This document shows, one piece after another, positions 1-64,000 of a stretch of 64,000 bases of DNA. A model generated the notes under the pieces. The model searched no databases. It saw only the letters and a list, made by a program, of their open reading frames with translations, and was not told where the DNA came from. Position numbers and translations under genes: made by a program. The stretch comes from an uncultured Bacteroidota bacterium (GTDB lineage Bacteria > Bacteroidota > Bacteroidia > Chitinophagales > Chitinophagaceae): assembly GCA_903904855.1 (NCBI GenBank), contig CAIVEH010000216.1, positions 28,751 to 92,750 of the forward strand, in the 5' to 3' direction. How positions within the stretch are numbered: position 1 is the stretch's first letter; each line of letters starts with the position of its first letter.

Positions 1-2697
1 GGGAAGATTGACAGATGGCAGGTCAAATTTCGCAATAGTGAAAGCCCCATCTTTAATCAAGGTATAGTTCATTATAGAAGATGCAGCTTCAATATTCAAA
101 GTATGGCTATCAAGATTACCGGATAGGGTATCCATTATGTAAATATTATGGGCAGTGTCGTTTCCTGTGTTTTCAAACCGGATAGTATATTGCAACCGGG
201 TGCATGGCAGAACTGCCCCACCTGGAGAAACCGAAATGTCATTAGGGTCCAGCGAAGCCCTTACTGTATCGTTTTTAGTAATTACGTTGTTGGAAGTGTC
301 CGTATCACCTCCCATAACTCCGGTTATTCTGTATGTTGAATTTATTGTATCAGTCAATAAAAGGAAAGGTAGGCCATAGGGTAACTCAAGCATGTAAGTT
401 ATTACTGGCAATGTTGCGGGTGTAACGCCAGTAAAATTCCAGGTAGCAATATTACCTGATATTGAAGTTGGATCAATTGATGCATGAGAAAAATAATACC
501 TGGGGCTAAACTGAAGAGTAACTGTAATGTCATCGGGCAGGCAGGCTGAATTGTTGACAATTATAGTTCCTAACTGCCGATGCCTTCCGGTTGTTGTTGA
601 AACATCCATCGAAAGGTCAAAAGCTGTTCCACTGCAATTGAGGCCAAAGTATTTTAATTTGGAATTATTGAGCGAGGGTAGAATTGTATCATAAATAATT
701 CCTGATGCCGGGCAGGTAATATGCAGACTGGCGGGTGTTTCAATTACCTTGAATCCATAGATTGTTCCAGGTCCGCCATAGGCTTTATAATAAAATCCGC
801 ATGTACTGCTTATGGTATCTACAGGTATACCATTGGAATCTATCTCAGTTTTCACCGGCAACCTCAGAAATTGTTCTCCACTGTCAAAGGTGCAGTTATT
901 GTTGGTATCAAAATAGAATTTCACAGGCAGGTTGCGGCAATAGTTGAATTCGTAGGAATATAGAGTTGAATCTTTCGCCACTGTTTCTTCATATAATACC
1001 TGCTTAATGGTATAGGTTCCCGGTTGATGATAGTTATGTATAAAGTCAGCTGAATTACTTCCTGCAGATATCGGCATATTGGCATCTGTTCCATCTCCGA
1101 ACCAGGTGGTTACATTTGCAGCAGAAGTCCATCCGCAGGTTTGTATTTTAAAGTTAGGTATGCTGCAGAAGATGTCAGAAATAAACTGTACGCTATGTGC
1201 CGCAATTCTGTTATACACACCGATTATATGACTTGTTGAATAGGAAGATAAACCAGTTGAGATACAGATTACCTCACACCGGTAATATTGCCTTTCAACC
1301 GGATTGAACTGATAGAAATCATCGGTTGCGCCGGGTATTGATGTATATGAAATGTTGTCCGTTGATTTCTGCCATTGATATCGTATGCCACATCCGCTGC
1401 TGGCACCAGTAAGGTTTAATACAACATTAGAATTAGCACATACCTGAAAATCAGCAGCGCCAATTGAACCACCAACAGGTGTTCCATAACAGGAGCCATT
1501 ATAAACTATAATAGATTTTGATGAACTGCAACCTGATGTTGATGTGAAAGTAATATCAGTCATTCCGGATGTTAATCCTGTAATGCTGCCTGTAATGGAA
1601 TTAATTGAAGCACATGCCGGACTTCCGATACTCCATGATCCCGGGCCTGCACTCTCCGATTCGTAAACTGTTGATCCGATGCAGATGAAGGAAGGTCCCG
1701 TGATAGGAGCGATTGCTGGAATAACAGTAACTGGTTCGGTTCTTGAGCATCCGACACCAAGTGAGCAGCTAATAAACGTATTTCCTGTTGCCACCGGAGT
1801 AAGCAAGCCTGTGAATGTATCAATTAAAGCAACCGATGGATTACTACTTGTCCATATGCCACCAGGATATCCACTCGATAATGAAATGGGTGATCCTACA
1901 CAAACAGATGGTGGTATTGGGAATAGAGGTGTGGTGAAATTTACAGTAACGGTAACGGTTGTAAAACATAATGTTGAAAAATTGGTATAGGTAATCGTAG
2001 TTACGCCTGAAGAAAGACCCGTAACCACTCCAGTTGCAGCGCCAACAGTTGCAATTGCAGGCGTAGAACTGCTCCACGTGCCAAAATATCCACTTCCGTC
2101 GGTTAAAGTGATTGTAGTGCCTGCACAAAGCGAAGTAGGCCCAAGGATTGGTCCTGGAACAGGATTAACATTTATTGTTGCAGATCCGGTCATAGTTCTA
2201 TGGCATCCTGTTGTCGCATACGTAGCTAAAACCGTATATGCACCACCTCCGGTTTGTAGGCCGAAATCAAGAGGGCTGCCTGTACCAGAAATTGTTCTAA
2301 CGGTAGAACCATAATACAATAGTGTGTATAATATTCCACCTAATGAGCTCGAAAGCCCAATATGCATTCCGGGTGAACTCGAGCAAATGCTCCCTCCGCC
2401 TGTTATGTTGTATGCCGGTGGAATTGTATTTACTGTGACATTTGTTGTAGCATATTCAACACCTGTGGAATAGGTAATTGTAGCTATACCAATGGCTACT
2501 CCTGTAACCACACCCGTTACAGGATTTACAGTAGCAATAGATAGGTTGTTGCTCGCCCACGAGCCTCCAGCGGTGGTATCGGTTAATGCAATAGTGCTGC
2601 CGGCACAAACACTCACAGGGCCTGATATTAGTCCTACAGTGGCATAAGCTGCACATGAGAATAATAGCGCAAATAATGAAAGGATAGGTGCTCTCAT
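1..2697 (-). CDS. Large secreted protein with BIG2/Ig-like repeats, a PKD-like segment and a conserved-repeat (DUF7619-like) C-terminal part; 3' end beyond window start
   Basis: Reverse-strand frame is open from ATG at 2697 (MRAPILSLFALLFSCAAYATVGLISGPVSVCAGSTIALTD...) to position 1. Repeats of the form 'GP..LCAGTTITLTD...GTWSSSTPAIATVGAATGVVTGLSSGVTTITYT'. Missing from the ORF track because its stop lies outside the window. Confidence 0.85.
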   Translation of the reverse strand, partial: MRAPILSLFALLFSCAAYATVGLISGPVSVCAGSTIALTDTTAGGSWASNNLSIATVNPVTGVVTGVAIGIATITYSTGVEYATTNVTVNTIPPAYNITGGGSICSSSPGMHIGLSSSLGGILYTLLYYGSTVRTISGTGSPLDFGLQTGGGAYTVLATYATTGCHRTMTGSATINVNPVPGPILGPTSLCAGTTITLTDGSGYFGTWSSSTPAIATVGAATGVVTGLSSGVTTITYTNFSTLCFTTVTVTVNFTTPLFPIPPSVCVGSPISLSSGYPGGIWTSSNPSVALIDTFTGLLTPVATGNTFISCSLGVGCSRTEPVTVIPAIAPITGPSFICIGSTVYESESAGPGSWSIGSPACASINSITGSITGLTSGMTDITFTSTSGCSSSKSIIVYNGSCYGTPVGGSIGAADFQVCANSNVVLNLTGASSGCGIRYQWQKSTDNISYTSIPGATDDFYQFNPVERQYYRCEVICISTGLSSYSTSHIIGVYNRIAAHSVQFISDIFCSIPNFKIQTCGWTSAANVTTWFGDGTDANMPISAGSNSADFIHNYHQPGTYTIKQVLYEETVAKDSTLYSYEFNYCRNLPVKFYFDTNNNCTFDSGEQFLRLPVKTEIDSNGIPVDTISSTCGFYYKAYGGPGTIYGFKVIETPASLHITCPASGIIYDTILPSLNNSKLKYFGLNCSGTAFDLSMDVSTTTGRHRQLGTIIVNNSACLPDDITVTLQFSPRYYFSHASIDPTSISGNIATWNFTGVTPATLPVITYMLELPYGLPFLLLTDTINSTYRITGVMGGDTDTSNNVITKNDTVRASLDPNDISVSPGGAVLPCTRLQYTIRFENTGNDTAHNIYIMDTLSGNLDSHTLNIEAASSIMNYTLIKDGAFTIAKFDLPSVNLP

Positions 2698-2903
2698 GAA
2701 AAGTAGTTTTTGGGTGAAAACAGGAAAAAATCTATTTATTCAAAGCATATTTAGCTTAATTATTCAAATTGAATTATAAAAGTAATAATTTTTGATTAAT
2801 AATTCCTAGAAGTATACATTTGAAATTCTTTATTTTTAATAGATTTTCTTTAGCAATAAAGATGTCCTATACTATCAATGTCGTGCTCACCTTTCCAACA
2901 TTT

Positions 2904-3923
2904 TTATTTTCTACCCTCTAAAAACTTCCTTGCCGCTTCTTCCCCATTGTTGAATAATAACAGCTTCTGTTCACTGGTAATGTGCCGTACCCTTGGGCTA
3001 AGATTACTGGTACTTATGTAAATGGTATGTTTACTTTCTTCGTCGTGGTTCACCCTTTTATTCAATCCTTCAATCGTCAGGTTATACAGTGCAGCAACAT
3101 AGCCTTTGAAGGAGTGTATATAGAATGGCGCTATGCCTTTATTGTTCTTTGAATATTCTATCTGCTCAGGCCGTTCCAGGCTGAGGCCAATTGTATACCG
3201 GTTAATTCTTCCGGTCTCATCATCATTAATGGAATTGAAAAGAGTAATCGGGTAATTGGCAAGCAAACCACCATCAGCATAAACATTGTAATCTACTCCA
3301 GCATCCGGGTGATCAACAATGTTGCCTGTACTGTCCAGGAATACTGCGCCATAATACAATGGAACAGATGCGCTGGCCCTTACTGCAACTTTTAATGGCA
3401 TATCGGGATGTGTCTCCCAGCTGAATATTTCAGGTCTTTGTCGGGTAAGATTTGTTGCAGTTATGTACAAATCTTTATAATTATGGTGTTGTAGAGCTAG
3501 TTTATGCAATTGCAGGAAAGTAGTGTTTTCATTACCTGTGCGGGCTGCTATCTGTTGGCCTATCCATGTTTCGAGTTTTATTCCTTTGTACCAGCCATAA
3601 TTTTTTCTGAGTCTTCTCTGACCACCTAAAAAGAATAGTTCGCCATCATTGAATTGCCGGATATTCAGCCCAGACATAATTTCCTGCATTTGCACTGCGT
3701 TATACCCTGTAGCAAACAATACTCCGGTTATAGCCCCAACCGAAGTGCCTGCTACTTTTTGGATCGATTGCGTTACCTTTTTTTCTTCCAAAACTTTAAT
3801 CGCACCCACAAATGCGATACCTCTTATGCCGCCTCCTTTCAGCACCATGTATTTATATTCCTGAGCATAAGTATGGCAGGACAAAAGCAATGAGATAAAC
3901 AGGCAAACGAAACGGCTAATCAT
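2904..3923 (-). CDS. Patatin-like phospholipase family protein
   Basis: ORF 339 aa; GGGIRGIAFVGAIKVLEE, GTSVGAITG (GxSxG) and DGGLLANYP motifs; signal peptide. Confidence 0.88.
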   Translation of the reverse strand: MISRFVCLFISLLLSCHTYAQEYKYMVLKGGGIRGIAFVGAIKVLEEKKVTQSIQKVAGTSVGAITGVLFATGYNAVQMQEIMSGLNIRQFNDGELFFLGGQRRLRKNYGWYKGIKLETWIGQQIAARTGNENTTFLQLHKLALQHHNYKDLYITATNLTRQRPEIFSWETHPDMPLKVAVRASASVPLYYGAVFLDSTGNIVDHPDAGVDYNVYADGGLLANYPITLFNSINDDETGRINRYTIGLSLERPEQIEYSKNNKGIAPFYIHSFKGYVAALYNLTIEGLNKRVNHDEESKHTIYISTSNLSPRVRHITSEQKLLLFNNGEEAARKFLEGRK

Positions 3924-4000
3924 ATTATTTCATGAGTTTGGAATAAACAAGTTAGAAAAATTCTTTTAACTGTTGTAATAATAAGGATGGTTTTATAGAA

Positions 4001-4025
4001 GTGCCACACTTTTGAAGTGTGGCAC
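4001..4025. repeat. REP-like perfect palindrome GTGCCACACTT-TTG-AAGTGTGGCAC
   Basis: 11-bp perfect inverted repeat with 3-nt loop in the intergenic region between two divergent genes. Confidence 0.7.
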
Positions 4026-4105
4026 ATCTTGACTTAGAGTAAAAAAAGACTAAAATACTTTATGGAATTTTCAAGCCATCGCTTCTTATTATTAAACCGA
4101 CTATT

Positions 4106-4903
4106 ATGGACACTACGAAATTATTGCAAGCCGACTACCTCGACATCATTTACGATCACCGCAACAAAGCATATGGCGGTTACGAACTACGGAAACATTA
4201 TAACCAGAGGGCCACAAAAGCAATGCTGTTCCTGTTTTCAAGTCTTGCTATACTGTTCTTTTTTACGCTGATAAATCATCAGCCAGTAACATTGATCCCT
4301 GTGCATAACGGGCCAGTTGTACTGACTGATATTCATCCGATGGAGATACCTAAAATACCACCAAAGGTTATCCCACCATCACCTCCTCCGGCAGCCGTTG
4401 CCAGTACTCATGTTTTTGTTGTTCCGAAGATAGTACATACAGATGAAGTAACTGAGACTCCTCCTGCAGAACCAAAGCCCAATGGGGAGTCTCAGCCGGG
4501 GCCAAGTAACAATACCGGAAACACAACCGGTATAGGTACTGCCAAACCGGGGATACCAGGTAACAACAATGTTATTCCAGTGGTTCTGCCGCCAGCTGCA
4601 CCGGTAAAGTGGGTACAGATAATGCCGCAGTTTGATGGTGATATGAGCGTATGGATCGGCAATCATCTAAAGTATCCTGAAGCTGCCAGGGATGCAGGTA
4701 TTGAAGGGCCGGTAGTCATCCAGTTTGTAGTAAATGAGGATGGCTCAGTAACCGATGCAAAAGTAGTAAGAGGCATAGGTGGTGGATGCGATGAAGAAGC
4801 GCTCAGGATGGTAAGCAGCATGCCAAAGTGGAAACCAGGCAAGCAAAACGGAATTGCAGTTAAAGTTTTCTATTCTATTCCTATAAGGTTCGTATTGAAT
4901 TAA
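4106..4903 (+). CDS. TonB family energy transducer
   Basis: N-terminal TM, Pro-rich linker, C-terminal TonB domain (YPEAARDAGIEGPVVIQFVVNEDGSVTDAKVVRGIGGGCDEEALRMVSSMPKWKPGKQNG). Confidence 0.9.
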   Translation: MDTTKLLQADYLDIIYDHRNKAYGGYELRKHYNQRATKAMLFLFSSLAILFFFTLINHQPVTLIPVHNGPVVLTDIHPMEIPKIPPKVIPPSPPPAAVASTHVFVVPKIVHTDEVTETPPAEPKPNGESQPGPSNNTGNTTGIGTAKPGIPGNNNVIPVVLPPAAPVKWVQIMPQFDGDMSVWIGNHLKYPEAARDAGIEGPVVIQFVVNEDGSVTDAKVVRGIGGGCDEEALRMVSSMPKWKPGKQNGIAVKVFYSIPIRFVLN

Positions 4904-5079
4904 GTAACTATTGGATTTTCAACAGCAGGGAGCCGGTGTTTTGGCTCCCTGTTTTGGTTAATATACGATTAATGATATTTTACATCGGATTATTGGCAAC
5001 GTATGGTTATGGTTTTAATTGGTCGTATTGCAATTTTGGAAATCCAACTAAAATCATAAAATCTTAGTTTCAAAACATT

Positions 5080-5087
5080 TACTTTTG
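5080..5087 (+). promoter_or_regulatory. Bacteroidetes -7 box (TACTTTTG) upstream of the dehydrogenase
   Basis: Matches TAnnTTTG, 20 nt before the ATG at 5107. Confidence 0.5.
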
Positions 5088-5106
5088 CGTCCTCAAAAAA
5101 TATTTA

Positions 5107-6180
5107 ATGCAACCATCAGTATTAGAACAAATGCAACCAATGGGCCACGAGCAGGTGGTTTTTTGCCAGGATCCCCATACCGGCCTGAATGCTATTATAG
5201 CTATTCATAATACTACGCTTGGCCCATCTTTAGGTGGAACACGGTTGTGGAATTACAACAGCCATGCCGAAGCGCTTACAGATGCGCTAAGACTGAGCCG
5301 TGGTATGACCTACAAATCGGCCATCAGCGGATTGAACCTTGGCGGTGGTAAAGCAGTGCTGATAGGCGATGCTTCGAAACTTAAATGTGAGTCTTACTGG
5401 CGCAGGTATGGCAAGTTTGTAAACAGCCTGAATGGTAAATACATAACTGCTGAAGATGTTAATACCTCATCGGCTGATATGGAGTTTATAGGTATGGAAA
5501 CCAAATTCGTTACCGGCAAACCTGAATATATGGGTGGCAGTGGCGATCCTTCTCCTCTTACTGCTTATGGTGTATACATGGGCATGAAGGCTGCAGCTAA
5601 AAAGGCATGGGGCAATGATGGCCTTACTGGTAAAAAAATACTTGTTCAGGGCGCAGGTAATGTTGGTCAGTACCTGATGGGATACCTTACAGGTGAAGAT
5701 GCCAAAGTATTGGTATGCGATATCAATGAGGCTAAACTGGCTCAGGCAAAACAGAAGTATCCCGCCATTGAGATTATCTCCAACGACAATATTTTTGACC
5801 GCGAATTTGATATTTATGCACCATGTGCTTTGGGCGCATCTGTTAATACCGACAGCATTAATAAGATGAAATGCCCTGTAATTGCCGGTGCTGCAAATAA
5901 CCAGCTGGCCGACGAAAATGTGCATGGTCCGATGCTGGTGGAAAAAGGTATAATTTATGTTCCCGACTTCCTGATCAATGCAGGTGGCATTATTAATATC
6001 AGCATTGAGATAGATGGTTACAACCATGATCGTGCACTGAATACTGTTGCTAAAATATACCAACGTACACTGGATATTTTTGATCTGGCAGAAAAGGAAA
6101 ATGTACATACCCAACTTGCTGCTATGCGCATGGCCGAAAAGCGCATTGCTGATATTTCTAAGCTGAGGGTTGGGATATAA
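5107..6180 (+). CDS. Glu/Leu/Phe/Val dehydrogenase (leucine dehydrogenase type)
   Basis: GLNLGGGKAVLIGD, GxGNVGQYL Rossmann motif, full-length 357 aa. Confidence 0.92.
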   Translation: MQPSVLEQMQPMGHEQVVFCQDPHTGLNAIIAIHNTTLGPSLGGTRLWNYNSHAEALTDALRLSRGMTYKSAISGLNLGGGKAVLIGDASKLKCESYWRRYGKFVNSLNGKYITAEDVNTSSADMEFIGMETKFVTGKPEYMGGSGDPSPLTAYGVYMGMKAAAKKAWGNDGLTGKKILVQGAGNVGQYLMGYLTGEDAKVLVCDINEAKLAQAKQKYPAIEIISNDNIFDREFDIYAPCALGASVNTDSINKMKCPVIAGAANNQLADENVHGPMLVEKGIIYVPDFLINAGGIINISIEIDGYNHDRALNTVAKIYQRTLDIFDLAEKENVHTQLAAMRMAEKRIADISKLRVGI

Positions 6181-6199
6181 TAATAATATTGTAAAATTA

Positions 6200-6234
6200 A
6201 ATAACTAACCCTGCCAGCGGCAGGGTTAGTTATT
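6200..6234 (+). terminator. Rho-independent terminator hairpin
   Basis: AATAACTAACCCTGCC-AGC-GGCAGGGTTAGTTATT perfect stem just downstream of the dehydrogenase. Confidence 0.85.
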
Positions 6235-6235
6235 T

Positions 6236-7210
6236 GTGTGTCAGGCATGGATATAAGCTATAGGGTGCAAGTCCCAAATACGCTTTACAGTAGGGAGTAT
6301 TAGCCAAGAGCAAGGGTGTCGCGGGCGACTGCGAATCTGAAAGAAGCAGGCGGCAAACGTTCGGGCCAACGAACAGAAACTGCATACAAGGCGGGGTTAT
6401 ATGGGTGATGTTGGAAAAGAAACAAAAGCCCTATACTGTACGAAATATAACTACGTAAATGCAGTGGCTAGATGAACGGAAAGCGTATATCCTTACCCTG
6501 AGAGATCTGCCGAGAACGTTGGCAGAGGTACGAGAGAGTGCCGAAGCGGCAAACTGGTGGCAGAGTTAAAGATGCCATCGGGTACCGGCAGAAGTCAGCC
6601 GAGGTCATAATAGGGGGGCAACGAACCTCACCGGATGCGTCCGCAAATGCGGCAGTTTTACAAACCCGAAGGACTGAATGTTAGAATAACCCTCTACGGA
6701 GGGGGGCGAAGGTATTAGAAGTTTATCACAAGGAGAACAACAGCCGAACCACGTAAGAGAACTGTCTGCATGAGGGTAGGTTGGAAACCGAAAATAAAAT
6801 GCAGAAGGAGCTGTGCCGGAGACGCAAGGACAAATAAGACCGCCAGGCAGAGAAAAAAAAGTAGGATGCTGGAAGAGATTCTGAACAGATGGAACATTGA
6901 GAAAGCCCTTGTGCAGGTAATCGGCAACAAGGGAGCAGGAGGTGTTGATGGTATGCAGACCGATGAACTTCGTGACTACCTGAACGCCAACAGGCAAAGT
7001 TTACGTACAAGAATTTTGGAAGGGAACTACGACCCTAGCCCTGTAAGAAAGGTAGAAATACCGAAGCCACAGGGAGGAGTAAGAATGTTGGGAATACCGA
7101 CAGTAGTAGACAGGCTGATACAGCAAGCCATAAATCAATGGTTATCGCCAAGATGTGAAGCACAGTTCTCAGATCAAAGCTATGGATTCCGTCCTAGTCA
7201 AACTACTTAA
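6236..7210 (+). mobile_element. 3'-truncated group II intron (5' ribozyme half plus truncated RT ORF), class-C-like insertion downstream of a terminator
   Basis: GTGTG-type 5' end directly after the terminator; structured ~600-nt leader; ORF with bacterial group II RT N-terminus (NKGAGGVDGM, VEIPKPQGGVRMLGIPTVVDRLIQQAI, SYGFRP) ending abruptly. Confidence 0.85.
6866..7210 (+). pseudogene. Truncated group II intron reverse transcriptase/maturase
   Basis: MLEEILNRWNIEKALVQVIGNKGAGGVDGM...FSDQSYGFRPSQTT* ; stops at the point where RT block 2 normally continues (GFRPxxSAHxA). Confidence 0.85.
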
Positions 7211-7216
7211 ATTGCC

Positions 7217-7255
7217 AAAATCGCCTTGTAAATCAATGATTTATAAGGCGATTTT
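7217..7255. repeat. 19-bp near-perfect palindrome AAAATCGCCTTGTAAATCA-A-TGATTTATAAGGCGATTTT
   Basis: Inverted repeat with one G/A difference, followed by T-rich tract; core repeated at 23069-23095 next to the tRNA. Confidence 0.8.
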
Positions 7256-7320
7256 GTTTTTGGGGTACACTAATCGGTATAATTGTAAGTTTTATTGAAC
7301 TGTTTCTTAAAGGATCTCAT

Positions 7321-7887
7321 CTACCGATGTAAATTATAAGCCACCCCAATCTCATTGCTTTTTGGCGCTATTAAGCCATATCTGCCAGGGCGGTGGTCAT
7401 GTATTGAGCCGCCAATAAGCAGGGGTAAACCCAAAACGAGTACCATAAAGCCGGAAAACATAAGCCCTAATGACCATAAATCCTGATCTGTAAAGATAAT
7501 ATCACTTGTACTCTTAGGAGCTGTTACTCCAACCACTATACCACTTAACATTAACCCTCCCCCGGAACAGATAAATACCAGGCCCAATTTATGCACAAAA
7601 CACCATTTTCTACTTTTTGAGTACGACTCCGCATAGTTTACAGATCTGTTTTTGAACTCCGTATTGCTGAAAGCCTGCGGTTGTGCTATTTCCGTTTCAG
7701 TATTAAACCTGTCGGCGAGAGATAGCCGGGTATCCGTTTTTCCGAGGAGTGAATAAGACGCTGCCTCCTTATGTTTTGAAGGGAAAGCGCCAAACGCCTG
7801 TGGAGCAATAATAAATAGTGTTAATGATAGCAATAAAAAAATCGTGTTTTTCATAATCGTGTTTTTTGATGATAAATCAGGATACAA
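7321..7887 (-). CDS. Hypothetical membrane protein
   Basis: ORF 188 aa with signal peptide (likely internal ATG) and two hydrophobic segments. Confidence 0.6.
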   Translation of the reverse strand: MYPDLSSKNTIMKNTIFLLLSLTLFIIAPQAFGAFPSKHKEAASYSLLGKTDTRLSLADRFNTETEIAQPQAFSNTEFKNRSVNYAESYSKSRKWCFVHKLGLVFICSGGGLMLSGIVVGVTAPKSTSDIIFTDQDLWSLGLMFSGFMVLVLGLPLLIGGSIHDHRPGRYGLIAPKSNEIGVAYNLHR

Positions 7888-8005
7888 ACGTACAGGCAGG
7901 GAATTAGAAATTGTTTGATAAAAATCAAATTCTTTGCTTTTTCGGATATATAATCAGAAAGAGCACGAGATTGAACCAACATCTATAAAAAGGGCTTAGG
8001 GTAAC

Positions 8006-9217
8006 TTATTTTTTATCCATCCTGCCTGCTATGAAATCATCCAACTGCTTCCCTCTGAGGTTTTTCGCAATGATGTTGCCTGTTGGGTCAAGAATATATA
8101 TTACCGGGAGGTCGGTCACTTTGTACGCCAGCGCTGCCGGGGATTGTATTCCCTTAAGGTCGCATACTTCACCGGGCCAGTTCAGTTCGTCTTTACGGAG
8201 TGCTCCCAGCCATTTTTCCCGGTCGGTATCGAGGGAAATACTCAGGATGTAAAAGTTGCGGGAGCCATATTTATTATAAAGCGGTTTAATCACCTGCTGG
8301 TTTTCCATGCGGCAGGGGTGGCACCAGGAGCCCCAGAAGTCAATAATGACATATTTACCCCTGAGGTCGGTGGTGCGTATCATTTTGCCCGATGAATCGG
8401 GCAGGGCCACATCAGGGGCATTTGAGCCGATGGGCAGTGTATAGAACCTATCGTAGATATCCTCCATCAACTGCCCTGCATATTTAGATTTTGGTATTTC
8501 GCGCTGGTATCGGCTGTTCATCTTCAGGCAGGAAACTGAATCGTCGGAGGAATTGGTAAGGAAGGTAAACAGGGAAACATAAGGATTGCGGATGGTATCC
8601 ATTACCGGCAGCATTTCATCAGCATGTTTTTTTATATGCCCGTGTATTTTTGCGCCAATATTTTTGAAGGAATCAGGTGGTGTTCCAGGTGTTTCTTCGA
8701 GTATCTTACGTCGGGCAATCAGTGCCGCAATGGCTTCATCTTCAGGCCAGCCCATCTCCACTACTTTGCGCAGGGCCAGGTTAGCCTGGTCCATTTTTAT
8801 AGGTTTGAAGGCATAATTGAAATGTGCCAGTTCGGTGGTAAATGATAACTGTGAGCCGGGAGATAGCAGCAGGAATGCATAGTTATCATCAATGCCTGTA
8901 AAGTTCACCATAGAGCCGCCTATGTAATCTTTGTACACCACCTCCAAACGGTAGAAGGTATTGGACTCTATACCCTTTATGGATCGGAATTCAAAGGTAC
9001 CGTCCTTTCTTATCAGTGCACTATCAACAACAAGGCTTGGGCTGCATCTGAAAAAATCGTTGATGGACAGCATCCGGCTAATGTAGACCTTGTGCTCCCA
9101 TTCGGTATCGGAAGCTTTGGGAATGATTCTGCCTTTGATAGAGCAAGGCGTGGCAGCAAACGCTACAATGTTTTGCGCCAGCAAGGTGCAGCATATAATA
9201 AAACGGAGGAGGCCCAT
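8006..9217 (-). CDS. TlpA-family thioredoxin-like protein (thiol-disulfide oxidoreductase, DUF4369-like N-terminus)
   Basis: GSWCHPCRMEN active site, 'GKYVIIDFWGSWCHPC', start placed at MGLLRFIICCTLLAQ. Confidence 0.88.
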   Translation of the reverse strand: MGLLRFIICCTLLAQNIVAFAATPCSIKGRIIPKASDTEWEHKVYISRMLSINDFFRCSPSLVVDSALIRKDGTFEFRSIKGIESNTFYRLEVVYKDYIGGSMVNFTGIDDNYAFLLLSPGSQLSFTTELAHFNYAFKPIKMDQANLALRKVVEMGWPEDEAIAALIARRKILEETPGTPPDSFKNIGAKIHGHIKKHADEMLPVMDTIRNPYVSLFTFLTNSSDDSVSCLKMNSRYQREIPKSKYAGQLMEDIYDRFYTLPIGSNAPDVALPDSSGKMIRTTDLRGKYVIIDFWGSWCHPCRMENQQVIKPLYNKYGSRNFYILSISLDTDREKWLGALRKDELNWPGEVCDLKGIQSPAALAYKVTDLPVIYILDPTGNIIAKNLRGKQLDDFIAGRMDKK

Positions 9218-9384
9218 ATGCAGCAAGATAGTAAAAGTATATTCCACCCGGGAAAAACTAATACAATAATTCTTACCACAAAGGACAATGGTTATCACAA
9301 AGGGCACAAAATCAGAAAAACATAACAATCAGGGACACAAAGTTCATTTTACGCAAAGTCGGCTTTTATCCCTTATTTTGTTCA

Positions 9385-10062
9385 TTACTTTTTCTTTCTG
9401 AAAAAGTCCTGTAGCTCCCTGCTCATTTGTTCGCCGCGCCTTTTAAGGTCCTGCATTTCCACTTCCACATTGCGGGAGATATCGTGAAAAGTAACCGGGT
9501 TGCCGCTGTTCATATTATACAGTTCATCCCGCGATCTGGCTGCTGGTATCACCATCCATGCAATAATATACGCCAGGAAGCCTATGCCTGCCGAAAGGAA
9601 TAATACCACCATTACCAGCCTGATGATAACCGGGTCTACATCAAAATAGTGAGCCAAACCACTGCACACACCACCTATTACTTTATCGTAAGGGTCGCGC
9701 AGCAGCCGGTCGCTTCTGTAGGGGTTGGTGCGGCCCTGATTTTTCTGGTAACCTGAATTGCCGCTATACTGCTGGCTGCCCTGCGAACTCCCTGATGCCG
9801 GGCCATCGTGCAGGTCGCTGGCAGTGCCCAGGGTGTCAATTACTTTCTGTACATCATTTTTGTCTATGGCTGGTGATCCTCCCTGTAGCCGTATGCTGAA
9901 TAGTTCGGCAATCCGGTTTTCGATATCTTCTATTATCTCCCGGCCATCTTCACCTTTGAACTGGCGCTCCAGTGTATTGATATATTCTTTGAGAATAGTG
10001 TAAGCGTCTTCTTCTATCGGCAAAACGCGGCCGGCTATGTTTATCTGTAGGATACGTTGCAT
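9385..10062 (-). CDS. PspC domain-containing protein
   Basis: LLRDPYDKVIGGVCSGLAHYFDVDPVIIRLVMVVLFLSAGIGFLAYIIAWMVIP. Confidence 0.9.
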   Translation of the reverse strand: MQRILQINIAGRVLPIEEDAYTILKEYINTLERQFKGEDGREIIEDIENRIAELFSIRLQGGSPAIDKNDVQKVIDTLGTASDLHDGPASGSSQGSQQYSGNSGYQKNQGRTNPYRSDRLLRDPYDKVIGGVCSGLAHYFDVDPVIIRLVMVVLFLSAGIGFLAYIIAWMVIPAARSRDELYNMNSGNPVTFHDISRNVEVEMQDLKRRGEQMSRELQDFFRKKK

Positions 10063-10073
10063 ATATTTTGGTT

Positions 10074-10406
10074 TTATAAAGGAACAGTTAAATCGTTTAC
10101 AGCCTTACTTAGTTCATCCCAGGTGGTGCGCAGTTGCTCATAAAAATGTACGCCCTCGGGTGTCAGTGTAAAGTACTTTCTGGGAGGCCCGGATAAGGAT
10201 TCCTCCCAGCGGTAACTTAGGAAGCCTGCATTCTTGAGCCTTGTGAGCAGCGGATAGAGTGTGCCTTCCAGAACAACCAGTTTTGCAGCCTTGAGTTGTT
10301 CCAGAATATCGCTTGGGTAAGCCTCTTTCTGCCGTTGTATAATACCCAGGATACACAGCTCCAGCAAGCCTTTGCGCATTTGTGATTCTGTATTATCTAT
10401 TGCCAT
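10074..10406 (-). CDS. PadR family transcriptional regulator
   Basis: KGLLELCILGIIQRQKEAYPSDILEQLKAAKLVVLEGTLYPLLTRLKNAGFLSYRWEES. Confidence 0.92.
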   Translation of the reverse strand: MAIDNTESQMRKGLLELCILGIIQRQKEAYPSDILEQLKAAKLVVLEGTLYPLLTRLKNAGFLSYRWEESLSGPPRKYFTLTPEGVHFYEQLRTTWDELSKAVNDLTVPL

Positions 10407-10628
10407 ATCGCTTCATTTCGACACAAAGGTAGGTAAAAAAAGGTATTATGCAATGCCTAGTACCTTGTTAAAGGATTTGTAAACATATTTATGATATAAA
10501 TCCAACATTCTGACTATAGTTGAATCTGCTCTGTTTTTTATAAAAAAATCTTCGCTTGGTTTTACAATTTCCAGCCGATCATTCAAAAAAATTTATTGCG
10601 CGTGAAAATGTTTTGAGTAAATTTAGGT

Positions 10629-12407
10629 ATGATTCAGCGCCTTTTTGATATTGTTGAACAGAGAAGTAACAATGCACCCGATGCCGTAATGCTTGCTGCC
10701 AAGGAGCAGGGCAACTGGCGCACCTACAGCAGCAGGGAGGTTTGGGAGACTGCCCGAAAACTGGCTGGAGGATTGCTGACATTAGGTATTACCAATGAGA
10801 TACTGGAGCCGGAACCTCAGGAGAAAATTGCAATCATTTCTCCCAACAGACCAGAATGGATGATTACTGACATCGCTGTGCAACTTACCGGTGCAGTATT
10901 AACGCCCATTTACCCCACTATTAGTCCTCAGGAGATAGCCTATGTGCTTGATGAGGCAGGTGTTCAGATATTATTTGTGGCCAATGCCGATATTTATGAG
11001 CGGTTTAAAGATTCGTTCAATAACGTAATCTCGCTCAAAAAAATATACTCTTTCGATGAAGTTCGTGGAGTGCCGAACTGGAGGGAGTTGCTGAATAAAA
11101 ATCTGCAACCGGACGAAACGGTAACTGCCCGTATAAAACCAGAAACACTAGCTACTATTATTTACACCTCAGGCACCACCGGCGACCCCAAGGGAGTAAT
11201 GCTTACCCACAATAACCTTGTGAGCAATATAATGGACTCAATGCCGGCCTTCACTTTTGCACAGGAAAACAGCAGGGCTTTAAGCTTTTTGCCCCTCAAT
11301 CATATTTTTGAGCGCACTGTAACCTATATCTATATTCATTCGGGTGTATCTGTTTATTATGCCGAAAGCATGGATACAATCGGTCCTAATCTTAAAGAGG
11401 TACAACCTCTGGTATTTACAACAGTACCAAGGCTGCTGGAGAAAGTATACGAACGGATTATGAGTACCGCCCTTGAACTTAAAGGTATAAAGCGGGCGCT
11501 TTTTTTCTGGGCACTGGAGCTGGGCAAAAAATATGATAACGCAATAAAAGGGAGTATCTGGTACCGGCTGCAATTGTGGCTAGCTAACCAGATCATATTT
11601 AATAAATGGAGAGCTGCGTTGGGTGGGCAGGTTAAGGCTATAGTAGTAGGTTCAGCCGCCTGCCAGGAGCGGCTGGTAAGGATATTTTCGGCTGCCAATG
11701 TGGTGATAATGGAAGGTTATGGCCTTACTGAAACATCTCCGGTAGTGAGTGTAAACAGGTATGAAAGTGAGAACAGGAGGGCTGGAACTATTGGGCCATT
11801 AATAGATAATGTAGAAGTGAAAATAGCAGAGGATGGAGAGATATTGACCAGGGGGCCAAATGTTACTATAGGTTATTACAAGCATCCTGATCTGACAAAA
11901 GCCGCTTTGGAAGATGGCTGGCTGCATACCGGAGATATTGGCACCTGGGTGGAAGGGCGGTTCCTTAAGATTACAGACCGGAAAAAGGAGATTTTCAAAA
12001 CTTCGGGTGGCAAGTATGTGGCTCCGCAGGTGATTGAAAACAAGATGAAGGAGAGTCCATACATTGAGCAGATGATGGTAATAGGCAATGGCAGAAAATT
12101 TGTAAGCGCGTTGGTTATACCCAGTTTTATTCAAGTCAGAAAATTCCTTGCAGATCACCATCATAAAGTAGTGATACCAGCTAAAAATGCTGACTTAATA
12201 AAGATTCCGGAGGTGCTTGATTTAATGCAGAAGCAACTTGATAAATACAACCCCCATTTCAGCCATCCCGAGCAGGTAAAGAAAATTAAGCTGCTCTCCG
12301 AAGAGTGGACCATTGACAGCGGAGAATTAACACCATCGCTTAAAGTGAAACGAAAAATAATAGAGCATAAATATGCCAGCCAGATAGAGGAAATTTATGC
12401 AGATTAA
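10629..12407 (+). CDS. AMP-dependent synthetase / long-chain fatty-acid-CoA ligase
   Basis: IIYTSGTTGDPKGVMLTH, GYGLTETSPV, TGD, DRKKEIFKTSGGKYVAPQ motifs. Confidence 0.93.
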   Translation: MIQRLFDIVEQRSNNAPDAVMLAAKEQGNWRTYSSREVWETARKLAGGLLTLGITNEILEPEPQEKIAIISPNRPEWMITDIAVQLTGAVLTPIYPTISPQEIAYVLDEAGVQILFVANADIYERFKDSFNNVISLKKIYSFDEVRGVPNWRELLNKNLQPDETVTARIKPETLATIIYTSGTTGDPKGVMLTHNNLVSNIMDSMPAFTFAQENSRALSFLPLNHIFERTVTYIYIHSGVSVYYAESMDTIGPNLKEVQPLVFTTVPRLLEKVYERIMSTALELKGIKRALFFWALELGKKYDNAIKGSIWYRLQLWLANQIIFNKWRAALGGQVKAIVVGSAACQERLVRIFSAANVVIMEGYGLTETSPVVSVNRYESENRRAGTIGPLIDNVEVKIAEDGEILTRGPNVTIGYYKHPDLTKAALEDGWLHTGDIGTWVEGRFLKITDRKKEIFKTSGGKYVAPQVIENKMKESPYIEQMMVIGNGRKFVSALVIPSFIQVRKFLADHHHKVVIPAKNADLIKIPEVLDLMQKQLDKYNPHFSHPEQVKKIKLLSEEWTIDSGELTPSLKVKRKIIEHKYASQIEEIYAD

Positions 12408-12449
12408 CCAACTGGGAAATAACATAGTATTCAGCCTTAAAAGATGTGT

Positions 12450-12905
12450 TTAAATTTTACCGGCAGCTGAAATGATACTGGATATTATAATCAGCCCATA
12501 CAAGCAAAGCAGAACAATCATCATAATGCCGAAGAATTTGAACATGTTTTTGAGATAAACCAAAGCCTTATTGAAGCTAAGTTTATTATTACTGTTCAAT
12601 GCCTGCTTCATGCATGTGGAGTATTTATAAAGGGCAAATGTTGGGTAAAAATATAAGCCTGCAAAAACAACGTATATCAGCACAAGGCCTGCCGTACCTA
12701 TATATGGAATTGCAGTAGCCATGGATGAATACCGGGACATTACTACACCTAAAATAACCCCAGCTGCTACCATCAGGCCGAGCATCACAAACCCAAGTAT
12801 AGCCAGGAATTTGGTCCAACGCCCCATTTCCATAAGGGTAGATTTTGTTGTTTCATCTACTTCCAGAGTGAAAATTTCCGACTTATTCTGATTAAAATAT
12901 TCCAT
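12450..12905 (-). CDS. Small membrane protein (DUF5362-like)
   Basis: 151 aa, multiple TM segments, MGRWTKFLAILGFVMLGLMV. Confidence 0.65.
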   Translation of the reverse strand: MEYFNQNKSEIFTLEVDETTKSTLMEMGRWTKFLAILGFVMLGLMVAAGVILGVVMSRYSSMATAIPYIGTAGLVLIYVVFAGLYFYPTFALYKYSTCMKQALNSNNKLSFNKALVYLKNMFKFFGIMMIVLLCLYGLIIISSIISAAGKI

Positions 12906-13130
12906 GTTATTTAATTCAATTCAAAGCTAAAAAAACTTATGGTTTTACAAGCCAGCAAACCCATTTTTTGGTAAATATAGTTATCATTAACCCGGAAAAT
13001 TTCAGATTGCTGTAAGCAAGGTGAAACATATTATAGTCTAAATGGCTTACCACCTGGGAGAATTCCGATGGATTCTCTCGTATGAGTCAATGTGTTATTT
13101 CAGATATTGCAATTCCATTCTCCAAATTCT

Positions 13131-13138
13131 TACCTTTG
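13131..13138 (+). promoter_or_regulatory. -7 box TACCTTTG upstream of gpmI
   Basis: TAnnTTTG motif 5 nt before the ATG at 13143 (near-leaderless). Confidence 0.45.
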
Positions 13139-13142
13139 CACC

Positions 13143-14675
13143 ATGTCTAAGAAAGCAATGCTCATCATTATGGATGGCTGGGGACATGGTAAAGTACCCG
13201 CTGCCGATGCCATAGCCAATGCGAATGTTCCTTTTGTTAAATCTCTTTATACCAAATATCCCCATTCCGAACTACTGACCTGTGGTGAGGCTGTAGGACT
13301 TCCTGATGGCCAGATGGGAAATTCGGAAGTAGGGCATCTGAATATAGGCGCTGGCCGTATTGTGTACCAGGAACTGGAACGCATCAATGTAGCTGTAAAA
13401 AGCGGTGAACTGGAACGCAGCCCCGTGCTGGAGGCGGCTTTTGATGCTGCTAAAGTTGCAGGCACAACTTTGCATTTTATGGGCCTGGTGAGCGATGGGG
13501 GAGTACACTCCCACATCAACCATATCAAGGAGCTCTGCACCCTGGCCCAAAAACATAATGTGCCCGATGTAGTGGTTCATGCATTCACCGATGGCCGCGA
13601 TTGTGACCCTAAAAGCGGACTGGGTTTTATAAAAGACCTGTCTGCACACGTGCTGCATACCGGCGGCAGGCTGGCAACGGTAACAGGGCGCTTCTATGCC
13701 ATGGATCGCGATAAGCGCTGGGAGCGGGTAAAGATTGCTTACGATGCGCTGACACAGGGTATAGGCGACCGGATTCTGGACCCTATTGAGGCTATAGAGC
13801 GCTCTTATGCCAACGACATAACTGACGAGTTTATTAAACCAATAATTGTTTGTGATATTGAAGGTCATCCTCTTGGTACCATTAAAGATGGAGATGTGGT
13901 GGTTTGTTTTAACTTCCGTACCGACCGTTGCCGGGAGATTACCACTGTTCTTACCCAGCAGGACTTCCCTGAGCAGGAAATGCACACCTACAACCTGCAT
14001 TATTTAACAATGACCGAATACGACAAGAGCTATAAAAATGTTCATGTTCTGTTCGGAAACAAAGACCTGACCAATACGCTAGGTGAGGTGCTGGAGGCCA
14101 ATGGCAAAACCCAGATCCGCATTGCCGAAACTGAAAAATACCCCCATGTTACTTTCTTCTTCTCTGGAGGCAGGGAGCAGCCTTTTAAGGGTGAAAAAAG
14201 GATCATGATACCTTCTCCGCGCACGGTAGCAACCTACGACCTTAAACCGGAGATGAGCGCCTACGAAGTAACTGATGCCATACTGCCGGAAATCAAAGAG
14301 CAAACTGCCGATTTCATCTGCCTCAACTTTGCCAATGCCGACATGGTAGGCCATACCGGCGTTTGGGCTGCAGTAACAAAAGCAGTAGAAACAGTGAATG
14401 ATTGTGTAAGCCGCATTGTACCCGTAGCGCTTGAAAATGGCTATGCTGTTTTCCTTACCGCAGACCATGGCAATGCCGACAATATGATCAATGAAGACGG
14501 TACGCCCAATACACAACATTCATTGAATCCGGTACCACTGTTCCTGATTTCAAATGATTATACAGGAAAACTGAAATACGGTAAGCTGGGAGATCTTGCA
14601 CCTACCATACTTACGTATATGGGTATTAAAATACCGGCTGAGATGACGGGCGATGTTTTGATAGACAGTCTGTAA
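13143..14675 (+). CDS. gpmI: 2,3-bisphosphoglycerate-independent phosphoglycerate mutase
   Basis: MSKKAMLIIMDGWGHGK, DGQMGNSEVGHLNIGAGRIVYQ, TADHGNADNM. Confidence 0.96.
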   Translation: MSKKAMLIIMDGWGHGKVPAADAIANANVPFVKSLYTKYPHSELLTCGEAVGLPDGQMGNSEVGHLNIGAGRIVYQELERINVAVKSGELERSPVLEAAFDAAKVAGTTLHFMGLVSDGGVHSHINHIKELCTLAQKHNVPDVVVHAFTDGRDCDPKSGLGFIKDLSAHVLHTGGRLATVTGRFYAMDRDKRWERVKIAYDALTQGIGDRILDPIEAIERSYANDITDEFIKPIIVCDIEGHPLGTIKDGDVVVCFNFRTDRCREITTVLTQQDFPEQEMHTYNLHYLTMTEYDKSYKNVHVLFGNKDLTNTLGEVLEANGKTQIRIAETEKYPHVTFFFSGGREQPFKGEKRIMIPSPRTVATYDLKPEMSAYEVTDAILPEIKEQTADFICLNFANADMVGHTGVWAAVTKAVETVNDCVSRIVPVALENGYAVFLTADHGNADNMINEDGTPNTQHSLNPVPLFLISNDYTGKLKYGKLGDLAPTILTYMGIKIPAEMTGDVLIDSL

Positions 14676-15030
14676 TTAAGGGCTTCTGAAAAATAAAAAG
14701 TCTTTCCTGAAATTCTTTGGGACTTTCGGTGCTTTTTTATCAGGAAGGGTAATATCTGATCCCTGTTACCTGCCGTGCTTTATAGTATAACCCAATTGAG
14801 AAATCCTCAGGTGGGTTATCAGGGCTGTACCTTAAACTGCGATTTGAAAAACTTCTTCTTTTCTGCATAGCACTGCATCTACCTGGAGAATATTACGTCT
14901 TTTTGAATCCAGCGCATAAATCTTTACTATTAAGAAATTGGTGACGAATTGGGTAATACAAGGCCAGGATTTTAAACCTCAAAAAATATCTGGCATGGTA
15001 TTTGCTTTCCCTTAACAAACACCATTTTTT

Positions 15031-16467
15031 ATGAAAAGACTATCCGTAATCATTCTTGCAATTACATTATGCAATTTTTCAGTACAGGCACAATCATGGA
15101 GCAAGCTGGGAACCGGCACTTCCGGCTTTAATACATTAGGTGCTGGTATATATTCCATATGCTCCGACAATCATAACAACATATATGCGGCTGGTTTTTT
15201 TTCATATCTCAATCCGCACCAGATTGTAAGTAAATGGGATGGCTCATCCTGGAGCAGGCTAGGCGTGGGGAGCGCTATCCTGGATTCAATGGTAGAAATT
15301 GACCAAATCGTAACCGATACCAGTGGCAATGTATACGTGGTGGGGCAGATAAACAACTCTATTACTCAATATGTGGCAAAATGGGATGGCATTACCTGGA
15401 GCAAACTGGGTTCAGGCCCGGATGCACTTAATGCCAACAGTGGTATTGATGCTTTATGCTTCGACCGTTATGGCAATCTATATGCAGGAGGAGCTTTTAC
15501 GGATACCACTTCTGATTCAACACGAGGAACTTATGTGGCTAAATGGAATGGCGCCTCATGGAGTGAATTGGGTACAGGAGTTCATAAACTTAAGGGGAAT
15601 GCTAGTATCATTTCAATATGCACCGACACTTTCGGGAATATTTATGTAGCGGGTAGTTTCACTGATAGCACAACAGCTAATGGAGGTAATCTTTATGTTG
15701 CTAAATGGGATGGGACAAACTGGAGTGAATTGGGTAGTGGTGTTGCCCATCAGATTGGTTACGGAGATTATCAGATCAATTCGATTAAGGCAGATGCTGC
15801 CGGAAATATTTATGCTGCCGGCTATTTTGAACCGGAGCATGTTATGAAATGGAATGGCAGCACATGGAGCATTCTGGGAGCCTCAAGTGATTCAATTTTT
15901 ACTTACCAACGGATAATGAGCATTTGTTTTGATTTGAACGGCAATTTGTATGCCTCGGGAGCTATTCAGGATGCGGCAGGCAAGCGTTTTGTTGCAAGAT
16001 GGAATGGAACTGTGTGGAGCAAATTGGGCATCGGCAGCGATGCATTAAATGCCAATGACGATATAAATTCCCTCTGTTCTGATGGATATGGAAATATTTA
16101 TGCCGGTGGGCAATTTACCGATACCTCCTCCTGGGTACCTTATGATACTTTTTTCTATCATCCTTTTTACGTAGCCAGGTTTACAAACCCATCGTTATCT
16201 GTAGCACCGCTGGCGCCAGTTACTGAAGCTATAATGGTTTATCCTAACCCCACAAATAATTTGCTCAATATCAGGCTGAATAATGATAATAACTACCTGA
16301 TTGGTTCAGAGTATTCATTGGTTGATTGTGCCGACCGGCTGATTAAAACCGGTAGATTGGAAAATGCCCAAACTACTATCGATATGAAAGAGATTACACC
16401 TGGCATATACATTCTCAGATTAGCCGGAAGTAAAGATGCAGCATGTTATAAAATAGTAAGAGAGTAA
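15031..16467 (+). CDS. Secreted beta-propeller-like repeat protein with T9SS type A sorting domain
   Basis: Repeats 'YVAKWDGxxWSxLGxG...ISICxDxxGNIYAAGxF'; C-terminal 'VYPNPTNNLLNI...ITPGIYILRL'. Confidence 0.88.
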   Translation: MKRLSVIILAITLCNFSVQAQSWSKLGTGTSGFNTLGAGIYSICSDNHNNIYAAGFFSYLNPHQIVSKWDGSSWSRLGVGSAILDSMVEIDQIVTDTSGNVYVVGQINNSITQYVAKWDGITWSKLGSGPDALNANSGIDALCFDRYGNLYAGGAFTDTTSDSTRGTYVAKWNGASWSELGTGVHKLKGNASIISICTDTFGNIYVAGSFTDSTTANGGNLYVAKWDGTNWSELGSGVAHQIGYGDYQINSIKADAAGNIYAAGYFEPEHVMKWNGSTWSILGASSDSIFTYQRIMSICFDLNGNLYASGAIQDAAGKRFVARWNGTVWSKLGIGSDALNANDDINSLCSDGYGNIYAGGQFTDTSSWVPYDTFFYHPFYVARFTNPSLSVAPLAPVTEAIMVYPNPTNNLLNIRLNNDNNYLIGSEYSLVDCADRLIKTGRLENAQTTIDMKEITPGIYILRLAGSKDAACYKIVRE

Positions 16468-16530
16468 CAACTATCAGTGAATATCGGGAAGAAGGATTAC
16501 CCTATTTCCAAACTGACTTTATAAATCACC

Positions 16531-16573
16531 TTGAAACTAAATGGCCCCGGATTTCCGGGGCCATTTAGTTTCA
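16531..16573. terminator. Bidirectional terminator between convergent genes
   Basis: TTGAAACTAAATGGCCCCGGA..TCCGGGGCCATTTAGTTTCAA perfect ~21-bp stem. Confidence 0.9.
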
Positions 16574-16584
16574 ATAATATGTAA

Positions 16585-19500
16585 TTACAGTGTCCGTTTC
16601 ACTTCCACCTCATCGTATCCTTCTATAATATCGCCTGTGCGAATATCGGAATAGTTCTTGATCTGAAGACCGCATTCGTAGCCGGCGTTTACTTCTTTCA
16701 CATCGTCTTTGAAACGCTTGAGTGATGCGAGTTCGCCGTTGTAGACTACAATACCATCGCGGATGATGTTGAGCTTGGTCTGACGGGTCATCTTGCCATC
16801 GAGCACATAACAACCTGCTATGGTACCTACGCCGCTGATCTTGAATACCTCGCGCACTTCGATATTGCATACCGTTCTCTTTTCCACCTTTGGTTCGAGT
16901 AGGCCTTCCATGGCGCTCTTGATCTCTTCGATGGCATCGTATATGATGGAGTAAGTACGAATCTCAATGTTTTCCTGCGTGGCGAGTCGGCCGGCCTGCA
17001 ATGAAGGACGTACCTGGAAGCCGATGATAATGGCATCGGATGCGGTAGCCAGCAATACATCGCTCTCGGTGATCTGGCCCACGCCCTTGTGTACCACATT
17101 GATGGCCACCTCTTCGGTGCTAAGTTTCTGCAGCGAATCGCTGAGTGCTTCAACAGAACCATCAAAGTCACCTTTGATGATAACACCGAGTTCTTTAAAG
17201 TTGCCGAGTGCCAGACGACGGCCAATTTCATCGAGTGTAATATGCTTGCGTGCACGTATACCCTGTTCGCGCATGATCTGTGCACGGTGGTTAGCGAGTT
17301 CTTTAGCTTCGTCTTCGTTTTCGAATACACGGAACTTCTCACCAGCCTGTGGTGCACCATTCAGACCCAATACCTGTACCGGAGCAGATGGACCGGCGCT
17401 GGTAACGCGCTGGCCGCGCTCATTGAACATGGCCTTGATTTTACCGAAGTGCTGTCCGCAGGCAATCATATCGCCCTGTCTGAGTGTACCATTCTGTACC
17501 AGTATTGTACTCTGGTATCCACGGCCCTTATCGAGGGATGCTTCAATGACACTACCTGCAGCAAGTCGGTCGGGGTTGGCTTTGAGTTCGAGCAGTTCGG
17601 CCTCGAGGCCTATTTTCTCCAACAGAATATCAATATTCAGGCCTTTCTTGGCGCTAATTTCCTGGCACTGGAATTTACCACCCCAATCTTCAACCAGTAT
17701 GTTCATATTGGCCAGCTGCTCCTTGATTTTCTCAGGGTTGGAACCTGGTTTATCTATCTTGTTAATTGCGAAGATCATTGGCAGGTTTGCAGCCTGCGCA
17801 TGCGATATCGCTTCTTTGGTTTGTGGCATTATAGCATCATCTGCAGCTACTACTATTACGGCTATGTCGGCCACCTTGGCACCGCGGGCACGCATTGCAG
17901 TAAATGCTTCGTGACCAGGCGTGTCGAGAAAGGTTATCTTCTTGCCTGTAGATGTGGTAACCTGATAAGCACCTATATGCTGGGTGATACCACCGGCCTC
18001 ACCTGCAACCACATTGGCACTGCGCACATAGTCGAGCAGCGATGTTTTACCATGGTCTACGTGACCCATGATGGTAACGATAGGCGCTCTTGGTTTCAGG
18101 TCGGCTTCATCATCAATATCTTCCACCACTTCTTCGGCTTCCTGCTCCAGATTGATGAATTCGACATCGTAGCTGAACTCACTTGCCACAAGTTCTATCA
18201 CCTCCGCGTCGAGGCGCTGGTTGATAGATACCATGATACCGAGGCTCATACATTTGCTGATAACATCGGCAAAGCTCACATTGAGCAGGCTAGCCAGTTC
18301 GCTCACTGATATGAATTCAGTAACCTGTATGAGGTTGGTCTGTTCTGCATTTTCAGCTGCAGCACGCTTGTCGGCCATTTCATCACGCTTGTTACGGCGG
18401 TATTTGGCCTTCAGGTTTTTACTGCGGGTAGAGCCCGTAAGCTTGGCCTGCGTTTCACGAATTTTATCCTGTATTGCTTTTGTATCAATTTCCTGTTGCT
18501 GGGCATTAACCGGCAGTGCAGTGCGTGGTGCGCCCCTGCGGTCGCCGCCGCGATCTCCACCTCTGTCTCCACCTGGCCTGAAATTGCTCCTGTCGCGGTC
18601 GGGTCTCGGACCACCACCTGTGCCAGGGCCAGTATGGCCTGGTGTGGTTTGAGGGCCTGAAGGCCTGCGCTCCCGGTTGTTGAAGTCCGGTCTCGGACCC
18701 CTGTTATCTGTTCGGGGTACTCCACCGCCAGGCTGCTGTGGCCGGTTCGGATCGCCGGGTTTATGTGTTTCCGGCCTTTTCTCAACCGGTATTCGTTTGC
18801 GTTTACGTTTTTCGCGGTTATCAATGCGGTTATCGGGCCGGTTACCGCTTCCAGAAGGCTGGGATACAGGCAATTCAATTCTGCCGATGATCTTAGGCCC
18901 TTCCAGTTTGGGGGCCTTCATTTCAATATGCTCGGGCTTAGCAACAGTATCCTCTTCTGGTTCGTCTTTTACTTGCTGTACTTCAACGGCCCTTGTCTCA
19001 ACCGGTTTTGCCGGAGCAACAGTTTTGGGATTAATTGTTTCGGCAGGCGGCGCTGTTTTTTTAGCAACTGCCTTTTTTTCTGGTTCTGCTTTCTTCGAAG
19101 CGCCTTTTTTGGGCCGCGAAGCAAGGTTCATATCATCCAGATTGATTTTGCCCAGTATATTAGGCCCTTCAATTTTCGGGGCTTTTATTTCGAGATGTTC
19201 AGGTGGTTCAGGAGCAGGTTCCGGCTGTTTTTCAGGAGCGGGGTCGGGTTGCTTTACAGCAACAGCTTCTTTTACCACTTCAGGTACAACAGGACTTTCT
19301 GCAACGGGTTCCGGCTTAACTGTTTTTGTTTCAGGAACAACCGGTGCAGGTGAAGTTTTCACTTCAGGTACCTCTTTTACAACAGGTGGCGGAGTAACAA
19401 CTACCGGCATCTTTACGGTGGTCAAAACTACCTGGGGAATAGCCTCGGCATGCTTCTTAACCGGCTCCTCTTTGGTTTCAATTACTTTAGGTTTCTCCGC

Positions 19501-19827
19501 AACAACCTTTGGTGCAACAACCGGATGGGGTTCATCCTTTTTATCCCGGGCCCCGAAATCGTTATTGTCTTTCGATTTTCTGAGGTTATCCATCAATGAT
19601 CCTTTCGGCAGAGCAATTTCATCGCTCTTGCGTTTGGCCAGTTTATCCTGGGCAAACTCAACCGTGAGGGCATTATACATTTTCTCAGTTAACCTGGTGC
19701 TTGGGTTACTGGAAATCTCAAAGCCTTTATCGGCAAGAAACGTTACGAGCGTATCTCTACCGATATTGAATTCTTTGGCAGCTTCCAGTAACCTGGGTGT
19801 CTTATTAGTTGCTGTTGTTGGTGTCAT
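16585..19827 (-). CDS. infB: Translation initiation factor IF-2
   Basis: [45 protein letters not shown]; full-length 1080 aa. Confidence 0.98.
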
Positions 19828-19978
19828 TCTTCTTTATACTTCTTAATATATCCGCCAATGATAACCATTGGCCAGACCTCAATATACAAACCTACACCAT
19901 TTTTTAATATAAAATGGTTCCCCTCCCTACTGTTTCTATGCTATGTTCATCTTAGTTATTTTTTTGTTCAAAACTTGC

Positions 19979-21223
19979 CTATTCATTACTGAATTCTGAT
20001 TCCAGAACCTTACGCACATCTTTTACTGTTTCTTCCTCGAGATCTGTACGGCGAACCAGTTCTTCTATCGAAAGATTCAACACACTCATTGCCGTATCGC
20101 AACCAATACGCTTGAACTCATCAATTACCCATGGTTCTATTTCATCTGCGAATTCGTCCAGGTCAATATCATAATCCAGTTCTTCCTTCACATCGCGGTA
20201 CACATCTATGCTATATCCCGTTAATTCCTGCGCCAGTTTTATATTTACGCCTTTCTTACCGATAGCCAGAGAAACCTGATCTGGGTCGAGATACACATCG
20301 GCGCTGTTGTCTTCATTATTCAGCTCCATCTTATTGATCTTGGCCGGAGTGAGTGAGCGCTGCAGCAACAACTGCACATTGGTTGTGTAGTTGATGATAT
20401 CGATATTCTCATTTCTCAGTTCGCGCACAATGCCATGAATACGGCTGCCCTTCATACCCACACATGCTCCAACCGGATCAATGCGGTCATCGTAGCTTTC
20501 CACAGCCACTTTGGCGCGCTCGCCGGGTTCACGCACTATTTTCTTAATTACAATCAGGCCATCCATGATTTCAGGTACTTCAATTTCAAGCAGTTTCTCA
20601 AGGAATGAAGGATGGGTACGGCTGAGTATGATGATAGGGGAGTTGTTTCTCATTTCCACTTTCTTCACCACAGCCCTTACTGTTTCTCCTTTTTTGAAGA
20701 AATCGGTAGGAATCTGCTCAGATTTAGGCATGATCAGCTCATTTCCTTCATCATCCAGCAACAGAATTTCTTTTTTCCATATCTGGTAAACTTCACCGGT
20801 AATGATATCACCGATACGATCGGCATATTTTTTAAGCAGGTTGTTTTTCTTCAGGTCGCCAATACGTGCAGCAAGTGTCTGTTTGGCAGCAAGAATGGCC
20901 CTGCGCCCGAAATTGCGCACATCTACCTCCTCATATACCTCTTCACCCACGCTATAGTCAGGTTCAATTCTGATAGCCTCAGAATATGGTATCTGGATAT
21001 TCTCATCCTCAATCATATCATCTTCAACTATCTGCCGCCTGCGGAAAATTTCAAGGTCGCCCGTCTGGTCATTTACGATTACGTCGAAGTTTTCGTCTGA
21101 AACGTACTTTTTTCGCAGTAAAGTTTTGAAAACGTCTTCTAATACCCTCATTAGGGTAGGCCGGTCAATGTTTTCGGCATCTTTAAACTCCTGAAAGGAA
21201 TCAATGAGATTGATACTTGGCAT
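19979..21223 (-). CDS. nusA: Transcription termination/antitermination factor NusA
   Basis: S1/KH domains (DPVGACVGMKGSRIHGIVRELRNENIDIINY), located between rimP and infB. Confidence 0.97.
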   Translation of the reverse strand: MPSINLIDSFQEFKDAENIDRPTLMRVLEDVFKTLLRKKYVSDENFDVIVNDQTGDLEIFRRRQIVEDDMIEDENIQIPYSEAIRIEPDYSVGEEVYEEVDVRNFGRRAILAAKQTLAARIGDLKKNNLLKKYADRIGDIITGEVYQIWKKEILLLDDEGNELIMPKSEQIPTDFFKKGETVRAVVKKVEMRNNSPIIILSRTHPSFLEKLLEIEVPEIMDGLIVIKKIVREPGERAKVAVESYDDRIDPVGACVGMKGSRIHGIVRELRNENIDIINYTTNVQLLLQRSLTPAKINKMELNNEDNSADVYLDPDQVSLAIGKKGVNIKLAQELTGYSIDVYRDVKEELDYDIDLDEFADEIEPWVIDEFKRIGCDTAMSVLNLSIEELVRRTDLEEETVKDVRKVLESEFSNE

Positions 21224-21266
21224 ATGCGCTCTTTTTCACTCCCCTGCACTTGCCGGGGAATCGTAA

Positions 21267-21725
21267 TTAGAAAATAATTTGTACTACTGTTTTTTTGATT
21301 TTCGAAAATGGAATTTGTGCTATTATTAAAGATTCTTTTTGTTTTGCAGGTTTTATTTCCAGCGTTATTTCTTCGTCAGTAACATCTTTAAGTATCCCTG
21401 TTTTATCTACACCTTCATCAGTGGTAATCGTTACCTTACGCCCTATATTCTTGCGGTACTGGCGCATCTGCTGCAGCGGTTCATCAACACCGGGGCTTGA
21501 AACCTCGAGCGAAAAATCGCCATCAGGGAAGATGTTGAGTTCTTCAATCTGCGCATAAAGCCTGCGGTTTACGCTGGTACATTTGTCGATAGAAAAACCA
21601 CTGTCTGAGTCCAGGAAAACCTTTAAATTATTAACTGGTTTTACCTTGATACTGACAATGAAAATATCGGTACCTTCAAGCAGAGGTTCCAGCAACGAGT
21701 ATATCTTTTCAATTATTTCAGCCAT
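21267..21725 (-). CDS. rimP: Ribosome maturation factor RimP
   Basis: DCTSVNRRLY-like (DKCTSVNRRLYAQIEE), LEVSSPGVDEPL; ATG at 21725 preferred over the upstream TTG. Confidence 0.94.
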   Translation of the reverse strand: MAEIIEKIYSLLEPLLEGTDIFIVSIKVKPVNNLKVFLDSDSGFSIDKCTSVNRRLYAQIEELNIFPDGDFSLEVSSPGVDEPLQQMRQYRKNIGRKVTITTDEGVDKTGILKDVTDEEITLEIKPAKQKESLIIAQIPFSKIKKTVVQIIF

Positions 21726-21730
21726 ACTTA

Positions 21731-21760
21731 AAAAATGAGGGGACAACTATGTGTCCCCTC
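21731..21760 (-). promoter_or_regulatory. Attenuator-like hairpin + U-tract immediately before the rimP start codon
   Basis: Minus strand GAGGGGACA-CATAGT-TGTCCCCTC-ATTTTTT then AAGTATGG (rimP ATG). Confidence 0.6.
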
Positions 21761-21888
21761 TCTCTTGATTAAATCCAGTGCAAATATACAACAATTTGCT
21801 GTTGTACAATCATTCCTTCATAATTTATATGCAATTATATTTTCATTAACGGTTTCGAAAGTAAGAATCTGTACCTTTACCGGCTATT

Positions 21889-22125
21889 ATGAAATTTGTA
21901 ATTTTAATTTTTGTCATAGGTATTTTGTTGCGGATGGTGGTGAAGTATATACTTCCGGTATTCCGTATCACATCTATGGCCAGTGATCAGATGCGCAAAA
22001 TGCAGGACCAGATGAAGGAAATGGACCGCAAAATGAACGAGCAGAACAAGCAGACTGCGAAGGGGCGGAAACAGGGGGATTATATAGATTATGAGGAGCT
22101 ACCCCAAACCCCTAAAGGGGCTTAG
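21889..22125 (+). CDS. Small DUF4834-like membrane-anchored protein
   Basis: 78 aa; N-terminal TM then charged tail 'QMKEMDRKMNEQNKQTAKGRKQGDYIDYEELPQ'. Confidence 0.65.
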   Translation: MKFVILIFVIGILLRMVVKYILPVFRITSMASDQMRKMQDQMKEMDRKMNEQNKQTAKGRKQGDYIDYEELPQTPKGA

Positions 22126-22263
22126 CTGGGTTGTATATTTTCAGCGTCTAATCTTTGTTCAAGGATACTTAAATTGTTATATCGCAATTTCAGGGTTGTC
22201 TTATTGCCTGTTTACTATCCCCTAATTCCCAATCCCCAATTCCTGATTACTATTCCTCAATTC

Positions 22264-22896
22264 CTAATTCCTGATTGCCTTAAATACATCCTTCTCAATT
22301 GTCATTCCCTTTTCAAGGTAGATGGTTTGAATACCGGTTAGTTTGGCGCCTTCTATGTGCTGGGGGCTATCGTCGATAAACAGTGTATGCTCTGGTTTCA
22401 GGCCATTATCATTAAGTACCCGCTCAAATATTTCTTTATTGGGTTTGCGGAGGCCTACCCGGTGTGACAGGTAAACCTTATCAAAAAAAACACCAATATT
22501 TGGTATGCCGTGGCTATGCATCAGTATGTTGTTGAAGGTTTCTTCATGGATCTCATTGGTATTGCTGAGCAGAAACAGATCGTGGTATAGGCGGAGCTGC
22601 TGCAATATCTGCAGCCTGCGAACCGGAAAATCGAGCAGCATGGCATTCCAGGCTTTCAGTATTTGCTCTTCGGTGATACCTGTATGTGCTGCCTCTTTCA
22701 TAGCTGCCATAAAGGCATCTCTGCCTATCTTACCTGTTTCGAGGTTATCAAAAAGGTCCGACTGCTGTAATTGTGAGTATAACTGCGGGAAATTGTTGAT
22801 ACCTGCATCTATGAATGCCTGCTCTGTAAGCTTGTAGTCAATATTGATCAATACCCCGCCGAGGTCGAAAATGATATGCCTGATGCCTTTTAACAT
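22264..22896 (-). CDS. HAD family hydrolase (HAD-IA)
   Basis: IIFDLGGVLINIDY, LLSNTNEIH, KPNKEIFERVL, LFIDDSPQHIEGA. Confidence 0.93.
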   Translation of the reverse strand: MLKGIRHIIFDLGGVLINIDYKLTEQAFIDAGINNFPQLYSQLQQSDLFDNLETGKIGRDAFMAAMKEAAHTGITEEQILKAWNAMLLDFPVRRLQILQQLRLYHDLFLLSNTNEIHEETFNNILMHSHGIPNIGVFFDKVYLSHRVGLRKPNKEIFERVLNDNGLKPEHTLFIDDSPQHIEGAKLTGIQTIYLEKGMTIEKDVFKAIRN

Positions 22897-22945
22897 GGCG
22901 CAAAAGTAAATGAAATAAGTTTTTCCTTTTTTTAAGAAATTGATC

Positions 22946-22953
22946 TACATTTG
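22946..22953 (+). promoter_or_regulatory. -7 box TACATTTG upstream of the tRNA
   Basis: TAnnTTTG motif ~24 nt upstream of the tRNA 5' end. Confidence 0.5.
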
Positions 22954-22976
22954 CACTCCAATTGACGAAAGTCAGC

Positions 22977-23051
22977 GGTCCTATAGCTCAGTTGGTTAGC
23001 AGCACCTGACTCATAATCAGGGGGTCCCAGGTTCAAGTCCTGGTGGGACCA
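22977..23051 (+). tRNA. tRNA with CAU anticodon (Met or lysidine-type Ile2)
   Basis: GGTCCTA acceptor / TGGGACC-A, anticodon arm CCTGA-CTCATAA-TCAGG, T arm CCAGG-TTCAAGT-CCTGG. Confidence 0.93.
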
Positions 23052-23068
23052 CTCTAAAATTGGAAATA

Positions 23069-23127
23069 GCCTTGTAAATCAATGATTTATGAGGCTTTTT
23101 TCTTTAGTGGTACAACATAGGTACAAC
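23069..23127. repeat. Palindrome core GCCTTGTAAATCAATGATTTATGAGGC plus GGTACAAC direct repeats: putative integrative-element end
   Basis: 26/27 identical to 7223-7249; GGTACAAC at 23109 and 23120 (11-bp spacing); directly 3' of a tRNA gene. Confidence 0.6.
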
Positions 23128-23175
23128 ATTTCAAAATAACTTCCACATTTCAGTAAAATATGCTGTTAAAATCAG

Positions 23176-23736
23176 CTAAACTATGTCTGGTGCAATATAG
23201 ATCACAGGTCCATCACTAACTCCTTCATCTTTCAGGTAACCTTCTTTGGTAAACACTATCTTTGCTGCCAATATACGGGGAAGCCCTTCTGCCTCCAGCT
23301 TATCTATTTTGGGTATCAGGCAATCCGCTTGGGTTTTATTCTCCCTCTCAGCAAAGTAGTAACAGAAGGATATACCTGTGATCAGGCCATCTTTAATTTC
23401 CAGCATCAGGCCATTCATTGATTTTATAGAAAGGTCTTTTTTTACCTTCGGAAATTGCCCTTCATTGAATATCACTACCGGGTTTCCTGTTTTACACAGT
23501 ACACAGGTATCATACTCTATCTTGGAGATTTCTATACCTGTCAGAGCTGTTGAGAGCCATTTCAGAAACTCAACCTTACTACTGCCATCAATTGTGTTCA
23601 ATTCGGTATCCTGGGTGTTGAATTTGCCATCTTCTGCCAGAAGGGAGGTAATCAGTTCATAGTCTTTATTCTGGACTGCTGAGGCAAATTGCTCAACAGT
23701 CTGCATTGTTTCCTCAATTGTGGCTTCTGCTTCCAT
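23176..23736 (-). CDS. NTF2/SnoaL-like fold protein (uncharacterised)
   Basis: TVEQFASAVQNKDYELITSLLAEDGKFNTQDTELNTIDG at N-terminus. Confidence 0.5.
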   Translation of the reverse strand: MEAEATIEETMQTVEQFASAVQNKDYELITSLLAEDGKFNTQDTELNTIDGSSKVEFLKWLSTALTGIEISKIEYDTCVLCKTGNPVVIFNEGQFPKVKKDLSIKSMNGLMLEIKDGLITGISFCYYFAERENKTQADCLIPKIDKLEAEGLPRILAAKIVFTKEGYLKDEGVSDGPVIYIAPDIV

Positions 23737-23930
23737 TTGAAATGATTTACTGGATTAAAGATAATAATCAACGAAAGGAAAATTCATCCTGAATAAATAT
23801 TGCACTTTGACTTTCTTTAGCTTCCAACTTTTAGTAAGGAAGGTAGCCTAAACATATGCTTCATTCTCCTGAGTAAGCAAGGACTTGATGTCGTCAAAAA
23901 GAATTATTACCATCTCAGATGCTTGCAGAA

Positions 23931-26378
23931 TTAATTTACGAATGTTCCCTTGCTATATTTTTCTGTCTTTATCAGCTTACCGGTTTCATCGTAGTACCTG
24001 GATTTACCATCACGGAGTCCTTCGGAAATATTAAATTCATATTTTTCATTGCCATTTTTGTGTTTTTCAATGAACTTACCAGTAAATAACTGATCCGAGT
24101 TAATCATATAGTATTTTTCAGAAACAGCGATATTGCCTGAATACTCAATAAGTTGATAGATATTCAAATCGTAGAAGTAAAACTTCCAATTACCAACTTT
24201 TGATTGTTTATATTTTTTGCCTTCTACGTCAATTTTATTCTCGAAGTTATATACCTTGATTTCCCCATCTAAGTATCCCATATCCTTGCTAATTAAAGTA
24301 TCTGTCTTTAAGAAAAAGATAAGTTCGAACAATCTTGGGTTAATTTTCTCGTCATCATTTTTCGCTAAAGTATACTCTTCTGTTAATTTGCCATCGGTAA
24401 AGAATTCAGTTTTAAGGCATTTAATTTCATTGCCACTTTCTTTTAGAATATCGAAAGTTCTGGTGATTTTCAATCCGGTTGAATCAAAACAAACAAGTTT
24501 CTTGAAGTTGTCATTTTCGAAATATCTTTCCTCACGTGGCTTGTGTATTGAATTGTAATCTGTTGTTTTCCCATTTAATTTCCCGTTCTGATAGTTGTAC
24601 GTAGTGTAAATAAAATCCTTATTGACATATTCATTCCATTCGCCATCTCTTCTCCCTGCAGTATAATTCCCTGTTTGATAGAAATAATATGGCTTTTCGG
24701 AATCTGGAGTCTGATAATATCCTTCAATCCAGAAGCCCTGTTTTTCGCCATTTACAAACGTTCCTTTGTATTTGAGAACCCCAAGAGAGTCCTTATACTC
24801 AATCGGTCCATGTAATTGACCTTTTTTATAAAAAAGAGAATAATAAAATTTATTGTAAATAAGTCTATTGCAAGTATCAAGCGGATTTGCATTTTTATTT
24901 TTTATAGTATCACAAGGTATCGCTTGCCTATCCAGACTTGAATATTGTATGGATCTACCATCTTTTTCTCCATCCTTATAATTCTCAATAAGGAACAGCT
25001 GTTTTGAATAGTGTTCAGTTGAATCCTGACCGTATCCAGTTTCATAGGTGTCATGATAGAATTTCCATTCTCCTTCCTTTTTATCGTTCAAGTATCTCCC
25101 TTCCGCAATTAATGCCTTTGTAAGAGAATAATACTTCCAGTAACCGTTTTTTATACCATTGTAGTAAGACCCAGTTGTGTATAATACGGACATTGCTGTA
25201 TCTCCGGTTATTTGACCGCCAATTAGGCAAAAAAGACTTCGATATACAGAATACTGATCGCTTAGTTCTCCATTTTTGTAACTACCAAAAATAATGCTGT
25301 CGTGTGACACCTCTTTGAAAAAACCGTTCAAAGACCCGTCATAATAGTTATAAAATCCAACATTGTTTGGTTTATCCATTATGAATTTAGTAAACTGCCA
25401 TAGTCCTTCTTTCTGGTCGTTCACATATTGCCCTGTTTCTTTTAAGACAATTTTACCATCAGAATAATAGTAGACAACATATGGTCCCTGCAGTGAGTCT
25501 TGTTTCATTTGATACTCTTTATAAAGCAGTCCATCCTCATTAAACAATTTGAAGTTGCCATTCTTTTTTCCGTTCAATATACTCCCCGAGATTTTCAACT
25601 TGCCATTTTCATAAATTTTGTAAGGTCCATTTAATTCATCGCTGACATATGTATACTCTGCGGTAAGATTTCCGTCATCATCATATTCTCTTGAGCCCCC
25701 TTGCTTCTTCCCTTTAATGAAATTTGATATTACTTTTGGTTTGCCATTTGGATAAAATGACTTACCTATACCTTCCAGTTTTGCTGCTTTTAATGTAAAT
25801 TCTGAAACCATATTCCCATCATTATCATAAGATTTCTTGAGACCGTTGTCATTGTCAAAAACTCCTTCTTTTTTAACTACTATTATGTTGTAGGCCGTCA
25901 ATGAATTGGATTGAGACATACCATAGTCGTTCTCACTTTCATTTTCTCTCTTTGCTGTTTGAATGGTGACGATAAATTTATCATTCGCATAATTTGCAGT
26001 TATTTTGTTATCATCAATTTCATTCCCCATTGATTTCATTCCTGATGCAGTTACTGCATTTTTTATTTGATTATAAGCAGGCTTATTAAAAAACGATAGA
26101 GAGACTTTGTTAGGGAGTCCTTCATAGGTAAATAGTTTAAACCAACCTTGGGCCTTTTCTCCGTATCTCTCCTTTTTAAAAGACCAAGTTATCGTGTTAT
26201 AATGAGTGTCATCTCCTTTCGCGGATTCATGATACTCCCAGCCTTTCTTTAGAATAATCTCGTTGACCTCATCCCAGTTTGCCTTATTACAAAAAGAGAA
26301 TAAGTCGTTTAAAGTAATATTCTGAGAATATAATACCGTACTAAAAAAGCAAATTGGTATGAATAAAAACACTTTCAT
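23931..26378 (-). CDS. Large MORN-type / YwqK-like repeat protein, secreted
   Basis: Repeated 'YxNGKLxGxxKxYxxxGKLxxExxYxNGKxxGxWxxY' units over 815 aa; signal peptide. Confidence 0.82.
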   Translation of the reverse strand: MKVFLFIPICFFSTVLYSQNITLNDLFSFCNKANWDEVNEIILKKGWEYHESAKGDDTHYNTITWSFKKERYGEKAQGWFKLFTYEGLPNKVSLSFFNKPAYNQIKNAVTASGMKSMGNEIDDNKITANYANDKFIVTIQTAKRENESENDYGMSQSNSLTAYNIIVVKKEGVFDNDNGLKKSYDNDGNMVSEFTLKAAKLEGIGKSFYPNGKPKVISNFIKGKKQGGSREYDDDGNLTAEYTYVSDELNGPYKIYENGKLKISGSILNGKKNGNFKLFNEDGLLYKEYQMKQDSLQGPYVVYYYSDGKIVLKETGQYVNDQKEGLWQFTKFIMDKPNNVGFYNYYDGSLNGFFKEVSHDSIIFGSYKNGELSDQYSVYRSLFCLIGGQITGDTAMSVLYTTGSYYNGIKNGYWKYYSLTKALIAEGRYLNDKKEGEWKFYHDTYETGYGQDSTEHYSKQLFLIENYKDGEKDGRSIQYSSLDRQAIPCDTIKNKNANPLDTCNRLIYNKFYYSLFYKKGQLHGPIEYKDSLGVLKYKGTFVNGEKQGFWIEGYYQTPDSEKPYYFYQTGNYTAGRRDGEWNEYVNKDFIYTTYNYQNGKLNGKTTDYNSIHKPREERYFENDNFKKLVCFDSTGLKITRTFDILKESGNEIKCLKTEFFTDGKLTEEYTLAKNDDEKINPRLFELIFFLKTDTLISKDMGYLDGEIKVYNFENKIDVEGKKYKQSKVGNWKFYFYDLNIYQLIEYSGNIAVSEKYYMINSDQLFTGKFIEKHKNGNEKYEFNISEGLRDGKSRYYDETGKLIKTEKYSKGTFVN

Positions 26379-27124
26379 AATCTTATATTTTCAAGGAAGC
26401 TAATAGCTATTTGAATTAATTAATCAAAATTATTAATTTCCACACGATAGTTTAATAAAAGTAAAAATTTATTCATGGGCGTTAAAATTTCAGAGGAAAC
26501 GTTTAAACTCAGAAACCATCACCACTCAAATTAATGTGGTATACGTCTGTAGAGTTCCTCAGAATATCTGCTACATGGAACCCACCGGATTCAGGTATCT
26601 GCTCCAGGAAATCAAAGATCAGGCAGTATCTGGTAAGTGGTGAAAAAACAAAGGTAAAATACAATGTTATACCAGCTGGTATTTCTGTCCAGGCTTACCC
26701 AGAAGTAATCAATAATAATCCAAAAACGTTTCCCCGTTAATTTGAAGTATAGCAGAACATGGAAAATAATTAGGGTTATAAAAAATATTGCTAGTGTTGT
26801 AAAGTTGCTTCCCATTTTGAATGCGTTTTAAGTTTGGTTTTGTTAATTTTTAGCAAGTAAATATAGATAATTGGAGTTGTTATTATAATTTATAGTTGGA
26901 TATTTATCAGGCTATACCTGTTTAGTCAGTCAGCCACGATCCTAGGATAATGGCCGACTAACATCTTCAGGATTATTCACATTTCATTTTCAGGGGACTT
27001 TGTGATTAAAGAGAGGTAGTCCATCTCAAAAGAAAATAGCATAGGCTTGTACCATTGTGCACATGATACAAACCCTGGTAGCCGCAAATAAAATACAACA
27101 TAACTCTCCGCACACTACATACCA

Positions 27125-27370
27125 TCAGAACCTGGCTTCGATCCTGAAAAAGGAATGTAAGTGTGCCATACCTGCGATTATATACACGAGTTCATCTTTA
27201 GGAGTTGACTGCACTTCTTGTACATACACCTTCGTATCTGCCTTGATAGTGCCACTATCTTTAGTGCATAATACCAGGAAAGGGGTATATAACTTTCGCA
27301 TTCGGCCTGTACTATTAATCATGAGTATGCTATTGGGATCGCAGTATTGAATGTGGACTTTCTGGCTCAT
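27125..27370 (-). CDS. Small hypothetical protein of the accessory region
   Basis: 81 aa ORF directly upstream of/colinear with the DUF3871 block. Confidence 0.45.
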   Translation of the reverse strand: MSQKVHIQYCDPNSILMINSTGRMRKLYTPFLVLCTKDSGTIKADTKVYVQEVQSTPKDELVYIIAGMAHLHSFFRIEARF

Positions 27371-27396
27371 AGTCTTAATTTAAGCCTGTGAATAAT

Positions 27397-28407
27397 TCAG
27401 TTCAGGTACCAGCAGTCAGATCTGTTCTCCAATGCACCTTTCAGCTCTACAGCCAGGTTGAATGCATTTACTGACCTGTCCAGGAAGGTATCTATGTAGC
27501 TGCTCTTGTTGGACCCGGTGAAGAGGTTGTACAAGCTCCACAGGTTGATACTGCCTTTCTGGCTCCTACAGAAGTACTTGTCCCTGTAATAGTCATTGCA
27601 GATAGCATTAATCTGGCTTTCCCCGAACATCAATTCAGGTACCAACTGCTTTATGTTATCCGGCAGATACCTGTACATCCTGCATCTGCCAACCAATGAA
27701 GCAAATTGTGTCTCTGTTAGTTCGTAATTGCTGAAAGATTGCAGTTGTTCTCCCAGCTTCACAGCATTGAAGTCCTTTAACAGGCTCATCATGGACATCC
27801 TCAGCATGTCCAGATTCTTTACCTTCAAGTTGGCTAGGTAGCCATCAGTGGTTACAGACAGGTTGGTACATACCTTGTTTTCAAAACCAATAAAGAATTT
27901 GAAATGCTGGTCTGTACCTGATCTGTTATACAGATTGTCCAGGTTGTAGGCTTTTACACCCCCTACAGTCAGGTTTAGTTTATTGCCTGCCACATCTGTA
28001 GTGATGGATGGTATCTCCACCACAAAAGCCATACGTTCATAATACAGGGTCTTTTCATGCTCCAGAAGTTCTATAGCCGGTTTATGTTTGGCCTCTGGTA
28101 TTCTGCCTTTGATAGGATGACTCAGCCTGATATTGGGCTTCAGGATGGTTTCTCCGTGGAATATCTCAGCCACAGTGTTTAAAGCACTGCTGATAAACTC
28201 TGCATGGCTTATCACCGGTTCATTGTCCTTTATGAATACCGGTATGATATGGTTCCTGTTTATGTCCTGGAGGTTCCCAACTATTGTGTTGGCTTCAATG
28301 AAAGGACTTGGAGCAGGTTCGATTTCTATTTCATCGATTACCTCCTCAATTACCTCCCCTACAGATGCTGGGATATGGTTCTTATTGTTGATTTGCAAGA
28401 GTTCCAT
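27397..28407 (-). CDS. DUF3871 family protein (Bacteroidetes mobile-element protein)
   Basis: 336 aa; 'ETILKPNIRLSHPIKGRIPEAKHKPAIELLEHEKTLYYERMAFVVEIPSI...LTVGGVKAYNLDNLY'. Confidence 0.75.
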   Translation of the reverse strand: MELLQINNKNHIPASVGEVIEEVIDEIEIEPAPSPFIEANTIVGNLQDINRNHIIPVFIKDNEPVISHAEFISSALNTVAEIFHGETILKPNIRLSHPIKGRIPEAKHKPAIELLEHEKTLYYERMAFVVEIPSITTDVAGNKLNLTVGGVKAYNLDNLYNRSGTDQHFKFFIGFENKVCTNLSVTTDGYLANLKVKNLDMLRMSMMSLLKDFNAVKLGEQLQSFSNYELTETQFASLVGRCRMYRYLPDNIKQLVPELMFGESQINAICNDYYRDKYFCRSQKGSINLWSLYNLFTGSNKSSYIDTFLDRSVNAFNLAVELKGALENRSDCWYLN

Positions 28408-29260
28408 TTTGTATTGCTTTTTGCTGGTTAAAAATGATTGTTTCTATTTCCTGCCGTCTTTTGGTGAATTCTGTCAGCAGTTCTGTCTGATAAACCGGGA
28501 ATGAATTATACAGGCTCAACAGCTCATCATGTGTATGGCAGGCTGCTATACTCTTGATTACTTCTTCCTTTGTTACATTGACTACCTGCTCTGTTCCTGT
28601 ATTGCACCATTCTATGATCATCTTACCTGTTTCAGGTGTAGGGATAAACTCCGGCTTTCCAAAGAATAGCTGTGTTCTGTCCTTTGTAGCTTTGGCATGT
28701 AGGGCAATATCCAATTCGAGGACCAGGGTAAATTCATAATCCATTCCCTCCCTCTGGATACCCTTCATGCCTACCTTTTCAGGTACCTGTTTACCGTTCT
28801 TTTCAGACAGTACATATTCCTGCTTTGACCTCATGGTGCCGATGATATGTACATCTGCCTGGAGCAATAGCTGAACAAATGCATTATGCCGGGGTGTCAG
28901 CTTTGACCAGTTGGTAAAACTGTTGCCAACCATTCCTGAATGAGTGTCGAGTATAAATTCCCACTCATGAGTTAAGGAATCAATAATCACCACCTCAATA
29001 GCTGCATTAATGCAAACTGTGATTGCCTGCATATATCTCTCCGGAGAGAATGGGGCAATGAATGGCAGGACAAAGTAATTGCCCAGATCAGCATAGAGAT
29101 CAGCAGACCTGTTCTCTGAATCTATGACAGCAATCTTATCCCACCTGCCACAGAGACCAAAGGCAATGAATAAGGCATCTTTGGTTTTGCCTGACCCTGA
29201 TGGGCCTTGTAGCGCCATCTTAATTTTCGTTTTCTTCTTGTTAGCTACCTGTAGCTGCAT
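28382..29260 (-). CDS. AAA_24/Sak4-like RecA-fold ATPase
   Basis: Walker A GPSGSGKTKDAL, VIDSENRSADLYADLG, Walker B EVVIIDSLTHEW; start set at MQLQVANKKK. Confidence 0.82.
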   Translation of the reverse strand: MQLQVANKKKTKIKMALQGPSGSGKTKDALFIAFGLCGRWDKIAVIDSENRSADLYADLGNYFVLPFIAPFSPERYMQAITVCINAAIEVVIIDSLTHEWEFILDTHSGMVGNSFTNWSKLTPRHNAFVQLLLQADVHIIGTMRSKQEYVLSEKNGKQVPEKVGMKGIQREGMDYEFTLVLELDIALHAKATKDRTQLFFGKPEFIPTPETGKMIIEWCNTGTEQVVNVTKEEVIKSIAACHTHDELLSLYNSFPVYQTELLTEFTKRRQEIETIIFNQQKAIQNGTLANQQ

Positions 29261-29356
29261 AATAATTGATTTTTGAGATGAACGAATTGGTATAAAACTT
29301 AAAAAGGGAAGCAGGAATCTCTCCCACCTCCCCTTCCATTCCATAGCTACCAGGGC

Positions 29357-29779
29357 CTATTTTACGAGTTCTTTTCTTCTTTTGTTTGCAGCCTCCTTTA
29401 TACCATCCTCCGGTTTAGTGGTGACAGCTGCTGCTTGTGGTTGATCAATTTCCACGGTACCATGCCCTACCACTTCATTACTGCCTGCAGGTTGATAGGC
29501 ATAGGTATAACCAAGGGTAACCACTTCACCGGTTCTCTTAATGGTATACTCATAGGGCTCAGATGCAACCCTCACAACATCTCCTGCCAACTGGGAACCA
29601 ACCATCATTTTGGCAATGGATTCATCAAATGTGGAAGGGATGCTGCACTTCCTTACAGTGGCATAAAATTTCCCGGTATTCTGGGATTGGACAATTTCTA
29701 AACTGCCTGTCAACTCTAAGGCAATGAAATCTTCTCCGCTCTTGTTTTGGCGGACATTGTAACCTGTAACGGATACCAT
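29357..29779 (-). CDS. Conserved element protein, possible OB-fold/SSB-like (paralog of 37092-37424)
   Basis: MVSVTGYNVRQNKSGEDFIALELTGSLEIVQSQNTGKFYATVRKCSIPSTFDESIAKMMVGSQLAGDVVRV; upstream of the ATPase on the same strand. Confidence 0.65.
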   Translation of the reverse strand: MVSVTGYNVRQNKSGEDFIALELTGSLEIVQSQNTGKFYATVRKCSIPSTFDESIAKMMVGSQLAGDVVRVASEPYEYTIKRTGEVVTLGYTYAYQPAGSNEVVGHGTVEIDQPQAAAVTTKPEDGIKEAANKRRKELVK

Positions 29780-30495
29780 AAAATATATATTTTGGAATGA
29801 ATAAAAGCCTCCTATTCTTATGCCCGGAGGTGTAAGGGCAAGGTTGTGTACATCGTGTAACAAAGGTCAAACAAGGACACATGGAGGTGCCTTGTTCTGC
29901 TGGAAAGAACATGTCATAAAAACAGAATTGAAATGAATAAAAACCCCTTATCCTAAACCAGGGGGGTACTGGCCGCAATTAAGAAAAGCAGCAGGATTGG
30001 TAGGGTACCCTTATACACACTCGAATACACACATTTTTTGTGCTGGTAGAAATGAAACGTTATTTTGAGGTACAGGGGGGCTGCTATAAATCTGAAACTA
30101 TTTATGGTCAAATGAGTTTGGAAAATTTTTGGAAAAAAATTATTGAATCCTGATGAATCTATTTATTTAGCCTCTTCAATACGGTAGGGTTTTCTAAATA
30201 TTTTGCATTTTTGTTAATCAATAATTAGGAATAAAATAGATGATAATTCTTTTGAACAATAGTCGAAACTAGTGTTCAATAAGCAATAAAAATTAATCTA
30301 AAAATAACATAAACACCTTCTTTTTTAAAGATTTTAAGAAAAAAATGGTATTTTAGTTAAATTTTAAAAATAATATATGATAAAATATATTGTTCAGCAT
30401 ATTCAATATCAATTAAATGCAAGCATATAAAATATATAATGATGTATATTAAAATTTATTTGTTAATTGTCTTGTTTTTTAGTAAGATGAATAAT

Positions 30496-30503
30496 TACCT
30501 TTG
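30496..30503 (+). promoter_or_regulatory. -7 box TACCTTTG upstream of the PLD-like/membrane gene pair
   Basis: TAnnTTTG motif ~75 nt upstream of the ATG. Confidence 0.45.
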
Positions 30504-30578
30504 CTTCCGAGATAGATAATTTATTTATTATTTCAAATTCTCTTTAAGCTATAAATATTCCATTAAAACGCATTACTC

Positions 30579-31118
30579 ATGATGACTGATACAGAGTTTG
30601 AAATCACCGTTAGAGATGCTGCTATTCATCAATCACCATCTATCCTACCCAATTCCAATAAAAAAAGAGCCGTTATTGTTCTTTCAAATATTTTCAAATC
30701 ATCCAAAGAAGTAGTGAAAATATTTGCTAATAGATTTGAAAGCCCCATTTGCCAAGATGCTACTTATGTACTTGAGCTAAAAGAGGCTATTAAAACTAGA
30801 AATGTAAAAGTACAAATATTATTTACTGAATCCCCTGATGATAGTTCACCTGCATGTATAATGCTTAAGGAATTATTGCCTAATTATTCGCATTGCATTG
30901 AAATGAAAGTCATTTCTAAAGCGGCTGAAGAAGAAATTAATAGTAAGAAAATTAATAGCGGCAAACCATTTAGATTTGCAGTTGCCGATCATAGAATGTT
31001 CAGATACGAATTGAATACTACAGATTATCAGGCTTATTTTTGTTTCAAAGATTTTGAAAGAGCAAAAAAATTAGAGAACATTTTTGACGTAGCATTTCAA
31101 AAATCTAGTTCTGTTTAA
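30579..31118 (+). CDS. Uncharacterised protein, PLD-like fold without an HKD motif (tentative)
   Basis: 179 aa; 'KKRAVIVLSNIFKSSKEVVKIFANRF...LKEAIKTRNVKVQILFTE...FRFAVADHRMFRYELNTTDYQAYFCFKDFERAKKLENIFDVAF'. Confidence 0.6.
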   Translation: MMTDTEFEITVRDAAIHQSPSILPNSNKKRAVIVLSNIFKSSKEVVKIFANRFESPICQDATYVLELKEAIKTRNVKVQILFTESPDDSSPACIMLKELLPNYSHCIEMKVISKAAEEEINSKKINSGKPFRFAVADHRMFRYELNTTDYQAYFCFKDFERAKKLENIFDVAFQKSSSV

Positions 31119-31251
31119 ATTGCATTATTAATTCATCGTATTATATTCCAAGTAGTGATTGCTGTAAAAAAAACAGTAATCCGGTGTTTAATGTAACATC
31201 CTATCTATTAAGAAAATATGATATAAATTTTTTGATCTCAAACAAACTGCC

Positions 31252-32100
31252 ATGCCTGATTTTGAACATTTTTCTCATTTTTTTGGTGCAATGTTCCATG
31301 TAAACGTTGCAGCAATTGGATTTATTACATTTTTTTACAAGCATATTCATAGAAACATCCAGAATAAAATCAATGCACTCCATGACAAAATAAAGCATGT
31401 TGAATTGTCATTAAATGAAGATTTTAAGCAAGCCATCGGTTCAGTAGTTAGTGGCCCTGTAACGTTTAAATCCATATTGTCTATAATACATATATCTGTA
31501 AGGGCATTTTTTCATCTTATCTTTAATAATTTTATTACCAAACCAATCTTTTATATTTCAAAAAAAAGATTAGGTAAAATTAACAATGAGAGAGATTACA
31601 TAAAACGATATTTCCCTTTATTTCTAGTTGTCGGAATTTATTGTCTTTTGATGCTACTACTATCTGAAACCGTATCAGAATTTGAATTTCAGAAACAAAA
31701 TGGAATATACTTTAATAATTGGAAACATATATCTGAAATATTAATTATAGGATCATGGATTTTTGTAGGTACTTATACGGGTTTAAATATTTTAATGAAC
31801 AGTATAATTTCAAAAAGCCATAAAATTCTTCTATTCAATTTCGCAATATTAATTATTGCATTGATTTTACCAATTGTTGTGTTTTCAAAAGCCAATTATC
31901 ATATTTTTCATAATATAACTCAAAGCAAGAAAAGGTATTCATTTCTTATATTTTCAGTTATTTACATCACTATTTTCCCAACTTTCAATTTAGCACGTAA
32001 GTATTTGGCTTATAAATTTGCAGTATTGTTAGCCGAAGTCAATTATGCAATTACGCAAAAAAATAACAGTGATGGCTTTGATAACAGCCTAGGGGATTAG
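31252..32100 (+). CDS. Multi-pass membrane protein, uncharacterised
   Basis: 282 aa with about five hydrophobic segments, same strand as and downstream of the 30579 gene. Confidence 0.65.
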   Translation: MPDFEHFSHFFGAMFHVNVAAIGFITFFYKHIHRNIQNKINALHDKIKHVELSLNEDFKQAIGSVVSGPVTFKSILSIIHISVRAFFHLIFNNFITKPIFYISKKRLGKINNERDYIKRYFPLFLVVGIYCLLMLLLSETVSEFEFQKQNGIYFNNWKHISEILIIGSWIFVGTYTGLNILMNSIISKSHKILLFNFAILIIALILPIVVFSKANYHIFHNITQSKKRYSFLIFSVIYITIFPTFNLARKYLAYKFAVLLAEVNYAITQKNNSDGFDNSLGD

Positions 32101-32250
32101 TTAATAAAATATACAATATTTATTTATATCCGCCTATCTATACATCTTATTGGTAATCATGGTATAGATTTTCTTCTTAAGGAAATACTTATCATACTGG
32201 CAGTCTCAGGTAGTGGCAGTTGATTGAATCCATTCAAGTTCCGGCATAAC

Positions 32251-32580
32251 TTATTGATTGGTTTTAATCATTCTTTCATTCCATGCTATGGTAGTGGTAT
32301 CACTCTTACCCTTCCTCCTGATGCCATTATCCTCTTCTGGAAAGTATATCCAGCTCTCATGATCCTTGAACTTTTCCCTATGTTCCTTTAGCTCTCTGGA
32401 TTGGCTGGACATCATTACCACATCTATATCCTGAAAGTTGCTTTTCAGGGCTGTAATAGCCTTCTGCCTTACCTTTCTGTAGAACAGGTCAATATCAGTT
32501 ATATCGTTGTACCTGATGCCACTTCTGGTCCTTCCTTGCTTATCTGTTATCGTGATCTTGTAATATGGCATATTCTGCAC
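32251..32580 (-). CDS. Hypothetical element protein
   Basis: 109 aa, 'MPYYKITITDKQGRTRSGIRYNDITDIDLFYRKVRQKAITALKSNFQDIDVVMMSSQS'. Confidence 0.5.
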   Translation of the reverse strand: MQNMPYYKITITDKQGRTRSGIRYNDITDIDLFYRKVRQKAITALKSNFQDIDVVMMSSQSRELKEHREKFKDHESWIYFPEEDNGIRRKGKSDTTTIAWNERMIKTNQ

Positions 32581-32700
32581 TCAACAGGATAAAATTAATG
32601 CTCTCAATAGCCTGATGTATCAGCAGGTTCAAAATTGTGGATATCTTTTTCATACTAGCTATCAGGTGTAGGGTATTTGTATAAGCGTCAATGTGCAACA

Positions 32701-32753
32701 TTTATAAACATATCAGGTGTATAAACATCGTAGGTTTATAAACATAGCAGGTG
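32701..32753. repeat. Three tandem 17-bp iteron-like repeats
   Basis: TTTATAAACATATCAGG (32701), TGTATAAACATCGTAGG (32718), TTTATAAACATAGCAGG (32735): exact 17-bp period. Confidence 0.8.
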
Positions 32754-32859
32754 CAATTGTGATCATAAGCAGTTATTAAAAACACCAAGACTATTTCTGA
32801 AAATTTCAAGCATTTTACCTACTTACATTATCAGAATAATTTCGTATATTTAGTATGTC

Positions 32860-33501
32860 ATGGAACGAAAGAAATTCAACAAAGCCGATCTTCATGCTCC
32901 CAGGTGCAGAGAGATGATAAAAGATGTTCTGTCTTACCCGGATAAAGATTTTTATGGATACTTTTCCAGGATGAAAGAACAATATCCTCAGATGAAGCAG
33001 TACAGTAACCGGCAGATAGCAAAGTGGATAGAAGAATACAATAAACAGATGGCGCATGAGGTTGCCACAAGCAGGAATGGTGTTATGCTACCTGAAGGTC
33101 TTGGCTATGTAGTGGTAGGGAGCTGTAAACTGACAGAAGTAACTGCCAAACTCAACATCGATTATGCTGCTTCCAGCAAATACGGAGTTATTATAAACCA
33201 TAGTAATTACCATTGTGAAGGGTATGTGGCCACAATACAGTACTACAATGATATACCCAGGCAGCGGTTTAAGAACCATGTACTTTGGGACTTTAAAGCC
33301 TGTAGAGCACTCAGCAGGGCAGTATCTGCGGAGTTTATGGCAGGTAAATATAATCACTACATACCCTTATCTAAATGGAGCCGTGTAGCTAACAGGTTCC
33401 ATAAATTCAAATTCAGGAAACCTTCCTGGAGGGAAAAGAAGAGGGAAAGGGAAAGGAAAGAAGCATGGGTTAATTATGATGAATTCGCAGGCTTTGATTA
33501 G
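32860..33501 (+). CDS. Hypothetical element protein with basic C-terminal tail
   Basis: 213 aa ORF downstream of the iteron-like array; C-term KFKFRKPSWREKKRERERKEAWVNYDEF. Confidence 0.6.
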   Translation: MERKKFNKADLHAPRCREMIKDVLSYPDKDFYGYFSRMKEQYPQMKQYSNRQIAKWIEEYNKQMAHEVATSRNGVMLPEGLGYVVVGSCKLTEVTAKLNIDYAASSKYGVIINHSNYHCEGYVATIQYYNDIPRQRFKNHVLWDFKACRALSRAVSAEFMAGKYNHYIPLSKWSRVANRFHKFKFRKPSWREKKRERERKEAWVNYDEFAGFD

Positions 33502-33750
33502 AGTGGAATTTTGGGCAAAATCAAAAAGTTAGCTATAAGAGGGGTGATACAAGATGGGTATTCGCTAATATTGGGAAAAATAGGGGGTAAAGGCTGTTGT
33601 TGGACTGGCTTTGTCTCTCATACGCACGTATCTTATTAAGAAATCGCAAGAGAAACGTACTATATTTAGATTTGTGTCTTGTATGAGTATCCCGCTTGGA
33701 TTAATCATAAAAAATTTCTCTGGATTCAAACCTTCTACTAAATTAGTGGA

Positions 33751-35352
33751 ATGGAAATTGAACTACTTATCCCAAACAATATAAATGTCGATGCCCTGAT
33801 ACCTGAAAATTTAAAGGGTGAGGCTAGGGAAAAATTCCATGACAGAATTGTATATTTTCTGCACATCATAGTAGCCAGGCTGAATACCAAAAAAGTGTTT
33901 GAGGAATATTTAAATAATGGGTATGTCCGGCTAATGAAGAAATACCTCAGGCAAATAATGGGCAACCAAACAAAAGATATTATAGACATTTTAAGCATCA
34001 AGAAAATCATAACAGTTGATCTGGACTATGAAATTGGAGAATACTCAATGGGATATATCCTTACCGATAAATACCTAAAAGCAAAGCCCAAAAAAGTTCA
34101 ACTCATCAGTTATGAAGTATTCAAAGTTTATAAAAGGAAACTTGAGGAACAAAGGAAACTTCAAAAAAAGCTTTCATCAAAAATCCCTCAGGTCATAGTG
34201 CAATTAAGCAAGCCATGGAGTATTGATCTGCCCAAGGCAGTGAAATGGACAATAATGTTTGAAAGCATGTTCTACAACCAGATTAATGAATCAAAGATCA
34301 TACCTGCTGAAAACAAACTGGAAGCCATAAACAAATACAAGCAATACTACCAATTCATCAGGAGACAGTTAGTTAGGATTGAACAAGGAAATGTATCAGA
34401 CTATACAATTGATGAAAAGGCAGGCAGGTTACATACAATCTTCACAGGATTGCCAAGACCACTGAAGAATTTCCTAAGATATCAGGTTGATCAATCTTTA
34501 GCATGTATAGACATTAAAAACAGCCAACCCTTTTTGCTAGGATATATGATGACACTAAGATTCTGGAAGACAACACAGGAATCAAGAGCATCAGATAGGG
34601 CAAGAGAAGAATTGACATTAATGAAGGTAGGTAAGGAAGTATATAACAAGATTATGGATAAGTATGATAAGAAGAGAGCCAGGGCTGCTATCATAATGAT
34701 GTTAGAAACTCCGGAAACCATTGACAGGAGCGAGTTTCCGGGAATACACTTACAATGTTTATGTTCGGAGGGTAAATTTTATGAGTATATTATGGATAAA
34801 TTTAATGGCATATACCTTGCTGGAGGAATTGACCGGTTTGGTACCAGAAATGAAACCAAAAGAGAAGTTATGAGAATTATGTACTTCGATACCAGAAAGG
34901 AAAAAGCACCATTTTATGCACCATTCAAGCAGTTTGCACAGTTGTTTCCCATTGAATCTAAAATTATGAGACTCATTAAAAGCTGTGGCTTTAGAGAGTT
35001 TCCTATATTATTGCAAAGAATTGAAAGCAAACTGATGCTGGAAAAAGTAGGTGAAAAGATACCCAAGCATATCCCATTTCTGACTGTGCACGATTCTATT
35101 ATCATACCTGAAATTGAAGTCCCAGCTACAATAAAACTGATTGAATCAGAATTTAAATTCTATCTGGACCTGACACCCAAAATCTCAGAACCTGATGTAC
35201 TCAATACGGATAAAGGATTTGAGGCTTTAGATAGCTATGTAAAGGAGAAACTGAATAATCTTGAAATTAAGTTTCTTAATAAGCAAAAACTGTCTACTAA
35301 TGATATAATGGGTGGAGATGAAATTGAAGGGTATAGTTTGCATTATAGCTAA
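33751..35352 (+). CDS. Putative minimal family-A-like DNA polymerase (palm/fingers only)
   Basis: GRLHTIFTGLPRPLKNFLRY...LACIDIKNSQPFLLG (motif A-like), RFGTRNETKREVMRIMYFD (motif B-like), FLTVHDSIIIPE (motif C HD); no exonuclease domain visible. Confidence 0.6.
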   Translation: MEIELLIPNNINVDALIPENLKGEAREKFHDRIVYFLHIIVARLNTKKVFEEYLNNGYVRLMKKYLRQIMGNQTKDIIDILSIKKIITVDLDYEIGEYSMGYILTDKYLKAKPKKVQLISYEVFKVYKRKLEEQRKLQKKLSSKIPQVIVQLSKPWSIDLPKAVKWTIMFESMFYNQINESKIIPAENKLEAINKYKQYYQFIRRQLVRIEQGNVSDYTIDEKAGRLHTIFTGLPRPLKNFLRYQVDQSLACIDIKNSQPFLLGYMMTLRFWKTTQESRASDRAREELTLMKVGKEVYNKIMDKYDKKRARAAIIMMLETPETIDRSEFPGIHLQCLCSEGKFYEYIMDKFNGIYLAGGIDRFGTRNETKREVMRIMYFDTRKEKAPFYAPFKQFAQLFPIESKIMRLIKSCGFREFPILLQRIESKLMLEKVGEKIPKHIPFLTVHDSIIIPEIEVPATIKLIESEFKFYLDLTPKISEPDVLNTDKGFEALDSYVKEKLNNLEIKFLNKQKLSTNDIMGGDEIEGYSLHYS

Positions 35353-35360
35353 ACAATTAA

Positions 35361-36869
35361 TTAATCCTCCCAATATTGTTTTCCGTTTTTGTCAATGTAT
35401 CCGTATTTTATTTTTGATTTAGTAAATCGGCCTTTAAAAAACATAATGAAGTAATCCAGAAAATTGTAATTCATATGCACGCTTGCTTTCCCGTCTTTGA
35501 AATACCAGGTTTCATCGTAAATGTATGGGATGATTTGTGCGCCAGTCTTATCAATAAATCCCCATTTTTTATTTAATCTTACTGCAGCTAACCCTTCTCT
35601 AAAATATTTTACTTGATCATATACAAAGGCTATAGCCTGATTTCCATTTACATCAATGAACCCCCATTTATTATTAATCTTTACAGCAGCTAACCCTTCG
35701 CCAAGTCCCTCAAAATCATCATACAAAAAAGGTATGACTTCATTCCCAACAGGATCAAAAAAGCCAAATTTCCCTTTATATTTAACTACAACAATGCCTT
35801 CTGGGAAAACAAAACAATAGTCACAATGTAGTGGAATAACTGTTTTCCCTTTTATGTCAATTGCACCATATTTTCCATTAATTCCAACACTTGCTATGCC
35901 CTTCTTAAAACTATCAGCACTATCATATTTATAGTCAATTTCAGCGTTTCCCCTTTCATTAATATAGCCGTATTTTCCTTTATATTGAACTAATGCTAAG
36001 CCATCTGAAAACTCAAAAGCATGGTCATAAATAAAAGGTATTCTAATCATTGGGTACTTTGTGACATCAACATATCCGTATTCTTTTGAGGTAATAATCA
36101 TGTCATATGAAGATGTAATAGCCATACAAGATGAATCTAAAATAGACATACAAGCAACTTGTAATCCATTAATGAATTCTTTCTCAATAAATGGATCATC
36201 GCCAGGATGAATTATAGAACCCATGGCATTGCCATTCCTTACGACAAATCTTATTTTACCATTTAATACAACCCTAGCTATTCCATCAACAAAATTTTCC
36301 ACATTGTCAAAAATGCAGGGAATAATTACTTTTTTAAAATCAGGAGTGGAAAATCCTTTTTTATCTGGTTTACTTTGATAACAACAGGGGACTAATATAT
36401 TATTTTGCTCAAAATTTGTTGAGTTACTATCAACTAATCTTTCTTTGATTGAAATAAATTCACTATTAAACTGATCAACCAAATCTGGAGAACCCCTTGT
36501 AATAATAATATTCTCATCATTTTGTTTTGCTCTATTGCTCCAGTTATACGAACCTGTAATTACGATATTGTCATCTATCACACAGAACTTATGGTGCATA
36601 ATGGCTCCTTCAATTGTTGGAGTAATAAAATAAACACAACCTCCAAAATCCTCTAAATCTTTATGCTGTATTCTAGTTTTCTCATTATTAATTTCGTCAT
36701 TAACTAGTAGCAATTCAATCTTAACTCCATCTTTTGCCTTTTTCAAAAGAACATTGAAAATACTTTGATCAGTCATCCATGCCACGGCTATAAGAATAGA
36801 ACTCTTAGCTGAGGAAATCTGATTTATAATTTCTTTTTGAATATCCTGAAAATATGCTTGTGTTTTCAC
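35361..36869 (-). CDS. PLD-family (HKD) nuclease fused to WG repeats
   Basis: MHHKFCVIDDNIVITGSYNWSNRA (HxKxxxxD plus GSxNWS) then several ~45-aa WG repeats (NNKWGFIDVNGNQAIAFVYDQVKYFREGLAAVRLNKKWGFID...). Confidence 0.85.
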   Translation of the reverse strand: MKTQAYFQDIQKEIINQISSAKSSILIAVAWMTDQSIFNVLLKKAKDGVKIELLLVNDEINNEKTRIQHKDLEDFGGCVYFITPTIEGAIMHHKFCVIDDNIVITGSYNWSNRAKQNDENIIITRGSPDLVDQFNSEFISIKERLVDSNSTNFEQNNILVPCCYQSKPDKKGFSTPDFKKVIIPCIFDNVENFVDGIARVVLNGKIRFVVRNGNAMGSIIHPGDDPFIEKEFINGLQVACMSILDSSCMAITSSYDMIITSKEYGYVDVTKYPMIRIPFIYDHAFEFSDGLALVQYKGKYGYINERGNAEIDYKYDSADSFKKGIASVGINGKYGAIDIKGKTVIPLHCDYCFVFPEGIVVVKYKGKFGFFDPVGNEVIPFLYDDFEGLGEGLAAVKINNKWGFIDVNGNQAIAFVYDQVKYFREGLAAVRLNKKWGFIDKTGAQIIPYIYDETWYFKDGKASVHMNYNFLDYFIMFFKGRFTKSKIKYGYIDKNGKQYWED

Positions 36870-37045
36870 TCTGCAATTTCAATTTACTGTAAATGTATGT
36901 TATTAGTTTATAGTGATTGGGGTTACAGATAATTATTCAAATACTGATTCAATAACTATCTCAAAAATGTTACCTAATAATACTATTACAACGTAATCTA
37001 AGTTGATCAGATGGAACTCACGGAATCTGTGAGCTTATAGAATAA

Positions 37046-37071
37046 AAGAGGCTGCTATTAAACAGCCTCTT
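37046..37071 (-). terminator. Hairpin AAGAGGCTG-CTATTAAA-CAGCCTCTT downstream of the second SSB-like paralog
   Basis: 9-bp perfect stem, T-rich tail on the minus strand. Confidence 0.65.
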
Positions 37072-37091
37072 CTAAAACCTCACATCTCCTG

Positions 37092-37424
37092 TTAGGCTGC
37101 TACCATATTCCTTGCAGCAACAACACTTACCTCTTCAGGCGTATAGTCATACCTGTAAGCAAGCTTGATAACCTCACCTGTTTCAGGTAGAGCGTAATCA
37201 TAAGGCTCACAGATAACCCTTACAATGCTACCAGGCATCTGTTTGCCAACCATCATCCTGGCTGTTAGCTCATCAAATGTGCTGAACACAAAACATCTCC
37301 TGGCAGTTGCATAGAACCTGCCAGTATTTGAGCTCTGCACGAGTTCAATATCCCCTGATAATTCCAGCGAGATGTACTTTCCTTTCTCACCTTCTCTGAG
37401 GTGATAATTCTTAACTGTTACCAT
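37092..37424 (-). CDS. Paralog of the 29357-29779 protein (possible OB-fold/SSB-like)
   Basis: MVTVKNYHLREGEKGKYISLELSGDIELVQSSNTGRFYATARRCFVFSTFDELTARMMVGKQMPGSIVRVICEPYDYALPETGEVIKLAYRYDY, collinear with 29357. Confidence 0.65.
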   Translation of the reverse strand: MVTVKNYHLREGEKGKYISLELSGDIELVQSSNTGRFYATARRCFVFSTFDELTARMMVGKQMPGSIVRVICEPYDYALPETGEVIKLAYRYDYTPEEVSVVAARNMVAA

Positions 37425-37641
37425 TTGGTAAGTTTTAAAAGTTAACAATGAAATTTAAAGGTGCCGGAGTGATCCAGACCCTAGATGGGAGAGAGGGGAG
37501 TGTGAGATGAACTGGTACTCTATTTCACATACAGATAAAAAACCGGACAAATAAAAATACCCAGGTTGAGGGGTAACATTTTAAAAAGCATTGTATGGGG
37601 GGATTGTTCTTGTGATGCTGATAAAGGGGGTAGTTTTAAAA

Positions 37642-37860
37642 CTAAGTATCTTGTATGATTGAATTAATTCCTGACCAACTATCACCAGAAAACAAAAAAC
37701 TTATTTCTTTATAGGCTATCCTGCATCTTTCTGCCAGATAAGGACTGTTATCTTCAAAAAGGAGAACATGGCTTATTTGGGCGGGTAATGGCTTTTCTGC
37801 AAAATAGGTGTGCATCACCTGATTTAGTTTTGCTGCTGCTGTAGATTTTTTTGTGTTCAT
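37642..37860 (-). CDS. Small hypothetical protein
   Basis: 72 aa ORF, divergent from the 37906 ORF. Confidence 0.4.
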   Translation of the reverse strand: MNTKKSTAAAKLNQVMHTYFAEKPLPAQISHVLLFEDNSPYLAERCRIAYKEISFLFSGDSWSGINSIIQDT

Positions 37861-37905
37861 TAATTCAGAACACTGTAACTTTCAGTTGTTCTAATAATCA
37901 TCATT

Positions 37906-38232
37906 ATGCAACAGGACAACTTATCAGGTGCACGATTTACTGACTGGTCAGATTCCATCTTACAACAGTTTGATGGGATCAATTCATTAGAATTGCTACA
38001 GTTAGGCATGACTATCATTGCCAAAGCCATGAGACCTGATTATGAGGATGTAGTGCCCTACAGGAACAGACTGCATTACGAGGACCAGGATGCAAATGAC
38101 CACATGAACCTGATACATCAAAGGAAGCAGGCTATACATGATCTGCTATCTGATCTGTCTATACCTGATACAAAGTATATACTGAACCAGATAAGCTGGA
38201 CCATTAATAACAAGATTATTATTCCTGAGTAA
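37906..38232 (+). CDS. Small hypothetical element protein
   Basis: 108 aa, 'MQQDNLSGARFTDWSDSILQQFDGINSLELLQLGMTIIAKAMRPDYEDVVPYRNRLHYEDQD'. Confidence 0.5.
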   Translation: MQQDNLSGARFTDWSDSILQQFDGINSLELLQLGMTIIAKAMRPDYEDVVPYRNRLHYEDQDANDHMNLIHQRKQAIHDLLSDLSIPDTKYILNQISWTINNKIIIPE

Positions 38233-38578
38233 CAGGTATGTGGTAGGTAAACACTCTCTACAGGTCAGTAAGTCTATAAATTATTAACTGCTGATTATAG
38301 GAAACATAATGGGATATTAATTGTTGACTAAAGGAATTAATGTTCAGAACATAAGCTGTCAATTATTGCACTGTAAAAGGTGAGTTTTTCGGTTTTTACT
38401 ATAAACTTTAGCTATTAGCTACGATTTGGATGGTGAAATCTGGCAAATCAGAAAAACACAGAAAAGTACCTCTTTTACACACCCGTTGTTTTACATGCAA
38501 AAAAGATTTTTCAGATTTCCAGTTATCATTCGCATGAATGGATCTTTCGTATTCTCATGTCTCATGTGAGTTTTTGTA

Positions 38579-38623
38579 ACCTCACAAGGTCTGTTAGATT
38601 TTAATTCACAGACCTTGTGAGGT
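38579..38623. repeat. 16-bp perfect inverted repeat ACCTCACAAGGTCTGT-13 nt-ACAGACCTTGTGAGGT
   Basis: Direct reading; long stem in a ~600-bp non-coding stretch 3' of the Rep-like gene. Confidence 0.85.
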
Positions 38624-38851
38624 GAATTTTATGTTACCTGTAAACAATATTTTGACTCCACATTGAATGCTATTATTAGCCAGGCAGACAGTCAATATTT
38701 AGTCTTTCTGTCATTAGTCTAAAGATAGACCAAGCTCTTACCATAATAATCAGTCTCAACAGTTATGATCACATGATTACTGATAAAGTAATTTCTCCCA
38801 TCACTGTATCCATTTGAAATTTTCCTCCCTACAGACCCTGCATAGATAATT

Positions 38852-39829
38852 TCATATCCCAGGGTACCAGTTATAATCTTCCATGCCATTTGATCGAAAT
38901 TTGTTGTTAGTTTTAATAGCCATTGCCTCTGCCATTTTCATGTCCAGTTCAGTTATTAATTCGCTTTCACAGGTAAACTGTTTATTATTACTTGCTATGG
39001 TTACTTCTTTCTTCAAATCACATACCTGTTTTCTTGATAATCTTCTTGTCTTTCTCCCTTCATCTAAATCCAGTAACATTTTCTGAACTCCTCCATTAGA
39101 TTCAATGAACGCTAATTCACTCATAGAGGCAAATTGCTTTTTTGTCTTTACAATATTGAAATTTATCATTGGTTTTCTTATCTTCCATATACTAAGGTAG
39201 TCTTTGTACCAGTCCTCTTTGATAGCTTGGTAAAAGTCTGGCTCATATAGCATCGCTGCTGTTAGCTTATCCCTTTTAAAGCATTTTGCAGCCCACAGAT
39301 ACCTCTTCTCATATCTGAAGAGATGGATGCCTTTGAACTGTCTTGGAACTGGCTCTTTATGACTTTTATACTCTTTTATCTTATCATAGTAAACCAAAGT
39401 CTTACCCGATAGCTTGTAATAAAGGGTATCATCAATCATGTATCTTCTATAATGACCATTTGGCCCCAGATACCTGAAATATAGATCAGGACTGTAATTC
39501 ATTTCCAGATTCTCAGCATAATGAAACTCTTTAACCTGAGCCCTATCCATAGGTAGATGAAGCATATCACTCATCCTTACTATACTCTCATGAATACCAT
39601 TCCTATCAATCATCTGCAGGTTATTCCCCAAATACCATTTAGGAAGACTACCTGATACCTTCACTCTACCGTCAGTAACACCTACCACCAATCTACCTAA
39701 CCTTCCTGAAACTGATATGCCACCTTCATAGTTATGATGACCGACATTACTTAAATGCACAGGAATCTCACCCAATAAGTCTGTATTGGGAACTTCTGAA
39801 GCTGGTAATATGAGTTCTATTGTATCCAT
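38852..39829 (-). CDS. Filamentous-phage gene II-like / rolling-circle replication initiator (Phage_CRI-like)
   Basis: 'MIDDTLYYKLSGKTLVYYDKIKEYKSHKEPVPRQFKGIHLFRYEKRYL' resembles the gpII/X CRI-family core. Confidence 0.65.
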   Translation of the reverse strand: MDTIELILPASEVPNTDLLGEIPVHLSNVGHHNYEGGISVSGRLGRLVVGVTDGRVKVSGSLPKWYLGNNLQMIDRNGIHESIVRMSDMLHLPMDRAQVKEFHYAENLEMNYSPDLYFRYLGPNGHYRRYMIDDTLYYKLSGKTLVYYDKIKEYKSHKEPVPRQFKGIHLFRYEKRYLWAAKCFKRDKLTAAMLYEPDFYQAIKEDWYKDYLSIWKIRKPMINFNIVKTKKQFASMSELAFIESNGGVQKMLLDLDEGRKTRRLSRKQVCDLKKEVTIASNNKQFTCESELITELDMKMAEAMAIKTNNKFRSNGMEDYNWYPGI

Positions 39830-39889
39830 TAAAAACGTTACTGATTCAGTTACATAATTTGCCTTATTATAGAAATTGAGGAATTCGGA

Positions 39890-40162
39890 TCAAAATGCTT
39901 CATGCCTGTGTTTTTTTAATATCTTCTGAATATCTGCCTGAGAATAGTAGATTTTCCCCCCAACCTGGCTGAAGGAAATAATACCCTCGTCTCTCCAGGT
40001 TTGGGCAGTTCTCTTGCTTATGCCCATGAGCTTCATGAACTCATCATTGCCTACGAAGTCCTTTTCCTGTGTTCTGGGTTTGGCTAGGGCATCTATAGCC
40101 TGGTTTAATTTCTCCAGGAGCTGTGTGATTTCCTGTCCTGAGATAATAACTGCACTTTCCAT
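39890..40162 (-). CDS. Excisionase-type helix-turn-helix (MerR-like HTH_17) protein
   Basis: DFVGNDEFMKLMGISKRTAQTWRDEGIISFSQVGGKIYYSQADIQKILKKHRHEAF. Confidence 0.9.
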   Translation of the reverse strand: MESAVIISGQEITQLLEKLNQAIDALAKPRTQEKDFVGNDEFMKLMGISKRTAQTWRDEGIISFSQVGGKIYYSQADIQKILKKHRHEAF

Positions 40163-40287
40163 TGTAAATTTTTTAAGTAAATAATATTGTTTAAAACCTA
40201 CAGTCCATGCAAAAAGTTACTTGATACTTGAACTGTTCAAGCACAAATGTATATAGCCTTTTAAGGGCAAAAAGGGGCAAACAAAGT

Positions 40288-40311
40288 AAGGTGGAGTGTA
40301 AGGTGGAGTGC
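40288..40311. repeat. Exact tandem 12-bp repeat GTAAGGTGGAGT x2
   Basis: Direct reading, upstream of the HTH gene. Confidence 0.75.
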
Positions 40312-40516
40312 TATTATAATGCACCGTATATGGAAGATTTGGTTGTTTCAAAAAACACATTTTTCCAGGCAATCATCTTTAAGAGAGTAAATTGGCTAAT
40401 ATTGGTGTTTAGTATAGGTATATGTAATTGTATATTTTATCGTTTGCGGAATTAGAAAGTCCATCTAAGTAAATGATTTTTTAATTTTGTTTCCAATGTA
40501 GAAGTATTTAATTGTA

Positions 40517-41266
40517 ATGATTATGTCTGAGATTCAAAAAGAGTTAATGGTATCGGCAAGGAAATTTACTTCCATAAGCACATTGATAAACACTTTTGAG
40601 AGATATGAAACAGCTGACTTGAAAATTGGCTCGGTCTTTGGGAACTGCGGGGAGCCATGCCGAATGTATGGAGGTAGAGCCGGCAGCACACGTTCTATAA
40701 AAGATATTGTGCCCTGGGATGCTGTAAATGAACTCAATAATAGTGGTATAAAATTCTACGTAACACTTACAAATCATTTTCTAGATAAAGATGCAATTAC
40801 TCAAAGTCTGAAGCATGTTGAAAAGCTATTATCAATTTCTGAATCTAATGGCGTAGTTGTATTAAACAGAAAATTTGCAAAAATATTAAGGCGTCATTTC
40901 CCTGATGTAATTTTGAAACAAAGCGCAATAGCCAATCCTACTAGCTTAGATTCTATTGAAAAAGCACTGGAAGTTTACGATTACATTACATTAAGCCATA
41001 ATGCGCTTGATATGGAAATCTTCCTGTTATCTATTCCGCCAATAATCAAACAAAAACTTGTTTTGTTTGGTAATGCGAGGTGCGCCTACAAGTGTTTTAA
41101 ACTGACCTGCTACCTCGGTTGTTCTCAGTTTCATTTCGGAAAAGAAGTCACGTCAAGCTGTACAGGTGTTTCATCAATGAAGGAATTGAAGCCCATTCCG
41201 ATGACCATTTTCAACATTAGCCACCCCATTTACGCACACGTTTCAAAGATTAAGTACGTTGAGTAG
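40517..41266 (+). CDS. U32 peptidase-like / Cys-rich TIM-barrel protein (putative Fe-S)
   Basis: Barrel-like strand/helix pattern; 'KLVLFGNARCAYKCFKLTCYLGCSQFHFGKEVTSSC' resembles the Cys cluster of U32 relatives. Confidence 0.55.
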   Translation: MIMSEIQKELMVSARKFTSISTLINTFERYETADLKIGSVFGNCGEPCRMYGGRAGSTRSIKDIVPWDAVNELNNSGIKFYVTLTNHFLDKDAITQSLKHVEKLLSISESNGVVVLNRKFAKILRRHFPDVILKQSAIANPTSLDSIEKALEVYDYITLSHNALDMEIFLLSIPPIIKQKLVLFGNARCAYKCFKLTCYLGCSQFHFGKEVTSSCTGVSSMKELKPIPMTIFNISHPIYAHVSKIKYVE

Positions 41267-41502
41267 ATTATCAGTTCGATCAGCAACTTCCTGCACCCAG
41301 TCATTGCTTTCGGATTAAAATCCGAAAGAGCAAGGTAACAATATAGCTAAGTGTCAAAAAAATAATGGGTTTTCAAAGTATTTCACCTACCATAACTTTT
41401 TATATTCGATAATTATCCGGATAAATAAGGAATAAGGATACAAAATCAGGAAATTTCCCATAAATTTGCCGTCCTTAATAAAAAAATCATAATCAACAAC
41501 TA

Positions 41503-43695
41503 ATGTCTGTCATACTAACTATCAGAAACAGGTTCGGAAAAATTGCGGGTGGATTAATAGCGCTCGCGCTTATTGGCTTTATAGTATCTGATGCCCGCAA
41601 TGGTTCGATAACCAGTTTTTTCAGTGGCCATGATTCGAGCGTGATGAAAATCAACGGCACCAAAATAGACCCTAAAGACTATCAGCACCTGCTGAAGGAG
41701 TATGAAACACTGTATACAATGTTTAACAAGGGCCGTCCGCTGGATGAGGCCACCAGGGCGCAGATGAATGAGCAGGTAGCTCAGATGGCGGTGTTTGAAA
41801 CCGTTGTGAATGAAGAGTGCGACAAGCTGGGTATCATTACTACAGAAGATGAGAAGAAGAACCTCGTTTATGGCGAAAATGCCGATCCACTGGTGCGTCA
41901 GTTCCAGATAGAAGGGCAACAGGTTTTTGTTGATCCACAGACCAATCAGTTTGATCCTCAGCGCGTGAAGTATTTCGAAAAGCAATTTGCTGAAGACCCT
42001 GCAAAATATGATCCTACCGGTAAAATAATGGAGCAGTGGGTGACTGTGAAAGAATATGTGCTGCGCATGAGCAGAGTGAATAAATTCAATGAAATGTTCT
42101 CAGGTTCGGTTTATTCGCCTACCTATTTGGCTAAGAAAAACGTTACCGATCAGAACTCAATGTGCTCGATGAAGTATATTAAAGTGCCTTTCACAAGCGT
42201 TGCTGATAACGATGTGAAAGTTACTGAGGATGACATGAAGGCTTATATGAAGGCGCATCCGGGCATGTTTGAAAACGACCAGCCTACTAGGAGCATTGAG
42301 TATGTATCGTTTGACATCATACCTTCTTCGGCTGATACGGCAAGGTGCATTGAGCAGCTGACGCAAATCAAAGATGAGTTTACGAATACAAAGGATAACA
42401 AGACTTTTGTAAACAACAAATCGGATGATGCCAATTCTTTCAATGAGGTATTTGTGAATAAAAGGACGTTCCTTTCGAGGTATGCAGATACTATCAACAG
42501 CCTGGCTGTAGGAACTGTTTATGGTCCTTATTATGAAAATGGCGCTTACAGGATGACCAAGGTGCTGGACAGGAAAACACTGCCAGACAGTGTAAAGTGC
42601 CGTCACATATTGGTTAGGACCCAGGACCGTGGAAAAGATATTGCTAACGACAGCGCCGCACAGCAGAAGCTGGACAGCGCACTGCATGAACTGGCAGCAG
42701 GCGTTAAGTTTGATTCGGTGGTAGCCAAATACTCGGAAGATGAGGGCAGCAAAGCTAAGGGCGGTGAGTATACTTTTACGCTTCGCGACAGGCCGGGAAT
42801 TTCGAAAGAGTTTGGTGATTTTATTTTTGAAGGAAAGGTGGGTGATAAGAAATCTGTGAAAGTATCGAACGATAATTATCATGGTATACACTATATAGAA
42901 ATTATTGAACAGAAAGGAACAGGGCCAGCTATACAGATAGGTACAGTAGCCAAGAACCTGGCGCCAAGCGACAGCACAGTAAATGCAATCTATGGCAAGG
43001 CCAATGAGTTTGCCGGCAAGAATCCAACAGCCACCGAGTTTGATGCTACTATTAAGAAGCAGGGTCTTGATAAAAGGCTGGGCGAGAATGTGAAGGTGAA
43101 TAACTTTACTATTCCGGGTCTGGGTGCATCACGCGAAGTAATCCGCTGGATATTTGACCACAAGCTGGGCGATATTTCTCCTGTGTTCCAATTGGGCGAC
43201 CAGAGGTATGTAGTTGCCAAGCTGGCAGCAATTCAGGATAAGGGTATTGCACAGTTAAATGAGTCGAATAAGCCAATGATAGAGCAGAAGGTGCGTGAGG
43301 AGAAGAAAGCAGAAGCTATCAGCAGCAAATATGGCAAATCAGGTTCATTGGATGCAATAGCACAGGCAAGCGGCCAGCCGGTTCAGCAGTCGGATTCTGC
43401 AACACTGGGTAATGGTATACCTGGCCTTGGTTTTGAGCCAAGACTTATAGGCTATGCATTTAACTCTGCATTCCAGCCAAATACGCTTTCTCCGGGAATT
43501 AAGGGCAATGGTGGAGTTTATTTCATTACCGTATTGAACCGCAGCGCAAGTGCAGTGCCAGAAAACCTGATGAATATGATTGCCCCACAGCAACAGAGGT
43601 CGCAGCAGGGACAGTTGAGGAATGCTATTGGCCAGCAGTTGCAGCCAAGTGTGATACGCAAGGCAGATGTAAAATATAATGCAGGTAATTTTTAA
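41503..43695 (+). CDS. PpiD/SurA-like peptidylprolyl isomerase (SurA_N plus parvulin domains)
   Basis: N-terminal TM MSVILTIRNRFGKIAGGLIALALIGFIVSD; parvulin 'VKCRHILVRTQDRGKD...AKGGEYTFTLRDRPGISKEFGDFIFEGKVGD'. Confidence 0.92.
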   Translation: MSVILTIRNRFGKIAGGLIALALIGFIVSDARNGSITSFFSGHDSSVMKINGTKIDPKDYQHLLKEYETLYTMFNKGRPLDEATRAQMNEQVAQMAVFETVVNEECDKLGIITTEDEKKNLVYGENADPLVRQFQIEGQQVFVDPQTNQFDPQRVKYFEKQFAEDPAKYDPTGKIMEQWVTVKEYVLRMSRVNKFNEMFSGSVYSPTYLAKKNVTDQNSMCSMKYIKVPFTSVADNDVKVTEDDMKAYMKAHPGMFENDQPTRSIEYVSFDIIPSSADTARCIEQLTQIKDEFTNTKDNKTFVNNKSDDANSFNEVFVNKRTFLSRYADTINSLAVGTVYGPYYENGAYRMTKVLDRKTLPDSVKCRHILVRTQDRGKDIANDSAAQQKLDSALHELAAGVKFDSVVAKYSEDEGSKAKGGEYTFTLRDRPGISKEFGDFIFEGKVGDKKSVKVSNDNYHGIHYIEIIEQKGTGPAIQIGTVAKNLAPSDSTVNAIYGKANEFAGKNPTATEFDATIKKQGLDKRLGENVKVNNFTIPGLGASREVIRWIFDHKLGDISPVFQLGDQRYVVAKLAAIQDKGIAQLNESNKPMIEQKVREEKKAEAISSKYGKSGSLDAIAQASGQPVQQSDSATLGNGIPGLGFEPRLIGYAFNSAFQPNTLSPGIKGNGGVYFITVLNRSASAVPENLMNMIAPQQQRSQQGQLRNAIGQQLQPSVIRKADVKYNAGNF

Positions 43696-43727
43696 TTACC
43701 GGGCTTTAGTAATAATATATTTACTAT

Positions 43728-43770
43728 AAAAAGAAGTTGTCCTTTATTTTCGGGACAACTTCTTTTTTTT
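43728..43770 (+). terminator. Rho-independent terminator downstream of the PpiD-like gene
   Basis: AAAAAGAAGTTGTCC...GGGACAACTTCTTTTTTTT. Confidence 0.9.
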
Positions 43771-43961
43771 GTTATAAATCCTTCATCTTTGTAGAGAAAT
43801 CAGTTAAATACCAATTGGTACTGAAAAACAGGCATTAAGTTTTGCGAAAAAAGATGCCTCCGTTGCGGCGAAGAGGCGCATTTTGCAAATGACCGATTTA
43901 AGCATGCAAATGATTGTGTGATCTGATTTTTGATGTTAAATAAGAATAAGAACCCAAAGGA

Positions 43962-44528
43962 ATGAATACCAGGATAATAACACTCTTTGGAGAAGAAGAA
44001 GTACCTGAGCTGATAAGGGGGGTGGGCAACAGCCGTGCAAAAAAGAAGCAGGAAGAGGTTGCGGCTCCTGAAAACGCAGCTCAGCCTGAACCGGCGCCTG
44101 AAGTGGCGGCTGAGCCGGAACCTGTGGCTGTGGCTGAAAAAGAAGAAGAAGTAAAGAGCTTTGAATTTCCGGAAGACTGGAAAGGGGAGAAGAAGTATTA
44201 TTCGATAGGGGAGGTGGCCGCGCTTTTTGGCGTGAAGACTTCACACATAAGATTCTGGACCAACGAATTTAAACTTAATGTGCGCACCACCCGTAAAGGT
44301 GACCGGCTCTATACTGCCGACCTGGTGCGGGAGCTGAAGGCAATACACCACCTGGTGAAGGAGCGGGGCTTTACGCTGTCGGGGGCCAAAGCAAAACTGA
44401 AGGTGCAAAACAAGAGGGATGTAGAAACCATAGATCTGAAACAATCGTTGCTGCAGTTGAGGAATAAGCTGGTTATTATCAGGAATCAGATACCCAGGCC
44501 AAGCCAAACCCCTGACCCCTCCAGATGA
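43962..44528 (+). CDS. MerR family transcriptional regulator
   Basis: KKYYSIGEVAALFGVKTSHIRFWTNEFKLNVRTTRKGDRLYTADLVRELKAIHHLVKERGFTLSGAKAKL. Confidence 0.92.
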   Translation: MNTRIITLFGEEEVPELIRGVGNSRAKKKQEEVAAPENAAQPEPAPEVAAEPEPVAVAEKEEEVKSFEFPEDWKGEKKYYSIGEVAALFGVKTSHIRFWTNEFKLNVRTTRKGDRLYTADLVRELKAIHHLVKERGFTLSGAKAKLKVQNKRDVETIDLKQSLLQLRNKLVIIRNQIPRPSQTPDPSR

Positions 44529-44666
44529 AAAATCGGGAACGTATGCCGGGGGACAACGAATTAAGCTGCGGTGAAGAATTCAAGGATGGAGATTTGATTG
44601 GGCAAGGTTGTTTTTATTGAATATTCTAATATAGTTGAGTATTGAGGAGGTATTAAACATCAGAAA

Positions 44667-45197
44667 ATGAAAACGATATTTTTTACGCTTACGATGATAA
44701 TGAGTATGACTGCAATGGGGCAGAAGCTATACAGGGAAACGAGGGATACTGTGGATGGTGGGCTTATATTTAATGGGATTGTGAGCCTGGATAACCTTTC
44801 CAGAGAACCATCTTTTACGTGGTACAAGAAAGGGGTAGAAGAATATATTCCAGAGGAGAAAGCGATGAACCTGCTTAATTTTTACCTGCGGCAATACAGG
44901 ATGATCGTGTTTCTGGGTACCTGGTGCGATGATTCGCATAACCTGATACCCAAGCTGGCAAAAGTACTGAAGACATCCCATTTCCCAGATGCGTTGCTGA
45001 CTATGTATGGCGTAGACAGGAACAAGGCAACAACAGGGTATGAACACAGGAGGTATGAGATAACCAATGTGCCTACCATAATATTATACAAAGGAGACCT
45101 GGAAGCGGGCAGAATTACAGAATCTGTAAAAACTACTGTGGAGGGTGAGCTGGCTGCCATAATTGAAAAAGATATGGCAGGGCAGGAGATGCACTGA
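44667..45197 (+). CDS. Thioredoxin-like family protein with WCDDS instead of CXXC
   Basis: MIVFLGTWCDDSHNLIPKLAKVLK...EITNVPTIILYKGDLEAGRITE. Confidence 0.8.
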   Translation: MKTIFFTLTMIMSMTAMGQKLYRETRDTVDGGLIFNGIVSLDNLSREPSFTWYKKGVEEYIPEEKAMNLLNFYLRQYRMIVFLGTWCDDSHNLIPKLAKVLKTSHFPDALLTMYGVDRNKATTGYEHRRYEITNVPTIILYKGDLEAGRITESVKTTVEGELAAIIEKDMAGQEMH

Positions 45198-45281
45198 TAA
45201 ATCTGTAACATATAAACAGATTAAAACCAGCTAGCTATTCCTAATCTTGTATAAAATAGGCCGGAGACCCATATAATTAAT

Positions 45282-45289
45282 TACCTTTG
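45282..45289 (+). promoter_or_regulatory. -7 box TACCTTTG upstream of hutH
   Basis: TAnnTTTG motif 17 nt before the ATG. Confidence 0.5.
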
Positions 45290-45305
45290 CACCCCAAAAT
45301 TAATT

Positions 45306-46787
45306 ATGGAGTTACCGGAGCATCTTACCTTAAGTTTTTTAGAAGCAAAGAGTGAAAATCTGTTTTCTTTGTCTGAATCGGCGCTTGCGCGAATCTCGGC
45401 CAACAGAACTTACCTGGATAACAAACTTAAAGACGGCCAAACCTACTACGGAATAAATACCGGATTTGGCTCTCTGTGCAATGTGCGCATAGAGAGTGAA
45501 GACCTTGCGCAGCTGCAGGAAAACCTGGTATGCTCTCATGCCTGTGGAATGGGAGATGAAGTGCCGGAAGAAATAGTGCGGCTGATGTTGCTGCTGAAAG
45601 TGCATGGACTGAGCCAGGGCTATAGCGGGGTAAGAACAGACAAAGTGAAACGGCTGATAGACTTTTATAACCTCGGTATTACTCCTGTAGTATATGAACT
45701 GGGATCGCTGGGCGCATCGGGCGATCTGGCGCCGCTTGCCCATATGAGCCTGCCGCTTTTTGGTAAAGGATGGGTAAGATATAAAGGAGAGAAGATGGCT
45801 GCTGCAGAGGCTTTGAAAGCGGCCGGACTGGAACCGATAGCGCTGGCGGCCAAAGAAGGATTAGCATTGCTGAATGGTACACAGTTCATGAGCTCTTATT
45901 CGGTATGGGCATTGATGGCAGCGAGGAAACTGATGCTCTGGGCCGATGTGATCAGTGCATTATCGGCAGATGCTTTTATGGTAAAAGATGAGCCGTTTAA
46001 TGCCGCCATTCAAAGGGTGCGGCCGCATAAAGGCCAGGTAGCTACTGCAGCACGGATAAGAAGACTCCTGGCTGGCAGCCAGATAAAGCAAATGCCCAAG
46101 GAGCAGGTGCAGGATCCTTATTCTTTCAGATGCATACCACAGGTGCATGGCGCTACAGCCGATGTGATTGATATGGTATCGGGAGTGGTGGAAACTGAGG
46201 TCAACTCGGTAACGGATAACCCGATTATATTTAGTGATGAGGATGCTATAATGAGTGGAGGGAATTTTCACGGGCAGCCACTTGCGCTCCATGCCGATTT
46301 TCTGGCGATAGCAATGGCAGAACTGGCCAATATTTCAGAAAGAAGAACATACCTGATGATAAGCGGGCAGCGGGGATTGCCAGCCTTTCTTACGCCTCAT
46401 GCAGGCCTCAACAGCGGTTTTATGATTGCACAGTACACAGCAGCAGGAATAGTGAGCCAGAACAAGCAATATTGTACGCCTGCCTCGGTAGACAGTATAG
46501 TGAGCAGTAATGGCCAGGAAGATCATGTGAGTATGGGTTCTAATGCTGTTACAAAACTAAGAAAGGTGGTGATGAATGTGCAGCGGGTACTAGCTATAGA
46601 ACTACTGGTTGCAGCACAGGCGCTTGAGCTGCGCAGGCCATTAAAGTCATCTTCGGCCCTTGAAAATGTATTTGATGCTTTCAGGAAAGAAGTATCGTTT
46701 ATGACGCATGATGAGATTTTGCATAATAAACTTATAGCTGCTGAGCGGTTTCTGGATAGGGATGCCATTGAGATTATTGGGAAGTAA
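45306..46787 (+). CDS. hutH: Histidine ammonia-lyase (aromatic amino-acid lyase)
   Basis: GSLGASGDLAPLAHMSLPLFGKG (MIO ASG), YGINTGFGSL, full-length. Confidence 0.92.
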   Translation: MELPEHLTLSFLEAKSENLFSLSESALARISANRTYLDNKLKDGQTYYGINTGFGSLCNVRIESEDLAQLQENLVCSHACGMGDEVPEEIVRLMLLLKVHGLSQGYSGVRTDKVKRLIDFYNLGITPVVYELGSLGASGDLAPLAHMSLPLFGKGWVRYKGEKMAAAEALKAAGLEPIALAAKEGLALLNGTQFMSSYSVWALMAARKLMLWADVISALSADAFMVKDEPFNAAIQRVRPHKGQVATAARIRRLLAGSQIKQMPKEQVQDPYSFRCIPQVHGATADVIDMVSGVVETEVNSVTDNPIIFSDEDAIMSGGNFHGQPLALHADFLAIAMAELANISERRTYLMISGQRGLPAFLTPHAGLNSGFMIAQYTAAGIVSQNKQYCTPASVDSIVSSNGQEDHVSMGSNAVTKLRKVVMNVQRVLAIELLVAAQALELRRPLKSSSALENVFDAFRKEVSFMTHDEILHNKLIAAERFLDRDAIEIIGK

Positions 46788-47025
46788 AGTTTGAATCTGA
46801 AGTCGTTATTTGTGCAATTAAAAGTCTCACGCAAAGTCGCGGAGGCGCAAACAGAGCGACTAAAATAGACAGATCAAAAAGCAAGGGTGCAAAGCCATTA
46901 ATTCAATGTTTGCATAATTTTATCTGGCTATGATAATAAATGAATAAATTAGTGATGTTCCGGTTATTTTATAAAAGGATAGCAGGAAATTGAATACTCT
47001 TGCTTCCGAAGGATTTTGTTTTTCT

Positions 47026-47033
47026 TACATTTG
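47026..47033 (+). promoter_or_regulatory. -7 box TACATTTG upstream of the ferredoxin reductase
   Basis: TAnnTTTG motif 10 nt before the ATG at 47043. Confidence 0.45.
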
Positions 47034-47042
47034 CCACCATTT

Positions 47043-48131
47043 ATGTCTCTGCTGCAATTTTACCCGCTGAAAGTTAAGGATGTTCGCCAGGAAACGGCTG
47101 ACTGTGTATCGGTATCGCTGGATGTGCCAGCTGATATTGCTGATAAATTCAGGTTTGTACCTGGCCAGTATGTTACGTTCCGTCATAAGGTAGATGGGGC
47201 TGAAATCCGGCGTTCCTATTCTATCTGTTCCAGTAAGGGAGAGGGTGAATTGCGAGTGGCTATAAAAAAAGTAGAGCAGGGCAAATTTTCCACCTATGCC
47301 AATGAAACGCTAAAGAAAGGGGATGTGCTGGATGTAATGCCCCCAATGGGAAATTTTGTGATAAAGAATAAAAAGTCGGGACATAAAGAGTATGTGGCAT
47401 TTGTGGCCGGAAGTGGTATAACACCGGTAATGAGCATTATGAAATCGGTGCTGGAAGAGGAGCCTGATAGCTGCTTTACATTGGTGTATGGTAACAGGAG
47501 CAAGAACAGCATCATTTTCAGAGAAGCCATAGAGGCGCTGAAGAATACCTATATGTTGCGGCTGAGGGTACACCATATCATCAGCAGGGAGTATATGGAT
47601 ATACCATTGCTGAACGGAAGGATTGATGCGTCAAAGGTGACTGAATTCTGCAAATCGCTTATTGATATTCTAAACACTGATGAGGCTTTTATTTGCGGGC
47701 CGGAAGAAATGATACTTTCGGTAAGGGAGCAGTTGATTGACCTGGGAATGCCTGGTGCCAATGTGCATATTGAATTATTCACGTCACCCGATCAGCCAAA
47801 AGAAACCCACGAAAAATGGGTGGAAGGGCATAAAAGCGATGGGGAGCATAAAAGCAAAGTAAGCATAACGCTTGATGGTGTAACCTTTGATATGGAAGTG
47901 CCTTTTAATGGCGAAAGCATACTGGATGCAGCCCTGAAAAGCGGCGCCGACCTGCCTTATGCCTGCAAGGGCGGTGTGTGCTGCACCTGCCGCGCCAAAG
48001 TGCTGGAAGGCGAAGTGGAGATGGAAGTGAACTATGCCCTCGATGAGCACGAAGTGCAGCAGGGTTATGTGCTTACCTGCCAGAGCCACCCCAGAACGGA
48101 GCGGGTGGTGATTGATTTTGATGCGAGGTAG
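47043..48131 (+). CDS. FAD/2Fe-2S ferredoxin-NADP reductase-like oxidoreductase (PaaE-type)
   Basis: RRSYSICSS, VAGSGITPVMSIMKSVL, CGPEEMI, CKGGVCCTCRAKVLEGEVEM. Confidence 0.9.
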   Translation: MSLLQFYPLKVKDVRQETADCVSVSLDVPADIADKFRFVPGQYVTFRHKVDGAEIRRSYSICSSKGEGELRVAIKKVEQGKFSTYANETLKKGDVLDVMPPMGNFVIKNKKSGHKEYVAFVAGSGITPVMSIMKSVLEEEPDSCFTLVYGNRSKNSIIFREAIEALKNTYMLRLRVHHIISREYMDIPLLNGRIDASKVTEFCKSLIDILNTDEAFICGPEEMILSVREQLIDLGMPGANVHIELFTSPDQPKETHEKWVEGHKSDGEHKSKVSITLDGVTFDMEVPFNGESILDAALKSGADLPYACKGGVCCTCRAKVLEGEVEMEVNYALDEHEVQQGYVLTCQSHPRTERVVIDFDAR

Positions 48132-48376
48132 TCCATACGTATTCTGTAAAAAAAAGCTTCATCTCTGACATTTTCCTTTATAATGCCTGGAGTTCATTAC
48201 CAACATATTTATATATCATAAATACTGTCGCCTTTATTTGTGCTTTCAGCAATCACTTGAATCTTTTGCAAAGTGTACCAAAAATCTTTCTAAAATTAAG
48301 GAATTTCAGAAAGATTTTAAAGATCCTGTAACCTACAATAAATCCAATTACTTAACTTTGAATAAAAACAATCAGT

Positions 48377-48634
48377 ATGGCACCGATAGTGAAAAGGCAA
48401 AGGCTGCACCAATATATAGAGATTGCCAATAACCACGATATTGATTTGTTGCTTGATTATGTTGAAAACAGCATGAGTCCCTATGTGCCTTACAATAAAT
48501 GGGACGACCATGAATTTATTGCCGAAATGGAGGCAAGGGTAAAATCTTTGGAAAATGGCACTGATAAGGGGCATACCTGGGAAGAAGTAAAAGAAATGGC
48601 AAGACAGGCGTTAAGCGCAAAGAAGGCAAAATGA
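48377..48634 (+). CDS. Putative antitoxin of a type II TA pair
   Basis: 85 aa; ends overlapping the RelE/ParE ATG by 4 nt; C-term addiction-module style 'HTWEEVKEMARQALSAKKAK'. Confidence 0.7.
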   Translation: MAPIVKRQRLHQYIEIANNHDIDLLLDYVENSMSPYVPYNKWDDHEFIAEMEARVKSLENGTDKGHTWEEVKEMARQALSAKKAK

Positions 48635-48930
48635 ACTTTACACTAATCTTCAACGATAAGGCGAAAGATGAATATATTGCCACAATTTTATGGTATGAGG
48701 AACGAGAACCGGGATTAGGAGAAAGATTTGAAAGTGAAACCGAAAAGCAATTACGAAAGATAACATCTAACCCTTATGCCTACCATTATTCTAAAGGTAA
48801 ATTCCGTGAATCTTCAGTTGATGACTTTCCTTTTACAATAATCTATAAGATAAACGAGAAAAATAATACAATCTATATTTCTTCAATTTTCCACACAAGC
48901 CGTAATCCAAAAGGTAAATACAGAAGGTAG
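48631..48930 (+). CDS. RelE/ParE family toxin
   Basis: AKDEYIATILWYEEREPGLGERFESETEKQLRKITSNPYAYHY...FPFTIIYKINEKNNTIYISSIFHTSRNP. Confidence 0.88.
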   Translation: MNFTLIFNDKAKDEYIATILWYEEREPGLGERFESETEKQLRKITSNPYAYHYSKGKFRESSVDDFPFTIIYKINEKNNTIYISSIFHTSRNPKGKYRR

Positions 48931-49067
48931 TAAGGAATTAAGCAGGTTTATGCACCAGTAGTACCTTATTCCCGAAAAATAGTCTATCAGATTTTTCAAT
49001 TCACACAAATTCACCACCCTGTAAAAGATTTTGAACCTTAAAATCCGAATAAGATTATTTTTGTTTT

Positions 49068-52067
49068 ATGAGTTCATTCCGTACCGCATTTTTAGCAGCT
49101 ATTTCTTTACTTATTTTAACCAGCTCTGCCTTTGCACAGAAGGGTAAAGTGATTAATCTGGCCAAAAACAAGTGGGTGGATAGTGTGTATAATGCACTGA
49201 GTGAAGAAGAGCGGATAGGGCAGCTGTTTATGGTTGCGGCTTATTCGGGCGGGAAGAATTATAATGAAGAACTGATTACTAAATTGATTACTGCTCACCA
49301 GATAGGTGGTCTGATATTTATGCAGGGCGGGCCTGTGAGGCAGGCCAACCTTACAAACACATACCAACACCTTGCACAAACACCTTTACTGATAGCAATG
49401 GATGCTGAATGGGGCATCGGTATGCGCCTGGACAGTGTGAAAAGCTTTCCACGGCAGATGATGCTGGGCGCCACTCGCGATACAGCAATTGTTTATAAAA
49501 TGGGCGCCGCTATTGCCGCACAATGCAAGCGCCTGGGCGTGAATGCAGACTTTGCACCTGATGTGGATGTGAACAATAATGCACTGAACCCGGTTATCAA
49601 TTCAAGATCGTATGGAGAGGACAAAACATGGGTAGCCAGGCTTGGGATTGCCTACATGAAAGGACTTCAGAACAATGGGGTAATGGCCTGTGCCAAACAT
49701 TTTCCGGGGCATGGTGATACCAATGTAGACTCACACAATGACCTGCCTGTGATCAGCAGATCGATGCAGCAACTGGATACACTTGAATTTTTTCCGTTCC
49801 GCAGGTTGATATATGCAGGTGTGGGGAGTATAATGATTGCACATCTTGAGGTACCTGCTCTGGATACCGCATTGCATGTGCCATCTACTTTATCAAAGAA
49901 TACTGTAACCGGTACGCTGAGGAATAAACTGGGATACACAGGGCTTATTATAACCGATGCATTGAATATGCAGGGTGTTACTAAATACTTTCCTTCAGGC
50001 GAAGCTGAGTTGAAGGCTTTTGCAGCCGGAAATGATATAATGCTGTTTCCTCAGGATGTGCCGGCTGCTCTTGCTAAAATCAAGAATGCAATTGATAGCG
50101 GTATTATTCCAGTGGCACAACTGGAGCAGAGTGTGAGGCGTATACTTGCTGCAAAGTATGATGCCGGACTGAACAAATGGAAGGATATTGATACCCGCAA
50201 CATCACCAATGACCTGAACAAGGAGGTTGATATGATCCGCACACAAATTGCCAAGGCAGCAGTAACAGTGGTGAAAGATGACAACCAGATACTCAGGAAG
50301 CTCAATGAAAATATGAACATTGCTTATGTGGGTATCAACGCCAGCAAAACTACTCCGCTATATGAGGCGCTGGATGACAAATTTAATAATGTTGAAGCAC
50401 GCTGGTTGCCCAAGGGTAGCCCGCTGGACAGCGCAGAGAAAGTGCTGGAAAGCCTTACAAAATATGATGCTGTGATAATAGCAGTGCATAATCTGAACTT
50501 CGGGCCTGGTAATAATTATGGCCTGAGTAATGAAGCAGTTGCCTTTCTGCAATATGCCGGTTGCCGGAACAATGTAATGGTGGCGCTGATGGGTAATGCA
50601 TACGCTACGCAATTCTTTTGCGGGGCAGGATCTGTGATGGTTGGGTATGAAGATGATACTATATGCGAGCAGGCAGTGGCTGATGTTATCCTGAAGAAAC
50701 TAAAGCCCAAAGGCCGACTGCCAGTAACCGCATGTATAGAAGGAAAGAGTGTGTGCCCTATGCCGGCGAAAATCCCGGAAATGGCCAGTGTGCCGGTTTA
50801 TGACCTGAAGAAAGTATTTGTACCAAAGGAAGCAGGTGTAATTGATCAGAAGGCTCTTGACCAGTTGGATATGTTTATAGCGCGGGATATAGCAGATGGG
50901 GTCTTCCCCGGGTGCAGGATACTGGCGTCGAGAAACGGGAAGGTGTTTTATGACAAGGCATTCGGGTATATGAAGTATGATAAGGAACAGCACGTAGATA
51001 CCAACACACTTTATGATATGGCATCTTGTACCAAGATACTGGCTACCACAATGGGTGTGATGAAGCTATATGACCAGGGCAAACTGGACCTTGATAAAAC
51101 ACTTGGCGACTACCTGCCCCAGGCTAAAGGTACCAATAAGGCAGGGCTAAAAATACGGGATGTGCTGCTACACCAGGCAGGACTGAAGGGATGGATACCC
51201 TTTTACCTGGACGTAGATGACCGGGAAGGGAAACTAAGGACAAATCTTACCAGGCGGGCACCTGAGAAGGGGTTTAATGTTCAGGTGGCAAGGAATGTGT
51301 ATCTGCGTGATGATTATATAGACACGATGTGGACAAAAGTGTTTGCCAGCAACCTGGATAATGCGGGTAAATTTCTGTACAGCGATCTTGATTTTTACCT
51401 GCTGATGGCTGTAGTGAAACAGATAACCGGGAAGCCACTTGATAAATATGTAGAGGAGGAATTTTATAAGCCAATGGGCCTTAAACGTATTACCTACAAC
51501 CCACGGAATAAATTTGATACAACCCAGATAGCGCCTACCGAAATGGAGCAGAGTTTCAGGAGCCAGGTATTGTGTGGCTATGTGCACGACCAGGGCGCTG
51601 CATTGCTGGGCGGAGTGGGCGGCCATGCCGGTATTTTTGCTACGGCGCATGATGTGGCGGCTATCTTCCAGATGCTGCTTAATAAAGGTACCTATGGCGG
51701 CAGGCGGTATTTTAAGGCATCTACTGTTGATATGTTCACAGCTTACCACAGCAAGATCAGCCACAGGGGGCTTGCATTCGATAAGCCAGCTACAGATGGT
51801 GATGATGGCGGCCCGGCAGGCGACCGCAGCAGCGGGCTGGCCTTCGGGCACCAGGGCTTTACGGGTACCTGTGCATGGGCTGACCCTGCAAATGGAATTG
51901 TATTTGTGTTTTTATCCAACCGCGTTTATCCATCGGGAAGCAATGGGAAGATCAATAAACTCAATGTGCGGACGGTAGCCCAGGACTATATTTACCAGGC
52001 ATTCGGAATACCTGTAAACCATGATAGGATGAATACGTATAAGGCGCAATTGGGGATAGTGAAGTGA
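49068..52067 (+). CDS. Glycoside hydrolase family 3 - serine beta-lactamase/penicillin-binding fusion
   Basis: N-term GH3 (KHFPGHGDTNVDSHNDLP, IITDALNMQGV); C-term serine hydrolase (LYDMASCTKILATTMGVMKLYDQGKLDLDKTLGDYLP, YSDLDFYLL). Confidence 0.93.
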   Translation: MSSFRTAFLAAISLLILTSSAFAQKGKVINLAKNKWVDSVYNALSEEERIGQLFMVAAYSGGKNYNEELITKLITAHQIGGLIFMQGGPVRQANLTNTYQHLAQTPLLIAMDAEWGIGMRLDSVKSFPRQMMLGATRDTAIVYKMGAAIAAQCKRLGVNADFAPDVDVNNNALNPVINSRSYGEDKTWVARLGIAYMKGLQNNGVMACAKHFPGHGDTNVDSHNDLPVISRSMQQLDTLEFFPFRRLIYAGVGSIMIAHLEVPALDTALHVPSTLSKNTVTGTLRNKLGYTGLIITDALNMQGVTKYFPSGEAELKAFAAGNDIMLFPQDVPAALAKIKNAIDSGIIPVAQLEQSVRRILAAKYDAGLNKWKDIDTRNITNDLNKEVDMIRTQIAKAAVTVVKDDNQILRKLNENMNIAYVGINASKTTPLYEALDDKFNNVEARWLPKGSPLDSAEKVLESLTKYDAVIIAVHNLNFGPGNNYGLSNEAVAFLQYAGCRNNVMVALMGNAYATQFFCGAGSVMVGYEDDTICEQAVADVILKKLKPKGRLPVTACIEGKSVCPMPAKIPEMASVPVYDLKKVFVPKEAGVIDQKALDQLDMFIARDIADGVFPGCRILASRNGKVFYDKAFGYMKYDKEQHVDTNTLYDMASCTKILATTMGVMKLYDQGKLDLDKTLGDYLPQAKGTNKAGLKIRDVLLHQAGLKGWIPFYLDVDDREGKLRTNLTRRAPEKGFNVQVARNVYLRDDYIDTMWTKVFASNLDNAGKFLYSDLDFYLLMAVVKQITGKPLDKYVEEEFYKPMGLKRITYNPRNKFDTTQIAPTEMEQSFRSQVLCGYVHDQGAALLGGVGGHAGIFATAHDVAAIFQMLLNKGTYGGRRYFKASTVDMFTAYHSKISHRGLAFDKPATDGDDGGPAGDRSSGLAFGHQGFTGTCAWADPANGIVFVFLSNRVYPSGSNGKINKLNVRTVAQDYIYQAFGIPVNHDRMNTYKAQLGIVK

Positions 52068-52155
52068 GAAACTATTAATCTTGAATTTACGCCTGTGGAA
52101 GCACTAATAATTCATCATAAATAATTTTGTATTTTTGATAATAAAATTAGAAGAT

Positions 52156-52386
52156 ATGGTTGCTGTTGCAGGAACATTTCAAAATGGCTATATAAAGCTG
52201 GATAAAGAGTTCTTATCAAAGGAACCTGTAAGAGTGAATGTTACATTCCCGGATGAAGTGGAGCCTTCCTCAGAAAAGAGATTATTATTTTCAGATTTTT
52301 CATTTGAGAAAAGCCAGAAAATTCTAGAGAACGTCCCCGGATCATTGAGCGATGACTTAATTGAAGAAAGAAGAAACAGTTTATGA
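52156..52386 (+). CDS. Antitoxin-like protein upstream of the PIN pseudogene
   Basis: MVAVAGTFQNGYIKLDKEFLSKEPVRVNVTF...; stop overlaps the PIN ATG (ttATGA). Confidence 0.65.
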   Translation: MVAVAGTFQNGYIKLDKEFLSKEPVRVNVTFPDEVEPSSEKRLLFSDFSFEKSQKILENVPGSLSDDLIEERRNSL

Positions 52387-52817
52387 AAATATTTTTAGAC
52401 ACTTCTTCGTTATTCAAACTCTATCATAAGGAAGTGGATTCTTCCAAAATAAGGTAGATTTTCGATGATAATATTATTACAACAGTTTTCCTTTCAGAAA
52501 TTACTAAAATTGAGTTTGTTTCAACTGTCTGGAAAAAGGTAAGGGCACAACAAATGTCTGTTTTGCAGGCACATGAAGTAACAGACCTCTTTGAATCAGA
52601 CTCCTATCAATATACTTTCATACTTACAGACTGCTTGATACAGAAACAGGCAAAAAGTCTTGTAGCAAATTATGGAAAGGAAGTTTTAAGGACTTTGGAT
52701 TGTATTTAACTTGCAACGGCAATATCATTGAGAAATTATACTTCCAGGTTTATTACTTCAGATAAATTGTTGGATAGTTTTTTTAGCCTTGAATCACTGC
52801 CGAATTCTGACTCCTGA
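52383..52817 (+). pseudogene. PIN-domain toxin pseudogene with two in-frame stops
   Basis: MKIFLDTSSLFKLYHKEVDSSKIR*IFDDNIITTVFLSEITKIEFVSTVWKKVRAQQ...LRTLDCI*LATAISLRNYTSRFITSDKLLDSFF; stops TAG 52455-52457 and TAA 52707-52709. Confidence 0.85.
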
Positions 52818-52934
52818 AGCAAGGATATAAATATTTGATTAAATAATTATTCATTTTAATTATTTTGCATAAAGTGTCATTAATATTATTTACTATAAAA
52901 ATTTCTGTTTAAATTTATAGTAAATTAAACTCTT

Positions 52935-55172
52935 ATGATCTATAAATCCTTACTTTCCGCTATTATTCTTCTTACATTTTCCTTCTCTGCCCAGTCTCAG
53001 ACATGGCATAAAGATTATTATAAAACCCAGCCACCAGGCACGCCGTTATGTTACGGTTATTCGGTTGCTTACGGAGGATTAATCTGCATGTCAACTGCCG
53101 ATTCCTTTTTTTCATTTAATGAATTTGCTTCCGATTATTACCTGGTAAGATTAAATAAATTTGGTGATACCATTTGGTCTAAAAGGAACTGGTTAGATAC
53201 TTTTAGCTGCCGTTCAATTATAAATGCTATTACCCAGCTATCGAATGGAGATTACGTTATAGCTTCAACTTTGTATTCCTATGATTCCCTCTATTCTAAT
53301 ACTTTTTTTCATGGTTATACTTGTTCAATTTTTTACAGACTCGACTCGAACGGTAATATATTAAATGTCATAAGAAGAGTTATGGATGTTGATGATGGCC
53401 AGGATATCAATGTTCTGAAAGCAGAGAATAATGGTTATTACATTGTTTATTCCTGTGATTCATTTTATAACTCATCTATCACATCCTTAGATGCTCTGGC
53501 TCAAAGTATAATTGAAAAACATGACAGCAATGATGTTTTGTTATGGTCTTATAATTTCTCAGGAACCTATAATGTTGTTGGATCAGGAACTTCAAGCGCG
53601 CTCCTTGATGCATATCCAGGCATTCAGATTCATAGTTCATCGACGGTAGATAATGGAGTGGCCTTTATCACCAGGAATAATATCGGCAAATTAAATGCAG
53701 ATGGTAGCCTGGCATATTCCACATCGCTTACTTCCTTATTCCCAACTTACGATTATAATTATTACATGTTTTGCACATCTGATACAAGCACCATAGTATT
53801 GATATCAGATGCAGTCGGACATCTCTGCAAATTCAATTCATCTGGCGCAGTTACACATCAGATTGACTTGCATGATTCATTATCTTTTGGAAATGGCACT
53901 GAGACATCCAATGGTAAGTATCTTATATGGAATGGATACGTTTCTGGTTTTTATCTATTAGCGCCTGATTTTACTTTACTGGATTCTATCCGTTATCCGT
54001 TTACTGAAAATATGTATGGAACTGCTGCACTTATTCCTAATCCTTATGGCGGCGCGTTTTGCGCATATCCGATGGGCTTGGATACTACTCATATTTACGC
54101 AATTAATTTCGATAGTTTGTTTAACAGGTACCACGACCTGAAGATATCCATGCACAGCAGTTGCCTTGTACCCGGCTTTACCAGTCATTTGCATGTGGGG
54201 TTCTTCAACAATGGCGTTGATACAATTAATACCACAGCTGTTGTGGTAATTGATTCCAATACTACCTTCCTGTCATCAGTGCCTGCGCCAATATTAGTAT
54301 CGGAAGATACGCTGACTTATTCTATTGTAAGCTTGCCAGCCGGCATTACCGACAGCCTGTTGATTAATATAAATGTGGATTCAACGCTAGGCATGGGTGT
54401 TATTCTGACTTTTAATTCAAACTCTCCTTATGTAAATAATATAGGATCAGCAGATGATAGCATTACCTATTGCGGAACCACAATTTCATCTCTTGATCCG
54501 AATTTTAAATCAGTGAACAGGCCTTATTATTTCACTTCGGATAAAAGTATGATTTACACTATTGGTTTTGAAAACACAGGTACCTATTTTGCCTCAAGGA
54601 TTGTGGTGAATGATACACTTGATCCGCATCTTGACCCCTCTACGCTTAAAATAATCAGTGGCTCTCCTGTAAGTCCATCCCTTAGATGGCCGGCACCTAA
54701 CGTTGCCCAGTTTTATTATAATGATATAAACCTTCCAGACAGTATATCGGACCCTCTGAATTCATATGGCCAGATTCTCTTTTCAATCATAACCAAGGCT
54801 GATGCGGCTTTAGGCGATGTTATAAAAAACACGGCCTACATATATTTCGACTATAACCAACCGGTGGCAACCAACACAACTATAAATGTTATCAGCACAG
54901 CCGATGCTTCGCTACCAACCAAAACCTACTACCAGAATTTCAGTTTGTTTCCCAATCCATCAACCGGGGCTATTACTCTTGATTTACCTGGCAAATCGGT
55001 AAACTGGAACATTTCTGTTTCTGATATTTCAGGCAAACAGGTAACTAATACTACTATCAATGATAATCAGGCTACACTGCATCTGCAGCTACCGCAAGGG
55101 GTATACATGATTAAGGCTACCAATCTGGACAATCATTCCACAATTATCAGGAAGATGGTAATTGAGCGATAG
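52935..55172 (+). CDS. T9SS type A sorting-domain protein with conserved-repeat (DUF7619-like) domain
   Basis: 'FENTGTYFASRIVVNDTLDPHLDPSTLKIISGS...AYIYFDYNQPVATNTTINVI', 'LFPNPSTGAITLDLPGKSVNWNISVSDISGKQV'. Confidence 0.9.
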   Translation: MIYKSLLSAIILLTFSFSAQSQTWHKDYYKTQPPGTPLCYGYSVAYGGLICMSTADSFFSFNEFASDYYLVRLNKFGDTIWSKRNWLDTFSCRSIINAITQLSNGDYVIASTLYSYDSLYSNTFFHGYTCSIFYRLDSNGNILNVIRRVMDVDDGQDINVLKAENNGYYIVYSCDSFYNSSITSLDALAQSIIEKHDSNDVLLWSYNFSGTYNVVGSGTSSALLDAYPGIQIHSSSTVDNGVAFITRNNIGKLNADGSLAYSTSLTSLFPTYDYNYYMFCTSDTSTIVLISDAVGHLCKFNSSGAVTHQIDLHDSLSFGNGTETSNGKYLIWNGYVSGFYLLAPDFTLLDSIRYPFTENMYGTAALIPNPYGGAFCAYPMGLDTTHIYAINFDSLFNRYHDLKISMHSSCLVPGFTSHLHVGFFNNGVDTINTTAVVVIDSNTTFLSSVPAPILVSEDTLTYSIVSLPAGITDSLLININVDSTLGMGVILTFNSNSPYVNNIGSADDSITYCGTTISSLDPNFKSVNRPYYFTSDKSMIYTIGFENTGTYFASRIVVNDTLDPHLDPSTLKIISGSPVSPSLRWPAPNVAQFYYNDINLPDSISDPLNSYGQILFSIITKADAALGDVIKNTAYIYFDYNQPVATNTTINVISTADASLPTKTYYQNFSLFPNPSTGAITLDLPGKSVNWNISVSDISGKQVTNTTINDNQATLHLQLPQGVYMIKATNLDNHSTIIRKMVIER

Positions 55173-55211
55173 GGGATACAATTGGTAATGGCAGGATTAT
55201 TCCACTATTAC

Positions 55212-55358
55212 CTACTTACTTACATTGCCATCTTTTGTGAATGCAGTAATAATGTACAAACCTGCAGGTAGATTTAATATTTGCAGTTAGCGCCTATTGC
55301 TGAACTGGATCCACCTGTAAATGCGATGTAGGGTGTACCATTCCCTGTTAAAGCGCAG
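55212..55358 (-). pseudogene. Remnant of a T9SS-sorted beta-propeller protein (3' end only, frameshifted)
   Basis: Minus strand reads ...ALTGNGTPYIAFTGGSSSAIGAN / (frame change) LQILNLPAGLYIITAFTKDGNVSK*, a typical CTD terminus. Confidence 0.6.
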
Positions 55359-55709
55359 TACCTGGGCTACAATCATAAAGTGGGCGATACAGGCAGAAAC
55401 CTGAGTGGCGGGCAGAAACTGAAAATAGGATTTGCCCGGTTGTTCCTCAGCAATCCTGATGTCGTTATCCTTGATGAGGCAAGCAGTATGCTGGATATTG
55501 AATCTGAAAAGAAGATCATCAACAATGTAAAAATGCATTTTAAAGGCAAGACAATTATATCCATTGCACACCGCATCAATACACTTAAATCGGCCGACCG
55601 CATATTGGTTATTGATGGCGGAACAATAGCTGAAGACGGACCACACGATGAATTGCTGCAGAAAATGGGATTGTATCACCAGTTTGTAAATACATACATT
55701 GATTTCTGA
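55359..55709 (+). pseudogene. 5'-truncated peptidase-type ABC transporter ATPase (C-terminal NBD only)
   Basis: AQYLGYNHKVGDTGRNLSGGQKLKIGFARLFLSNPDVVILDEASSMLD...ISIAHRINTLKSADRILVIDGG; no Walker A or TM region. Confidence 0.82.
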
Positions 55710-56305
55710 TGGCGGAAACTGAAGAACTGGAACCACAGCAATACCAGAAGCACTACTGGGAAGATGATGTACCGCTGAAGGACGTCAGGGAAAGTACTTT
55801 GCGCAAATTCGTTTATCTCGGGGCTTTGTTGTTTCTTGGTTTTGTGCTGGCCGGATCACTGATTAAATTTCTCGATGAGGTGCAATTGCCATTTCTGTTT
55901 AAGTCCGATAAATCGGAGGATATATACCGGTTCCCTTATCCTGTTTACCTGACTGATAAGTATGTCGCATCAGGTGAGCAAATAAAAAAAGGGGCTAAGC
56001 TGGTGCGTATTACTTCACCTGAGATAGTGACCCTGATCTATAATTATTATGAAGCCCAGCAAAACCTTGTTAATTACAATGTAATTAAATCACTGTCTCT
56101 TGCACAGCAAAAAGAATTAATTGCTGTAAAAATCAACCAGGACAGGATGAGAATTTCTCAGGCGCACACAGAACTTACATTGCTTGAAAGTACATGGAAA
56201 AGCAACCTTGCAAGGCTTGAATTCGAAAAACAGGATGCTGAAAATAAACTGGTTAAAAACAAAGAGCTTTACGAAAAAAATACATTTCTGCCCAGGTGTT
56301 TATAA
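55709..56305 (+). pseudogene. 3'-truncated HlyD-family membrane fusion protein
   Basis: N-term 'RKFVYLGALLFLGFVLAGSLIKFLDEVQLPFLF' and coiled coil, then breaks at 'ELYEKNTFLPRCL*' before the barrel-sandwich return. Confidence 0.75.
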
Positions 56306-56513
56306 TTTCGCACAGTTGATTTTTTATTATCGTCCAAAAGTGATTTTAAAAACAGTGTTTTGGACACTGATAGAAATTATATTCAGCCAAAAGTGGTTTC
56401 GAAAGTTTAGTTCTGGCTGCATTTAAATAAAATTAAAGCAGCAAATCACCCTTTGTTAACCTCTTACAGGCTATTCTTTTTTTGTATCTTGCACATCCAA
56501 CAAACGGATTACA

Positions 56514-58664
56514 ATGAAATTAATCTCCTTTTTATCTGTCGCTGCATTCGTTGCTATCTTATCATCCTGTGGCAATGTCAACGAAAAAACTGCAGCCAAC
56601 AACAGTTCTATGTCTTCATCCAATCCTTTTTACGCACCCAGTACACTGCCGTTTCAGGTGGCCGACTTTGATAAGATAAAAAACAGTGATTACAAGCCAG
56701 CCATAGAGGAAGGAATGAAACAGCAACTGGACGAGATAAACAAAATAGCTGATAATGCCGAAGCGCCAACATTTGAAAATACGTTGGTAGCCCTTGAGAA
56801 AAGCGGGCAGTTGCTGCACAGGGTAAGTGGTGTTTTTGGCCTGGTAACCAGCGCCAATACAAATCCTGAACTACAGAAGCTCCAGGAAGAAGTGGCCCCT
56901 AAACTGGCTGCAGTAAATGATGCCCTGTTTCTTAACACCAAACTATTTAAACGTGTAGAAACTATATTCAACCAGCGCACAACATTGAAACTGGATCAGG
57001 AGTCGAACAGGCTTGTGGAGTATTACTATCAGAAATTTGAGCTGGCTGGTGCAAAACTAAATGATGCTGATAAAGAAAGCCTGAAGAAGCTGAATGGTGA
57101 AGAAGCCTCACTAAGTGCAAAATTCACCAACCAGTTGCTGGCTGCTGCAAAAGCAGGTGCGTTGGTTATTAGTGATTCATCTGAACTGGCAGGACTTTCA
57201 GCAGGTGAAATTGCTGCTGCAGCTAAAGATGCCAAAGCAGCAAAACTGGATGGCAAATGGTTATTGTCGCTTCAGAATACTACACAGCAGCCGGCATTAC
57301 AATCTTTGACTGTAAGAGCCACCCGCCAGAAATTGTTTGACGCATCATGGAACCGCGCTGAAAAGAATGATTCGAATGATACACGGGCCACTATAGCGCG
57401 AATTGCTGAGATAAGGGCTAAGAAAGCAAAATTGATTGGCTTCCCCAATTTCGCAACATGGACATTGCAGGACCAGATGGCCAAGAACCCCGAAGCCGTG
57501 GAGAATTTCCTGCTGAAACTGGTACCTGCTGCCACTGCTAAAGCACAGGCTGAAGCTGCTGAAATACAGAAAGTAATAGACCAGCAGAAAGGTGGTTTCA
57601 AACTGGAGCCTGCCGACTGGAACTTCTATTCAGAGCAGGTGCGCAAGGCTAAGTACGACCTGGATGAAAACCAGACCAAGCCTTACTTTGAAGTATATAA
57701 TGTGCTGCAGAATGGTATCTTCTATGCCGCCAACCAGCTTTACGGCTTAACTTTCAAAGAGCGTAAAGATCTGCCTGTTTACCAGAAGGATGTAAGGGTG
57801 TTTGAGGTGTTTGATAAAGACAGTACTTCTATAGCGCTTTTTTATTGCGACTACTTCAAGCGCGATAATAAAAATGGTGGTGCATGGATGGATAATATGG
57901 TGGGCCAGTCAAAACTGATGGGTACCAAGCCTGTAATCTATAATGTATGCAACTTTACCAAGCCGGCAGAGGGCGAGCCTGCACTCATCAGCTTCAGCGA
58001 TGTAACTACCATGTTTCATGAGTTTGGCCACGGGCTGCACGGCATTTTTGCGAGCCAGCAATACCCAAGCCTCAGCGGTACAGCCACAGCACGTGACTTT
58101 GTAGAGTTCCCATCACAATTTAATGAGCATTGGGCCAGTGAGCCGCAGGTATTCAAGCATTATGCTACTCATTACAAAACAGGTGAACTAATGCCACAGG
58201 TACTTGTAGATAAAATAAAGAAAGCCGCAACATTCAATGAAGGCTATGCTTTGACTGAGTTGCTTGCTGCCGCCAACCTGGATATACAGTGGCACAAATT
58301 GACTGCATCAGATCCAAAGCAGGATGTGAATAAGTATGAAACAGAAGCGCTGCATAAAACCCATCTCGACCTGCATGAGGTACCTACGCGCTACCGCAGC
58401 AGTTACTTCCTGCACATCTGGAGCAATGGTTATGCATCTGGCTATTATGCCTACCTGTGGACAGAAATGCTGGATGACGATGCTTATGCATGGTTTAAAG
58501 AACATGGCGGCATGACCCGCGAAAACGGGCAGCGTTTCCGTGATATGATCCTCTCCCGAGGCAACACTCAGGATCTCGCAACAATGTTCCGCAACTTCCG
58601 TGGCAGCGACCCTAAAATTGAGCCAATGCTTGAGAATAGGGGACTAGTGCCGGAGAAGAAGTAG
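56514..58664 (+). CDS. M3 family metallopeptidase (peptidyl-dipeptidase Dcp-like lipoprotein)
   Basis: HEFGHGLHGIFA zinc motif, lipobox ILSSCG. Confidence 0.95.
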   Translation: MKLISFLSVAAFVAILSSCGNVNEKTAANNSSMSSSNPFYAPSTLPFQVADFDKIKNSDYKPAIEEGMKQQLDEINKIADNAEAPTFENTLVALEKSGQLLHRVSGVFGLVTSANTNPELQKLQEEVAPKLAAVNDALFLNTKLFKRVETIFNQRTTLKLDQESNRLVEYYYQKFELAGAKLNDADKESLKKLNGEEASLSAKFTNQLLAAAKAGALVISDSSELAGLSAGEIAAAAKDAKAAKLDGKWLLSLQNTTQQPALQSLTVRATRQKLFDASWNRAEKNDSNDTRATIARIAEIRAKKAKLIGFPNFATWTLQDQMAKNPEAVENFLLKLVPAATAKAQAEAAEIQKVIDQQKGGFKLEPADWNFYSEQVRKAKYDLDENQTKPYFEVYNVLQNGIFYAANQLYGLTFKERKDLPVYQKDVRVFEVFDKDSTSIALFYCDYFKRDNKNGGAWMDNMVGQSKLMGTKPVIYNVCNFTKPAEGEPALISFSDVTTMFHEFGHGLHGIFASQQYPSLSGTATARDFVEFPSQFNEHWASEPQVFKHYATHYKTGELMPQVLVDKIKKAATFNEGYALTELLAAANLDIQWHKLTASDPKQDVNKYETEALHKTHLDLHEVPTRYRSSYFLHIWSNGYASGYYAYLWTEMLDDDAYAWFKEHGGMTRENGQRFRDMILSRGNTQDLATMFRNFRGSDPKIEPMLENRGLVPEKK

Positions 58665-58706
58665 GGTGTTTTGTCATCAATCCGAGATACAATTTTTTTT
58701 TTTTTA

Positions 58707-58738
58707 ACCGGGATCTGAACATCTGTTTAGATCCCGGT
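58707..58738. terminator. Hairpin ACCGGGATCT...AGATCCCGGT with T-tract
   Basis: 10-bp perfect stem after the M3 peptidase. Confidence 0.7.
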
Positions 58739-58892
58739 ATTGTTTTTAGCCCCAAAAGCATATTCCAGCCATCTCATGGTCGACATGGCTTCAATGGTCT
58801 GTATTGATATAAAATTGCCAAACACAATACAATCTGTAATTATTTACAAAATAGTAGTATTTAGGTGTGTTTTTTCTATTTTGCATAATTAT

Positions 58893-60908
58893 ATGAATCT
58901 GATGCGATACTTAAGGCTTACACTATTAATATTTCTGATTGCAACTGCCTTAACGCACAGCAGTTATGGTGAGGAATTCAACAGTAAATTAATTAAGGAG
59001 TACCTGGCTAAAGATAAATTTGAAATTGACACTGAAGCAGATGCAATTATTTTGTATGAAAGCCGGACCACTGAAATATCAGTGGAAACTGTTGGTAGCA
59101 ATTACTATTACAAGCAGCTTGAGCATATACATAAAATCATGAAGATTCTGAAATCTTCGGCTCTCAAGGAAGCTAACGTGCACATATTTTACAGAGATGA
59201 TGGGATAAGAGGATATATTTATAAGATAGTGGCGAAGACCTACAATTTATCCGGAGCAGAAGTAAAGGAAACTGAACTGTCGAAAGATGACATCTATAAA
59301 AAGCAGGTTAATGGTAATTTCTATGAGCTTGGATTTGCATTGCCCGGAGTAGTCGAAGGTTCGGTTATTGATTACTCTTACGATCATATTTCACCCGTAA
59401 GCGATTTCCTTCCTAAATGGGAAATACAGGGCGATTATCCGATACTAATGAACGTTTACAGGATTAAATATCCTGTTAGGTTTGAGTTCACTGCCATTAC
59501 GCATGTTTATGAGCCAATAAAGGATTTTCCAAGTGAGGCTGATTGTCTGGCCAGCCCTTATACGTTTTGCCATTATAGTTCCACCTTCAATATCAACGAT
59601 TTTAAAACAAATTTCTGGTTGCGCAGAAATATACCAGCTATCAAAAACGAACCTTATGTATACAATTTGCCAAATTATGTCGAGGATCTGATTTTGCAAC
59701 CTACCGGATTCCTTACCAGCACAGGAATGCAACATTTCGAAAATAGCTGGTCAAAAGTTGATGAGGAACTAATGAAAACTGAGCTTATTAAGTGCATTAC
59801 CAGGCGGAATTTATTTCTGGATGATATGATTGATTCCATTAGCAATAACTGCCATCAGGATACAATCAAAGCCATTTACAACTACGTCCGGGCTCATTAT
59901 CATTGTACCAATGAGCGGGGAATCAGTTCAAAAAAAGAATTGAAAGATGTATTCCGTGAGGGGCATGGAAATAATGCAGAGTTAAATGCTCTTCTCTGTG
60001 CTATGCTTGCCCGTGCAGGTATTAATGCATCTCCTCTTCTTCTGGGCACTACCGGGCATATTTCTCCTATTGCTGAATTTCCGGTAGCCGACCGGTTTAA
60101 TTACCTGGCTTGTATAGTTAGAATGGATACAGGATATATTCTCCTGGATGCTTCAGATAAGAGTAATATTTACAGTCAACTGTCTCCGGACTGTTATAAT
60201 GGATACGCCAGAATTATAAGTAAGGAGGGGAGTGGTATTATGCTTACTCCCCAGCAGCTTAAAGATAATTCAATAACAGCTATCAGAATTACATCAATGA
60301 CTGATAGCGGGGCTTTAATTGAAATTGTACAGAAACTAGGACTGATAAAGTCTGAAGGTTTACGGAAATCATGGGAAAAGGAGGAGAAAAAAAAGAAAAA
60401 TTATCTGGATGACTATGTGCATGAATTGCCCTCGAGTTTCAATATCACCAAAACCCGAATTGATAACCTGGAGAATCCGGATACCAATATTGTTGTTACC
60501 CTAAATGGAACAATTAGTTTTGATCCAGGGGCCAGCGTATTATATCTCAACTCGGTTTTAGTTAAGAACATTACCCAGAATCCATTCAAAGCCACTGTAA
60601 GGAATCTCCCTGTTGAATTTCCATATCTTTCTCAACACACTTATGTATTGAGCATACAATTGCCTGCTGATATGGAACCTGCTGATCTGCCTCCCCCATC
60701 CTTAACCAATCTGGAGCATGGTGCACTTACTTTTAAGAAAACATATGGATACTATACCGGGATGCATACAATATCAATCAATAGTACCTATAATGTCAAT
60801 GTTTTAAATTATCCTGTAGGATATTATGATGAGATCAGGAGTTTTTTCCAGGATATGATCAAGAAGGATAATGAAGTATTGACCATAAAAAAAATAGCTA
60901 AAAAGTGA
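58893..60908 (+). CDS. DUF3857 / transglutaminase-like protein
   Basis: Signal peptide MNLMRYLRLTLLIFLIATALTHSSYG; DUF3857 plus transglutaminase-like architecture (AIYNYVRAHYHCTNERG...GHGNNAELNALLCAMLARAGI). Confidence 0.82.
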   Translation: MNLMRYLRLTLLIFLIATALTHSSYGEEFNSKLIKEYLAKDKFEIDTEADAIILYESRTTEISVETVGSNYYYKQLEHIHKIMKILKSSALKEANVHIFYRDDGIRGYIYKIVAKTYNLSGAEVKETELSKDDIYKKQVNGNFYELGFALPGVVEGSVIDYSYDHISPVSDFLPKWEIQGDYPILMNVYRIKYPVRFEFTAITHVYEPIKDFPSEADCLASPYTFCHYSSTFNINDFKTNFWLRRNIPAIKNEPYVYNLPNYVEDLILQPTGFLTSTGMQHFENSWSKVDEELMKTELIKCITRRNLFLDDMIDSISNNCHQDTIKAIYNYVRAHYHCTNERGISSKKELKDVFREGHGNNAELNALLCAMLARAGINASPLLLGTTGHISPIAEFPVADRFNYLACIVRMDTGYILLDASDKSNIYSQLSPDCYNGYARIISKEGSGIMLTPQQLKDNSITAIRITSMTDSGALIEIVQKLGLIKSEGLRKSWEKEEKKKKNYLDDYVHELPSSFNITKTRIDNLENPDTNIVVTLNGTISFDPGASVLYLNSVLVKNITQNPFKATVRNLPVEFPYLSQHTYVLSIQLPADMEPADLPPPSLTNLEHGALTFKKTYGYYTGMHTISINSTYNVNVLNYPVGYYDEIRSFFQDMIKKDNEVLTIKKIAKK

Positions 60909-62827
60909 TCTCATTCCGGTATCTCCTGCTTTTAGTAATTTTGTCTGCTTCGTGGCAGCAAACTACCATTGCGGGTGAATTCAATTATTCTGCTTCAGCA
61001 ATACCAGCAATGCTCAAAGCCAATTCGAATGCAGTATTACGTTTAAGCCATACAGAAATTACAATTACTTCTGTAAATGAGATAAATATTAAGACCAGAT
61101 ACATTATCACAATCCTCAATGAGAAAGGGGAAGTTTATGGTTTCCTGAGAGAGTTGCAGGATAAATACGTCAGGGTGGAGCACATTTCCGGCTACCTTTA
61201 TTCAGCTGATGGCATGCAACAAAAAAAAATGAAGAAGTATGATGTAAAGGAGATAAGTCCTTTCAGCATTAATTTCATCGACGACATCCATTTCAAGGTA
61301 TATGATTTCGGCTGCAGGACATACCCCTATACCTGCGAATATGAAATTGAATCTAGTATCAGCAATTTTACCAGAATACCTGAATGGCATCCTCAGGAAG
61401 GGTATGACTTTGCTGTAGAGAGTGCCGATCTTGAAATTACCTACCCGAAAGATTTCACCTTCCGTTACCGGGGATTTCATATTGACCAGCTTTTAACACC
61501 TGTTGTTACAGAGAACGGATATCTTTTCAAAGCATCAGTCAGTAATCTTACTGTAGCCGAAAAGCCTGATGATTTTGCTAAAACCGAACATTTTTATCTT
61601 CCGGCAATCCTTTTTGCCACTGATAAATTTGTGATGGAAGACAATGAAGGCAGCATGGCTACCTGGAAGGATTTTGGCAAATTCTATTATACACTTAATG
61701 AACACCGGGATGAGTTGTCGGCGGAAATATTAAAAACAGTTCATCAACTGACCGATACCTGTACTACAGTTCTCAGCAAAATAAACCGGCTATACGATTA
61801 CCTGAAGAAAAACACACGTTATGTGAGTATTCAGCTGGGTATAGGCGGATGGCAGGCATTTGATGCAAAATTTGTTGCTGAGAAAGGCTATGGCGATTGT
61901 AAAGCGTTGAGCAACTACATGAAGGCACTTCTGAAAGAAGCCGGAATAACTGCTTACCAGGCTTTGGCTTTTGCCGGTGAAGATGACACACACAAAATGA
62001 TACCTGATTTCCCCTCCAATATATTTAATCATGTTATCGTATGTGTGCCACAGAAAGAGGATACTATCTGGATTGAATGTACTTCCAAAACCCTGCCTGC
62101 TGGGTATTTATCTGCTTTCAGCGATAACAGGGATGTTCTGATGCTTACACCCGATGGAGGCATTCCTGTTAAGACTCCGCAGAATAAGCCCGGATTTAAT
62201 CAGTTGTGCAGGGCAGCCAATATTGTTATCAATGAGAAAGATGAAATGAAAGGAAATGTTGTCCTGAAATATAGTGGTTACTTCTGGGAAAAAGAGCAAC
62301 ACCGGGTTATAGATGAATCAAAATCGAAAGTAGATAATTACCTGAATGCCAAGTTTAGATTGGGCAGTTATGCTATAGGAAATTATAAGATTTCCGAAAA
62401 CAAAATTGGGATAATCCCTAACCTTGTTGAAACTATACCCATAAGTGGTGAAGGAAATTTATCCCGGAGCCAGCAACGGTTATTTCTTTCGCCACGTATC
62501 TTCGGTTTACACATTACATCGCCTTCTTTCAATGTTAGAAAGGAGCCATTTGAATTGCATCAAACCTACGAGATACTGGATACCATGATTTTCAACTTGC
62601 CTGGCAATTATAAACTAGAACCAACTGTCGGAAGCAATCTTAATTTTCCGTTTGCCAGTTATTCCTGCAAGTCTGAGGTAATTAATAAGAACATACTAAA
62701 AGTAACAATTGCTTACAAACAGACAAGTGGTGTGTATACACCAGAGCAATTTGCAGATTACATTCGGCTCTATAAGCAAATAAGCGCTGATGACGATACC
62801 AAACTTGTTCTCACTAAAGTCGAATAG
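60905..62827 (+). CDS. DUF3857 / transglutaminase-like protein (tandem paralog)
   Basis: GTG start overlapping the previous TGA; 'LYDYLKKNTRYVSIQLGIGGWQAFDAKFVAEKGYGDCKALSNYMKALLKEAGI' with catalytic Cys context. Confidence 0.88.
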   Translation: MISFRYLLLLVILSASWQQTTIAGEFNYSASAIPAMLKANSNAVLRLSHTEITITSVNEINIKTRYIITILNEKGEVYGFLRELQDKYVRVEHISGYLYSADGMQQKKMKKYDVKEISPFSINFIDDIHFKVYDFGCRTYPYTCEYEIESSISNFTRIPEWHPQEGYDFAVESADLEITYPKDFTFRYRGFHIDQLLTPVVTENGYLFKASVSNLTVAEKPDDFAKTEHFYLPAILFATDKFVMEDNEGSMATWKDFGKFYYTLNEHRDELSAEILKTVHQLTDTCTTVLSKINRLYDYLKKNTRYVSIQLGIGGWQAFDAKFVAEKGYGDCKALSNYMKALLKEAGITAYQALAFAGEDDTHKMIPDFPSNIFNHVIVCVPQKEDTIWIECTSKTLPAGYLSAFSDNRDVLMLTPDGGIPVKTPQNKPGFNQLCRAANIVINEKDEMKGNVVLKYSGYFWEKEQHRVIDESKSKVDNYLNAKFRLGSYAIGNYKISENKIGIIPNLVETIPISGEGNLSRSQQRLFLSPRIFGLHITSPSFNVRKEPFELHQTYEILDTMIFNLPGNYKLEPTVGSNLNFPFASYSCKSEVINKNILKVTIAYKQTSGVYTPEQFADYIRLYKQISADDDTKLVLTKVE

Positions 62828-63023
62828 AGATCTGTATTTGTAAGCTTATTGGACATGGCCAAACAAGTTAGAAGGTAGATTGCTCTACAAGATTGTAACA
62901 GTGTTAGAGAGTTCCTTTAATGGTTGAATAATTATCTGATTCTAATGCGATATTTCATTCAGAGATGTAACTTCATTTATGTGCCTGCGAATCTGCTAAT
63001 GAGGAATTATTTGGAAAGGGTAG

Positions 63024-63058
63024 GGGCTTACCTTCTCTTTTCGGAAAGGTTAGAGGTG
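63024..63058 (-). pseudogene. Degenerate 5S rRNA fragment
   Basis: ggggcttaccttctcttttcggaaaggttagaggtgaa vs cgggcttaacttctctgttcggaaagggaagaggtgaa in the 5S copies. Confidence 0.65.
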
Positions 63059-63069
63059 AATATTATTAA

Positions 63070-63104
63070 AACAAAAACGCCCCGACTTTCGAAGGGGCGT
63101 TTTA
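63070..63104 (-). terminator. Terminator of 5S copy 1
   Basis: AAAACGCCCCGACTTTCGAAGGGGCGTTTT hairpin. Confidence 0.8.
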
Positions 63105-63109
63105 AAAGA

Positions 63110-63222
63110 ATATGGCAGCTACCTACTCTCCCGCATTGTTGTGCAGTACCATCGGTCCCGAATGCTTTCGGGACGGGCTTAACTTCTCTGTTCGGAAAGG
63201 GAAGAGGTGAACACCGCCGGCA
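63110..63222 (-). rRNA. 5S rRNA copy 1, 5'-truncated and with an extra hairpin (possible pseudogene)
   Basis: Minus strand TGCCGGCGGTGTTCACCTCTTCCCTTTCCGAACAGAGAAGTTAAGCCC[GTCCCGAAAGCATTCGGGAC]CGATGGTACTGCACAACAATGCGGGAGAGTAGGTAGCTGCCATA. Confidence 0.75.
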
Positions 63223-63831
63223 TTAGTTAAGCCCTTTACAATATCCCAAATAAAACGTCGCTTTATACTGTCCATCTTCAATTGGAGTATCGAGTGTTAT
63301 TAATAGGTCATTTTTGTTCAATATTTTCCGACCAAGTCTATATGGTTTCTCTGTTTTGTAAGTTAAAAAGAGCGTGTCTTTAACTTGTGAAAAAGTGTCT
63401 GAAAAATATTCGCTGTATCCAAATACACCTGACCAAAGCAATACAAAAGTACTATCACGATAAAATTTTAATGTTGCCTGATTTTGCGTCCCTTCAAAAC
63501 AAGCTCTTAGTACTACTTTCCCCTCTGATGGTGCTGAGGATAATTTGAAGGGGCTTAGAAATGTATACCATATCGGCAATGCATATATGATCCTGGGTAG
63601 GCAATACTTAAAAGTTAACCTACGTATGTTGTAGACAATTTTAAAACTTTCAAGTAATAAATTGATAACAATAAACAAGAAGGATAAAACAATCAGAAGA
63701 ATAACAGACAGAAAAAATAAACCCGTCAGGTATTTGTCAATGTGATAAAAGAAGATAATAAGCAACAGATATAAGGTTGTTGCGACAGTAGCTGTGAAAA
63801 TTCCATTTTTTTGTAAGAATTGTTTTATCAT
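63223..63831 (-). CDS. Hypothetical membrane protein inserted between 5S copies
   Basis: 202 aa; two N-terminal TM helices; stop codon abuts the 5S fragment. Confidence 0.65.
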   Translation of the reverse strand: MIKQFLQKNGIFTATVATTLYLLLIIFFYHIDKYLTGLFFLSVILLIVLSFLFIVINLLLESFKIVYNIRRLTFKYCLPRIIYALPIWYTFLSPFKLSSAPSEGKVVLRACFEGTQNQATLKFYRDSTFVLLWSGVFGYSEYFSDTFSQVKDTLFLTYKTEKPYRLGRKILNKNDLLITLDTPIEDGQYKATFYLGYCKGLN

Positions 63832-63847
63832 CGCGCTTACTAAAGTA

Positions 63848-63888
63848 AAAAAAAAAGTCCCAACCGTTTAAGGTTAGGACTTTTAAAA
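63848..63888 (-). terminator. Terminator of 5S copy 2
   Basis: AAAAGTCCCAACC-GTTTA-AGGTTAGGACTTTT hairpin. Confidence 0.75.
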
Positions 63889-63890
63889 GA

Positions 63891-64000
63891 ATATGGCAGC
63901 TACCTACTCTCCCGCATTGTTGTGCAGTACCATCGGCCATGGCGGGCTTAACTTCTCTGTTCGGAAAGGGAAGAGGTGAACACCGCCGGCAATACCACCA
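63891..64000 (-). rRNA. 5S rRNA copy 2 (5' end at or just beyond window edge)
   Basis: Minus strand TGGTGGTATTGCCGGCGGTGTTCACC...CCGAACAGAGAAGTTAAGCCCGCCATGGCCGATGGTACTGC...GTAGCTGCCATA; 5'/3' ends can pair. Confidence 0.9.

Follow-up and report, generated by a model that had tools for sequence, protein, structure and literature searches.

The window, a 64,000-nucleotide stretch of DNA, carries on its forward strand an intact open reading frame of 533 codons with an ATG start, which we refer to as pol, and its product as P0001. The polymerase gene and the features that surround it are as follows.

27397-28407, reverse strand: DUF3871 protein, following the ATPase gene (PF12987, E 1.5e-111)
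28382-29344, reverse strand: RecA-like ATPase, AAA_24 (PF13479, E 6.8e-16; phrog_1366, 2.8e-74)
29357-29863, reverse strand: SSB-like protein, copy 1, 49% identical to copy 2 (homologous core 29360-29779)
32703-32753, no strand: three imperfect 17-bp iteron-like tandem units (TRF, 79% matches)
32860-33501, forward strand: 213-aa protein with no annotated function, directly upstream of pol (phrog_12177, E 4.4e-6)
33751-35352, forward strand: pol, encoding a 533-aa TV-Pol-like family-A polymerase (open reading frame, 45-member family, AlphaFold2 model, PDB folds)
35361-36869, reverse strand: protein with a PLD-type nuclease domain and seven WG repeats, tail-to-tail with pol (PF13091, 8.6e-25; PF14903, 2.3e-59)
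37092-37448, reverse strand: SSB-like protein, copy 2 (AlphaFold2 pLDDT 86; five long strands and one helix)
38852-39829, reverse strand: HUH-type replication initiator, G2P/Phage_CRI, like G2P of filamentous phages (PF05144, E 2.6e-7)
39890-40162, reverse strand: helix-turn-helix, excisionase-like protein (PF12728, E 1.7e-9)

The polymerase gene is real, and the 533-aa reading frame given in the preliminary description is present at 33751-35352 as described. Its start codon is supported by an N-terminal "M...P" pattern common to the homologs (P8 in 39 of 45). The SSB- and RecA-like genes that were said to accompany it also stand, as two SSB-like paralogs and an AAA_24/Sak4-like ATPase. Foldseek matches of the second SSB-like copy were mostly SSB and PriB, albeit weak (E 0.08-1), and the ATPase is only weakly Sak4-like (phrog_124 Sak4, 4.9e-5). 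The two SSB genes lie 1.7-4 kb from pol on the opposite strand, as do the ATPase and DUF3871 genes at 2-5 kb, an arrangement that gives no support to an operon partnership for the window copy. A Pfam scan of the neighbors found no helicase. The iterons of the preliminary description were partly borne out: three 17-bp units are present at 32703-32753, but they are imperfect and lie upstream of a different gene, that of the 213-aa protein.

Other genes in the region look like passengers. The PLD/WG gene is likely cargo and may have a defense or effector role; its nuclease domain is NucT/DrmC-like, with a weak DrmC-like match in PADLOC (1.7e-9). At 30579-32100 on the forward strand, where GC content is 27%, a 179-aa protein with weak PLD-like similarity (PF13091, E 0.021) is paired with a 282-aa protein that has hydrophobic stretches and no family; the pair looks like a separate cargo unit. 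That a single island holds two SSB-like paralogs may be a sign of two elements having merged.

Active-site motifs and predicted fold

The three motifs quoted in the preliminary description are all found in P0001. Residues 225-244 read GRLHTIFTGLPRPLKNFLRY and are followed by ACIDIKNSQPFLLG, which contains the motif A aspartate (D254). Motif B lies in RNETKREVMRIMYF (residues 366-379; R366 and K370), while LTVHDSIIIPE (residues 444-454) contains the motif C aspartate, D448. With conservation counted over 45 full-length homologs, the parts of the protein map to the forward strand as follows.

33751-34215, forward strand: N-terminal domain, aa 1-155, helices and then beta strands (DSSP of the AlphaFold2 model)
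34228-34383, forward strand: two long thumb-like helices, aa 160-180 and 186-211 (AlphaFold2/DSSP)
34402-34437, forward strand: beta-hairpin (GRLHT) with R226 (R in 45 of 45; strands 218-220 and 227-229)
34498-34530, forward strand: motif A, LACIDIKNSQP, with metal-binding D254 (34510-34512; D in 44 of 45 and Glu in the remaining one) and Q259 at the steric-gate position (Q in 42 of 45)
34846-34884, forward strand: motif B, RxxxKxxxMxxxY (R366, K370, M374, Y378), fingers helix (R in 37 of 45, K in 45 of 45)
35011-35028, forward strand: LQRIES motif (Q422 in 41 of 45, E425 in 45 of 45)
35080-35109, forward strand: motif C, LTVHDSIIIP, with metal-binding D448 (35092-35094; D in 45 of 45) and H447 (43 of 45)

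Four residues (R226, K370, E425, and D448) are therefore invariant, and the quoted motifs did not arise by chance. From the order of the motifs, we take R226 to be the equivalent of R668 in Pol I. Judged by eye, the N-terminal domain of the model appears winged-helix-like.

The AlphaFold2 model of P0001, built from a 22-sequence alignment, has a mean pLDDT of 83.2 and a pTM of 0.81. All of the best 50 PDB matches listed by Foldseek are either A-family DNA polymerases, including Bst, Taq, Klenow, apicoplast PolA, Pol theta, and Pol nu, or T7-like and mitochondrial RNA polymerases, including POLRMT and T7 RNAP (best E 7.6e-5). TM-scores were low (0.2-0.4 for the whole model) and rmsd was large, so the similarity is one of the core and not of the whole chain. 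Against viral models, the top two matches reached E values of 8.6e-20 and 3.7e-14, the latter with a protein named "Putative DNA polymerase I". At the level of sequence, P0001 had zero matches in Pfam, NCBIfam, and PADLOC, one chance-level match in PHROG, and only chance-level matches to PDB sequences, against which the family profile likewise returned 0 matches. Since neither Pfam nor NCBIfam finds an exonuclease domain, the earlier reading of a stripped-down polymerase is supported. The preliminary description had staked its family-A-like assignment on a right-hand palm and on motif residues conserved in homologs. The best folds are indeed polymerase palms and the catalytic positions are essentially fixed, so that residue conservation, the model, and the Foldseek comparison all favor the assignment.

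Distribution and conservation of the family

Among 299 genomes belonging to the same taxonomic family, homologs of pol were found in 25 by single-sequence search and in 37 by profile; across the phylum, 15 of 398 genomes have one. The family is divergent: identity to P0001 is 18-27% pairwise and at most 34% locally, though somewhat higher in short segments. Three more divergent copies are present in the genome from which the window comes; these lie on contigs C106, C109, and C167 and form one clade with a few others, apart from the window copy. Scans of genome contigs for related loci returned none in one case and one already known locus in the other.

With equivalences set by motif spacing rather than superposition, the residue four after the motif B lysine, corresponding to F762 of Pol I, is F in 19, M in 12, and L in 10 of the 45 homologs. 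Eight after the lysine, at the position of Y766 in Pol I and Y639 in T7 RNAP, 29 homologs have F and 11 have Y.

Relationship to known polymerases

By profile comparison, the closest relatives of the family are the TV-Pols. Mobile elements and viruses carry these minimal polymerases, and the 2008 survey of them included Bacteroidetes (Iyer, Abhiman, and Aravind 2008, PMC2579912). We compared the 45-member family by hhalign with a profile of four sequences, namely MAP_030 of Microcystis phage Ma-LMM01, two proteins from Polaromonas plasmids, and one from a Calothrix plasmid. MAP_030 was taken as a TV-Pol on the basis of motifs and length; Ma-LMM01 is known to carry one (PMC2579912). The comparison gave a probability of 87-95% (E 3.7e-6/5.4e-8) and an alignment that spans the GRLH hairpin through HDS. 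By the same method, probabilities were 12-15% for T7-like RNA polymerases, 4-6% for Pol I, and 0.3% for an integrase control.

According to the original survey, TV-Pols have an antiparallel two-helix thumb N-terminal to the palm, a hairpin with an absolutely conserved arginine, an RRM-like palm with two conserved aspartates, fingers with RxxxK and a conserved aspartate, the motifs "LLQ.[IV]E" and "HD[GS]", and an N-terminal globular domain; they are free of nucleases and belong to mobile elements that also encode integrases or resolvases, in some cases with D5-like helicases nearby (PMC2579912). Two thumb-like helices are present in the P0001 model, the hairpin arginine, both palm aspartates, and RxxxK are found across the family, and P0001 has no nuclease fusion. 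Both groups have GR in the hairpin, a D..[NK][SC][QH] pattern in motif A, and LLQ.[IV]E, with LQRIES aligning in hhalign to the LLQ.[IV]E of MAP_030 and the Polaromonas proteins. The mobile context applies to the relatives (integrase at 15 of 22 loci, D5/VapE helicase at two, resolvase at one), but not to the window copy.

Other comparisons set the two groups apart. Identity to MAP_030 is about 18% over 164 aligned columns, and in our tree the TV-Pols form a separate clade (97/94) on long branches. Motif A reads D..NSQP in our family, compared with D..[NK]CH in the TV-Pols that we compared. The fingers aspartate has no fixed counterpart, as the commonest aspartate between motifs A and B, near aa 328, is present in 19 of 45 homologs (D or E in 31 of 45). 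Furthermore, a D5-type helicase is near only two of 22 pol loci. Between the N-terminal domains, the similarity was not significant (hhalign E 0.065), so homology there is at most tentative. Because of the fingers aspartate, and with the N-terminal homology tentative, we call the family TV-Pol-like as opposed to a strict member. The polymerase is a new, divergent Bacteroidota branch of an already known kind and, since that kind was described in 2008, its novelty is less than the preliminary description implied. In Polaromonas plasmid pW9NP1 (L115, 37-2488), a TV-Pol-like gene precedes repA by 11 bp.

Pol I resembles P0001 in its hairpin arginine, in the order of motifs A, B, and C, and in the best PDB folds. 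However, Pol I has glutamate at the steric gate of motif A, HDE in motif C, and a 3'-5' exonuclease, whereas P0001 has glutamine, HDS, and no 3'-5' exonuclease. No PF00476 (DNA_pol_A) match was obtained for P0001 or listed among 28 family members. An ordinary Pol I is present on another contig of the same genome.

Some features raise the alternative that P0001 is a single-subunit RNA polymerase of the T7/N4 type, transcribing genes of the element and not copying its DNA. T7-like and mitochondrial RNA polymerases have KRxxMxxxY and HDS patterns in common with P0001, whose motif B (RxxxKRxxMxxxY) and motif C (HDS) read as they do in T7 RNAP; POLRMT and T7 RNAP are among the structural matches, and the RNA polymerase profile scored slightly above that of Pol I. 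Yet T7 RNAP has glycine at the steric-gate position, where nearly all of our homologs have glutamine, and a bulky gate would favor dNTPs; the equivalent of Y639 is most often phenylalanine. A length of about 500 aa leaves scant room for a promoter-recognition domain of the T7 type, and the promoter-binding N-terminal domain of these enzymes was not recognized in our family. T7 RNAP as closest kin is ruled out by the much stronger match to TV-Pols, which are known from DNA-replication contexts, and the neighboring SSB, helicase, Rep, and integrase genes also indicate replication. We consider it very unlikely that P0001 makes RNA; more probably, it synthesizes DNA.

A functional parallel is offered by CcPol-MP, where the MP protein turns a family-A polymerase into a primase and de novo priming has been demonstrated (Bebel 2020, PMC7581432; Rice 2023, PMC10061031). 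In the CcPol-MP and PolA-SSB systems of SCC elements (SCCmec), the element encodes a family-A polymerase together with an ATPase or helicase and a small protein of OB fold, and the gene order Pol-SSB-ATPase of these systems recurs in one of our loci (L073). CcPol is a near relative of ordinary Pol I, and its setting in Bacillota includes a helicase and large serine recombinases, whereas our family is far from Pol I and is found in Bacteroidota with tyrosine integrases, its usual ATPase neighbor being RecA-like (Sak4-like). The same-operon helicase of CcPol-MP was absent from the window element in the Pfam scan and lies directly upstream of pol only in L079. The likeness of MP to the SSB-like proteins near pol is one of description and not of demonstrated homology.

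Genomic context of the relatives

We compared 22 pol loci, and at 15 of them a tyrosine integrase (PF13102/PF17293/PF00589) is encoded in the same 20-kb stretch. At half of the 20 genomic loci outside the window (10 of 20), the integrase is within 2 kb of pol, against an expectation of about 0.8% per locus, given that these genomes, about 88 Mb in all, contain 106 integrases of this type. Two loci (L071 and L072) have the order integrase-HTH-pol, and the intervening genes are homologs of the helix-turn-helix gene of the window. In addition, a serine resolvase is encoded at L067. The TV-Pol-like family is widespread in mobile elements of Bacteroidota.

The ATPase, DUF3871, and SSB-like genes of the window recur in varying combinations. 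Relatives of the ATPase adjoin pol in L073, L075, L077, and L078. In L073, pol, SSB, and ATPase genes stand in a row, with pol at 8798-10444 and the SSB-like gene 182 bp after it, at 10626-11090; L075 has pol-ATPase; in L077, ATPase and DUF3871 genes flank pol; and the order in L078 is SSB-ATPase-DUF3871-pol. The ATPase-DUF3871 order of the window is found near pol in L077 and L078 as well. In L079, a VapE/DUF5906 helicase gene lies 115 bp upstream of pol, which is followed by SSB-ATPase, and a D5_N/DUF5906 helicase is encoded near pol in L064, from the genome of the window itself. Another candidate D5 helicase (L065, 5802-7430) was rejected as a DNA methylase. The 213-aa protein has a homolog at L068, and at L080, a class-level relative, a reverse transcriptase gene (PF00078, 6719-8656) lies about 1 kb from pol.

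Across the 299 genomes, a set chosen for neither gene, SSB and pol co-occur in nine genomes compared with 3.5 expected (Fisher p 0.003; p 0.008 without the genome of the window), and at six loci they are within about 12 kb of each other. The SSB was not found in 28 of 37 pol genomes, nor pol in 19 of 28 SSB genomes. With the majority of carriers of either gene lacking the other, the SSB appears to be an optional partner.

Homologs of the HUH Rep lie about 3 kb or less from a tyrosine integrase, on the same strand, at five of eight Rep loci in other genomes (L165-L169), and pol is absent from all eight that we examined. Although the loci are few, they suggest that pol occupies the slot of the HUH Rep in sister elements. 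The interchange of nonhomologous replication modules is the argument that Iyer et al. made for the function of TV-Pols (PMC2579912). Separately, the HUH Rep of the window sits in a chromosomal element, and the proximity of Rep homologs to tyrosine integrases in family genomes indicates that a set of RCR-type integrative elements exists.

Phages and a plasmid also carry the gene. Several uncultured phages, 595-735 kb in size, encode homologs (LR756501 and LR756511 are examples), among them L032 (4239-5402) and L116 (5974-7167) from phages of 595 kb and 735 kb, whose records are without annotation. The polymerase of the 595-kb phage nests within the bacterial family (96/83). Another homolog is carried by a 35-kb plasmid of Hymenobacter. 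Since this plasmid also encodes a replication initiation protein and ParA, pol is ruled out as its sole replication gene. A "nucleotide-binding protein" near the plasmid pol was considered as ParA and rejected, as it is a TIR/Pycsar effector.

That effector is one of several neighbors that bring up another possibility, namely that pol is anti-phage defense cargo and not the replicase of the element. Defense cargo sits beside pol at L065, L071, L072, L073, and L077 in the form of type IIG and type I restriction enzymes, an Mza-like protein, and DNA methylases, and a defense role has been raised for PolA-SSB pairs (Rice 2023, PMC10061031). Nevertheless, the polymerase is constant beside the integrase while the defense genes vary between loci, it replaces Rep in sister elements, and it is present in the very large phages, where a replication role is simpler; moreover, P0001 itself has no PADLOC match. 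On balance, we regard defense cargo as an unlikely explanation.

The window element departs from its relatives in one respect. No credible integrase or integrase remnant was detected in the window by tblastn, and no flanking att repeat or repeat of the tRNA-Met 3' end was found around the element. The tRNA-Met gene at 22977-23052 has counterparts, by place or strand context, in relatives G688, G272, and G689 that precede different DNA, which suggests an insertion-prone site; insertion of the element into this tRNA was dropped as an explanation owing to the missing 3'-end repeat. The self-replicating integrated element of the preliminary description is supported in part, through the integrase-bearing relatives and the HUH Rep of the window, but not as regards integration of the window copy; its autonomous replication is putative, and the element may be composite. 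It is conceivable that the element is a decaying remnant that has lost its integrase and is losing pol, all the more as the HUH Rep could be enough. However, reading frames are likewise open for SSB, ATPase, DUF3871, Rep, and HTH, and an intact reading frame that keeps all catalytic residues at a maximal identity of about 27% to its kin implies that pol evolved under constraint for the greater part of its history. Decay is, in our judgment, highly improbable.

Proposed function

We think it probable that P0001 is an active-site-intact, exonuclease-less, TV-Pol-like family-A polymerase that copies the DNA of its element and perhaps primes that synthesis. Synthesis would begin at an origin or follow excision of the element. 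Two-metal catalysis would fall to D254 and D448 of the palm, R366 and K370 of the fingers would hold the nucleotide to be added, and the hairpin residue R226 would touch the template. Where present, the putative OB-fold SSB and RecA-like ATPase of the element could maintain a single-stranded template. The polymerase may prime its own synthesis as CcPol-MP does, aided by SSB in those elements that have one; self-priming is suggested by the replacement of other replication modules, both the HUH Rep and those of D5/VapE-type helicase contexts. Even so, the main replicase may be something other than pol, given the HUH Rep in the window and the initiator and ParA on the Hymenobacter plasmid.

A broader hypothesis, which we offer tentatively and hold to be possible more than probable, is that of a second, independently evolved primase-polymerase. 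It would consist of a TV-Pol-like subunit, an element SSB, and a RecA-like ATPase, and would initiate DNA chains without DnaG or AEP primases. Such a system would be interchangeable with the HUH Rep in defense-carrying elements of Bacteroidota and would have been exchanged with phages of 600-700 kb.

To the authors of the 2020 eLife paper, CcPol-MP was the sole biochemically characterized TV-Pol (Bebel 2020, PMC7581432). Dozens of relatives that are active-site intact and free of exonucleases, several of them beside SSB-like partners, make the repeated evolution of primases from family-A polymerases testable in a second phylum. A limited literature search found no paper on this Bacteroidota branch. 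New here are the breadth of this divergent and unannotated branch, in which the catalytic residues are fixed, its place in the integrase/Rep slot, its occurrence in giant phages, and a Pol-SSB-ATPase arrangement that is seen occasionally. The family also provides an annotation handle for defense-carrying integrative elements of Bacteroidota and for an unannotated gene of very large phages. Along these lines, PHROG 4756, for which no function is annotated, was matched not by P0001 itself but by 11 of 28 family members (best E 1.5e-8), and on that account probably holds phage members of the family.
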